Shown here: positions 1 to 46,875 of the stretch, piece by piece
How the letters are laid out: every line of letters begins with the position of its first letter
Numbering within the stretch: the stretch's first letter is position 1
From: an uncultured Pelagibacteraceae bacterium
GTDB lineage: Bacteria; Pseudomonadota; Alphaproteobacteria; Pelagibacterales; Pelagibacteraceae
Direction of reading: 5' to 3'
Assembly (NCBI GenBank): GCA_902515185.1
Contig: CABXTN010000007.1
Location: 1-46,875 of the forward strand
Length of the DNA: 46,875 nt
The notes under the pieces: generated by a model
Databases searched by the model: none
Seen by the model: only the letters and a program-made list of their open reading frames with translations
What the model was told of the DNA's origin: nothing
Translations under genes and position numbers: made by a program

Positions 1-533
1 TGGTCTTTATAAGACTTTCTAGTCAAGAATTTTGGAGAGTAAACACCGCCAGAAATATAGTTAAATAAATCTTTTTGCAACTCTCTTTCTTTTAGTCTTT
101 TTTCAAAAATTGGAGCCTCCAAATTATTGGACAGAAGAAATTTTTCGTATTTCAATCTAGAAAATTTATTATCCTCATCCATAAAATTCGAATTTGACCT
201 TATTTGTTTAGCTAGACTTTCCTCAGAAATTTTAATTTTAAATTCTTTTATTTCTTGTTCTAAAATTTTTTTTGATATTAATTCAGATAATAATTCCTCG
301 AGAATATTGTTATCTAAATTCTTCCTGATTGCATTATTATCTACTCTTAAACTGTTTATATGCTTAATGAAATCTTGCGTTGAAATATTTATATTATTAA
401 TTTTTGCTAATGAATTTGTGTTGCCACTGTTAAAGACTCCACCCATGCCCCAAAATACAAATGGTATAACAACAATAAACAATAATATTTTCGCATATAT
501 CGTTTTTGAAAAGTTTCTAATATTATTAAGCAT
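1..533 (-). CDS. ppiD: PpiD-like peptidyl-prolyl isomerase, 3' end cut by window edge
   Basis: The minus strand is open from an ATG at 533 to the left edge, giving about 177 residues of an N-terminal portion. It begins MLNNIRNFSKTIYAKILLF, has one membrane anchor at about residues 13-35 ending in a WGMGGVF motif, and continues into a periplasmic charged helical region containing a duplicated LLSELISKKILEQE-type pattern. This is the architecture of inner-membrane PpiD/SurA_N chaperones, which help outer-membrane and periplasmic proteins fold. The PPIase domain lies beyond the window. The gene diverges from tpiA, the usual alphaproteobacterial arrangement, in which trpE or trpG normally follows ppiD on the same strand. 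Seen: the translation and anchor. Inferred: the name PpiD rather than another SurA_N-family member. Confidence 0.82.
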   Translation of the reverse strand, partial: MLNNIRNFSKTIYAKILLFIVVIPFVFWGMGGVFNSGNTNSLAKINNINISTQDFIKHINSLRVDNNAIRKNLDNNILEELLSELISKKILEQEIKEFKIKISEESLAKQIRSNSNFMDEDNKFSRLKYEKFLLSNNLEAPIFEKRLKERELQKDLFNYISGGVYSPKFLTRKSYKD

Positions 534-590
534 AATAGTTTTTAATTTATTGAACTATAAATGACAAACCTATAGATTATATGCATCAAT

Positions 591-1334
591 ATGACAAACA
601 AAATAAAGTATTTCATAGCAAATTGGAAAATGTATGGTGACTTAAAATCCTTAAAAACTATCAATAAAGTAATTAAATTTTCTAAAACTTATAAAAAAAA
701 ATTCAAGATTATTTATTGTCCACCTTATACATTACTGTATTCACTTAAAAAATTACTTAAAAAAAGCACACTAGATCTAGGTGCCCAAAATATTCATGAG
801 AGTTTAGATTATGGCCCCAACACTGGTTTTATTAATGCCAAAATGATTAAAAATAGTGGAGCAAAATTTGTTATTTTAGGACATTCAGAAAATAGAGCTT
901 TAGGTGAAAGCGATATGAGAATTAACCAAAAAATAAAATCAGCCTACAAGAATAAATTAATAGTTATTTTTTGTATTGGTGAAAGCTTGTCTGAAAAAAG
1001 ACAAAAAAAAACCAAAATAGTTTTAAAAAGACAAATAAAAAATGGTCTAAAAAACTTAAGTAAAAAAACTAACATTATAATTGCTTATGAACCTGTTTGG
1101 TCAATAGGGACAGGAATGATATTGAGTAATTCTGAACTTTCTGAAAACATAAATTATATTAAGTCATTAATTTATAAAAAATTTAAAAATTATTCAATTT
1201 TATATGGTGGCTCAGTTAATCCAAAAAATATAAATCAGATAAATAAGATTAATTTGCTTGATGGTTATCTAATTGGTGGAGCATCACTAAATCCAAAAAA
1301 ACTTATTGATATAATAAAAAAAACCTTTAATTAA
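591..1334 (+). CDS. tpiA: Triosephosphate isomerase
   Basis: Interconverts glyceraldehyde-3-phosphate and dihydroxyacetone phosphate in cytosolic glycolysis/gluconeogenesis. The 247-residue length is normal for the family. Substrate-binding Asn11 and Lys13 (FIANWKM), the electrophilic His98 (ILGHSENR) and the catalytic Glu167 (AYEPVWSIGTG) are all visible. The phosphate-binding YGGSVNP and LIGGASL loops are intact near the C-terminus. The start ATG at 591 gives the expected N-terminus. secG begins 5 bases after the stop, and the gene diverges from ppiD across a 57-base gap. It heads the tpiA-secG-pyrG-kdsA-eno run. Confidence 0.97.
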   Translation: MTNKIKYFIANWKMYGDLKSLKTINKVIKFSKTYKKKFKIIYCPPYTLLYSLKKLLKKSTLDLGAQNIHESLDYGPNTGFINAKMIKNSGAKFVILGHSENRALGESDMRINQKIKSAYKNKLIVIFCIGESLSEKRQKKTKIVLKRQIKNGLKNLSKKTNIIIAYEPVWSIGTGMILSNSELSENINYIKSLIYKKFKNYSILYGGSVNPKNINQINKINLLDGYLIGGASLNPKKLIDIIKKTFN

Positions 1335-1339
1335 GCTTC

Positions 1340-1642
1340 ATGGAAAATATATTGTTAATAATAAATGTAATCTTAGCTATTATTTTAGTGATTTTAGTTT
1401 TATTTCAAAAATCTGAAGGTGGTGCCCTAGGAATCGGTGTATCCCAAGATAATTTTATGTTCGCAAGAACAGCGGGTGATTTTTTTACTAAAGCTACAGC
1501 AATAGTAGCTACATTGTTTATAATTTGTAGCTTAAGTTTAACAATAATTTCTAGGGGTGATTTAGTGTCAGAAACCTCAGTAATTGATAAGATTGATGAA
1601 AATTCAGAAGATACTCCATTAATCCCAGATAATAACAATTAA
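1340..1642 (+). CDS. secG: SecG preprotein translocase subunit
   Basis: Small inner-membrane partner of SecYE that stimulates protein export. The 100-residue product has two membrane segments, at about residues 4-22 and 52-71. They are separated by the conserved cytoplasmic loop with QKSEGGALGIG and the FMFARTAGDFFTKAT stretch typical of SecG. The acidic C-terminal tail is short. Placement between tpiA and pyrG is the standard alphaproteobacterial context. An antisense ORF at 1405-1638 is only a shadow of this gene. Confidence 0.95.
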   Translation: MENILLIINVILAIILVILVLFQKSEGGALGIGVSQDNFMFARTAGDFFTKATAIVATLFIICSLSLTIISRGDLVSETSVIDKIDENSEDTPLIPDNNN

Positions 1643-1682
1643 TCCTTTTCATTTTGTAATTTAGACGCTATAAGATACTTCC

Positions 1683-3308
1683 ATGGCGCGATATATTTTT
1701 GTCACTGGCGGCGTGGTTTCATCCTTAGGGAAAGGTTTATCTTCAGCATCTTTAGCTTATTTACTTCAGTCTAGAGGTTATAAGGTAAGATTAAGAAAAT
1801 TAGATCCTTACTTAAATGTTGATCCAGGCACAATGAGTCCTTTTCAACATGGCGAAGTTTTTGTTACAGACGATGGTGCGGAAACTGATCTAGATCTGGG
1901 TCATTATGAAAGATTTACAGGTATAGCGGCAAAACAATCTGACAATATAACAACTGGTAGAATTTACAGTGATATAATTACCAAAGAAAGGCAAGGTGGG
2001 TATCAAGGTAAGACCGTACAAGTCATTCCCCATGTAACAGACAGAATTAAAGATTTTATTAAAAAAGATATAAGCTCTGAAGATTTTGTTATTTGTGAAA
2101 TTGGAGGGACTGTAGGTGATATTGAAAGTTTGCCATTTTTAGAAGCTATAAGGCAATTTTCCAATGATTATGGAAAAAAAAATACATTATTTATTCATCT
2201 CACATTGGTTCCTTACATGAAAGCTTCTGATGAGATAAAAACTAAACCAACTCAACATTCTGTTAAAGAATTAAGAACAATAGGTATACAGCCGGATATA
2301 ATTATTTGTAGATCTGAACAGTCATTGCCACATGACCAAAGAAAAAAAATATCTTTATTTTGCAATGTTCCATATGAAAATGTTATTGAAACTGTGGATG
2401 TAAAAACTATTTATGAAGCTCCAATAAGTTTTAATAAAGAAAAATTAGATAAAATTGTTTTGAATTATTTTAAACTAAAATCAAAAAAAAATGTGGATTT
2501 GAGTCCTTGGAGAAAAATAACGAATACTGTTTTAAAAACAAAGCCCTCTGTTAATATTGGTATTATAGGTAAGTACGTCAATTTAAAAGATGCCTATAAA
2601 TCATTAGATGAAGCACTAGTACATGGCGGTATTGATAACAATGTTAAAGTTAATTTAACAAGAATTGAGGCTGATAGATTAAGCTCAAATGAAATAAAAA
2701 AAAATTTGAAAAATATTTCAGGTATTTTGATTCCTGGCGGTTTTGGCAAAAGAGGCACTGAGGGAAAAATTGATGCAATTGAATTTGCAAGAAACTTTAA
2801 GATACCCTTTTTAGGAATATGTTACGGTATGCAGATGGCTGTTATAGAGTTTGCGAGAAATGTATTAAAAATCAAAAAAGCAACTTCTAGTGAGTTCAGT
2901 AAGTCCGGTGAAAATATTATTGGTTTAATGAGTGAATGGAATAAAAGTGGAAAAATTTATAAGGGTTCAGTAAAAGAACTCGGTGGAACAATGCGTCTTG
3001 GTCTATATGAAGCAAAATTATTAGAAAACTCGTTAATTAGAAAAATATATAAATCCAAAATAATTAAAGAAAGACATCGTCATAGATATGAGGTAAATAT
3101 TGATTATAAAAGTAGATTTGAGAATAGAGGCCTAATTTTTTCAGGAATATCACCAGACAATAAATTACCAGAGGTAATTGAGCTTAAAAATCATCCCTGG
3201 TTTATAGGTGTTCAGTTTCACCCAGAATTTAAATCTAGACCTTTAAACCCACATCCTTTATTCTCATCATTTATCAAGGCTGTAAAAACCAAAAATGAAA
3301 AATATTAA
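1683..3308 (+). CDS. pyrG: CTP synthase
   Basis: Makes CTP from UTP, ATP and glutamine. The 541 residues match the family. The N-terminal synthetase domain begins [18 protein letters not shown] with the P-loop-like lysine, followed by the [20 protein letters not shown] and GHYERF motifs. The C-terminal class I glutamine amidotransferase domain has its nucleophile at Cys380 (GICYGMQ) and the His/Glu pair in VQFHPEF near residue 515. GICYGMQ replaces the commoner GICLGMQ, a mild change. The 3' end overlaps kdsA by 14 bases, implying translational coupling. Confidence 0.98.
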
Positions 3309-4119
3309 AGTAAAATGTAAAGATATTGAGATCTCAAACTCTAATAGGTTTTGTTTAATAGCTGGCCCTTGTCAGCTAGAAACAGAACAACATGCTATGG
3401 ATATGGCTGGTAAAATCCAAGAAATTGCAAAAAAATTCAATATTGGTTTTATTTACAAAACTTCTTTTGATAAAGCTAATAGAACCAGCATAAAAGGTAA
3501 AAGAGGAGCTGGACTCGAAAAATCTTTACCAGTTTTTGATAAAATAAAAAAAGAATTAAAACTACCTATCTTGACTGATATTCATAACGAAGAACAATGT
3601 TCTTTAGTTTCAAATCATGTAGATGTATTACAAATACCAGCTTTTTTATGTAGACAAACCGATTTATTAATTGCTGCTGCAAAAACTAATAAAATTATTA
3701 ACGTTAAAAAAGGACAATTTCTTGCACCTTGGGATATGGTTAATGTTACAAAAAAAATATCAGACTCTGGAAATAATAATATTTTAGTTACGGAGAGGGG
3801 AGCAAGCTTTGGTTATAACACTTTAGTATCTGACATGAGATCAATTCCTATAATGGCAAAAAATGGTTATCCTGTTATTTTTGATGCAACCCACTCAGTA
3901 CAACAACCTGGTGGCATGGGAGAAAAAAGTGGTGGACAAAGAGAATTTATTGAACATCTTTCGCGAGCTGCTATCGCAGTAGGAGTTGCTGGGATTTTTA
4001 TTGAAACTCACCAAGACCCAGACAATGCACCATCTGATGGTCCCAATATGATTCATCTGAACAATTTAGAAAAATTAATTAATCAACTTTTTGAAATTGA
4101 TAGTTTAATTAAAAAATAA
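3295..4119 (+). CDS. kdsA: KDO-8-phosphate synthase
   Basis: Condenses arabinose-5-phosphate with phosphoenolpyruvate to form KDO-8-phosphate, the first committed step to the inner-core sugar of lipopolysaccharide. The 274-residue TIM-barrel protein shows [10 protein letters not shown] near residue 22, [12 protein letters not shown] near residue 60, and the [11 protein letters not shown] and [16 protein letters not shown] motifs that define the KdsA/DAHP-synthase superfamily. It sits between pyrG (14-base overlap) and eno (TAATG overlap), as in many alphaproteobacteria, which supplies the enzyme's PEP context. Its presence, with lpxB and lpxI at the right end, implies a conventional LPS. Confidence 0.97.
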
Positions 4120-5375
4120 TGACTAAGATTTCGCGTATTGTAGCTAGACAAATTTTTGATAGCAGGGGTAATCCCACAATAGAAGCTGAGGTATTTTCTG
4201 GTAAAGTTAGTGCCTCTGCTATTTGTCCTTCAGGTGCATCGACAGGTACTTATGAAGCTTTTGAGAAAAGGGATAAATCAAATAAAAAATATTTAGGTAA
4301 GAGTGTATTTAAAGCTATAGATTTAATAAATAAAAAAATTTCGAAAAAACTTCAAGGACAAAACATTCATAATCAAGAAAGAATTGATAGCATTATGATA
4401 AATCTAGATGGAACAAAACAAAAAATAAAGTTAGGAGCAAATGCAATTTTAGCAGTTTCAATGGCAAGTAAAAAATTATCTGCAAAACTAAAAAGAAAAC
4501 CTCTCTATAAATGTTTTTTAATAAAAAATAATTTTAAATTACCTTACCCATTAATGAACATAATCAACGGAGGTGCTCATTCAAATAATGGTTTAAGAAT
4601 TCAAGAATTTATGATCAGGCCAGATGGTGCCAAAAGCTTCTCTGAAGCTGTCAGAATGTGCTTTTTGGTAATCCAAAATTTAAAAAAAATTATTAATAGC
4701 AAAGGGTTATCCACATCTGTCGGTGACGAGGGTGGTTTTGCACCAATGATAAATAAAAATGAAGATGCATTAGATTTAATAGTTAAAGCTATTAGAAAAT
4801 CAGGTTTTATAAATGGAAAACATATATCTATATGTTTAGACGTTGCGGCAAATGAACTTTATAATAAAGGAAAGTACTCAATCCATTCAACAAAATTTAT
4901 TACAGTAAATGAGTCGATAAAAAAATATATAAAAATAATTAAAAAATATAAAATAAAATCTATTGAAGACCCTTTCTTTGAAAACGATTGGTCGGCTTGG
5001 AGCAAACTAACAAAAGCTGTTTCTAATACTCAAGTAGTTGGTGACGATCTATATGTAACTAATTTAGAAAGGTTAAAAATAGGCTTTTTAAACAATTCAT
5101 CTAATTCAATTCTCATAAAATTAAATCAAATAGGTACTGTCACTGAAACCATTGAGGTTATAAAGTTTGCTCAATTAATAGGCTATAAAACAATTATTTC
5201 TCATAGATCTGGTGATAGCGAAGATACTTTTATTGCTGATTTAGCTGTCGGAACTAATTCAAATCAAATAAAAACCGGTTCTTTAGCAAGATCAGAAAGA
5301 GTATCTAAATATAACCAACTAATACGTATTGAAGAAAATATAGGAAAAAAGGCAAAAATGAATAATAATCATTAA
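4119..5375 (+). CDS. eno: Enolase
   Basis: Converts 2-phosphoglycerate to phosphoenolpyruvate. The 418-residue protein has the N-terminal DSRGNPTIEAEV and PSGASTGTYEA motifs, a GDEGGFAP segment with a metal/catalytic carboxylate, a SIEDPF motif, and the closing ISHRSGDSEDTFIADLAVG signature. It is slightly shorter than the ~425-430 residues of most bacterial enolases, without loss of a recognisable motif. The start shares an A with the kdsA stop (TAATG), and the stop overlaps the ftsB-like start in the same way. Confidence 0.97.
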   Translation: MTKISRIVARQIFDSRGNPTIEAEVFSGKVSASAICPSGASTGTYEAFEKRDKSNKKYLGKSVFKAIDLINKKISKKLQGQNIHNQERIDSIMINLDGTKQKIKLGANAILAVSMASKKLSAKLKRKPLYKCFLIKNNFKLPYPLMNIINGGAHSNNGLRIQEFMIRPDGAKSFSEAVRMCFLVIQNLKKIINSKGLSTSVGDEGGFAPMINKNEDALDLIVKAIRKSGFINGKHISICLDVAANELYNKGKYSIHSTKFITVNESIKKYIKIIKKYKIKSIEDPFFENDWSAWSKLTKAVSNTQVVGDDLYVTNLERLKIGFLNNSSNSILIKLNQIGTVTETIEVIKFAQLIGYKTIISHRSGDSEDTFIADLAVGTNSNQIKTGSLARSERVSKYNQLIRIEENIGKKAKMNNNH

Positions 5376-5677
5376 TGCTTTCAAAATTTAAAAAAAACTA
5401 CTTTGCCATTATCTCGATTTTTCTAATACTATATTTTTTAGTTAATTTATTTGGCGGTCAAAGAGGCTTATTTTCATACTTTGAAAAAAAAGATATTTTA
5501 AAAAAACTTAAATCAGAAGAAGATTACAAAATATCTCGAATAAATAATCTTGAAAATCAAAACTCACTTTTAACAGAAAATGTTGATAAAGATTTAGTCG
5601 ATATACTAATAAGAGATAAATTAATGCTTGGTAAAAACGGTGAGAGTACCTATATAATAGTTAATAATGACAATTAG
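5375..5677 (+). CDS. ftsB: FtsB/DivIC-type septum formation protein
   Basis: A 100-residue bitopic protein with a short cytoplasmic N-terminus, one membrane span at about residues 9-27, then a charged helical stretch (about residues 36-75) suited to a coiled coil. This is the layout of FtsB/DivIC, which bridges FtsL and FtsQ at the division septum. Sequence identity is weak to the eye, so the call leans on topology and on its position directly after eno, where alphaproteobacteria keep this gene. Normally pdhA follows; here lipA follows with an 11-base overlap. Confidence 0.8.
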
Positions 5678-6602
5678 ACACCCTGAAAAAATAAACAAAC
5701 CCATTAGTCCAATTAAAAAAAAGCCTCAGTGGATAAGATCTAAACTTTTAAATTCTAGAGAATTTTTCATAACAAAAAGTGTAATTAATAAATCTAATCT
5801 GACAACTGTTTGCCAGGAAGCAAATTGCCCAAATATAACAGAATGTTGGAGTAAGAGACATGCCACATTTATGATTATGGGCGATACTTGTACACGTGCA
5901 TGTGGTTTTTGTGACGTTAAAACTGGAAAACCTGATATGCTAGATCCACTAGAACCTTATAAAATATCTCAGGCAACAAAAAAACTTAATTTAAAACATG
6001 TGGTAATTACATCAGTAGATAGAGACGATCTACCAGACGGAGGTTCAAATCATTTTTTCGAAGTTATCAAAATTACAAAAAAAAATAACCCTAATACTTC
6101 AATTGAGGTTTTGACGCCTGATTTTTTAAGAAAAGGTGATGCTTATAAAAAAGTTTTAGAAGCAAATCCAGATGTTTTTAATCACAATATAGAGACTGTC
6201 CCAAGTCTTTATAGACAAGTTAGGCCTGGCGCAAGATATTTTGGATCACTGGAACTTTTAAAAAAAGCAAAAGAAGTTAACAAAAATATCTTTACAAAGT
6301 CAGGGTTAATGGTTGGATTGGGTGAGACAAAAAATGAAATTCTACAAGTAATGGATGACCTCATATCAGCCAATGTTGACTTTATAACTATAGGACAATA
6401 CTTGCAGCCTTCATCAAAGCATTACCCTTTAAACAGATATTATCATCCAGATGAATTTAAAGAACTAGAATTAAACGCAAAGTCTAAAGGCTTCTTATTA
6501 GTTTCTTCATCACCAATGACTAGATCTTCATATCATGCAGATGATGATTTTAAAAAACTACAAAGTAATAGACTTAAAATCAATGCCCAAAGCTTCAGTT
6601 AA
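5667..6602 (+). CDS. lipA: Lipoyl synthase
   Basis: Radical SAM enzyme that inserts two sulfurs into octanoyl groups on lipoyl domains. The 311 residues carry both clusters: the auxiliary site Cys49/Cys54/Cys60 ([15 protein letters not shown]) and the SAM site Cys75/Cys79/Cys82 (CTRACGFC). The conserved C-terminal RSSYHADD supplies the serine that ligates the auxiliary cluster. The gene overlaps ftsB by 11 bases and the next gene by about 20. Its substrates would be lipoyl domains of 2-oxoacid dehydrogenases and GcvH, but no dehydrogenase genes accompany it here. Confidence 0.97.
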
Positions 6603-7038
6603 AAGAATAATTAACTGTAAAAAAAAAGAACTAATAGATCTAGTTTTAGATATTGAACAATATCCAAAGTTTATACCTTATTGTATAGACTCTAAAGTTT
6701 ACCAAAGAGACGATAAAGAAAACGAAATAATGATAGTTGCTGATCTGACAATAGGGAAGGGACCTTTTAAAGATACTTATAAAAGTGATGTTAAGTACTA
6801 TAAAGATAAAGATTTAATTTATGTGACAAACATTGATGGTCCTTTAAAACATTTAGAAAATAAGTGGAACTTTAAAGAATTAGAAAATCAGACAGAGGTA
6901 TCATTTGATGTTGATTTTGAATTAAAAAATCGCTTTTTAAACATTATAATGACTAAATCTTTTCAATATGGTTTAAATAAAATTGCTGATGCTTTTGAGG
7001 AGCAGGCCAATAAAAATTTAAATAATATTAAGAATTAA
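6583..7038 (+). CDS. Coq10/RatA-type START-domain protein
   Basis: A 151-residue polyketide-cyclase/START-fold protein of the Coq10/RatA family, thought to carry ubiquinone or affect respiratory chain function. The pattern [31 protein letters not shown] is diagnostic, as is the C-terminal amphipathic helix ending in DAFEEQA. I chose the ATG at 6583 because MPKASVKRI matches the family N-terminus. An upstream in-frame ATG at 6535 would add 16 residues that sit wholly inside lipA. The lipA-coq10-cinA order is conserved in alphaproteobacteria. The 3' end overlaps the convergent pncC gene by 21 bases. Confidence 0.88.
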
Positions 7039-7485
7039 TTCTATAGCTTTTTTAACAGTAGCCTTTTGAATTGAAATTCTATTTTTATTTTTAAAAAAGA
7101 ATTTATTAATCTTAATTTTATTACCTTTTTTAATACCAATATATACAAGACCAACAGGTTTTTCTTTAGTCCCACCTTTTGGACCTGCGATACCAGTAAT
7201 AGATATACAAATATCTGCTTTACTTATTTTTTTAAGATTATTAACCATTGATAAGCAACATTGCATACTAACAGCGCCGTGTTTTTCAATAATTTTTTTA
7301 GGTACTTTGAGTAATTTAATTTTAGCCTGATTAGAGTAGGTCACTAAACCTACGTTAAATATTTTAGAAGATCCACCGACCGATGTTATTGATGATGAAA
7401 GCATTCCACCTGTACAGGACTCAGCGCAAGCAACTTTAATTTTATTTTTAATTAATTTATAAACTAATTTTTTTATTTGAATCAT
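7018..7485 (-). CDS. pncC: CinA C-terminal domain protein, nicotinamide-nucleotide amidase
   Basis: A 155-residue stand-alone CinA C-terminal domain; this family deamidates nicotinamide mononucleotide to nicotinate mononucleotide for NAD recycling. ACAESCTGGMLSSSITSVGGSSK and GLVTYSNQAK near the N-terminus and SITGIAGPKGGTKEKPVGLVYIG at about residues 95-117 are the family hallmarks. The N-terminal CinA/MoaB-like domain is absent, as in most alphaproteobacteria. It is the last gene of ispDF-pgpA-pncC, overlaps pgpA by 4 bases, and converges on the coq10-like gene with overlapping stop regions. Confidence 0.93.
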   Translation of the reverse strand: MIQIKKLVYKLIKNKIKVACAESCTGGMLSSSITSVGGSSKIFNVGLVTYSNQAKIKLLKVPKKIIEKHGAVSMQCCLSMVNNLKKISKADICISITGIAGPKGGTKEKPVGLVYIGIKKGNKIKINKFFFKNKNRISIQKATVKKAIELILNII

Positions 7486-7988
7486 AGAGAAAAATAACTT
7501 TTTATAACCATTGAAATTATTAAAACAAGCACAACATAGAGACCAGCTATTACATCGTCCATTACAACTCCAAATGAATTTTTAAAATTTTTATCAAAAT
7601 AACTAACTGGAAATGGTTTTTTTATATCAAACAATCTAAATAATATAAAAATTACAAAATAAATATATATCGACTCATTAAAAGTTTTATCAGTGCCATG
7701 TGCAATTTCATAAAGATATATTGGTATTGATTGACCAATAAATTCATCAATAACAACCTCTTTAGGGTCTTTGTTGTCCTTATCTTTAATATATAAATTA
7801 ACTGCTATAAATGAATAAATAAAAACCAATCCCAGTATAAATAAAAAAAAGCTTTTAGATAAATCAAAATAATGGAAATAAATAAAAAGAAACACAACTG
7901 TCACAAAAGAGCTAACTGTGCCTGGTATCTTTTTAATATAACCAATACCAAACATTGTAACAAAATAATTGTTTAAATAATTAATCAT
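7482..7988 (-). CDS. pgpA: Phosphatidylglycerophosphatase A
   Basis: Removes the phosphate from phosphatidylglycerophosphate, the last step to phosphatidylglycerol at the inner membrane. The ~168-residue product has the family features: GIGYIKKIPGTVSS near the N-terminus, acidic EVVIDEFIGQ in the middle, FILFRLFDIKKPFPV, and the closing GVVMDDVIAGLYV. Several membrane segments separate these. The ATG at 7988 is preferred because it overlaps the ispDF stop by 8 bases (ATGATTAA). An in-frame ATG at 8006 would add six residues inside ispDF. Confidence 0.93.
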   Translation of the reverse strand: MINYLNNYFVTMFGIGYIKKIPGTVSSFVTVVFLFIYFHYFDLSKSFFLFILGLVFIYSFIAVNLYIKDKDNKDPKEVVIDEFIGQSIPIYLYEIAHGTDKTFNESIYIYFVIFILFRLFDIKKPFPVSYFDKNFKNSFGVVMDDVIAGLYVVLVLIISMVIKSYFSL

Positions 7989-9087
7989 ATTTATTAACTG
8001 ATGCAATCACTTCACAAGCAATAGCTTTTTCTTTTCCAATAACACCAAGTTTTTCAGCAGTCTTACCTTTAATATTAATTTGATTTTTTGATAAATTGCA
8101 AAGTTTAGAAATTATATTAATCATTTTATTTTTATATTTGCTAATTTTTGGAGTTTGGGTGATTATATTTATATCTAAATTATTAATTGAATAATTGCTG
8201 TTATTAACTTCATCAATTACTTTTTTTAATAATATAGTTGATCTAATATTTTTAAATTTCTTACTTTTATCAGAAAATTTTTGGCCAATATCTCCTTTGC
8301 CACAAGCTCCTAAAATTGCATCGGTAATTGCGTGCAAAACTGGATCACCATCTGAATGACCCAAAGTACCTAATTTTGCTTTTATTCTCAACCCTCCTAG
8401 ATATAATTTTTTATTTGGGACCAATCTGTGGACGTCAAAACCAATTCCAAATTTTACATTATTTTTTTCTATATCATTACTATAAGTTATTTTATTATTT
8501 GAGTTTTCACCTTTAATAAATTTTACTTTAAAATTTCTTTCAATAAACATCGTGGCTTCATCAGTTACTTTCCTTTTGTTGTTTTTGGATAGTTCATAAA
8601 CATCCTTTAATTTAAATGCTTGAGGTGTTTGAGTATTTAAAACTTTTTCTCTAATTAAATTATAAACGTTACCTTTAGATTTGTATTTTACAGAGTCTGT
8701 TGAATTAGTATAAGGAATTACTGCACTGTCTTTTTTGAGATTTCTAACTAAATTTTTTAATAAGTTAAGAGAGAAATTAGGTCTTGCTGCGTCGTGAATT
8801 AAAATGTTTTTTGCATTAAGCTTTTTAGCATATTTAATTCCTAAAAATGAAGAATCACTTCTTTCCTTACCACCATTAACTATTTTGACATTATTCCCAT
8901 ATTTTTTAATATTTATATTTTTATTACGAATTACCAATATTATCTTTTTGAATAATTTTGATTCTATGGCTTTATCAATAGAGTGTTCATAAAGAGGTTT
9001 ATTTTTATATGAAATATATTGCTTATGTTTTGGGCCTTTAAACCTTTTGCTTTGTCCAGCGGCTAGTAATATAAAACAGTTATTCAT
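7981..9087 (-). CDS. ispDF: Bifunctional IspD-IspF of the MEP isoprenoid pathway
   Basis: A 368-residue fusion of two MEP-pathway enzymes. Residues 1 to ~208 form the IspD cytidylyltransferase domain, with LAAGQSKRFKGPKHKQY at 8-24, HDAARP near 98 and the NTQTPQAF segment. Residues ~213-368 form the IspF 2C-methyl-D-erythritol 2,4-cyclodiphosphate synthase domain, with metal ligands Asp218 and His220 (GFDVHRL) and His252 (DPVLHAITDA). TQTPKISKYKNKM follows near the C-terminus. The fusion is common in alphaproteobacteria. It is divergent from ntrY with only 24 bases between start codons. Confidence 0.97.
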   Translation of the reverse strand: MNNCFILLAAGQSKRFKGPKHKQYISYKNKPLYEHSIDKAIESKLFKKIILVIRNKNINIKKYGNNVKIVNGGKERSDSSFLGIKYAKKLNAKNILIHDAARPNFSLNLLKNLVRNLKKDSAVIPYTNSTDSVKYKSKGNVYNLIREKVLNTQTPQAFKLKDVYELSKNNKRKVTDEATMFIERNFKVKFIKGENSNNKITYSNDIEKNNVKFGIGFDVHRLVPNKKLYLGGLRIKAKLGTLGHSDGDPVLHAITDAILGACGKGDIGQKFSDKSKKFKNIRSTILLKKVIDEVNNSNYSINNLDINIITQTPKISKYKNKMINIISKLCNLSKNQINIKGKTAEKLGVIGKEKAIACEVIASVNKYD

Positions 9088-9111
9088 ATTTTAAATATAG
9101 CTTATTACATA

Positions 9112-10899
9112 ATGATTGAATTTATCAAAAAAAATATTCTAGTTATTTTAATTTTTATAATAACTTTATTTGTAGGTTTTTTAACATTTTTAACATTTAT
9201 AGATAAAAGCTTTATACAATTAAATAATCAAAATCTTCAATATTTATTACTAATAAATATTATTTTTTTACTATTTTTCTTCTTTTTTATTTATTTAGAA
9301 ATTAAAAAATCAATTAAAAATGATATAGACGTAGAGGGCTCAAAGGCTAATAGGAAATATATAACTTTTTTTTCATTATTTACTTTAATACCATCAATTT
9401 TAATTTCTGTATTTTCATTATTTTTATTTTCTTTTGCACTAGAAAAATATTTTGATAAAAAAATAACAACAGCAGTAAACAATTCTTATGAGCTTGCCAA
9501 AAATTATGTTGAAGAAGTAAGAAACAAAATTCAATCTGAAGCAGTTTTAATAGCTTTTGATGTAAATAAAAGTGCAAAATTTTTATCTACAAATCCAAAT
9601 GAATTTAAAAGATTCCTTTCAACGCAAAAACTAATTAGAGGTGTCGACGAAATACATATTATAAATAATGAGAGAAAATTAATCTTATCAACTCTTGAAA
9701 ATTTAGACAATTATATCCCTCCAGCAAATAGAGCATTAAAGTTAGTGCTAGATGATGATCGACCATTAAAAATTATAAATGCATTTGAAAATAAATCAGC
9801 TGCTATAATGAGATTATCAAATTTTGAAGATACGTTTCTCTATGTAGTAAAATTTTTAGAAAAAGATATTTCGAAATATTTAACCGAATCTCAAGAAGCA
9901 ATAAATTTTTATTATACTGTAGAAGAAAAAAGATCAGGTATTAAAATTTCATTTGTGATTATTTATATTATAATAGTTTCATTGCTTTTATTTTTGTCAG
10001 TAAGTATTGCTATTAAGTTTTCTTCAAGATTTTTTAGATCTATAAATAATCTAATTACCGCATCCCAGAGTATTGGTAGTGGTAATCTTAATGTAAAAGT
10101 ACCAGAAGTCAAAACTGATAAGGATCTTGAAGAATTAAATAAAAATTTTAATTTAATGACAGAAAGACTTAAAACACAACAAGACAGACTTCTCTTAAAT
10201 GAAAGACACGAAGCCTGGGAAAATGTAGCCCGTAAACTTGCACACGAAATCAAAAATCCCTTAACACCAATTCAATTAATTATTGACAGATTAAATTCTA
10301 AATTTTCTAAATTTCTAAGTAACACAGAAGATAAAAAAGATTTTGATAAAAATCTTTTAACTATAAACAAACAAATTAAACAAATTGAAAATTTAGTAAA
10401 TGAATTTTCTGATTTTGCAAGAATGCCTAAACCAATTTTTAAAAAAACTAATCTTACTTCAATAATTAAAGAAAATATTAGTTTAATGAATGAATTAGAT
10501 TCTTTAGTTAAAATTTTTTTTAAGCAAGAAAAAACTAATATTTTTTTAATGTGTGATGCTGAACAAATGAATAGAGTTTTTGTAAATCTTTTAAAAAATT
10601 CAATTGAAAGTTTGAATGAAAAAATATCAAAAAAGGCTGATTTAATTAAAAAAATTGATATAGAAATTGATGAGAAAGATGATTATATAGAAACTATAAT
10701 AACAGATAATGGTATTGGATTTGATACAATAAATTTTAATAATATTTTAAAACCCTACTTTACAACAAAAAAAAATGGTACTGGATTAGGCTTGCCTATA
10801 GTAAACAAGATTATAAATGATCATAATGGAAACTTATCTATATTACCTAAAAATAATGGAGCTAAAATCAAAATAACTTTGCCAAAAAATGTCAACTGA
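9112..10899 (+). CDS. ntrY: NtrY sensor histidine kinase
   Basis: A 595-residue inner-membrane kinase, partner of NtrX, linked in alphaproteobacteria to nitrogen and redox/microoxic responses. Three N-terminal membrane segments (about residues 9-29, 42-63 and 84-110) precede a ~165-residue periplasmic sensor region. A fourth segment (281-301) leads into HAMP (~303-357). The phosphoacceptor is His378 (KLAHEIKNPLTPIQL). The ATPase domain has the N box NLLKNSIESLNE and the glycine boxes DNGIGFD and GTGLGLPIV. A PAS domain, present in many NtrY proteins before HisKA, is not evident. ntrX overlaps its 3' end by 11 bases. Confidence 0.94.
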   Translation: MIEFIKKNILVILIFIITLFVGFLTFLTFIDKSFIQLNNQNLQYLLLINIIFLLFFFFFIYLEIKKSIKNDIDVEGSKANRKYITFFSLFTLIPSILISVFSLFLFSFALEKYFDKKITTAVNNSYELAKNYVEEVRNKIQSEAVLIAFDVNKSAKFLSTNPNEFKRFLSTQKLIRGVDEIHIINNERKLILSTLENLDNYIPPANRALKLVLDDDRPLKIINAFENKSAAIMRLSNFEDTFLYVVKFLEKDISKYLTESQEAINFYYTVEEKRSGIKISFVIIYIIIVSLLLFLSVSIAIKFSSRFFRSINNLITASQSIGSGNLNVKVPEVKTDKDLEELNKNFNLMTERLKTQQDRLLLNERHEAWENVARKLAHEIKNPLTPIQLIIDRLNSKFSKFLSNTEDKKDFDKNLLTINKQIKQIENLVNEFSDFARMPKPIFKKTNLTSIIKENISLMNELDSLVKIFFKQEKTNIFLMCDAEQMNRVFVNLLKNSIESLNEKISKKADLIKKIDIEIDEKDDYIETIITDNGIGFDTINFNNILKPYFTTKKNGTGLGLPIVNKIINDHNGNLSILPKNNGAKIKITLPKNVN

Positions 10900-12244
10900 A
10901 ATTCTAATTATAGATGATAATGCTGATATAAGAAATATTCTCAAAGATCTTATTAACGATGCTGGTTACAAAACGAGAGTTGCAGCGAACTACAATCAAG
11001 CTTTAATTGAAATTGATAAAAAACTACCAGATGTTGCTATCATTGATGTTAAATTGGATAAAGGAGATAATGATGGTATCGAACTTTTATTACATATTAA
11101 AAATAAAAATAAAGACATACCGGTTATTATTATCTCTGGACATGCAAATATAGAAATGGCTATCAAATCCCTTAAATCTGGAGCATTCGAATTTATTCAA
11201 AAGCCGTTTGATCAAGAACGTTTATTAAATTTTGTTAAAAGAGCCGTTGAAAATTATGTACTTAAAAAAGAAAATAAAGAATTACAAACCAAATTGTTTC
11301 ATTCGTTTGATTTAATAGGCTCGAGTCAAAATATAACTAAAATTAATGAACAAATAAAAAAATTAGCAATTACAGATAGTAGAATTTTTATTAATGGCCC
11401 AACCGGGTCAGGCAAGGAACTTATAGCTAGAAAAATTCACAAACAATCCAATCGAAAGAATGGTCCTTTTATAATTTTAAATGGTGCACTTTTAGATGTT
11501 AAAAAATACGAACTAGAACTATTTGGTGAAGAAAGAGCAGATGGATCAATATCTTATGGTGCATTAGAAAAAGCAACTAGTGGTTTTTTATTAATCGATG
11601 AAGTATCTGAAATACCTCTAGAAACTCAATCAAAAATTTTAAGAGTTCTTACTGACCAAAAGTTTAAGAGAATTAAAGGAAGCCATGATGTTAAGGTTGA
11701 TGTAAGAATTATTTGTTCAACTGCCAAAGATATGAAGTTTGAAATTAACAATGGTAACTTCAGAGAAGATTTATTCCACAGATTAAATGTTTTTCAAATA
11801 GATATTGATCCTTTAAATAAAAGAACCCAAGACATACCGCTACTTGTAAATTATTTTTCAAAAAAAATATCAGAAAATTATAATATAAGAGAATTCTCTA
11901 TAAATCCTGATAATCATTATTTAATAGACTATTCTTGGCCCGGTAACGTAAGAGAATTAAGAAATTTAATTGAAAGAATAGCTATTTTAAGCCCAGATAG
12001 CTCAGAAAAAATATCAAATATAATTAAAGAATCGCTTAAAGTGCAAAGTTACGAAATAATTAAAAATGATAAGACACTATCTATACCTTTAAAGGAAGCA
12101 AGAGAGAATTTTGAAAAAGAGTATTTGACAACTCAATTAAAAAAGTTCGGTGGAAATATTTCCAAAATGGCAAAATTTATAGGCATGGAAAGATCAGCGT
12201 TACATAGAAAACTAAAAGGACTAAATATTAAAGATTTAAATTAA
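10889..12244 (+). CDS. ntrX: NtrX response regulator without a GAFTGA loop
   Basis: A 451-residue response regulator paired with NtrY. The receiver domain (1-~120) has the acidic pocket at Asp9/Asp10, phosphoacceptor Asp53 and Lys105. The AAA+ domain (~140-375) has Walker A NGPTGSGKE at 170-178 and Walker B FLLIDEVSE near 233-241. The C-terminal Fis-type helix-turn-helix is GGNISKMAKFIGMERSALHRKL. Where sigma-54 activators carry GAFTGA, residues ~212-228 read FGEERADGSISYGALEK, so contact with sigma-54 is unlikely. It probably regulates sigma-70 promoters. ntrB, ntrC and dusB, often upstream in this cluster, are missing. Confidence 0.94.
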   Translation: MSTEILIIDDNADIRNILKDLINDAGYKTRVAANYNQALIEIDKKLPDVAIIDVKLDKGDNDGIELLLHIKNKNKDIPVIIISGHANIEMAIKSLKSGAFEFIQKPFDQERLLNFVKRAVENYVLKKENKELQTKLFHSFDLIGSSQNITKINEQIKKLAITDSRIFINGPTGSGKELIARKIHKQSNRKNGPFIILNGALLDVKKYELELFGEERADGSISYGALEKATSGFLLIDEVSEIPLETQSKILRVLTDQKFKRIKGSHDVKVDVRIICSTAKDMKFEINNGNFREDLFHRLNVFQIDIDPLNKRTQDIPLLVNYFSKKISENYNIREFSINPDNHYLIDYSWPGNVRELRNLIERIAILSPDSSEKISNIIKESLKVQSYEIIKNDKTLSIPLKEARENFEKEYLTTQLKKFGGNISKMAKFIGMERSALHRKLKGLNIKDLN

Positions 12245-13617
12245 TGAATATTATTATTTGCGGTGCTGGCAGGGTAGGTTTTACAATAGCCAAACTCCTT
12301 AGTGAGCAAAAACATTCAATAACAGTAATTGACCAATCTAGCGAAGATATTGAAAAAATCAAAGATAGTTTAGATGTTAATGCAATTGTTGGAAAAGCTA
12401 CTTATCCATCAATTTTAGAGAAAGCAAACGCATCAGATGCTGATATGATTATTGCTGTTACTAGAAATGACGAAATAAACATGCTTATATGTCAAATTGC
12501 ATATACAGTTTTTAAAATCACAAAAAAAATAGCAAGAATTAGATCTCAATATTATTTAGACCCTAATTTTTCAAACATTTATAATAAAGAAAATTTACCA
12601 ATAGATGTAATAATATCACCAGAAATTGAGATAGCAAAATCACTTCAAAGAAAGTTAGAAGCACCAGGAGCTTTAGATAATATTCCATTTGCGGAAAATA
12701 AAATCAGATTATTAGAGATTTCAATACAACAGGATTGCCCAATCCAAAATATTAAACTTAATGAATTAACAAATAAATTTCCTGATTTGGAGGCCAATAT
12801 TCTAGGGGTTATTAGAAATGGTAAGTTTATTATTTTAAAAAAGAATGATGTGATGAAAGAAAATGACAAAGCTTACGTCATAATCAATTCTTCACAAATG
12901 GCACAAACTCTTAGTGCTTTTGGTCATAACGAAAAAATTTCCAAGAAAATTCTAATCATTGGTGGTGGAAATATAGGATTTAATTTGGCAAAAAATATTG
13001 AGAAGTCCTTTGACTCAGCCAGAATAAAAATAATTGAAAAAGATAAGAATAGAGCAGAGTATATTGCAAACGAATTAAATAATACAATTATAATAAATGG
13101 AAATGGATTGGATGAAGATGTCTTGGCTGAAGCTAACGTAGAGGAGGTTGAAACCGTATTAGCATTAACTAACGATGACGAAGATAATTTAATGGTAAGT
13201 GTTTTGGTAGAAAAGTTTGCAAAAGAAAAAAGAACTATGGCTTTAATCAACAAGCCAAATTACACACTACTCCAGTCCTCCTTAAAAATTGATGATTTGA
13301 TAGATCCAAGAATGAGTACAGTTTCAAGTATTTTAAAACATGTTCATAAAGGAACGATAGAGACAGCTTATAGTATTTTAAACGGTGAGTATGAGGTTAT
13401 AGAGGCCGAAATCATAGAAACTTCAGAATTAATAAACAAAGAACTTAAAAGTGCAAACTTACCCGAGGAGATTAGAATTGGAGCAATATTAAGAGGTAAG
13501 GATATAATTATTCCTAGATCAAATTTTATTTTTCAAAAAGATGATACTGTAGTATTTTTAGCAAAAAGTGATCAAATTCAAATAGTAGAAAACATGTTTC
13601 GAATAAGTTCGATTTAG
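12244..13617 (+). CDS. trkA: TrkA, NAD-binding regulatory subunit of K+ uptake
   Basis: Peripheral cytoplasmic subunit that gates the Trk potassium transporter. The 457 residues hold two tandem RCK halves. Each has a Rossmann NAD fold: MNIIICGAGRVGFTIAKLL at the start, and KKILIIGGGNIGFNLAKNI near residues 233-251. Each is followed by a TrkA-C ligand domain. The start overlaps the ntrX stop (TAATG), and trkH follows 9 bases later. In many alphaproteobacteria ntrX-trkA is followed by hfq and hflX; here the membrane partner trkH comes instead, giving a complete transporter. Confidence 0.96.
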   Translation: MNIIICGAGRVGFTIAKLLSEQKHSITVIDQSSEDIEKIKDSLDVNAIVGKATYPSILEKANASDADMIIAVTRNDEINMLICQIAYTVFKITKKIARIRSQYYLDPNFSNIYNKENLPIDVIISPEIEIAKSLQRKLEAPGALDNIPFAENKIRLLEISIQQDCPIQNIKLNELTNKFPDLEANILGVIRNGKFIILKKNDVMKENDKAYVIINSSQMAQTLSAFGHNEKISKKILIIGGGNIGFNLAKNIEKSFDSARIKIIEKDKNRAEYIANELNNTIIINGNGLDEDVLAEANVEEVETVLALTNDDEDNLMVSVLVEKFAKEKRTMALINKPNYTLLQSSLKIDDLIDPRMSTVSSILKHVHKGTIETAYSILNGEYEVIEAEIIETSELINKELKSANLPEEIRIGAILRGKDIIIPRSNFIFQKDDTVVFLAKSDQIQIVENMFRISSI

Positions 13618-13626
13618 CTCAATTGA

Positions 13627-15033
13627 ATGTATCAATTTAATATTTATTATTTAAAATTTTTTACTAGTCTAATATCTGTTCTATGCTTTTTTAATATAAT
13701 TTATTCGTATTATTTTAATTTATATTTAAATATAGATTCATATGTATATACACTGTTAATATCACTAATTCCTATTGTCAGTATATTTTTTAAATCAAAT
13801 GAAATAAAAAAGATTTCTATATACTATAAAATTCAAACAGTAATTTTAGGCTATTTTATCTTACCAGCAATAATTTCATTACCGTATTATTTAAGTATTT
13901 ATAATATTACATTTATAGATGCATATTTTGAAGCGATTTCAGGCTTTACATCAACAGGCTTCACAATATTTAATAATATAAAACATTTAGATGAAAGTCT
14001 TATTATATGGAGATCATCATCTCAGTGGATTGGCGGTTTATATTTTTTATTTTCAATACTTTTGTTAATAGAGATATTTGATGATAACTTAAAAAAAACA
14101 TTAACAAATTTTTTATCATTTAATACTTCAGAAATATTTAAACAATTTTCTAAGATACTAATATTCTATATAATTTTAACTGTAGTTATTTTTATTATTT
14201 ATAATATCTTTGAATTTCGGTCATTTATCTCCTTAAATCTTGCTCTAACTGTTATTTCCTCAGGGGGATTTTTGCCAACAAACAATCTTTCTTCAATACT
14301 TAATAATGAATTAAAGATAAATTTATTTTCAATAACAATGTTAATTTCTTTTTTTGGATTATTTTTTTTATATAATTTATTTTTATTAAAAAATAAAAAG
14401 CTAAAGTCTATACAAGAAGATATTTACTTGTTATTTTACTTATTATTTACTTACTCAGTTTTTTTTATATTTTTTGATAAAAATTTAGATTTTAATTATA
14501 TATTTCTTGCTATCTCTAGTAGCGTTTCAAATATAGGTGTATCACTAGAAAAAACTCCCCAAAACCTCTCATTTTTATTCTTATTACTAATCATTATTGG
14601 TGGATCTTTTTTTTCAACAAGTTCTGGATTAAGATTTATAAAAATTTACTCACTTGTCAAATTTTCTATTAATGAACTTATTTCACATTCTAAGCCTAAA
14701 AATATCTTTTTAAATAAACTAGCTTTAGGAGATGAAAATATGAATCTACATGATTTTTATAAATATTTTTTAACAATAATCGTATTTATATTTTCACTAA
14801 TTATCCTTACAAGTATACTTTCTATTTCTAATTATAATGTTGAAGAGTCCTTCAAATTATCAATTTTGACCCTTATGAATACTGTAAACTCATCCATGAC
14901 AGGCCTAAATAGTTTTAATTTTGAGGAAATGAATTATTTTTCAAAATATAGCTTAATATTTTTTATGATTATCGGCAGAGTTGAATTATTAACTGTACTT
15001 ATTCTGTGTAAAAAATTCTTTTTTAAAAATTAA
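13627..15033 (+). CDS. trkH: TrkH-family potassium transporter membrane subunit
   Basis: A 468-residue polytopic protein, about ten hydrophobic segments, forming the K+-conducting pore that TrkA regulates. Four pore-like loops can be picked out: ISGFTSTGFTIF (~residues 102-113), VISSGGFLPTNN (~213-224), SSSVSNIGVSLEKTP (~297-311) and NTVNSSMTGLNSF (~418-430). Each has the Gly at the selectivity-filter position expected of the Trk/Ktr/HKT fold. It is the last gene of the ntrYX-trkAH run; tRNA-Arg follows 30 bases downstream. Confidence 0.92.
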   Translation: MYQFNIYYLKFFTSLISVLCFFNIIYSYYFNLYLNIDSYVYTLLISLIPIVSIFFKSNEIKKISIYYKIQTVILGYFILPAIISLPYYLSIYNITFIDAYFEAISGFTSTGFTIFNNIKHLDESLIIWRSSSQWIGGLYFLFSILLLIEIFDDNLKKTLTNFLSFNTSEIFKQFSKILIFYIILTVVIFIIYNIFEFRSFISLNLALTVISSGGFLPTNNLSSILNNELKINLFSITMLISFFGLFFLYNLFLLKNKKLKSIQEDIYLLFYLLFTYSVFFIFFDKNLDFNYIFLAISSSVSNIGVSLEKTPQNLSFLFLLLIIIGGSFFSTSSGLRFIKIYSLVKFSINELISHSKPKNIFLNKLALGDENMNLHDFYKYFLTIIVFIFSLIILTSILSISNYNVEESFKLSILTLMNTVNSSMTGLNSFNFEEMNYFSKYSLIFFMIIGRVELLTVLILCKKFFFKN

Positions 15034-15063
15034 ATTAATACTATAAGTAGTCATAATATATAT

Positions 15064-15140
15064 GCGCCCTTAGCTCAGTTGGATAGAGCAACGGTTTTCT
15101 AAACCGTGGGTCGGAGGTTCGAATCCTTCAGGGCGCGCCA
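15064..15140 (+). tRNA. tRNA-Arg (UCU anticodon)
   Basis: A 77-base cloverleaf with encoded CCA. The acceptor arms GCGCCCT (15064-15070) and AGGGCGC (15130-15136) pair fully. The discriminator is G and CCA is at 15138-15140. The anticodon stem ACGGT/ACCGT encloses loop TTTCTAA, anticodon TCT, which reads AGA. AGA is by far the dominant arginine codon in the neighbouring genes. The T loop GGTTCGAATCC is canonical. Confidence 0.97.
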
Positions 15141-15239
15141 AAATGAGCTTTATTAACCCCAAAAACTTAACAAATATAGCAACATTATTTTAAATTTTAT
15201 TATTGCTGACCTAAATAGATCATGCTTAAATAATACTTA

Positions 15240-15275
15240 TTCAAAAGTAATTTTGAATTATTTGTTAACAAATAA
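15240..15275. promoter_or_regulatory. Two abutting inverted repeats in the aapJ leader
   Basis: Positions 15240-15257 form a 7-bp-armed inverted repeat (TTCAAAA, 4-base spacer, TTTTGAA). Positions 15258-15275 form a perfect 18-bp palindrome TTATTTGTTAACAAATAA. Together they lie 22-58 bases before the aapJ start in a region without a gene. They could be operator half-sites for a dimeric regulator or hairpins in the mRNA leader. AT-rich DNA yields such palindromes by chance fairly often, so this is only a candidate. Confidence 0.4.
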
Positions 15276-15297
15276 ACTTAAAAACAAGAGGAAGAAT

Positions 15298-16338
15298 ATG
15301 TTTAAAGTAATAAAAAGATTGACTTCTATTGTTGCTATGTTCGCTGTGCTTTTCGCTTTTACGACAGAAACTATGGCTGCAAAGAAATCAAAAACACTTA
15401 AAAACACACAGAAGAAAGGTTTTGTCAGATGTGGTGTTTCTCAAGGTCTTCCAGGATTTTCTAATGCTGATGCATCAGGAAACTGGACAGGTATCGACGT
15501 AGATGTATGTAGAGCAGTAGCTGCGGCAGTACTAGGTGATGCAAACAAAGTTAAGTTTACACCATTAAGTGCTAAAGAAAGATTTACAGCTTTAACATCT
15601 GGTGAAATAGATATCCTTTCAAGAAATACTACTTGGACACTATCTAGAGATGCTGACATCGGTCTTACTTTCGTAGGAGTAAACTTTTATGATGGTCAAG
15701 GTTTCATGGTTAGAAAAAGTTCAGGTATAACTTCTACTAGTCAGTTTAAAAATGGTATCTCAGCTTGTACAAACATTGGTACAACAACAGAGCTTAATAT
15801 GAGAGACTTCTTTAATTCAAGAGGAATTTCTTATGAGCCGGTAGCTTTTGAAAAAGCTGACGAAGTTGTTGCTGCTTATGATGCAGGTAGATGTGATACT
15901 TACACAACTGATAAATCAGGTTTAGCGGCTCAAAGAACTAAAATGAAAAACCCAGATGAACACATTGTATTACCAGAAACTATTTCTAAAGAACCTTTAG
16001 GACCAGTTGTAAGACAAGGTGATGCTGTATGGGAAGACATTGTTAGATGGTCTTTAAACACTATGATCGAAGCTGAAGAGTACGGAATTACTTCTTCAAA
16101 CGCTGACTCAATGAAAACTTCAGACAACCCACAAATCAAAAGATTAGTAGGTGCTGAAGGAGAAATGGGAGCAGCATTTGGCTTAGATAATGAGTGGAAC
16201 CTAAGAATTATCAAGCAAGTTGGTAACTATGGTGAAAGTTATAAGAGAAATATAGCTGACACAGGTATTTTACCTGATAGAGGTCCAAACCAATTATGGA
16301 CTAAAGGTGGAATATTATACGTACCACCAGCAAGATAA
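15298..16338 (+). CDS. aapJ: General L-amino-acid ABC transporter, periplasmic binding protein
   Basis: A 346-residue solute-binding protein of family 3 that would capture a broad range of L-amino acids in the periplasm (AapJ/BztA/YhdW type). The Sec signal peptide is about residues 1-27 (basic FKVIKR, hydrophobic core, ETMAA cleavage region). The mature part has VRCGVSQGLPGFSNADASGNWTGIDVDVCRAVAAAV and ERFTALTSGEIDILSRNTTWT. I chose the ATG at 15298 because AAGAGGA lies just upstream and the signal peptide starts there. An in-frame TTG at 15253 adds non-signal sequence. The gene is visibly less AT-rich than its neighbours and ends in a strong terminator, both suggesting high expression. Confidence 0.95.
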   Translation: MFKVIKRLTSIVAMFAVLFAFTTETMAAKKSKTLKNTQKKGFVRCGVSQGLPGFSNADASGNWTGIDVDVCRAVAAAVLGDANKVKFTPLSAKERFTALTSGEIDILSRNTTWTLSRDADIGLTFVGVNFYDGQGFMVRKSSGITSTSQFKNGISACTNIGTTTELNMRDFFNSRGISYEPVAFEKADEVVAAYDAGRCDTYTTDKSGLAAQRTKMKNPDEHIVLPETISKEPLGPVVRQGDAVWEDIVRWSLNTMIEAEEYGITSSNADSMKTSDNPQIKRLVGAEGEMGAAFGLDNEWNLRIIKQVGNYGESYKRNIADTGILPDRGPNQLWTKGGILYVPPAR

Positions 16339-16359
16339 TTATTATCTTAAATTAGTTAA

Positions 16360-16390
16360 AAAGGGCTAGATTTTTCTAGCCCTTTTTTTT
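16360..16390 (+). terminator. Intrinsic terminator between aapJ and aapQ
   Basis: A perfect 8-bp stem GGGCTAGA (16363-16370) / TCTAGCCC (16375-16382) with a TTTT loop is flanked by an A-run upstream and eight T (16383-16390) downstream, so the stem can extend by A-T pairs. It sits 21 bases after the aapJ stop and 14 bases before aapQ. It would let the binding protein be made in excess over the permease/ATPase genes by partial termination. Confidence 0.92.
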
Positions 16391-16403
16391 ATGATGAATT
16401 TGC

Positions 16404-17555
16404 ATGAATAATAAAATCAAAAGAATTTTACCTCAATTACTCACAATATTATTTGTAGTTTTAATATTTGGTTTTTTTACAATTAACGCTCAGGTTAATA
16501 TGGATAATAGAGGTATCGATTTTGGCTTTGGTTTTCTTAAACAAGAAGCTTCTTTTGATATGCAGTTTACATTGCTTGATTATGATGGCCAAGATTCTTA
16601 TGGATGGGCCTATGTTGTGGCTTTATTAAATACTCTTTTAGTATCATTCCTTGGAATTATTTTTTGCACAATTTTAGGTGTGATAATCGGTATTGCAAGA
16701 CTATCTAGTAATTTTTTGATAAAGAATTCTGCTGCTTGGTATGTTGAGTTTTTCAGAAATATACCTTTATTACTTCAAATTTTCTTTTGGTACTATGCTG
16801 CTTTAAGAGCATTACCTTTACCAGAAACAGCCGAGCCTTGGTTTGGTGTTACTTACATGACTATCAAAGGTTACTTTATACCAGCTATGATTTGGGAAAA
16901 TTTAAACATTTTTGTCTATTGTTTATTAGCATCATTTATATCAATAATATTTATTAGAAATTACGCAAAAAATTTACAAGAAAAAGAAGGTAAACAATTA
17001 CCACTTTTATATATATCGCTAGCGATATTACTAGTTGTTCCAGGATTATCTTTTATATTAGGAGGTGTAACACTTGATTTTGAAATGCCTGTTTTAAAAC
17101 AGCTTTCAGCAACATCTTATACTTATGAGGGAGGTATTGGATTGCCACCAGAGCTTATAGCTTTAGTTTTAGCTCTATCATTATACACATCAACTTTTGT
17201 TGCTGAGTGTGTACGAGCAGGAATACAGGGAATAAGTAAAGGTCAAAAAGAGGCTGCTGCGTCTGTTGGTTTAACACCTAACCAAGTATTAAAACTTGTA
17301 ATTATGCCTCAAGCTTTAAGAATTATTATTCCACCAACAACAAACCAATATTTAAATTTAACTAAAAATTCCTCACTTGCAGCTGCTATTGCTTATCCTG
17401 ACTTAGTTTTAGTTTTTGCTGGAACTGCAATGATGCAAACTGGAAAAGCTATAGAGATTGTTGGAATTACAATGTTAACGTATTTAACAATAAGTTTATT
17501 AATTGCAGCACTGATGAATTGGTATAACAAAAAAATTGAAATTAAGGAAAAATAA
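16404..17555 (+). CDS. aapQ: General L-amino-acid ABC transporter permease 1
   Basis: A 383-residue inner-membrane permease of the His/Glu/Gln/Arg family. It opens with a membrane segment at about residues 10-27 and the AapQ/BztB-type periplasmic region. The core then has LVSFLGIIFCTILGVIIGIARLSSN and FFRNIPLLLQIFFWYY. The ATPase-docking EAA loop is the segment from FVAECVRAGIQGI through GQKEAAASVGLTP to VIMPQALRIIIPP near residues 265-310. It is translationally joined to the next permease by a TAATG overlap. Confidence 0.94.
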   Translation: MNNKIKRILPQLLTILFVVLIFGFFTINAQVNMDNRGIDFGFGFLKQEASFDMQFTLLDYDGQDSYGWAYVVALLNTLLVSFLGIIFCTILGVIIGIARLSSNFLIKNSAAWYVEFFRNIPLLLQIFFWYYAALRALPLPETAEPWFGVTYMTIKGYFIPAMIWENLNIFVYCLLASFISIIFIRNYAKNLQEKEGKQLPLLYISLAILLVVPGLSFILGGVTLDFEMPVLKQLSATSYTYEGGIGLPPELIALVLALSLYTSTFVAECVRAGIQGISKGQKEAAASVGLTPNQVLKLVIMPQALRIIIPPTTNQYLNLTKNSSLAAAIAYPDLVLVFAGTAMMQTGKAIEIVGITMLTYLTISLLIAALMNWYNKKIEIKEK

Positions 17556-18826
17556 TGAAAAATATTAGCTTCCTTCAAATCCAAAGCAAAAGCCCTTTAA
17601 CGAATATGTACATGGGCTCTACTTTATTATCGATTGCTATTTTTGATGTTTTTGTAAGCTCTTTCTTTAGTATTAATATTACATCTTTTTTACCTCAAAA
17701 TATAAGTACTTTTTTACCTTTAATAATTGGCTTCATAGGTCTTGGTATCTTTAGAATGGAATACACTGGGATACATTTACTAGACAAGGTTAATAAAAAT
17801 ATAAATACAAATAATTTTAATGCGTTTCTTACGCTTTTAATAATTTTTGTTGTAATTAAAGCTACACCTCCTGCATTAAGTTGGATGATATTAGATGCTA
17901 ATATATCGGGTGACACAAAAGAAGCTTGTACAGGGACAGGAGCTTGTTGGACTTACATAAAAGTTTGGTTTAGAAGATTTATGTATGGAATGTACCCAAA
18001 TGAACTCCATTGGAGAATTAATAGTGCATTTATTTTAGTTATAGCTTTAGGCTTTGTTGGTTATTTTTTTAAAGAAAACCTTAAAAAATATTTAGCATTA
18101 TATTATGTAGTAATTTATCCAATAATTGCATTCTTAATTATTTACTATTTAATATCAGGAGGATCTTTTGGTCTTGTTTGGGTTGAAACTGGAGCTTGGG
18201 GTGGTTTATCATTAACCTTTATTGTTTCATTCTTCTGTTTAATATTTTGTTTTCCATTAGGTATGGTTTTAGCTCTTGGACGTAGATCAAATTTACCTGC
18301 TGTAAGATATATTTCTGTTGGTTACATCGAATTTTGGAGAGGTGTCCCGCTAATTACAGTTTTATTTATGTCATCAGTAATGTTTCCAATGTTTTTACCA
18401 GAAGACTTTTTCATGGATAAATTGGTAAGAGTAATTATAGCAATTACTTTATTTGAAGCAGCCTATTGCGCTGAAGTAATTAGGGGAGGTCTCCAAGCTT
18501 TACCAAGAGGGCAGTATGATGCAGCTAAATCTTTAGGTATGGGATATTGGAAAATGCATATCTTTGTAATCTTACCACAAGCCTTAAAACTTGTTATTCC
18601 TGGAATTGCTAATACTTTTTTAGCTTTAGTTAAAGATACACCTTTAATTTTTGTAGTTGGCTTAGCAGAAATTGCCGGCATGTTAGCGTTAGCAAAAACA
18701 AATCCTAAATGGCTTGGTTTTGCAATGGAAGGTTATATATTTGCTGCTATAATTTTCTGGATAATCTGTTATGCTATGAGTAAATATAGCTACAACTTAG
18801 AAAATAAATATAAAACTGAAAGATAA
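17555..18826 (+). CDS. aapM: General L-amino-acid ABC transporter permease 2
   Basis: A 423-residue second permease subunit, heterodimer partner of AapQ. The N-terminal third is a set of extra hydrophobic segments typical of AapM/BztC. The core has GGLSLTFIVSFFCLIFCFPLGMVLALGRRS, FWRGVPLITVLFMSSVMFP, and an EAA loop AEVIRGGLQALPRGQYDAAKSLGMGYW near residues 308-334. It ends 3 bases before the ATPase gene. Confidence 0.94.
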   Translation: MKNISFLQIQSKSPLTNMYMGSTLLSIAIFDVFVSSFFSINITSFLPQNISTFLPLIIGFIGLGIFRMEYTGIHLLDKVNKNINTNNFNAFLTLLIIFVVIKATPPALSWMILDANISGDTKEACTGTGACWTYIKVWFRRFMYGMYPNELHWRINSAFILVIALGFVGYFFKENLKKYLALYYVVIYPIIAFLIIYYLISGGSFGLVWVETGAWGGLSLTFIVSFFCLIFCFPLGMVLALGRRSNLPAVRYISVGYIEFWRGVPLITVLFMSSVMFPMFLPEDFFMDKLVRVIIAITLFEAAYCAEVIRGGLQALPRGQYDAAKSLGMGYWKMHIFVILPQALKLVIPGIANTFLALVKDTPLIFVVGLAEIAGMLALAKTNPKWLGFAMEGYIFAAIIFWIICYAMSKYSYNLENKYKTER

Positions 18827-18829
18827 GAT

Positions 18830-19564
18830 ATGTCAGATCCAATAATTAAAATTGAAAATATGAATAAATGGTTTGGTGATTTTCAAGTTTTAAAAAATAT
18901 TGATTTATCAGTTGAAAAAAATAAAAAAATAGTAGTTTGTGGCCCATCCGGATCTGGGAAATCAACTTTGATCAGATGTATTAATAGATTAGAAGAACAT
19001 CAAGAAGGAACAATAATTGTTGACGGTACAGAGCTTTCTGAAAACACAAAAAACATAGAAGCTATCAGAGCAGAAGTTGGAATGGTTTTTCAACAATTTA
19101 ATTTATTTCCACACTTATCAATTCTGGATAATTGTACTTTAGCACCAATATGGGTAAAAAAAATGCCCAAAGCAAAAGCAGAAGAATTAGCATTAGAGCA
19201 TTTAGAAAGAGTTCAAATAAGTGATCAAGCACAAAAATTCCCTGGACAGCTGTCTGGTGGACAACAACAAAGATGTGCAATTGCAAGAGCTCTATGTATG
19301 GAGCCAAAAATAATGCTTTTTGATGAACCTACATCAGCTTTAGACCCAGAAATGATTAAAGAAGTACTAGATGCAATGGTAAATCTTGCAAAAGCAGGTA
19401 TGACAATGATTGTTGTAACCCATGAGATGGGTTTTGCTAAAGAAGTTGCTGATGAGGTTATTTTTATGGATGAAGGAATGATAGTTGAAAGAGCAGAAAC
19501 AAAAACATTCTTTGCAAATCCAAAAAGTGATAGAACAAAATTGTTTTTAAGTCAGATACTTTAA
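18830..19564 (+). CDS. aapP: General L-amino-acid ABC transporter ATPase
   Basis: A 244-residue ATPase powering the aapJQM transporter. Walker [10 protein letters not shown] (~residues 39-47), Q-loop [15 protein letters not shown] signature LSGGQQQR, Walker [14 protein letters not shown] and the H-loop VVTHEMGF are all intact. [20 protein letters not shown] is typical of polar amino-acid ATPases. It is the last gene of the transporter operon, followed by a weak hairpin at 19598-19615. Confidence 0.97.
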
Positions 19565-19597
19565 CCTATCGTTATAGCAAAAACCCATTATTTATAT

Positions 19598-19615
19598 AAA
19601 AACTTTAGAGTTTTT
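19598..19615 (+). terminator. Weak terminator-like hairpin after aapP
   Basis: AAAAACT (19598-19604) pairs with AGTTTTT (19609-19615) around a 4-base loop TTAG, 33 bases after the aapP stop. The arms are mostly A-T and the T-run is part of the stem, so termination would be inefficient. Confidence 0.45.
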
Positions 19616-19715
19616 ATGTCAGAGTCAACACCAAAAAGGAGCTAAAAATAATTTTTTTTATACTTGCAATAAGTTTCAGGATAGGCTTCAATCTGCTTTT
19701 TTAAGAGGGGTCTTA

Positions 19716-20087
19716 ATGGAAGATAATTTTAACAAACACTTAGGTAACAAGCTTAAGCTAAGAAGATTAGCTTTAGGATTAACACAAACAAAAGTAGCAA
19801 AAGCTATAAACGTCACATTTCAACAAATTCAAAAATACGAAAAAGGAACTAATGGAGTAAGCTCTATAAGATTACTTCAATTGTCGAATTATCTTAAAGT
19901 TCCTATTAATTATTTTTTTGAAGATTTTGGTGAATATGCAATTAATGCAGATAGAGTTAAAGAAAGTCATCTAACGGTAAATTATAATTTTTTAATTAAA
20001 CTTTATTCCGAACTAACGCCTGATCAAAAAATAAAATTTGGTAAAAATCTGCAAGTAGCACAACCAAACTTGACAAAGACTGGTTAA
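19716..20087 (+). CDS. XRE-family DNA-binding regulator
   Basis: A 123-residue protein with an N-terminal Cro/C1-type helix-turn-helix at about residues 11-66: LGNKLKLRRLALGLTQTKVA, then VTFQQIQKYEKGTNGVSS, then LSNYLKVPINYFF. The C-terminal half is a short acidic/helical tail ending DQKIKFGKNLQVAQ. AAGAGGGG about 10 bases before the ATG is one of the clearer ribosome sites in the window. The gene resembles the small XRE regulators widespread in alphaproteobacteria, but its target is not evident. It ends only 3 bases before the convergent tRNA-Asn. Confidence 0.85.
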   Translation: MEDNFNKHLGNKLKLRRLALGLTQTKVAKAINVTFQQIQKYEKGTNGVSSIRLLQLSNYLKVPINYFFEDFGEYAINADRVKESHLTVNYNFLIKLYSELTPDQKIKFGKNLQVAQPNLTKTG

Positions 20088-20090
20088 TTT

Positions 20091-20166
20091 TGGCTCCTCG
20101 GGCAGGACTCGAACCTGCGACCAATTGATTAACAGTCAACTGCTCTACCAACTGAGCTACCGAGGA
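20091..20166 (-). tRNA. tRNA-Asn (GUU anticodon)
   Basis: Read on the minus strand, 76 bases including encoded CCA. The acceptor arms are TCCTCGG and CCGAGGA, with discriminator G and CCA at 20093-20091. The anticodon loop contains GTT (…GACTGTTAATC…). The D arm GTAGCTCAGTTGGTAGAGC and T arm GCAGGTTCGAGTCCTGC are canonical. Confidence 0.97.
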
Positions 20167-20216
20167 ATGTAAAAATCAAAACTTACTTTTTTTTATGACT
20201 AAAACAACTCTTTTTT

Positions 20217-20290
20217 TGGAGGTAACGCCCGGAATCGAACCGGGATACAAGGATTTGCAATCCTCTGCGTAACCATTCCGCCACGTTACC
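20217..20290 (-). tRNA. tRNA-Cys (GCA anticodon)
   Basis: Read on the minus strand, 74 bases including encoded CCA. The acceptor arms are GGTAACG and CGTTACC with discriminator T, the cysteine identity base. The anticodon stem GAGGA/TCCTT closes loop TTGCAAA, anticodon GCA. It lies 50 bases upstream of tRNA-Asn on the same strand, so the two may be co-transcribed. Confidence 0.97.
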
Positions 20291-20417
20291 ATTTAAAAGG
20301 ACAAAAAATCAATTTAATACATGTTTATATAATTGTTTTTAAGAATTAGTCTATAAATTTCCACTTAAAATTGATTATTGTTTATTCAGGTGATTAATTT
20401 ATAAACTAAAAAGGCAT

Positions 20418-23042
20418 ATGAGTTCAGATAAATATAATCATGTAGAAGTAGAAAATCGTATTTATTCATATTGGGTAAAAAATGAATTATTTAAGCCTAA
20501 AAAAAATAAGAAAAAATTTTCAATTGTAATACCACCACCCAATGTAACTGGAAGTTTACATATGGGCCATGCTCTTAATAATTCAATTCAAGATCTTTTA
20601 ACCCGATATCATAGAATGAATAATTTCGAAACTTTATGGCAACCAGGAACTGACCATGCTGGAATAGCAACGCAGGCATTAGTAGAAAAAAAATTAGAAA
20701 AGGACGGCATAAATAAAAACGACCTTGGTAGAGATAATTTCATCAAAAAAGTGTGGGAATGGAAAAGTCAATATGGAGATATAATTTTAAATCAACTCAA
20801 AAAATTAGGATGCTCGTGTGATTGGTCAAGAAATGCATTTACCATGGATGATAATTTATCCGATAGTGTTTTAAGAGTATTCGTAGAACTTCATAAAAAG
20901 AATATTATTTATAAAGCAAAAAAACTAGTAAATTGGGATACTGTTTTAAAAACTGCTATTTCTGATCTAGAAGTTGACCAAAGAGAAGTAAATTCAAAAT
21001 TATACTATATTAAATACCCTATTAACGGCACTAATGAATTTATAACAATCGCGACAACTAGACCTGAAACCATGCTGGGTGACACAGCTGTCGCAGTCAA
21101 TCCTAAAGATAAAAGGTTTAAAAAGTATAAAAATAAAGATGTAGATTTACCTTTAGTAGGTAGAAAAATTAAAATTATATTTGATAATTATGCTGATCCA
21201 GAACAAGGAACGGGCGCTGTTAAAATTACACCAGCTCATGATTTTAATGACTATGATGTTGGCCAAAGAAACAAACTTCAAATAATAAATATTTTTACAG
21301 AAGATGGAAAAATTAATAATAATTGTCCAAAAAAGTATCAAGGCTTAGATAGATTTGAAGCAAGAAAACTAATACTTGAAGATTTAAAAAATCTTAATTT
21401 ATTTGTTAAAGAGGTAAACATTAAAAATAAAGTTCCATATGGTGATAGATCTAATTCTGTAATTGAACCATATTTAACAGAGCAATGGTTTGCTGATGCA
21501 AAAAAACTTTCTATAAAAGCAAAGAAAATTGTTAAATCAAAAAAAACAAATTTCTTTCCTGAAAATTGGTCAAAGACATATTTTCAATGGATGAATAATA
21601 TTGAACCCTGGTGTATCTCAAGACAACTTTGGTGGGGTCATCAAATACCAGCTTGGTATGGACCTGATAAAAAAATCTTTGTTGCACTTAATGAAAAAGA
21701 AGCAAAACTTAATGCTAAAAAATTCTATAAAAAAGATGTTGAATTAAAAAGAGATCCTGATGTTTTGGATACTTGGTTTTCATCAGGTTTATGGCCATTT
21801 GCAACATTAGGTTGGAATACTAAAGATCCTTATCTTAAAAAATTTTATCCAACATCTGTATTAGTTACTGGTTTTGATATCATTTTCTTTTGGGTAGCCA
21901 GAATGATTATGTTTGGAATGGAATTTATTAAAAAAGAACCTTTTAAAGATATCTATGTTCATGCTTTAGTTAGGGACGAGAAGGGTCAAAAAATGTCTAA
22001 ATCAAAAGGCAACGTGATTGATCCTTTAGACTTAATAGAAAAGTACAGTGCAGATGCATTAAGATTTACTCTTTTATCAATGGCGTCTCCTGGTAGAGAC
22101 GTTAAACTTTCTGAAGATAGAGTAAAAGGTAATAGGAATTTTCTTAATAAGTTATGGAATGTAAACAATTTTTTAGTTCATAATAAATGTGACATTAAAA
22201 ATGCTAAAAAAGCACCTAAAGCTAAAATTAATATTAATAAATGGATATATTCTGAATTAGTTCAAACAAAATTAATTGTTGAAAAGAACATAAAAGGATA
22301 TCGATTTGATGAAGCAGCACGAAATGTATACCAGTTTGTATGGCATTCTTATTGTGATTGGTATTTAGAGCTAAGTAAAACAATCTTAAATTCAAATAAT
22401 AAAAAAGACATCAAAGAAACTAAAGAAATTGCTAGCTATGTATTTAAAGAAATTTTAGTTTTATTGCACCCATTCATACCCTTTATTACAGAGGAGATAT
22501 GGCTTAAAAACAAGTTAGATAACTCAAATAAAGATTACTTAATGTATTCTAATTGGATTTCAGGCAAACCTAAAAAAGAAAAATTTGCTGATGTCGAAAA
22601 TATTATTGATTTCATTACTGAAATTAGGTCATTTAAAAATGAAATTAGTATAAGCCCTGGCTCATATGTTGATATTTCACTTAGTAATATTAGTAATAAG
22701 AATAAATCCTTTTTTGTTAAGAATGACACAGTAATAAAAAGGCTTGGAAGAATAACAAATTTTACCGATAAAGATCAAAATAAGCCATCTGCGTCTTTGG
22801 TTATAAAAGGGAGTGTTTTTAAACTTTATTTTGAGCAAAATGTTGATTTAAATCTGATTAAAGAAAATCTTTTAAGTAAACAGACTAAATATCAAGCTGA
22901 AATGGATAAAATTTCATCAAGATTGAAGAATAAAGACTTTGTTAAGCGTGCACCAAAACATATTGTTGACCAAGAAAAAAGTAATTATAATAATTTAGAA
23001 AATGATATAAAGAAAATATCAACAACTATAAAAAACTTATAA
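20418..23042 (+). CDS. valS: Valyl-tRNA synthetase
   Basis: Class I synthetase charging tRNA-Val, 874 residues. The HIGH-type motif is [15 protein letters not shown] at residues 39-53 and KMSKS is at 525-529. The CP1 editing domain is marked by [20 protein letters not shown] and [16 protein letters not shown]. Near residue 390 the catalytic-domain motif [18 protein letters not shown] is intact, and the C-terminal ~65 residues form the charged coiled-coil arm expected of ValS. The stop overlaps the ilvD start by one base (TAATG), coupling Val-tRNA charging with branched-chain amino-acid synthesis. Confidence 0.98.
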
Positions 23043-24760
23043 TGCCAAAATTTAATAAAAAAAAATTACCAAGTAGACATACATCTTTAGGTCCTGATAA
23101 AGCACCACAAAGATCCTTCTATTATGCAATGGATCTTACGGAAAAAGATGTTGCAAAACCTTTTGTGGGCGTTGTTTCAACCTGGAATGAAGCTGCCCCT
23201 TGTAATATTGCCCTAATGAGACAAGCTCAGTCTGTTAAAAAAGGTGTTCATCAAGCAGGAGGAACCCCAAGGGAATTTTGTACTATTACTGTTACTGACG
23301 GAATAGCAATGGGCCATGAAGGCATGAAGTCATCTTTAATATCAAGAGATGTTATTGCAGATTCAACCGAATTAACTGTTAGAGGACATTGTTACGACGC
23401 ATTAGTTGGAGTAGCAGGTTGTGATAAATCATTACCTGGCTTGATGATGGCTATGGTACGATTAAACGTTCCAAGTGTATTTATTTATGGTGGATCCATT
23501 CTTCCAGGAAGATTTAATGGTAAAGATGTAACCGTTGTTGATGTATTTGAAGGAGTTGGAAAATATTCTGCAGGCAAAATGTCAGCTCATGCATTAAGAA
23601 AATTAGAATTAAAAGCTTGCCCAAGTGCAGGAGCTTGTGGTGGTCAATTTACAGCAAATACTATGGCGTGTGTATCTGAAGCTATTGGATTAGCATTACC
23701 ATATTCAGCTGGTACACCAGCACCTTATACGCAAAGAGATTCTTATGCTTTAAAAAGTGGAAAAGCAGTTATGAATTTATTACAAAAAAAAATTAGACCA
23801 AGAGACATTGTAACAAAAAAATCATTAGAAAATGCTGCAACAATCGTTGCTGCAACAGGAGGTTCTACAAATGCTGCATTACATTTGCCAGCTCTTGCAA
23901 ACGAAGCTGGAATAAAATTTGATTTAATGGATGTTGCAAGAATTTTTAAAAAAACACCTTATCTTGCAGATTTAAAACCTGGTGGAAAATATGTTGCTAA
24001 AGATATGTGGAAAGCAGGGGGCGTTCCAATGCTACTAAAAACTTTATTAGATGGTGGATATATTCACGGTGATTGTATGACGGTTACTGGTAAAACAATG
24101 AGGCAAAATTTAAAAAATGTTAAGTTTAATAAAAATCAAAAAGTTATGAGAACACATAATCAACCATTATCTCCTGATGGAGGTGTTGTTGGTTTAAAAG
24201 GAAACCTAGCACCAGATGGAGCTATTGTTAAAGTTGCAGGATTAAAAAAATTACAATTCACTGGTAAAGCTAGATGTTTTGATACTGAGGAAGCAGCTTA
24301 CAAAGCTGTGAAACATAAAAAGTACAAAGACGGCGATATAATTATAATTAGATACGAAGGCCCAAAGGGTGGACCAGGTATGAGAGAAATGCTTCAAACA
24401 ACGGGAGCAATATACGGACAAGGAAAAGGTGAAAAAGTTGCATTAATTACTGATGGAAGATTTTCGGGAGCAACACGTGGTTTTTGTATAGGTCACGTTG
24501 GACCAGAAGCTTCTGTTGGCGGACCAATAGCTCTATTAAGGAATGGAGATATTATTGATCTTGATGCTAAGAAAGGCACAATAAATGTTCGTTTATCTAA
24601 AAAAGAATTAGCTAAAAGAAGAAAAAAATGGAAACCAAAGAAAATCAACTTTGGTAATGGAACTCTTTGGAAGTATGCTCAAACAGTTGGGCCGGCATAT
24701 CTTGGAGCACCCACACATCCTGGTGCAAAAGAAGAGGTTAGAACTTACGCTGATATTTAA
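23042..24760 (+). CDS. ilvD: Dihydroxy-acid dehydratase
   Basis: Fe-S enzyme of valine/isoleucine/leucine and pantothenate synthesis, dehydrating 2,3-dihydroxy-3-methyl acids to 2-keto acids. The 572-residue protein shows [10 protein letters not shown] and [20 protein letters not shown] (cluster cysteines), the [12 protein letters not shown] motif, and [11 protein letters not shown] near residue 480. The protein is less AT-driven in composition than its neighbours and its Gly/Ala content is high. It overlaps valS and manC by one base each. Confidence 0.97.
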
Positions 24761-25962
24761 TGAAAATTAGACCGGTTATTCTATGTGGTGGAGCAGGTAC
24801 GAGACTGTGGCCTAAAAAATCAAAACATCAAGCAAAGCAGTTTATAGATTTTGGAGGTTGGACCTTAATTAATAAAACTTTTGATAGAATTAAAAGCAAT
24901 GTTTTTGATTATCCAATCATCAGTACTAATTCAAAGTATCTGAGGGAAGTTAAAAAAGCTTTAAAAAGAAGTCGAATTAGTAAATATAAAATAGTTTTGG
25001 AGCCAGCAAAAAAAAATACTGCCCCTGCAATTTTGGCATCAGCATTAATTAAAGAAATTCCAAACAACCAGCCACTAATGTATTTTACTGCTGACCATTT
25101 AATTGAAAAACCAAATAAGCTTATTAGTGCAATTAACAAAAATAAATCAAATTTAGATGAAAAAAATGTATTTATATTTGGTATTAAACCAACAAATCCA
25201 TCAAGTGAATATGGTTACTTCTTAAGTAAAAATGTAAAAAATATTAATAAAGTGACTAGATTTATTGAGAAACCAAAACAAGCAAAAGCTAAACTAGTTA
25301 TAAAACAAAAAGGATACTGGAATTCAGGTATGTTTTTTTTAAGAAAAGACTCAATAATTAATAATTTTAAGAGATATCAGCCTAATATTTTTCGAAACTG
25401 TAGCAAAGCTGTAACAAAAGCAAAATATAAAAGTAATGTGTATTATTTAAATAAACAAGCATTTACTAAAGCAACAGCAAAGTCTTTTGATTACGCAATA
25501 TTAGAAAAAACAAAAAATATAAACGCAATTAAATTAGATATTCCATGGTCAGACTTAGGAAGCTGGAAAGAAATTTGTAAAATGTATGGCAAAAACAAAA
25601 ATAAGTACTTTAAAAAGAAGAATGTATTTCATAGACCATGGGGCAGCTACACAAACTTATTTAAAGGGAAAGAATTCTTAATTAAAGAATTATATGTGAA
25701 ACCCAAAGGTATTTTAAGTCTTCAAAAACATCATCATAGAGCAGAACATTGGGTTGTTACTCATGGTAAACCTAAAATTACTTTAAATAAAAAATATTTT
25801 ACAATGAATCAAGATGAAACTATCTTTATTCCATTAGGCGCAATCCATAGAATAGAAAATCCATATAAAAAACCAGTTAAAATTATAGAAGCTCAAGTAG
25901 GATCGATATTAAAAGAAACTGATATAGTTAGATATCAAGACATATATGGTCGTGTTAAATAA
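24760..25962 (+). CDS. manC: Mannose-1-phosphate guanylyltransferase / mannose-6-phosphate isomerase, short form
   Basis: Produces GDP-mannose for surface polysaccharide. Residues 1-~270 are the nucleotidyltransferase: PVILCGGAGTRLWPKKS with the Lys of HQAKQF, FTADHLI, SEYGYFL, RFIEKPK, and NSGMFFLRK. Residues ~290-400 form the type II phosphomannose isomerase cupin, with HRPWGSY, LQKHHHRAEHWVV and IPLGAIHRIEN. At 400 residues it is shorter than the ~470 usual for bifunctional members, apparently from a trimmed linker. There is no surface-polysaccharide cluster around it. The stop codon lies in a long hairpin. Confidence 0.9.
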   Translation: MKIRPVILCGGAGTRLWPKKSKHQAKQFIDFGGWTLINKTFDRIKSNVFDYPIISTNSKYLREVKKALKRSRISKYKIVLEPAKKNTAPAILASALIKEIPNNQPLMYFTADHLIEKPNKLISAINKNKSNLDEKNVFIFGIKPTNPSSEYGYFLSKNVKNINKVTRFIEKPKQAKAKLVIKQKGYWNSGMFFLRKDSIINNFKRYQPNIFRNCSKAVTKAKYKSNVYYLNKQAFTKATAKSFDYAILEKTKNINAIKLDIPWSDLGSWKEICKMYGKNKNKYFKKKNVFHRPWGSYTNLFKGKEFLIKELYVKPKGILSLQKHHHRAEHWVVTHGKPKITLNKKYFTMNQDETIFIPLGAIHRIENPYKKPVKIIEAQVGSILKETDIVRYQDIYGRVK

Positions 25963-25978
25963 ATTAACATGACCATAT
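25944..25978. terminator. 15-bp hairpin spanning the manC stop, shared by convergent genes
   Basis: Arms 25944-25958 (ATATGGTCGTGTTAA) and 25964-25978 (TTAACATGACCATAT) pair over 15 positions with a single G-T wobble, leaving a 5-base ATAAA loop. The manC stop codon (25960-25962) is in the loop. The structure lies between two converging genes and reads as a hairpin on both strands. It has no long T-run, so it may be a bidirectional terminator or an mRNA 3'-end-stabilising hairpin. Confidence 0.72.
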
Positions 25979-25986
25979 AAATATAT

Positions 25987-26952
25987 TTAAAACCAATTAT
26001 TTGGAATAATTATGTAATGAATTGCTAAAACAATTCCAACCGATACACTTAGTCCAAAGATCATCTTAAGAAAGTCTTTACCAATTAATGGGAAGACATA
26101 TTTAAATTTATAATCTTTATTCATCGTTGAAATTGCAAGTTCTCTACCACATAATAAACCAACAAATACCCATGTTGTTGACATAGGTAAGTCATTTAGT
26201 TCTTTAAAGTAGAATAATACTGCAGCATAAATTATGTTAATAATTGTAGCTGATCTTGCATATCTTGTTCCTGTTTTTTCCAAAACTACTGTTTGGATCC
26301 GTCCACCTTGAATGTAGAAGATGTAGAATAGCAAAGCAGTAAAATATGCCATTACAGTTAGAAGTATTGTAATATCAAGTTGTCTTGGAAGATATACTGC
26401 AATATTTGCTACATCGTGAGATAACCAAACCCACCATAACCAACCTGAAGTGACCCATACTGAGTTTCTCCAAAAGCCTATATACTTTTCATCAACTTCA
26501 TCTAATTTTTCATTGATAAATTTTGAAACTACTATCCAAGCAATATAAGCGACCATAGCAGCTAAACCATATCCAACTACACTTTTTAATAGCATTTTTT
26601 CAAGCACAACTGTTGAAGCAAATGCTGAAAGAACTAAAAAGGTTGTTGATACAGGTATTCCAACTCTTGTTAATATTAAGAGTATTGCAGGCGCTACTGC
26701 ATGATACCATTGAATTTCTTGATAAGGTATTCTAGTTAATCTTCCATATGAAATATCACCATCATACGCATACCATCCCCATGCCAAAGCTAAAATCATT
26801 ACACTAGAAGCTGATCCTGCAAGTACGTACCATTTAAACCACTTCTTTTTAGAAGCTATAAATGTACCCAGTGTTTGAATTGAGTCGTTAGCGATTACGC
26901 TGTAACCGGCAAGGGCAAACCCTATAACCGTGTAAACTAAAGTCATTTCCAT
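25987..26952 (-). CDS. PiT-superfamily-like inorganic ion permease
   Basis: A 321-residue polytopic membrane protein (about eight hydrophobic segments). Two internal signature repeats resemble the PiT phosphate/sulfate permease family: IANDSIQTLGTF at about residues 20-31 and LPMSTTWVFVGLLCGRELAIS near residues 255-276. A third segment VGIPVSTTFLVLSAFAS is at ~109-125, like the PiT GIPVSTTH loop. His of STTH is replaced by Phe or Trp. This matches the fold expected of SLC20-type transporters, but the substrate is not shown. No DUF47/PhoU partner is adjacent. ATG at 26952 is preceded by AAGGGAG. Confidence 0.72.
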   Translation of the reverse strand: MEMTLVYTVIGFALAGYSVIANDSIQTLGTFIASKKKWFKWYVLAGSASSVMILALAWGWYAYDGDISYGRLTRIPYQEIQWYHAVAPAILLILTRVGIPVSTTFLVLSAFASTVVLEKMLLKSVVGYGLAAMVAYIAWIVVSKFINEKLDEVDEKYIGFWRNSVWVTSGWLWWVWLSHDVANIAVYLPRQLDITILLTVMAYFTALLFYIFYIQGGRIQTVVLEKTGTRYARSATIINIIYAAVLFYFKELNDLPMSTTWVFVGLLCGRELAISTMNKDYKFKYVFPLIGKDFLKMIFGLSVSVGIVLAIHYIIIPNNWF

Positions 26953-27036
26953 TTTTTTTCTCCCTTATATTATTGTTCTCGGTTCCTGTTGATTCATGAC
27001 TTAAGGAGTATGTAATATGAGAAGAAAAATAATTCT

Positions 27037-27065
27037 ATATAAAAATTTTTTGATTTGAGAATCAA
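27037..27065 (-). promoter_or_regulatory. Candidate sigma-70 promoter for the PiT-like gene
   Basis: On the minus strand a -35-like TTGATT (27065-27060) and a -10-like TTATAT (27042-27037) are separated by 17 bases, about 85 bases before the ATG at 26952. The -35 box lies inside an inverted repeat, TTTTGATT/AATCAAAA at 27048-27067. AT-rich sequence makes promoter matches cheap, so confidence is limited. Confidence 0.35.
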
Positions 27066-27067
27066 AA
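27048..27067. repeat. Inverted repeat upstream of the PiT-like gene
   Basis: TTTTGATT (27048-27055) and AATCAAAA (27060-27067) form 8-bp perfect arms around TGAG. On the minus strand the right side is followed by A/T-rich sequence ending in five T, so it could be a weak terminator for the small membrane-protein gene at 27118-27339. It could instead be an operator overlapping the next promoter. Confidence 0.4.
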
Positions 27068-27117
27068 GGTGGATTTATCAATAACTAAACTAATTAGAAG
27101 CAAAGTCTACTTTAAAA

Positions 27118-27339
27118 TTAAAATACAACCTTAAAAATACCAATGATAAATAATGGTATCTGTAATCCAAAATTAGCAAGTATAGCTTTATCTTTACTAA
27201 TAAATCCAGCGATAGTCCATCCAACAACTCCCAACCCATGAAAATAGATATTTAAAGGATATATATTTAGGTTTGTTAATAGAATACCAATTAATACTAG
27301 AAATGTACTAATCCATTTAAGATATTTCTTAATAAACAT
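27118..27339 (-). CDS. Small hypothetical membrane protein (possibly DUF6552-like)
   Basis: A 73-residue protein with three short hydrophobic stretches, at about residues 8-26, 31-47 and 53-72. The middle has GLGVVGWTIAGFISKDKA. The layout resembles small proteins annotated as DUF6552 in marine proteobacteria, but this is from memory of pattern, not a search. AAAGGGAAAC lies just before the ATG at 27339. It is transcribed in the same direction as the PiT-like permease, 165 bases upstream of it. No function is proposed. Confidence 0.6.
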   Translation of the reverse strand: MFIKKYLKWISTFLVLIGILLTNLNIYPLNIYFHGLGVVGWTIAGFISKDKAILANFGLQIPLFIIGIFKVVF

Positions 27340-27383
27340 ATGTTTCCCTTTCAGCTTGTTTTATTTAGATTTTAAATAATAAC

Positions 27384-27776
27384 TTATCTACATTTTTTAC
27401 ATAATCCAAAAAACTCAAGATTGTATTTACTATATTTCATACCATCTTTGTCTTTGAAATTAGTTAAGTATTTAGAAAGACTTGCACTGCTAATTTCTGT
27501 TACTTTTTCACAGATCTCACAAATTGAAAAAGCAGTAGCTTTTGATACCTGACAGCTTGAATTATGACATGCAATAAAGGCATTTCGACTTTCAATTTTA
27601 TGAATTTTTCCTATTTTAACTAACTTATCCAGTGCTCTATAAACTTGTAACGGAGCTTTAATCCCCTTTTTTTGAACATTGTGTAGTATTGAATAAGCTT
27701 TCATTGGTTCAGGCGATTTATCAATTAAATCAAAAATGATTTGTTGATTTTTTGAAAGGGTTTGCATTTTATCCAT
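27384..27776 (-). CDS. zur: Zur, zinc-responsive Fur-family repressor
   Basis: A 130-residue Fur-family metalloregulator that represses zinc uptake when zinc is plentiful. The winged-helix domain (1-~65) has KAPLQVYRALDKLVKIGKIHKIE. The structural zinc site is Cys86/Cys89 (CEIC) and Cys126/Cys129 (CKKC). Cys70, His71 and Cys75 lie where Zur places its regulatory site. The dimerisation domain seems slightly shortened relative to many Fur proteins. It is the third gene of znuC-znuB-zur, 15 bases after znuB, so it is probably autoregulated from the shared operator region near 29363-29395. Confidence 0.93.
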   Translation of the reverse strand: MDKMQTLSKNQQIIFDLIDKSPEPMKAYSILHNVQKKGIKAPLQVYRALDKLVKIGKIHKIESRNAFIACHNSSCQVSKATAFSICEICEKVTEISSASLSKYLTNFKDKDGMKYSKYNLEFFGLCKKCR

Positions 27777-27791
27777 TCTACTAATTCCTCA

Positions 27792-28595
27792 TTAATTTTT
27801 CAATTTAATCGATTGTTTTATATTTAATAATGACAAGATAAATAAGAATAAAGAAGCTGCTATAATTGAAGGCCCTGATGCAGTATTAAATTCCAATGAA
27901 GAAAATAATCCTAAGATCACAGATAACAAACCACCAATAATTGAATACATCACCATTTTCTGAGGACTTGAAGATATATTTCTAGCCATTGCAGCGGGTA
28001 TAATTAACATTCCTGTAATTAGTAATAAGCCAATCATCTTAATTGATATTGCAATAATTGCTGCCATTAAAATTGTAAATATAGCCTTAGCTCTATCAGG
28101 ATTTAATCCTTCTGCTTCAGCTAATTCATAATTAACAGTTGATGCAAATAAAGATTTCCAAATTAATTTTAAAACTAAGAGAATTAATGCTCCTCCAATC
28201 CATATTATTAAAAGATCATTAACTGTAACTGCTAATATATCTCCAAATAATAATCCCATAATATCAAATCTAATAAATGATAAAAAACCTATAACAACAA
28301 GTCCTACTGCCAAAGATGAGTGAGCTAAGAGACCCAGTAAAGCATCACCTGGTAGATTAGTTCTTTTTTGTAGTTGTATTAAAGTTAAAGCTATTAAAGA
28401 TGAAATAATAAATACCGAGAAAGCTATATTAAACTCCATTGAATAAGCTAAAGTTACTCCAAGTAAAGCAGAGTGGGCTAGGGTATCTCCAAAATAAGAT
28501 AATCTTCTCCAAACAACAAAACAACCAAGAGGTCCGGTAACTATCGCAACTCCAATACCTGCTATTAAAGCTCTTATAAAAAAATCATCTAACAT
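27792..28595 (-). CDS. znuB: ZnuB zinc ABC transporter permease
   Basis: A 267-residue inner-membrane permease of the ABC-3 family. About seven to eight hydrophobic segments are visible. The N-terminal GPLGCFVVWRRLSYFGDTLAHSALLGV and the mid-protein EAEGLNPDRAKAIFTILMA (ATPase docking) are characteristic, as is LLITGMLIIPAAMARNIS. It immediately follows znuC with no intergenic base, and zur follows it. Confidence 0.96.
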   Translation of the reverse strand: MLDDFFIRALIAGIGVAIVTGPLGCFVVWRRLSYFGDTLAHSALLGVTLAYSMEFNIAFSVFIISSLIALTLIQLQKRTNLPGDALLGLLAHSSLAVGLVVIGFLSFIRFDIMGLLFGDILAVTVNDLLIIWIGGALILLVLKLIWKSLFASTVNYELAEAEGLNPDRAKAIFTILMAAIIAISIKMIGLLLITGMLIIPAAMARNISSSPQKMVMYSIIGGLLSVILGLFSSLEFNTASGPSIIAASLFLFILSLLNIKQSIKLKN

Positions 28596-29342
28596 TTAGT
28601 TTTTCTTTATTTCACCTTCACTTGTATGAACATGATCGTGTCTATGCTCATATCTTGATAATATTTGAGAAGCTTGTTCACCAAATAAAGCTTTATATTC
28701 GTTATTTTTTGCAACATCCATTGGAGATCCCGAACAACAGACATGACCATTTAAACAAACCACATGATCTGTTGCGCTCATTACAGTATGTAAGTCGTGA
28801 GAAATTAATAGGATCCCGCAGTTTAATTCATCTGAAATTTTCTTAATTAATTCGTATAAAGCAATCTCACCAGTAAAATCTACTCCTTGCACTGGTTCAT
28901 CTAGTACTAATAATTCTGGTTTTTTTGAAATAGCTCTTGCAAGAAGCACTCTTTGGAATTCTCCACCAGATAAGTCGCCCAAATTTTTATCTTTAAGGTG
29001 AATAACGCCAGTCAAAGAAAGAGCTTCATCTATAGATTCTTTATTGAGACTTTCAGTTAGTACCATGAAATCATTTACTCTTAGTGGCAATGTCCAATCA
29101 ATTGAAATTTTCTGTGGAACATATCCAATATTATTTGTGTATTTTTCAACTGAACCATCAATCTTTTTGTAAATACCCAAAGCAATTTTGGCTGTTGTAC
29201 TTTTTCCTGATCCATTAGGGCCTATAAGAGTAACTATTTTACCTTTTTCAACTTGAAGTGATACACCTCTAACAAGCCATTTATTATTTAAACTAAAACC
29301 AGCTTTATTTAATTTCACAAGTATATTTTGATCTGAGCTCAT
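28596..29342 (-). CDS. znuC: ZnuC zinc ABC transporter ATPase
   Basis: A 248-residue ATPase energising ZnuB. Walker A GPNGSGKSTTAK (~residues 40-51), Q-loop YVPQKISIDWTLPL, signature LSGGEFQRVLLARA, Walker B LLVLDEPVQGVD and the H-loop LISHDLHTVM are present. The C-terminal tail is His-rich (YEHRHDHVH), as in several ZnuC proteins. It is the first gene of the minus-strand operon, with its start 70 bases from the znuA start across the Zur boxes. Confidence 0.96.
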   Translation of the reverse strand: MSSDQNILVKLNKAGFSLNNKWLVRGVSLQVEKGKIVTLIGPNGSGKSTTAKIALGIYKKIDGSVEKYTNNIGYVPQKISIDWTLPLRVNDFMVLTESLNKESIDEALSLTGVIHLKDKNLGDLSGGEFQRVLLARAISKKPELLVLDEPVQGVDFTGEIALYELIKKISDELNCGILLISHDLHTVMSATDHVVCLNGHVCCSGSPMDVAKNNEYKALFGEQASQILSRYEHRHDHVHTSEGEIKKN

Positions 29343-29362
29343 TTTATTTCTTGACTAGTAAA

Positions 29363-29395
29363 TGTTATATTATTACATAGTGTTATATTATAACA
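29363..29395. promoter_or_regulatory. Two tandem Zur-box palindromes between znuC and znuA
   Basis: TGTTATATTATAACA at 29381-29395 is a perfect 7-1-7 palindrome. TGTTATATTATTACA at 29363-29377 is a copy with one mismatch, 18 bp away, nearly two helical turns. GTTATA-N-TATAAC is the core recalled for alphaproteobacterial Zur operators. The pair sits between the divergent znuCB-zur and znuA starts, so two Zur dimers on the same DNA face would repress both promoters. Confidence 0.88.
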
Positions 29396-29412
29396 ATTTA
29401 AATATACAACAT

Positions 29413-30456
29413 ATGAAAAACATTAAAAAATTACCATTTATCTTATCAATACTATCATTCTTAACTATTTTTGCACCGGCAAATGCTGAAATTAAAGTAG
29501 TTACTTCAATTAAACCAATTCATTCATTAGCCAGTTATTTAATGGATGGAGTAGCTAAACCTGACTTAATAGTTGATGGATATGCTTCTCCTCACGGTTT
29601 TGCTTTAAAACCATCTCATGCAAAAATGTTGCAAAATGCTGATTTAATATTCTGGGTTGGTGAGGATTTGGAAAATTTTTTAGAAAAACCATTAAATTCA
29701 ATTGCAAAAAAAGCTGAGAAAATTGAGTTAATGGAAATCAAAGGTTTAACTAAACTTAAATTTAGAGAAAGAAATATTTTTGATGAACATGATCATGGAC
29801 CTAAAGAAGATGACCACGATGATCATGCTAAAAAAGAGGACGATCACGATGACCACGGACATGACGATGAACATAAAGAAGATGATCACGGTCATGACGA
29901 TGAGCATAAAGAAGATGGTCACGATGATCACGGTCATGAAGGACATGCACATGGTGAATATGACCCACATATTTGGTTGGATCCAATGAATGCAAAGGTG
30001 ATTTTAAGCGAAATGGCAGAACACTTAATCGAGAATGATCAAGAAAATGAAGCTAAATATAAAGCAAATTTAAAAAAAGCACATAAAGATTTAGATAAAC
30101 TTACCAAGAAAGTAAAATCTGAATTAAACAAAGATTTCAAATCGATAGTTTTTCATGATGCATATCAATACTTTGAAAAAAGATTTGGCATTAATATTCT
30201 TGGTGCATTTACCGTAAATACAGACGTAATGCCTGGTGCTGAACAAATAACCGAAATAAGAGAAATAATTGAGCATGATAAAGTAAGCTGCGTATTTTCA
30301 GAGCCACAATTCAATCCTGATATTATAAAAGCCATAGTAAAAGATACTAATGTTGCAACAGGGGTTATAGATCCATTAGGGGCAACTCTTAATCCGGGTA
30401 AAGATCTTTATTTTGATTTAATTGGCAACATGTCAAAATCTTTTAAAGGCTGTTAA
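29413..30456 (+). CDS. znuA: ZnuA zinc-binding periplasmic protein
   Basis: A 348-residue cluster A-I metal-binding protein. The Sec signal peptide is residues 1-25 (cleaved after PANA). Metal-site histidines occur near SIKPIHSLA, in DGYASPHGF, in FHDAYQYF, and in the acidic FSEPQFNPD motif. A long His/Asp-rich loop at about residues 125-180, built partly from an 11-residue tandem repeat, precedes EYDPHIWLDP. The ATG at 29413 is chosen because the signal peptide begins there; an upstream in-frame ATG at 29362 lies within the Zur-box region. Confidence 0.95.
   Translation: MKNIKKLPFILSILSFLTIFAPANAEIKVVTSIKPIHSLASYLMDGVAKPDLIVDGYASPHGFALKPSHAKMLQNADLIFWVGEDLENFLEKPLNSIAKKAEKIELMEIKGLTKLKFRERNIFDEHDHGPKEDDHDDHAKKEDDHDDHGHDDEHKEDDHGHDDEHKEDGHDDHGHEGHAHGEYDPHIWLDPMNAKVILSEMAEHLIENDQENEAKYKANLKKAHKDLDKLTKKVKSELNKDFKSIVFHDAYQYFEKRFGINILGAFTVNTDVMPGAEQITEIREIIEHDKVSCVFSEPQFNPDIIKAIVKDTNVATGVIDPLGATLNPGKDLYFDLIGNMSKSFKGC
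29860..29925 (+). repeat. 33-bp tandem repeat encoding the ZnuA histidine loop
   Basis: Two 33-base units, 29860-29892 and 29893-29925, differ at a few positions and encode HDDEHKEDDHG and HDDEHKEDGHD. Flanking sequence contains further partial His/Asp units. In-frame repeat gain or loss would change the length of the zinc-collecting loop without a frameshift. Confidence 0.85.
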
Positions 30457-30495
30457 ATAAAAATTGATCTTTAGTGATAAACAATATTTAATATT

Positions 30496-31497
30496 ATGAT
30501 GAGTACAGTTTCCCTAACATTAGATGAAATATTTGATTTAGCTAAAAAAACATTATTAGCCAATGGTTGCGATGATGATACTGCCTCAATACTATCAGAT
30601 TTAATTAGAAATGCTGAAAGAGATGGTTCATTGTCTCATGGTTTATTTAGATTACCAGCTTATGTAAGTGGTTTAAAAAGTGGAAAAATTAATGGTAAAG
30701 GAAAACCTGAAGTAAAAAAGATTTCACCATCTGTAATAAAAGTTCAAGGAAATAATTGTTTAGCACCTGTTGTTTTAAATAAAGGTTTACCTGAATTAGT
30801 AAAAGCGGCAAAAGAAAATGGTGTTGCGGTTCTTGCAATAAATAATTCACATCATATGGCTGCTATGTGGCCAGAAACTGAAAAGTTAGCAGAGGAAGGC
30901 TTAGTTGCTTTTGCTTGCACATCATACAAGCCAGCGGTAGCTCCAGCTGGTGCAATTAAACCATTGTTTGGAACAAACCCAATTTCATTTGCTTGGCCAA
31001 GACCGGGAAAAACTCCAGTTGTTTATGATATGGCAACTGCATCAATGGCAATGGGAGAAGTTCAAGTTGCTAAACGCGAGGGGCATAAAGTTCCTTTAGG
31101 AACAGGGCTAACCAAAGAAGGTAAAGAGACAACAGATCCTGCTGCTATAGCAGATGGTGGTGTGTTGTTACCTTTTGGTGGTTATAAAGGATCAGCTATT
31201 GCAATGATGGTTGAGTTAATGGCCGGAGCATTAGTTGGAGATAACTTTAGTTTTGAAACAGCAACCAAAGATAACAATGATGGTGGACCTCCAAGTGGGG
31301 GAGAATTTATTTTAGCAATAAATCCAGATAAAACATCGGGTACTAATTGGGAAAAACATTCTGACGAATTCTTTAATAAAATGAAATCAATGGGAGATGT
31401 AAGATTGCCCGGTGAAAGAAGACATAAAAATAGATTAGATACTGGTCCAAGAAATATTAATGAGGACTTAGTTAATAAAATAAAATCTTTAAGCTAA
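30496..31497 (+). CDS. Ldh/malate-lactate dehydrogenase family NAD(P)H oxidoreductase
   Basis: A 333-residue member of the LDH2/MDH2 family, which includes Δ1-piperideine-2-carboxylate/Δ1-pyrroline-2-carboxylate reductases (DpkA), ureidoglycolate dehydrogenase and malate dehydrogenase. NAERDGSLSHGLFRLPAYV holds the catalytic His region. NNSHHMAAMWP, PLFGTNPISFAWP, and LLPFGGYKGSAIAMMVELMAGAL are family motifs. The DGSxSHGLFRLPxY phrase looks most like the DpkA/LhpI branch acting on imino acids from lysine or hydroxyproline, but this is an inference. ATG at 30499 is an alternative start. Confidence 0.85.
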   Translation: MMSTVSLTLDEIFDLAKKTLLANGCDDDTASILSDLIRNAERDGSLSHGLFRLPAYVSGLKSGKINGKGKPEVKKISPSVIKVQGNNCLAPVVLNKGLPELVKAAKENGVAVLAINNSHHMAAMWPETEKLAEEGLVAFACTSYKPAVAPAGAIKPLFGTNPISFAWPRPGKTPVVYDMATASMAMGEVQVAKREGHKVPLGTGLTKEGKETTDPAAIADGGVLLPFGGYKGSAIAMMVELMAGALVGDNFSFETATKDNNDGGPPSGGEFILAINPDKTSGTNWEKHSDEFFNKMKSMGDVRLPGERRHKNRLDTGPRNINEDLVNKIKSLS

Positions 31498-32265
31498 TTC
31501 AATTTCAATTGGTGTATGGTCTGATGGTTTTTGTCTACCTCGTGGAAACTTATTTATTTTAACATCTTTAACATGGTTAATTAAGGAATTAGATACTAAA
31601 AAATGGTCAATTCTCATTCCGTTATTTTTTTGCCAAGCACCACTAGTATAGTCCCAAAATGTATAACCTTCTTTTTCAGGATAAATAAATCTATATGCAT
31701 CATGAAAACCTAAATTAATAAGTTCTCTTAGTTTTTTTCTAATCTCAAGTCTAAATAAAGCATCATTCTCATAACCTTTTGGATTATGAACATCTTCGGC
31801 TGATGGTATAATATTAAAGTCACCACCGATAATAATATTTTCATTTACTTTTGACATACTCTTAATTTTTTTAATTAAACTATCTAACCAATATAACTTG
31901 TATGTGTATTTTTCCGTATCAACAGGATTTCCGTTAGGTGTGTAAATATTAATTATTGTGATATTTTTCTTCTTTACTTTTATATCAGCGGTAATAATTC
32001 TTGATTGTTTATTTTTATCTTTAAAAATATCATTTTGAATATTTTCTAATTTTTTTTTTGAAATAATAGCAACACCATTGTAACTTTTTTGCCCAAAAAC
32101 ATAATTTTCATATTTTAAAGATTTTATATCATCATAAGGATAGGATTCATTTGGTGTTTTAATTTCCTGCATCATTACAATGTCAGGTGAAAATTTTTTC
32201 AAATATTCTTTTATATTTTCAATACGAGCTCTTACAGAATTAACATTCCATGAACTTACAATCAT
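31489..32265 (-). CDS. xthA: Exodeoxyribonuclease III
   Basis: A 258-residue AP endonuclease/3' exonuclease of base-excision repair. MIVSSWNVNSVRARIENI is the family start. The metal Glu is in MMQEIKTP, the catalytic core in GGDFNIIPSAEDV, GMRIDHFLV and the closing PSDHTPIEIEL. I place the start at 32265 because it overlaps the erpA stop as TAATG and gives the standard N-terminus; an in-frame upstream start at 32295 lies in erpA. The 3' end overlaps the convergent Ldh gene by 9 bases. Confidence 0.95.
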   Translation of the reverse strand: MIVSSWNVNSVRARIENIKEYLKKFSPDIVMMQEIKTPNESYPYDDIKSLKYENYVFGQKSYNGVAIISKKKLENIQNDIFKDKNKQSRIITADIKVKKKNITIINIYTPNGNPVDTEKYTYKLYWLDSLIKKIKSMSKVNENIIIGGDFNIIPSAEDVHNPKGYENDALFRLEIRKKLRELINLGFHDAYRFIYPEKEGYTFWDYTSGAWQKNNGMRIDHFLVSNSLINHVKDVKINKFPRGRQKPSDHTPIEIELA

Positions 32266-32582
32266 TAAAGAGAGAAGGAAACACCACAACCACAAGAAGA
32301 TTTACTCTGAGGGTTATTAATTTTAAAAGACTCACCGATTAGTTCTTTTACAAAATCTATTTCTGAACCATTTAGAAGTTCTGCAGATTGTTTATCAATT
32401 AAAATATTATTAAACCTAACATCATCAGTTTCCTGATTCTTATCAAATGAAAAATCATATTGAAAACCCGAACAACCCCCACCTTTAATTGCGATTCTAA
32501 AAAAAGATCCTTTATCTTTTTCTAGAAGCAGATGGTTTATCTGTTTTATTGCTTTATCAGTAAATTTAATTTCTTTATTCAT
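32265..32582 (-). CDS. erpA: ErpA/IscA A-type iron-sulfur carrier
   Basis: A 105-residue HesB/IscA fold protein that passes Fe-S clusters to target enzymes. The three ligand cysteines are present: Cys in KGGGCSGFQYDF near residue 37, and CGCG near residues 97-100. It starts 51 bases from the divergent dgt. The erpA-dgt-argS order is standard in alphaproteobacteria. LipA and IlvD encoded nearby are plausible recipients, but no specific link is shown. Confidence 0.93.
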   Translation of the reverse strand: MNKEIKFTDKAIKQINHLLLEKDKGSFFRIAIKGGGCSGFQYDFSFDKNQETDDVRFNNILIDKQSAELLNGSEIDFVKELIGESFKINNPQSKSSCGCGVSFSL

Positions 32583-32632
32583 ATTTCAACACTGCTATTA
32601 CTAATATAATAATATTTTTTTGATTTTAAAGC

Positions 32633-33748
32633 ATGAAAAATTTCAGCAAACTAGGTCAATTTAAAAGCAGAGGAAGGCTTTTTAAAGAGGCTAACAATAG
32701 ATTTCGTACTCCATTTCAACGAGATAGAGACAGAATTATTCATAGTGCCTCATTTAGAAGACTTAAGCACAAAACACAGGTTTTTGTTAACACAGAAGGA
32801 GACCATTATAGAACTAGAATTACTCATTCTATTGAAGTCTCGCAAATAGCGAGAACAATAGCTAGATATTTAAATATAAATGAAGAATTAGCTGAGACAT
32901 TAAGTTTAGCTCATGACTTAGGCCACACTCCCTTTGGTCATGCAGGTGAGGTTTCCTTGAACGATTGTATGATTTCCCACGGTGGATTTGATCATAATTT
33001 ACAAACATTACGAATTGTAATGTTCTTAGAGAATAAATATTTAAAATTTAAAGGTTTGAACCTAACTATTGAAACTATTGACGGTTTACTTAAACATAAT
33101 GGCCCAATTTATGATCAACAAAAAGTTAACACTCTTTTAGGGATACATAATTTTAAAAACAAAATTGCATTTGAGAAATTTCCATCACTTGAAGCACAAA
33201 TAGCTGCCATTTCAGATGATATTGCATATAATAATCATGACATTTTAGATGGTATAAAAGCAAAAATTTTTAGTTTTAATGATTTATTAGAATTAAACTT
33301 TTTTAAAGAAATATATAAACCGTATAAAAAAATTAAAAAAATAAACAAAGAAATTTTAACTTATCAAATAATTAGAGACTCTATTAATTATATGGTTAAG
33401 GATTTGATACAAAATACAATTTCAACTATAAAAAAAAATAAATTAAAGACAACTTCTGATGTACAATCTTTTGATGGCAATATAGTCAATTTTTCTAAAA
33501 AATTTAATACTACCCTTGAAGAAATAAGGTATTTTTTAAGAATCAATATGTATAATAATTCGCTTGTACTAATTAAAAATAATAATGGAAAAAAAATTAT
33601 TCAAAAATTATTCAATATTATAAGCAAAAAACCAGTTAAATATTTAAATAAACAGCAGTTAAAATTTGATAAACATAGAGCAATAGCGGATTATATATCG
33701 GGAATGACAGATAGATATGCAATTAATATGTATAAAAAACTAAAATGA
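32633..33748 (+). CDS. dgt: dGTPase-like deoxyguanosine triphosphate triphosphohydrolase
   Basis: A 371-residue HD-domain phosphohydrolase that splits dNTPs to nucleoside and triphosphate. RDRDRIIHSASFRRLKHKTQVF, YRTRITHSIEVSQIAR and the metal-binding LAHDLGHTPFGHAGE (HD motif) are all intact, with AISDDIAYNNHD later. The alphaproteobacterial type 2 subfamily is implied by length and neighbours. It overlaps argS by 4 bases (ATGA). Confidence 0.95.
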   Translation: MKNFSKLGQFKSRGRLFKEANNRFRTPFQRDRDRIIHSASFRRLKHKTQVFVNTEGDHYRTRITHSIEVSQIARTIARYLNINEELAETLSLAHDLGHTPFGHAGEVSLNDCMISHGGFDHNLQTLRIVMFLENKYLKFKGLNLTIETIDGLLKHNGPIYDQQKVNTLLGIHNFKNKIAFEKFPSLEAQIAAISDDIAYNNHDILDGIKAKIFSFNDLLELNFFKEIYKPYKKIKKINKEILTYQIIRDSINYMVKDLIQNTISTIKKNKLKTTSDVQSFDGNIVNFSKKFNTTLEEIRYFLRINMYNNSLVLIKNNNGKKIIQKLFNIISKKPVKYLNKQQLKFDKHRAIADYISGMTDRYAINMYKKLK

Positions 33749-35475
33749 ATATTTTTGAAATATATTTAAAAAAAATTAATGAAATTGTTTTAACTTTAAA
33801 CAAAAAAAAAATTATCATAATAGATGAAAATTTAAGTTCAATAAGTGTAGATGTCCCCCCAGGTAATTTTAATTCAGACATATCAACTAATGTTTCTATG
33901 GTTTTATCCAAATTAAATAAAAAGAACCCTGTAGAGCTCGCTAAAATCATTGTAAAGGAATTAGCTAAAGATAAAAATATTTCCAAAGTTGAAATAGTTA
34001 AACCTGGTTTTATAAATATAAAATTTAAAAAATCTTTTTGGAATGATTTTGTTAAAAATATAATTTTAAACCATGAGAGCTTTGGTATAAATCAGTACGA
34101 AAAAAAAAATAATTTTCTAGTAGAATTTGTTTCAGCTAATCCAACAGGCCCTTTACACGTAGGTCATTGCAGAGGCGCAATATTAGGAGACGTAATTTCT
34201 AATATTTTAAAATTTAACAAGCATAAAGTTTTTAAAGAATATTATGTTAACGATTACGGTAATCAAATTTTAAGTTTTACTAAGTCTGTATTCCTTAGAT
34301 GTAGAGAAATTATTTATAAAGAGACATTTCCTGTTATGAGCCAGGATATTTATCCAGGTGATTATATTATCGGTATAGCGAAAAATATAATTAAGAATAA
34401 TCCAAAACTTAATTTTGATGATTTTGAAAAAATTTCTAAAAATTTAACGATATTATCTGTTGAAGAATCTTTGCAGATAATCAAGTCTAACTTAAAAAAG
34501 TTGGGTATTTTGCATGATAAATTCCAAAGCGAAACTAATTTAGTTCAAAATAAAGAAGTTGAAAAAGTAATAGAAAAACTCATAAAAAATAATTTCGTTT
34601 ATAAGGGTAAAATTAAAGCTCCAATTGGAGAAGATAATAAGAACTGGATAGAAAGAGAGCAATTGTTATTCAGATCAACAGATTTTGGTGATGACAAAGA
34701 TAGAGCATTGCAAAAATCTGATAACACGTGGACTTATTTTGCTAGTGATGTTGCTTATCATAATAATAAAATTGAAAGAAAATTTGATAAATTAATTAAT
34801 ATTTTAGGCGCTGATCATGCGGGATATATAAATCGTATTAGTTCATCCGTTGAGGCTTTGTCAGGAGAAAAAGATAAATTAATTTGTAAAGTAAGTCAGC
34901 TTGTAAAATTAATTAAAGATGGAAAACCTTTTAAAATGTCTAAAAGAAAAGGTGACTATATTACTATAGATGATTTAGTGAAAGAGGTTGGTAAAGATGC
35001 AACCAGATTCATAATGTTAAGTAGATCTAGCGATGTGGAATTAGACTTTGATTTTACTAAAGTAAAAGAAAAATCTAAGGATAACCCTCTTTATTACGTT
35101 CAATACTGTTATGCTAGAATTTCTTCCGTATTTAGAAATATCAATCAAAATATCAACGATGAAATAAAATTAGAAAATTATAATTTTAGTTATAATGAAG
35201 ATGAAATAAAAATTTTAAAAAAAATATCCCAATGGCCAATAGTAATAGATATAGCTAGCAAAAAATTGGAACCTCATAGACTGCCCACTTATCTTTATGA
35301 GTTAGCTTCTGACTTTCACTCATATTGGAACAAAGGTAAAGAGGATAATAATAAAAGGTTTATTGATAAAAATAATAAAATATCAAATGATAAAATAGTT
35401 TTTTTAAAATCTATATCAAATGTAATAAAGTCTGGCATGAATATTATTGGTGTTGATACACCAGAAAGAATGTAA
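33745..35475 (+). CDS. argS: Arginyl-tRNA synthetase
   Basis: Class I synthetase of 576 residues. The N-terminal ArgS-specific domain leads into VSANPTGPLHVGHCRGAILG (HIGH motif, residues 130-144). PFKMSKRKGDYITIDDLV is the KMSKS-like loop near residues 395-412. A C-terminal helical anticodon-binding DALR domain follows, ending GVDTPERM. A 10-A run at 33802-33811 encodes Lys residues near the start and is a possible slippage site; the frame is intact. Confidence 0.97.
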   Translation: MNIFEIYLKKINEIVLTLNKKKIIIIDENLSSISVDVPPGNFNSDISTNVSMVLSKLNKKNPVELAKIIVKELAKDKNISKVEIVKPGFINIKFKKSFWNDFVKNIILNHESFGINQYEKKNNFLVEFVSANPTGPLHVGHCRGAILGDVISNILKFNKHKVFKEYYVNDYGNQILSFTKSVFLRCREIIYKETFPVMSQDIYPGDYIIGIAKNIIKNNPKLNFDDFEKISKNLTILSVEESLQIIKSNLKKLGILHDKFQSETNLVQNKEVEKVIEKLIKNNFVYKGKIKAPIGEDNKNWIEREQLLFRSTDFGDDKDRALQKSDNTWTYFASDVAYHNNKIERKFDKLINILGADHAGYINRISSSVEALSGEKDKLICKVSQLVKLIKDGKPFKMSKRKGDYITIDDLVKEVGKDATRFIMLSRSSDVELDFDFTKVKEKSKDNPLYYVQYCYARISSVFRNINQNINDEIKLENYNFSYNEDEIKILKKISQWPIVIDIASKKLEPHRLPTYLYELASDFHSYWNKGKEDNNKRFIDKNNKISNDKIVFLKSISNVIKSGMNIIGVDTPERM

Positions 35476-35735
35476 TGATTAAGGAAATAAAATTTTTGAT
35501 ATATTCTGTTATTATTGCTTTATTTTTTTTCTTTACAATTAGGTATTATTTATCAGATGATTTCAAAAAAAAATTTTATAGAAGTTATAATAATTATAAC
35601 AACATTATTATAGAGTATTCTAATAATTTGCTAACGATTAAAAATGATACAAATAATATTATAGAATATGTAGATAATAATTCCAATAACTCAAAAAAAA
35701 AATATCAATTTTGGAAATTAATTGAAAATGATTAA
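35475..35735 (+). CDS. Short membrane-anchored hypothetical in the SPOR-protein position
   Basis: An 86-residue protein with one N-terminal membrane anchor (about residues 6-23) and an Asn-rich, highly charged remainder. It overlaps the argS stop by one base and the nagZ start by 8 bases. In other alphaproteobacteria this slot holds a much larger SPOR-domain protein that binds denuded septal peptidoglycan. No SPOR domain is visible, so this may be a truncated relic keeping only the anchor, or an unrelated small protein. Its conserved coupling to argS and nagZ suggests it is translated. Confidence 0.6.
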   Translation: MIKEIKFLIYSVIIALFFFFTIRYYLSDDFKKKFYRSYNNYNNIIIEYSNNLLTIKNDTNNIIEYVDNNSNNSKKKYQFWKLIEND

Positions 35736-36681
35736 ACATAGAAGAGCCTTTATTATTGGTATTAAGGGTTTATCTCTGACTAAATCTGAAATATTATTTA
35801 TAAAGAAATATAAACCTTGGGGAGTTATTCTTTTTTCTAGGAATGTTAAAAATATAGATCAGGTAAAAAAACTTACAGATAAAATCAAAAAAATTTACAA
35901 AGATAATAACTATCCTATTTTGATTGATCAAGAAGGTGGTCGTGTTTCAAGATTAAATAATATAATTTTAACATCTGCATTCTCAAGTGAATATTTTGGA
36001 AAAGTTTTTGAAAGAAATAAATTTAATTTTAAATATCATCTAGAGATATATATAAATCAAGTTTCTTACATATTAGAAAAATTAGGTGTCAATATAAATA
36101 CATCACCGTTACTAGATATTAGAAAAAAAAAATCCAGCTTAATTATTGGCGATCGCTCTTTTTCATCTAACCCACGAAAAGTGAAAACCATCGGTGAATT
36201 ATTTATTAAAAAATTTCATAAAAATAGAATAGGAACTGTAATTAAACATATACCTGGTCATGGATTAGCAAAGACAGATAGTCATTTTGCCACTCCAGTT
36301 GTTAAAAAAAGTCTTAATTATTTAATTAAAAATGATTTTTATCCTTTTAAAAATCAGAAATCTATTTTTGCCATGACAGCTCACATAATTTATCAAAAAA
36401 TTGACCCACAAAATACCGCTACACATTCTAAAAAAATTATTAAACTTATTAGAAATAAAATAAATTTTAAAGATATTATAATTTCTGATGATATTTCAAT
36501 GAAGGCTTTAAAGTTTTCAGTTAAGATTAGTACACAAAAAGCATTTAAAGCAGGTTGTAATTTAGTTTTACATTGTAATGCTAGAATGTCAGAAATGATA
36601 GCAGTTGCCCAAAATTCACCAATATTAGATAATTTTTTGCTGAAAAAAACTCAAAAATTTTATAAACTTATAAATAATTAA
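35728..36681 (+). CDS. nagZ: NagZ beta-N-acetylhexosaminidase
   Basis: A 317-residue glycoside hydrolase family 3 protein that removes N-acetylglucosamine from muropeptides during cell-wall recycling. PWGVILFSRNVKN, LIDQEGGRVSRL, and the catalytic IPGHGLAKTDSHFATP are classic; the nucleophile region is ISDDISMKAL. ATG at 35728 is chosen because it overlaps the preceding stop as ATGATTAA; an upstream TTG at 35722 is less likely. A 10-A run lies at 36123-36132 inside the intact frame. Confidence 0.95.
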   Translation: MIKHRRAFIIGIKGLSLTKSEILFIKKYKPWGVILFSRNVKNIDQVKKLTDKIKKIYKDNNYPILIDQEGGRVSRLNNIILTSAFSSEYFGKVFERNKFNFKYHLEIYINQVSYILEKLGVNINTSPLLDIRKKKSSLIIGDRSFSSNPRKVKTIGELFIKKFHKNRIGTVIKHIPGHGLAKTDSHFATPVVKKSLNYLIKNDFYPFKNQKSIFAMTAHIIYQKIDPQNTATHSKKIIKLIRNKINFKDIIISDDISMKALKFSVKISTQKAFKAGCNLVLHCNARMSEMIAVAQNSPILDNFLLKKTQKFYKLINN

Positions 36682-37419
36682 ATGACAATAAACACACCAT
36701 TAGAATTTAATGTTAACCTGACAACATTCCAAGGTCCATTGCAAGCCCTCCTTGATTTAGCAAAATCTCAGAAAGTCAATTTAGAAAATATTTCTATAAC
36801 AAAATTAGCAGATCAATTCCATGAGTTTATAATGCAATCAAAAGACCTAAATTTAGAAATTGCTTCTGAGTATTTGCTTATGGCTACATGGTTAGCTTAT
36901 TTAAAGTCAAAACTTTTATTACCCGAAACAGAAGAGGAAGAATTCAAAGCTTTGGAAGTGGCAGAGAAATTAAAGTTACAGCTTAAAAAATTGGAATTAA
37001 TAAGGCTGTTGTCTGATCAGATGCTAAAAAGTAAAAGATTAGGTAAAGATATCTTTATGAGAGGTATTAAAGGTCAAATAAAATCTATTTATAGTTCTGA
37101 ATATAGCCTTTCTTTATTCGAACTTCTTAAAACTTACGCAAACATTGTAATGACAAAAGATTTTCATCGAATAAACATCCCAAGACTTCCTGTCTTTACA
37201 ACAGAAGAAGGAATTAATGAAATCAAAAAATATTTTGGAAAGTTGAAAGATTGGAAAAACTTAGATGACCTAATACCAAAAAATTTTAATAGTAAAAATA
37301 ATTTAAGAAGAACAGGTCAGGCAGGTATTTTTGCAGGTTCACTTGAGCTTGCTAAAGAAGGTAACGTTTCAATAAAACAAGAAAACTTATTTGAAAAGAT
37401 TTTTATAAAGGAAAAGTAA
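36682..37419 (+). CDS. scpA: ScpA segregation and condensation protein
   Basis: A 245-residue kleisin that links SMC head domains in chromosome condensation. FQGPLQALLDLAKSQKVNLENISITKLADQFHEFI is the kleisin N-terminal motif, and LEIASEYLLMATWLAYLKSKLLLP follows. The C-terminal winged helix is less conserved. It starts immediately after the nagZ stop and abuts scpB. Confidence 0.94.
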   Translation: MTINTPLEFNVNLTTFQGPLQALLDLAKSQKVNLENISITKLADQFHEFIMQSKDLNLEIASEYLLMATWLAYLKSKLLLPETEEEEFKALEVAEKLKLQLKKLELIRLLSDQMLKSKRLGKDIFMRGIKGQIKSIYSSEYSLSLFELLKTYANIVMTKDFHRINIPRLPVFTTEEGINEIKKYFGKLKDWKNLDDLIPKNFNSKNNLRRTGQAGIFAGSLELAKEGNVSIKQENLFEKIFIKEK

Positions 37420-38109
37420 ATGAAAAAAGTAGATAATAACGTTTTAAAATTTCCTTCAAACCTAACAAGCGGTGAAAGGGAAGTCGAGGCTATACTATTT
37501 GCTGCAGCTGAACCTTTAGAGATAGAATCAATCGAAGCCAAAATATCAAAAAATATTAATGTTAAAAAAGTTTTAGACAAACTAAAAAATGTATACACTG
37601 AAAGAGGTATAAATTTAGTTTGTATTTCAAATAAATGGTCTTTTAGAACAGCAAAAAATTTATCAAATTTAATGTCTCAACAAAAAACTGTAGAGAAAAA
37701 ACTTTCAAAAGCAGCAATTGAAACGCTTGCAATAATTGTTTATCATCAACCTGTTACAAGAGCAGAAATTGAAGAAATAAGGGGTGTGGCGTTTGGAACC
37801 AATACATTAGATATATTGATGGAATTAAATTGGGTTAAACCACAAGGTAGAAAAGATGTACCAGGTAAACCAATCCAATACGCCACTACCGATGATTTCT
37901 TAAGCCATTTCAATATTCAAAAATTAACGGATTTACCAACTGTAGACGAACTTGGTTCTGCTGGATTAATCGACACAAGTTCTGTAGATTCTGCAGTTTT
38001 CGGCACCGGTAAATTTTACAAAGAAAATCAAGAAGAAAAAAAAGAAAATATATATTCAAATATTGATGAAATGTTAAGTAGTACATTAAAAGACAAAGAA
38101 AGTGACTAA
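37420..38109 (+). CDS. scpB: ScpB segregation and condensation protein
   Basis: A 229-residue winged-helix partner of ScpA. REVEAILFAAAEPLEIESIEAKI is the family opening. LSKAAIETLAIIVYHQPVTRAEIEEIRGV and GRKDVPGKPIQYATTDDFLSHF are the second winged-helix motifs. The last ~50 residues are an acidic, Lys/Ser-rich tail. tatA follows after 43 bases, the largest gap within this operon. Confidence 0.94.
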   Translation: MKKVDNNVLKFPSNLTSGEREVEAILFAAAEPLEIESIEAKISKNINVKKVLDKLKNVYTERGINLVCISNKWSFRTAKNLSNLMSQQKTVEKKLSKAAIETLAIIVYHQPVTRAEIEEIRGVAFGTNTLDILMELNWVKPQGRKDVPGKPIQYATTDDFLSHFNIQKLTDLPTVDELGSAGLIDTSSVDSAVFGTGKFYKENQEEKKENIYSNIDEMLSSTLKDKESD

Positions 38110-38152
38110 AAAGATACTTTTAAAAACATAATAAAAGTTATATAAAAACACC

Positions 38153-38350
38153 ATGAGTATAGGATTTTGGCAAATAGCTATTGTTGTTATTCTTGTAGTT
38201 TTGCTTTTTGGCAGAGGTAAAATTTCTAGTTTAATGGGAGATGTGGCTAAAGGTATAAAAAGTTTCAAAAGAGGTATGGCCAACGATGGTGATGATGGTC
38301 AGCCAAAAAATATATCTGAAAATAATCAAGACTCAGATAAAAAAGAATAA
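38153..38350 (+). CDS. tatA: TatA twin-arginine translocase subunit
   Basis: A 65-residue Tat pore-forming subunit. It has an N-terminal membrane helix [19 protein letters not shown] (residues 2-20) ending in the FGRGK hinge. The amphipathic helix [19 protein letters not shown] follows, and then an acidic tail. It is the first gene of tatA-tatB-tatC. A minus-strand ORF across it is a shadow. Confidence 0.95.
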
Positions 38351-38355
38351 ATCAA

Positions 38356-38577
38356 ATGCCACAAATTGGCTGGTTTGAAATATTAATAATTGTTTCAATT
38401 GCTATAATTGTAGTTGGTCCTAAAGATTTTCCTGTAATGCTTAAAAAAATAGGTTCATGGATAGGTTCTGTTAAAAAATATGTTTCAAGTGTTCAGAGCG
38501 AAATATCTTCTTTAGAAAATGAAGAGATTATAGACAATAAAAAAAAAGAAACAAAAGTAGACAATAATGACATCTAA
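38356..38577 (+). CDS. tatB: TatB twin-arginine translocase subunit, short
   Basis: A 73-residue Tat receptor component. The membrane helix IGWFEILIIVSIAIIVVGPKDFP is the TatB signature, with the GPKDFP hinge, followed by an amphipathic helix. Many TatB proteins run to 120-200 residues; here nearly all of the C-terminal tail is gone. It overlaps tatC by 11 bases. Confidence 0.93.
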   Translation: MPQIGWFEILIIVSIAIIVVGPKDFPVMLKKIGSWIGSVKKYVSSVQSEISSLENEEIIDNKKKETKVDNNDI

Positions 38578-39337
38578 TGATGATAAAATGGGTTTCATCA
38601 GTCACCTCACTGAACTAAGAAAAAGATTAATAAGTTGTTTAATATTTTTAATGGGTATTTTTGTAATATGTTATTTTTTTTCAGATTATATTTATGGGTT
38701 TTTAGTTGAACCTTATTCTTCATCTGTTGAAAATGATGGAATAGAAAGACGTTTAATATTTACTGCTTTACAAGAAACCTTTTTAACATATCTGAAAGTC
38801 TCATTTTTTACTGCTTTTTTTATAACATTTCCCTTTATATTAATTCAAATTTGGATGTTTATAGCACCAGGATTATATAAACATGAAAAATCTGCATTAA
38901 TGCCTTACTTAATAATAACACCTATATTATTTATACTTGGTGGCATGCTCGTATATTATTTAATTATGCCCCTAGCAATAAAATTTTTTCTTTCATTTGA
39001 AAGCTCAGGTACAATAACTAATTTACCAATTCAATTAGAGGCAAAGGTTAATGAATATTTATCATTAATAATGAAACTTATTTTTGCTTTTGGTATAAGT
39101 TTTCAATTACCTGTTGTTCTAAGTTTGTTAGCAAGGATTGGTTTTATTGATTCGAAATTTTTAAAACAAAGAAGAAAATACGTAGTTGTAATAATATTTG
39201 CTGCAGCAGCATTACTGACACCACCTGATCCTATTACGCAAATTGGATTAGCAATACCGCTTTTAATTTTATATGAATTATCAATTTTTTCTGTAAATAT
39301 AATAGAAAAAAAAGCTAAAGAAAAAGAACATGCATAA
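38567..39337 (+). CDS. tatC: TatC twin-arginine translocase core
   Basis: A 256-residue, six-span inner-membrane protein that recognises twin-arginine signal peptides. FISHLTELRKRLISCLIF at the N-terminus and the FLTYLKVSFF region, FPFILIQIWMFIAPGLY, and LLTPPDPITQI near residue 220 are diagnostic. It overlaps tatB at its start and serS by 8 bases at its end. Confidence 0.96.
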   Translation: MTSNDDKMGFISHLTELRKRLISCLIFLMGIFVICYFFSDYIYGFLVEPYSSSVENDGIERRLIFTALQETFLTYLKVSFFTAFFITFPFILIQIWMFIAPGLYKHEKSALMPYLIITPILFILGGMLVYYLIMPLAIKFFLSFESSGTITNLPIQLEAKVNEYLSLIMKLIFAFGISFQLPVVLSLLARIGFIDSKFLKQRRKYVVVIIFAAAALLTPPDPITQIGLAIPLLILYELSIFSVNIIEKKAKEKEHA

Positions 39338-40271
39338 CATTAAAGATATTAGAACTAACCTAGACAGTTTTGAAAGACTTATATCAAAGCGTAATATCAA
39401 AATTGAAAAAAATAATATCATTAAACTTGATGCAGAAAATAGAAGCTTAATTCAAAGTAAAGAACTATTAGAAAAAGAAAAAAAAGATATATCAAAAAAA
39501 AAAGATCAAAATTTATTTGAAAAATCTAAAGAAATTTCAAAAAAAATTGAAAAAATATCTACAGATCAATCTAAAATTAAATTTAAACTTGATAACATAT
39601 TGTCTTCACTGCCTAACTTACCTTTAGATGATGTACCAGTAGGTATGGATGAAAATTCAAATGTTGAAATTAAAAAATATGGTGAATTAAAAAAATTTGA
39701 TTTTAATCCTAAATCACACTATGAGATTGGTAATGATCTTAATATGCTAGATTTTGATTTAGCTACCAAAACAACAGGATCAAGATTTGTATTTGTAAAA
39801 AATAAGTTGGCTCATTTAGAAAGAGCTCTATCAAATTTTATGATTGATACGCATATAAATAAAAATAATTATTCTGAGATATCTCCACCTTTAATCGCTA
39901 ATGAGAATACTATGTTTGGTACCGGGCAGTTGCCAAAGTTTGAAAATGATCAATTTGAGTTAATTCTAGATGATAAAAATGAACGTAAATTTTTAATCCC
40001 TACAGCTGAAGTTATATTAACAAATATGGTAAAAGATAAAATTTTAGATATTAAAGATCTTCCATTACGATTAGTGGCCTCAACACCATGTTTTAGAAAA
40101 GAAGCAGGCAGTTATGGTAAGGATACTAAGGGTATGATAAGACAACATCAATTTTATAAAGTTGAGCTAGTGAGCATTGTTGAGCCAAATAGCTGTAGTA
40201 ATGAATTAGACAGAATGACAAACTGCGCAACAGATATTTTAGATCAACTTAAATTACCTTATAGAAAAGTG
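39330..40271 (+). pseudogene. serS: 3'-truncated serS portion of the chimeric ORF
   Basis: This is the seryl-tRNA synthetase part (residues 1-~314). It has the tRNA-binding coiled coil and motifs 1-2 but not motif 3, which binds ATP and is needed for amino-acid activation. SerS is essential, so a complete copy must exist elsewhere if this joint is real. Confidence 0.85.
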
Positions 40272-40463
40272 TATGCTGGTGGAATTGGATATTTTTCTTC
40301 AAATGGTGACTTTGATACATGTATAGCCTTAAGGACGGCTATAGCGAAAAATAATAAATATTATGTTCAAGCAGGTGCTGGTATAGTTGCTGACAGTAAA
40401 CCAATCAAAGAATACGATGAAACAGTTAACAAAGCTAAAGCCTTAATAAGTGCACTCGAATAA
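39330..40463 (+). CDS. Chimeric ORF: SerS N-terminal ~314 residues joined to TrpE C-terminal ~63 residues
   Basis: This 377-residue frame is two genes joined. Residues 1-~314 are seryl-tRNA synthetase: the coiled-coil tRNA arm (~25-95), TTGSRFVFVKNKLAHLERAL, TAEVILTNMV, and class II motif 2, FRKEAGSYGKDTKGMI at 255-270, ending DQLKLPYRKV. A real SerS continues with ~100 more residues including motif 3; these are absent. From Tyr315 the sequence is the end of anthranilate synthase component I: YAGGIGYFSSNGDFDTCIAL, YVQAGAGIVADS, ETVNKAKAL. The joint is at about 40266-40275. The product would lack seryl-adenylate chemistry and most of TrpE. tatC-serS upstream and trpE-trpG downstream are normal neighbours on their own sides. 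Confidence 0.9.
   Translation: MHNIKDIRTNLDSFERLISKRNIKIEKNNIIKLDAENRSLIQSKELLEKEKKDISKKKDQNLFEKSKEISKKIEKISTDQSKIKFKLDNILSSLPNLPLDDVPVGMDENSNVEIKKYGELKKFDFNPKSHYEIGNDLNMLDFDLATKTTGSRFVFVKNKLAHLERALSNFMIDTHINKNNYSEISPPLIANENTMFGTGQLPKFENDQFELILDDKNERKFLIPTAEVILTNMVKDKILDIKDLPLRLVASTPCFRKEAGSYGKDTKGMIRQHQFYKVELVSIVEPNSCSNELDRMTNCATDILDQLKLPYRKVYAGGIGYFSSNGDFDTCIALRTAIAKNNKYYVQAGAGIVADSKPIKEYDETVNKAKALISALE
40272..40463 (+). pseudogene. trpE: 5'-truncated trpE portion of the chimeric ORF
   Basis: About 63 C-terminal residues of anthranilate synthase component I, from YAGGIGYF to the stop. CIALRT and QAGAGIVADS, parts of the chorismate site, are kept, but roughly the first 400+ residues are missing. 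The stop overlaps trpG by one base (TAATG), the expected trpE-trpG junction. Confidence 0.88.
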
Positions 40464-41038
40464 TGAAAATTTTATTAATAGATAATTACGATAGTTTTAC
40501 ATTTAATTTATTCCATTATCTTTCTTCGTTAAATGTAAAAGTTGACGTCATTAGAAATGATAAAATAACACCTAAACAAATTTTAAAAAAAAAGTATCAC
40601 AAAATAGTTATTTCGCCAGGTCCAGGAAATCCAAATCAATCAGGTAATTGTATTAAAATCGTAAAATCTCTTTATAAAAAAATTCCAATATTGGGTGTTT
40701 GTTTAGGTCATCAAATAATTGGACAAGTTTTTGGATCAAAAATAGTGCAAACTAAAAAATTAATGCATGGAAAAACTAGCAAAATTATTTCTAATAAAAA
40801 AGGGATACTAGAAAATTTACCAAAAATATTTGATGCAACTAGATATCATAGCCTAATAATTGATAAAAAAACTATATCTAGAGATCTTGAAATTATAGCT
40901 GAAACCAGAGATGGTTTGATTATGGGTATTAAACATAAGAAATATAATGTGCATGGAGTGCAATTTCATCCAGAAAGTATTAAAACAAAGATAGGTATTA
41001 AAATATTAAAAAACTTTATTAATTATAAGCTTAAATGA
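40463..41038 (+). CDS. trpG: Anthranilate synthase component II (glutamine amidotransferase)
   Basis: A 191-residue class I glutamine amidotransferase that feeds ammonia to TrpE. LLIDNYDSFTFNLFHYL is the TrpG/PabA start, VISPGPGNPNQSG follows, the nucleophile Cys is in LGVCLGHQIIG, and the His/Glu pair in GVQFHPESI. The conserved RYHSLIID segment is present. TrpG versus PabA cannot be separated by sequence alone, but the trpDC neighbours favour TrpG. It overlaps the frameshifted trpD by 4 bases. Confidence 0.93.
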   Translation: MKILLIDNYDSFTFNLFHYLSSLNVKVDVIRNDKITPKQILKKKYHKIVISPGPGNPNQSGNCIKIVKSLYKKIPILGVCLGHQIIGQVFGSKIVQTKKLMHGKTSKIISNKKGILENLPKIFDATRYHSLIIDKKTISRDLEIIAETRDGLIMGIKHKKYNVHGVQFHPESIKTKIGIKILKNFINYKLK

Positions 41039-42028
41039 TAGAATTTATAAAAAAAATCAAAAATAAAAAAAATTTATCTTTTAAAGAAAGTATATCTGCT
41101 TTTAAAATTTTAATGGAAGGCAAAGCAAAAGATGAAGAAATATTTGATTTTTTGACATCGCTATCTTTAAAGGGAGAAGCATCTGACGAAATTGCTGGGG
41201 GGGGTTTATACCTTAAGAGATAAATCAAAAAGAGTTAAAGTAGATAATTGTATTGATACATGTGGTACAGGTGGAGATGGTAAGAATACTCTAAATATTT
41301 CTACTGCATCTGCATTATTATTAGCTAGTATGGGTATTAAAGTTGCCAAGCATGGAAATAAAGCTGTTTCATCAAAATGTGGGTCAGGAGATGTATTAGA
41401 AGAATTAAATATTAAAATTAACTTAGAGCCTAAAGATATTGAGGAACAAATTCACAAAAACAATTTTGGTTTTATGTTTGCGCCTAATTATCATAATGCA
41501 ATGAAATTTGTAGGACCAACAAGAAAAAAAATTGGTAAAAGGACTATTTTTAATATGATTGGTCCTTTAAGTAGCCCTGCTCTGGTCAAGCGCCAAGTAA
41601 TTGGTGTCTTTGATAAAAAATTTTTAACTGTATTTGCAAATGCACTAAAAAATTTAGATATTAAATTTGCATGGATTGTAAATAGTGAAGATGGTTTAGA
41701 TGAAATATCACCTTATGCTAAAACTAATATAGTACAATTAAAAGATAAAAAAATTTCTGAAATTGTTATAGACCCAAAAAATTTTAATGTTAATGCAGAT
41801 AAATTTGAAAATCTTGTTGGAGATGATGCTAAATTTAATGCTAAAAAAATGGTAGATATATTCAAAGGTGAAGATAATGATTTTTCTAAAGCAGTCTGCT
41901 TAAATGCTGCAGCAGGCTTAATTGTTTCAGAAAAGTATGATAATTTTGGATCCGCATATAATTATGCAAGGGATTTTATAAAATCAGGTAAAGCATATGA
42001 ACATTTGGTAAAAATACAAAATGTCTGA
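41035..42028 (+). pseudogene. trpD: Anthranilate phosphoribosyltransferase, split by a +1 frameshift at G8
   Basis: Frame 1 (41035-41223) gives the N-terminal helical domain, ending at ASDEIAGG then a stop. The next frame continues as GGVYTLRDKSKRVKVDNCIDTCGTGGDGKNTLNISTASALL to the stop at 42028, with the PRPP motif GTGGDG, KHGNKAVSS, and FNMIGPL. The break lies in eight G at 41197-41204. Seven G would read IAGGVYTLRDK in one open frame of about 330 residues, the family length. Phosphoribosyl transfer in tryptophan synthesis is lost unless slippage or a sequencing error is involved. Confidence 0.93.
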
Positions 42029-42815
42029 AAATACCCTTGATAAAATAATTAAAAAAAAGTGGGAAAAAATTGATACTTTCAAAAAAATCAAAGACATAAA
42101 TCTCTTACAAGATCTGATTGATAAAAATAATTATTTTATCGATTTTAAAGAAAAAATTCAAAATACAATAATTTCTAATAAATTAGCACTCATAGCGGAA
42201 ATTAAAAAAGCTAGTCCATCTGCTGGAATTATTATTGATGAATATAGTCCAGTCAAAATTGCAAATATTTATAAAAATAATAATGCTACATGTTTGTCAG
42301 TTTTAACAGAAGAGAATTTTTTTTTAGGTAACTTAAATCATATCAGCGAAATTAAAAAAGAAATAAAATTACCAGTTTTATGTAAAGATTTTTTTGTTGA
42401 TAAATATCAAGTGCCTCTAGCAAAAAGCTATGGCGCTGATGCAATATTAATAATTATGGCAGCCGTATCAGATAAAATTGCCTATGAGATGTATGAGGAT
42501 GCTTTAAAATTTAACATGTCAGTTATTGTTGAAGTTCACACTGTTCAAGAAGCTAAAAGAGCGTTAAATTTCAAGGAAGCTTTAATAGGAATAAATAACA
42601 GAAACTTAAAAACATTAAAAACAGATATAAATACAACCTACGATATTCACGATGTGTTGATAAATCATAATGGTCCACTAATATCTGAGAGTGGAATAAA
42701 AAGTAAAAATGAAATTTTAGATTTAATTGATAAAACAAAAATTAAAACTTTTTTAATTGGTGAATCACTTCTTAAAAATTTAGAAAAAAATTCTATTTTC
42801 ACTTTATTTAACTAA
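42021..42815 (+). CDS. trpC: Indole-3-glycerol phosphate synthase
   Basis: A 264-residue TIM barrel closing the indole ring in tryptophan synthesis. LIAEIKKASPSAGII carries the catalytic Lys region, LSVLTEENFFLGNLNHI, LPVLCKDFFVDKYQ, IVEVHTVQEAKRAL and LIGINNRNLKT are the signature elements, with ISESGI and FLIGESLL near the end. It is intact and overlaps trpD by 8 bases, showing that the operon's downstream gene is still open even though trpD is split. Confidence 0.95.
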   Translation: MSENTLDKIIKKKWEKIDTFKKIKDINLLQDLIDKNNYFIDFKEKIQNTIISNKLALIAEIKKASPSAGIIIDEYSPVKIANIYKNNNATCLSVLTEENFFLGNLNHISEIKKEIKLPVLCKDFFVDKYQVPLAKSYGADAILIIMAAVSDKIAYEMYEDALKFNMSVIVEVHTVQEAKRALNFKEALIGINNRNLKTLKTDINTTYDIHDVLINHNGPLISESGIKSKNEILDLIDKTKIKTFLIGESLLKNLEKNSIFTLFN

Positions 42816-42860
42816 ATTAATCGCAATTAACGCGGTTTTTAAGCTATTGTTAATTTAAAA

Positions 42861-42875
42861 GAACTTTTGTAGAAC
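42861..42875. promoter_or_regulatory. LexA box upstream of lexA
   Basis: GAACTTTTGTAGAAC is GAAC-N7-GAAC, on the opposite strand GTTC-N7-GTTC, the direct-repeat SOS operator of alphaproteobacteria. It ends 22 bases before the lexA start at 42898, where bound LexA would block its own promoter. Confidence 0.9.
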
Positions 42876-42897
42876 ATATGTGTACTTAATTTGTTCT

Positions 42898-43575
42898 ATG
42901 TTAACTAAAAAACAAAAAAACCTGTTACTATTTATCAACAAAAAGTTGAGATCTTCAGGTATTTCTCCATCATATGAAGAAATGAAATCTTCATTAAATC
43001 TTAAATCTAAATCAGGAATACATAGATTAATAAGTGCTTTAGAAGAGAGAGGTTTTATTAAAAGACTAGCCCATAAGGCTAGAGCTCTAGAGGTTGTTAA
43101 ATTACCTGAAACCGCTTCTGCAAACGATATTTATAATAGTTTTTCACCTAGCGTAATAAAAGGTGGTCTAGATGACATTACAAACCGTAATGATGGATCT
43201 GAAATTCCTGTTTTAGGAAAAATTGCAGCTGGTACACCTGTTGAAGCTATACAAAATGAGGTTTCTAGAATTCCTTTACCTAGCAATATAGAGAAAAAAG
43301 GTGAATATTTTGGATTGAAAGTACAAGGAGATTCCATGATTGAGGCAGGTATAAATGATGGGGATACAGTCGTAATTAAAAAAACAGATATAGCAGATAA
43401 CGGTAAAATAGTAGTTGCGTTAATTGATGATCATGAGGCAATGCTAAAAAGAATTAGAAAAAAAGGAAAAACAGTTGCACTAGAAAGTGCCAATAAAAAT
43501 TACGAAACTAAAATTTTTGGACCTGATAGAGTGAAAGTTCAGGGAGTTCTTGTATCTTTATATAGAAGTTTCTAA
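42898..43575 (+). CDS. lexA: LexA SOS repressor
   Basis: A 225-residue self-cleaving repressor. The N-terminal winged helix (1-~70) has SGISPSYEEMKSSLNLKSKS. The cleavage site is Ala111-Gly112 (KIAAGTP), with the dyad Ser146 (QGDSMIEAG) and Lys184 (EAMLKRI). ATG at 42898 is preferred because the box at 42861-42875 then falls at the promoter; a GTG at 42880 would add six residues. The lexA-gltX order follows trpC, as in the alphaproteobacterial cluster, although moaC and moeA are absent. Confidence 0.96.
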   Translation: MLTKKQKNLLLFINKKLRSSGISPSYEEMKSSLNLKSKSGIHRLISALEERGFIKRLAHKARALEVVKLPETASANDIYNSFSPSVIKGGLDDITNRNDGSEIPVLGKIAAGTPVEAIQNEVSRIPLPSNIEKKGEYFGLKVQGDSMIEAGINDGDTVVIKKTDIADNGKIVVALIDDHEAMLKRIRKKGKTVALESANKNYETKIFGPDRVKVQGVLVSLYRSF

Positions 43576-43597
43576 ATAAATATAATAAACAATTAGA

Positions 43598-44998
43598 ATG
43601 AAAAAAGTGGCAACTCGATTTGCTCCATCGCCTACTGGACCTCTGCATATAGGTGGGGTTAGAACAGCATTATTTAATTGGTTATATTCAAAGAATCAAA
43701 AAGGTGTTTTTTATTTAAGAGTAGAAGATACAGATCAAGAAAGATCAAAAGATGAATATAAAGACCAAATAATTAAATCTCTTAAATGGATTGGTATTAA
43801 CTATGATGGAGATGAATATATACAGTCCAAAAAAATTGAAGACCATATTAAAATTGTAAATGAGTTACTTAAAAATGGTCATGCTTATAAATGTTATTGT
43901 TCAAATGAAGAAATAGAAGAACAAAAAAAAAGAGCAAGACAAAAAAAAATTCCTTATATCTATGACCGAAAGTGGAGAGACAAAAATGAAGAGGATGCCC
44001 CAAAAGATATTAAGCCAGTCATAAGATTTAAAAGTAAAATAGATGGAACTGCTACATTAAATGACTTAGTTCAAGGTGAGGTTAAAATCGACAATAATAC
44101 AATTGAAGATTTTATTATCTTGCGAAATGATGGAACGCCAACATACAATTTATCAGCATCTGTCGATGATCATCAAATGAATATGACACACATAATTAGA
44201 GGTGATGACCATAAAATAAATACCTTCAAACAAATACAAATTTATCAAGCTATGAAATGGGAGCTTCCTTCTTTTGCTCACATACCTTTAATTCACACAA
44301 TTGAAGGAAGGAAATTATCAAAGAGAGACAAGGCCTCTACATTAGATGATTATTCCAAAATTGGCATCATCCCAGATGCTCTAAGAAATTATCTTCTTAG
44401 ATTAGGATGGTCTTATAAAGATAAAGAAATATTCACTTTAGATGAAAGTATTAAACATTTTAATCTTGAGGGTATTGGTAAATCTCCATCTAAACTAGAT
44501 ATGAGTAGAATTTTATCAATGAATGAGCACTACATTAAGAATATCGATGAAAATGATTTATACGATCTACTAACGGAGTATTGCAAATTATATAAAAGTG
44601 AAATTAAATCAGATAAAAAAGATAAGATTAAAAAATCTCTAATCTTCCTTAAAAATAAAGCTAAAACCTTGGAAGATATATTTAATAATGGTCAATATAT
44701 TATGGTAGACGAGGTTAATTTTAACCAGGATGATATTAAGTTAATAGATGATAAGGCCAAAAAAGTCATTTCTGATTTCAATACTCAATTTAATAGAATT
44801 GATAAATTGAGCAAAGAAACATTAGAGCCAATAGTAAACGAATTGATTAAATCAAACGATACAAATTTTAAAGGGGTTGGACAGCCTTTAAGAATAGCTT
44901 TAACAGGTTCAAAGTTTGGACCTGGAATATATGATATAATTATTTCTCTTGGTAAAGATGAAGTAACAAAAAGATTAACCAATAAGAAACTTGGTTAA
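43598..44998 (+). CDS. gltX: Glutamyl-tRNA synthetase
   Basis: Class I synthetase of 466 residues charging tRNA-Glu. RFAPSPTGPLHIGGVRTALF (HIGH motif, residues 7-26) and KLSKR at 239-243 are intact, with RVEDTDQERS and IIRGDDHKINTFKQI. Alphaproteobacteria often have a second copy with tRNA-Gln specificity; only one is in this window. The 3' end overlaps the convergent lpxB by 24 bases. Confidence 0.96.
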   Translation: MKKVATRFAPSPTGPLHIGGVRTALFNWLYSKNQKGVFYLRVEDTDQERSKDEYKDQIIKSLKWIGINYDGDEYIQSKKIEDHIKIVNELLKNGHAYKCYCSNEEIEEQKKRARQKKIPYIYDRKWRDKNEEDAPKDIKPVIRFKSKIDGTATLNDLVQGEVKIDNNTIEDFIILRNDGTPTYNLSASVDDHQMNMTHIIRGDDHKINTFKQIQIYQAMKWELPSFAHIPLIHTIEGRKLSKRDKASTLDDYSKIGIIPDALRNYLLRLGWSYKDKEIFTLDESIKHFNLEGIGKSPSKLDMSRILSMNEHYIKNIDENDLYDLLTEYCKLYKSEIKSDKKDKIKKSLIFLKNKAKTLEDIFNNGQYIMVDEVNFNQDDIKLIDDKAKKVISDFNTQFNRIDKLSKETLEPIVNELIKSNDTNFKGVGQPLRIALTGSKFGPGIYDIIISLGKDEVTKRLTNKKLG

Positions 44999-46111
44999 TA
45001 CTGAAGACGCTTCATCAGAAGATGAGGTTTTTGATCTGATTTTAGTTAAAGTTTCCTCACAATCGTTAATTTGTTTTTTCATTAATTCTGGATTTTTTAA
45101 AAAGTAAACAACAGAATTGTAAATCTCTTTAGCATTACACTCTTTTTGTATTAATTCTGGAATTATTTCTTTGTCATTTATAATGTTAATAATGTTAGCA
45201 AATTTTATTTTGACCAACATTTTAACAATCAAAAAATTTAAAAAATTCATTTTATAGATAATTATAGATGGAACTTTTGCATTACAGATCTCAAGAGAAA
45301 CTGTGCCAGATTTAGAAACTGCAAAAATAGATTTATTTAGCATTTGTTTTTTTATATTTTCATCAGAAATAACTTCGACATTTTTTAAATTTACATTATT
45401 AATCTTTTTGCTAATTAAATTCTTATTTTCATCAGTTGCATGAAATACAAAAGTTAAATTATCAAATTTTGTATTCATCATATTTATAAAATCAATTAAT
45501 ATGGGCAAAAGTAAATTTACTTCAGATGATCTACTACCTGAAAAAAGAGAAATAATCTTTTTATCATTTGATATGATACTAGATAGATCTATTTTATCTT
45601 TCAATTCTTGTTCTAATAATGGATGTCCAACAAAAGTATTTGGAATATTTTCTTTATCAAAATATTTTTTTTCAAAATCAAATAATAATAAAATATGATC
45701 TAAGAATTTTTTAAACTTTTTTACTCTTCCCTTTCTCCAAACCCATACTTGTGGAGCCACATAATGAACTGTCTTAATTCCATTATTCAATTTTTTAACT
45801 TTTTCAGCAACTCTTAATGTAAAATCGGGACTATCTACACTAAATAAAATATCTGGATTAAATTTTATTATCTCCTCTACAGTTATATTTATTTTATTCA
45901 TTATTTTGAAAATATTTAACAGAACACTTGTGAATCCAATGTAGGTAATTTCTTTAAGATTAAAAATAGATTTTATTCCTAAAGTATTTAAATGTGTTCC
46001 ACCAACACAAGAATACTCAATATTAGGATTTTTTTTTTTCAATTTAGATATAACTTTAGAGGCAAGTTTATCTCCAGAAGGTTCACCAGTTAATATAAAA
46101 ATCTTTTTCAT
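44975..46111 (-). CDS. lpxB: Lipid-A-disaccharide synthase
   Basis: A 378-residue glycosyltransferase family 19 enzyme joining UDP-diacylglucosamine and lipid X. ILTGEPSGDKLASKVI at the start, HYVAPQVWVWRKGRVKKFKKFLDHIL near residues 141-166, and LFSGSRSSEVNLLLPI near residue 193 are the family motifs. An 11-T tract at 46029-46039, an A-run when read, encodes lysines near the N-terminus and could slip. It overlaps lpxI by 4 bases. Confidence 0.95.
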   Translation of the reverse strand: MKKIFILTGEPSGDKLASKVISKLKKKNPNIEYSCVGGTHLNTLGIKSIFNLKEITYIGFTSVLLNIFKIMNKINITVEEIIKFNPDILFSVDSPDFTLRVAEKVKKLNNGIKTVHYVAPQVWVWRKGRVKKFKKFLDHILLLFDFEKKYFDKENIPNTFVGHPLLEQELKDKIDLSSIISNDKKIISLFSGSRSSEVNLLLPILIDFINMMNTKFDNLTFVFHATDENKNLISKKINNVNLKNVEVISDENIKKQMLNKSIFAVSKSGTVSLEICNAKVPSIIIYKMNFLNFLIVKMLVKIKFANIINIINDKEIIPELIQKECNAKEIYNSVVYFLKNPELMKKQINDCEETLTKIRSKTSSSDEASSVLTKFLIG

Positions 46112-46875
46112 TTTACTGAGATGAACATCTTATTTTTATTTGCAAATTTAATACATTTGTTTTTATCTAAAAAAACGTGTTGTTTGCTTTTTATAACAAT
46201 ACCTTTTAATCCAGTTGTCTTACTTTGTTTTAAGGTTTTTAATCCAATCGTTGGAAGATCCACTCTCAAGTCTTGTTTTTTTTTTGGAAATTTAACTAAA
46301 ACTCCATAATTTCTAAATTTTTTGCTTCTACTTTTTTCAAGCATTTTTTTAGTTCCACCTTCACCCTCTATAGAAACAACTTTTTTATTTCTAACTACAA
46401 CTCCTTGACTAAAATTATATTGTCTTAAATTATTTAGAGTGTTTATTGCTTTTTTTATATCTAATTGGTCTTGTTTATTTGGTTTAAATTTTGAATAATT
46501 GCCTTTTTTTAATGAAAGTTCAGGATTAAATTTAAGCGAATTTTCAGTTTTGATCTTGTTTTGGGCCAATATCTCAATAATTTCTTTAAGTATTGCTGCA
46601 TCACCAAGCTTCGATGCTTTGATAATTCTTGGAATATAATAAATACCTTTGAAGTCTAATTTTAGTTTAGAAAAGTTTGGTTTATTTACCTTTCCAGCAA
46701 ATAAGACTTTTTTACAATTATTTTCCTTAAGAATATTAATAATTTTACCAAATTGACCTATAGAAACTGAATAAGATTTTCTATCCTTTTTAAACTTCTT
46801 TGATTTTGACAAATCAATTATCAAATATTTAATTTTCCTTTTTTGGACAGTTTTTAGAATTTCCTTTGGAAATTC
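46108..46875 (-). CDS. lpxI: UDP-2,3-diacylglucosamine pyrophosphatase LpxI, 5' end cut by window edge
   Basis: The alphaproteobacterial replacement for LpxH, making lipid X. The minus frame is open to the right edge: EFPKEILKTVQKRKIKYLII… is in line with the family N-terminus, missing perhaps the first eight residues (an IAGNG-like motif). IGQFGKIINILKENNCKKVLFAGKVNKP, DLPTIGLKTLK and GLKGIVIKSKQ are the DUF1009 motifs. A TTG at 46824 is not the true start. lpxI-lpxB beside gltX is the usual order. Confidence 0.92.
   Translation of the reverse strand, partial: EFPKEILKTVQKRKIKYLIIDLSKSKKFKKDRKSYSVSIGQFGKIINILKENNCKKVLFAGKVNKPNFSKLKLDFKGIYYIPRIIKASKLGDAAILKEIIEILAQNKIKTENSLKFNPELSLKKGNYSKFKPNKQDQLDIKKAINTLNNLRQYNFSQGVVVRNKKVVSIEGEGGTKKMLEKSRSKKFRNYGVLVKFPKKKQDLRVDLPTIGLKTLKQSKTTGLKGIVIKSKQHVFLDKNKCIKFANKNKMFISVK

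Follow-up and report, generated by a model that had tools for sequence, protein, structure and literature searches.

The window, a 46,875-b stretch of DNA that is the whole of contig C7 in assembly G000, is very probably an MDA/assembly chimera joined at positions 40264–40270 and not the product of an inversion. On sequence grounds, positions 1–40270 (ppiD-tpiA ... tatC-serS) are taken to be one native stretch, and the native place of the last 6.6 kb (40271–46875, from the 3' end of trpE to lpxI) is taken to be just left of ppiD, in the opposite orientation. The contig holds no sequence left of position 1. G000 is a Pelagibacteraceae-like draft of 1.04 Mb in 45 contigs and is 86.6% complete. 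Since nearly all of its close relatives are single-cell assemblies, with AG- or AH- names and NODE contigs, G000 is itself most likely a single amplified genome.

The closed relative G012 was used as the synteny reference for both the window and contig C1. G012 has the Pelagibacteraceae order gltX-lexA-trpC-trpD-trpG-trpE-ppiD / tpiA-secG-pyrG ... tatC-serS-yajC-secD-secF, and this local order is kept on each side of the window join (Table 1). Unlike the window, G012 carries intact trpE (minus strand, 531 kb) and serS (plus strand, 580 kb) on opposite strands about 48 kb apart. Window positions 3–40270 are collinear with G012 533.6–580.5 kb, and the start of C1 is collinear with G012 from 580.5 kb onward. 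Positions 40439–46875 are collinear with G012 531.3–524.9 kb in reverse; the whole segment from 40271 to 46875 corresponds, reversed, to G012 531.5 to 524.9 kb, on the far side of trpE. Counting G012, trpE and serS were on opposite strands and 41–89 kb apart in 10/11 same-genus genomes in which a single contig carries the two (G004, G005, G008, G009, G012, G035, G038, G049, G054 and G058), and in 6/6 such genomes of the same order (sister family). The sequence-only reading had given this order as the usual one, which is correct for the closed G012 and for the genomes counted above. It had also placed ppiD(-)/tpiA(+) at the left edge and trpG-trpD-trpC-lexA-gltX behind serS at the right edge, as ORF and profile matches confirm. 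The comparison with a closed genome that it proposed was made with G012, where serS and trpE are not adjacent.

Two further observations concern gene order. The eleventh same-genus genome, G056, is the one exception among all genomes that have the two genes on a single contig: on G056:C8 trpE and serS share a strand. The sequence between them is mostly N, so the order there cannot be judged. Within the window, about 1.4 kb (25962–27384) stands in place of about 8 kb of the closed G012 (559.7–567.6 kb), and an ORF inside this replacement (25987–26952, minus strand) is without a Pfam match.

Table 1. Features at the left and right edges of the window
Feature	Positions	Strand	Evidence or remark
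ppiD 5' part, first 177 codons (SurA_N_3 domain)	3..533	-	PF13624, E 7e-31; cut by contig end
tpiA, normal divergent arrangement with ppiD	591..1334	+	G012 counterpart 534198-534932
secG	1340..1642	+	G012 synteny
pyrG (CTP synthase)	1683..3308	+	G012 synteny
tatC, usual upstream neighbour of serS	38567..39337	+	G012 synteny
serS 5' part, about 313 codons	39330..40270	+	real-genome continuation on contig C1
Probable chimeric junction, GAAAAGT microhomology common to serS and trpE	40264..40270	+	alignment to relatives
trpE 3' end, start of segment taken to be misplaced	40264..40463	+	in frame with serS by chance
trpG	40463..41038	+	G012 synteny
trpD, +1 frameshift in 8-G run at about 41195-41202	41035..42028	+	
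trpC	42021..42815	+	G012 synteny
lexA	42880..43575	+	G012 synteny
gltX	43598..44998	+	G012 synteny
lpxB	44975..46111	-	G012 synteny
lpxI, cut by contig end	46108..46875	-	G012 synteny

The join falls inside a single open frame of 377 codons (39330–40463), a serS::trpE hybrid. Residues 1–314 match seryl-tRNA synthetase (TIGR00414 positions 1–321, E 5e-93), and residues 300–377 correspond to the C-terminal end of anthranilate synthase component I (TIGR00564 positions 378–454, E 3.5e-27). The chance of such a hybrid being in frame is one in three. Alignment to the nearest relatives revealed that the window tracks serS as far as TATAGAAAAGT and trpE from GAAAAGTGTATGCTGG onward, with the 7-nt microhomology GAAAAGT, drawn from genes on opposite strands, at the join itself. 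In relatives, serS and trpE each carry these 7 nt at the corresponding position (serS ...CAGAAAAGTTTTATT, trpE ...CGAAAAGTTTATGCTGG). Both breakpoints cut coding sequence, including that of the single-copy essential gene serS. Further along the misplaced segment, the eight-G run of trpD is one base shorter in relatives (GGAGGAG/GGTGGAG). The frameshift there is probably a sequencing or assembly indel, because the single-cell workflow makes about 3 indels per 100 kb (PMC11247762).

The missing 3' part of serS was located at C1:2–271, where it is the first feature of that contig (TIGR00414 337–418; 92% identical to the nearest relative). It is followed by yajC, secD and secF, as in relatives, and then by uvrA (minus), ssb and gyrA; these names were read from the ORF sequences, without a family search. 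No second copy of serS was found in the assembly. A weak match on C27 (E 1e-7) was rejected as a second serS, as it looks like another class II synthetase. The 5' part of trpE was found nowhere in the 86.6% complete assembly, and the search for it yielded only one junction; a C2 match to TrpE (30% identity) was set aside as a paralogue, probably pabB. The remainder of ppiD was sought in the other contigs of the assembly and was likewise not found.

The position at which C1 starts is informative. SPAdes in single-cell mode has a final k of 55 by default, and contigs that neighbour a fork overlap by 55 nt. In the Single Cell Genomics Center (SCGC) pipeline, single-cell SPAdes assembly is followed by removal of 100 bp at either end of every contig, and contigs must exceed 2,000 bp to be retained (PMC5519541; PMC9007364). 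A fork at GAAAAGT predicts a true-serS contig that starts 55 nt before the fork end and, after 100 are trimmed, 45 nt past it. This offset (55 + 45 = 100) matches the observed start of C1, which lies exactly 45 nt from the end of GAAAAGT in 6/6 relatives measured. The match implies that the reads covered unbroken serS as well as the serS-trpE join; in other words, the contig-end arithmetic implies a normal serS-serS read path in the sample. The native piece that is absent, about 2.1 kb by G012 coordinates, is near the 2,000-bp retention limit, and its absence says little.

We infer an amplification step that would account for the join. During phi29 MDA a displaced 3' end in serS (...AGAAAAGT) would re-anneal at the matching 7 nt of the opposite-strand trpE and would then be extended along the trpE strand. 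SPAdes would follow the serS-trpE junction into C7, and the true continuation of serS would become C1. Displaced 3' ends prime on nearby displaced strands during phi29 amplification. More than 85% of MDA chimeras are inverted, with 2–21 nt of complementarity at more than 70% of junctions (PMC1855051). The window shows the same features, since it maps to the plus and then the minus strand of G012 and has GAAAAGT at the junction. The normal path in the same sample is seen indirectly, in the serS 3' part that opens C1 with its normal neighbours. In human MDA data 7 nt is the most frequent overlap length (PMC5372508). WGA-X, the SCGC amplification, uses a phi29 variant, and its read-level chimeras are no different from those of standard MDA (PMC5519541). 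For the published SAG workflow the benchmark rate of misassembly was about 1.5 per 100 kb (PMC11247762), so about 16 would be expected in an assembly of 1.04 Mb.

The window resembles the phi29 chimeras of Lasken and Stockwell 2007 (PMC1855051) in its opposite-strand join, its 7-nt complementarity, the loss of the intervening sequence and the lack of a reciprocal product. It differs from most of them in the distance between the joined pieces, which are about 42 kb apart in native order. This separation counts against an MDA chimera, most of which span less than 10 kb, as a tendency and not a requirement. The window would belong to the minority class of inverted chimeras with more than 10 kb between segments, which made up 69/475 of those described (PMC1855051).

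A second, independent join was observed in the public single-cell assembly AG-898-F23 (L097 10935–10960, G031:C13, NODE_13). There serS breaks off at the same codon and continues into inverted uvrA through a microhomology of about 8 nt (AGAAAAAT), again between opposite strands. This join shares with the window the serS position (AGAAAA), the opposite-strand microhomology and, most likely, the single-cell origin. The partner is a different gene, uvrA, which G012 has on its minus strand about 5 kb downstream of serS, and the two reading frames do not continue into one another across the join. Two chimeras at one A-rich serS site with different partners are consistent with an A-rich 3' end acting as the primer. 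A conserved DNA hairpin immediately beyond the serS breakpoint was also considered as the cause and is not supported, as one relative folds well there (z -4.2) and three others do not.

A chromosomal inversion of about 42 kb in this lineage, with breakpoints inside trpE and serS, would give exactly the gene order seen, and the open hybrid frame is also in its favor. The sequence-only reading had proposed such an event. Its account of the usual order, of breakpoints within the two genes and of a flip that restores the order holds. The inversion itself is not supported, as the serS 3' part opens C1 beside its normal neighbours, the C1 start fits a forked graph followed by trimming, and the microhomology is of the MDA type. 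Furthermore, an inversion would destroy the sole serS, leaving a hybrid without the last quarter of the enzyme, the part that includes class II core motif 3. Essential genes at the breakpoints of a real inversion should be intact or duplicated, but serS is split and single. The reciprocal trpE 5'/serS 3' junction, which the sequence-only reading had predicted, was not seen in the assembly, and had it existed as a unique sequence with 7 nt of homology, nothing would have led the assembler to end a contig within 45 nt of it, where C1 starts. A real inversion should also be common to at least one related genome, yet neither the inversion nor a serS-trpE fusion was found in any of the 100 relatives searched (0/100), a set that contains no same-species genomes. 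We consider an inversion in this lineage very improbable. A true inversion that arose recently in the single cell, cutting serS and trpE and leaving the hybrid ORF, would mean a dying or partially diploid cell and is likewise hardly to be expected.

Mis-joined reads or fragment ligation, in the assembler or the sequencing library rather than through the amplification enzyme, would leave an identical contig-level signature, with serS divided between C7 and C1. Against an assembler mis-join stands the 7-nt overlap: assembly k-mers are all much longer, and the junction must therefore exist in the reads. Ligation chimeras need no microhomology, but the joins in the window and in AG-898-F23 both have 7–8 nt of it, between opposite strands. 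An origin in the assembler or library is therefore highly unlikely.

The apparent inversion is almost certainly an ordinary laboratory artefact and not a real feature. As a real rearrangement it would matter only if loss of the sole seryl-tRNA synthetase were possible for a SAR11 cell. In single-cell assemblies, artefactual hybrid ORFs and inversions can be told by microhomology at an opposite-strand junction and by another contig whose start lies a fixed distance past the breakpoint (here 45 nt), and surveys of synteny and gene fusion in single-cell genomes should screen for both.
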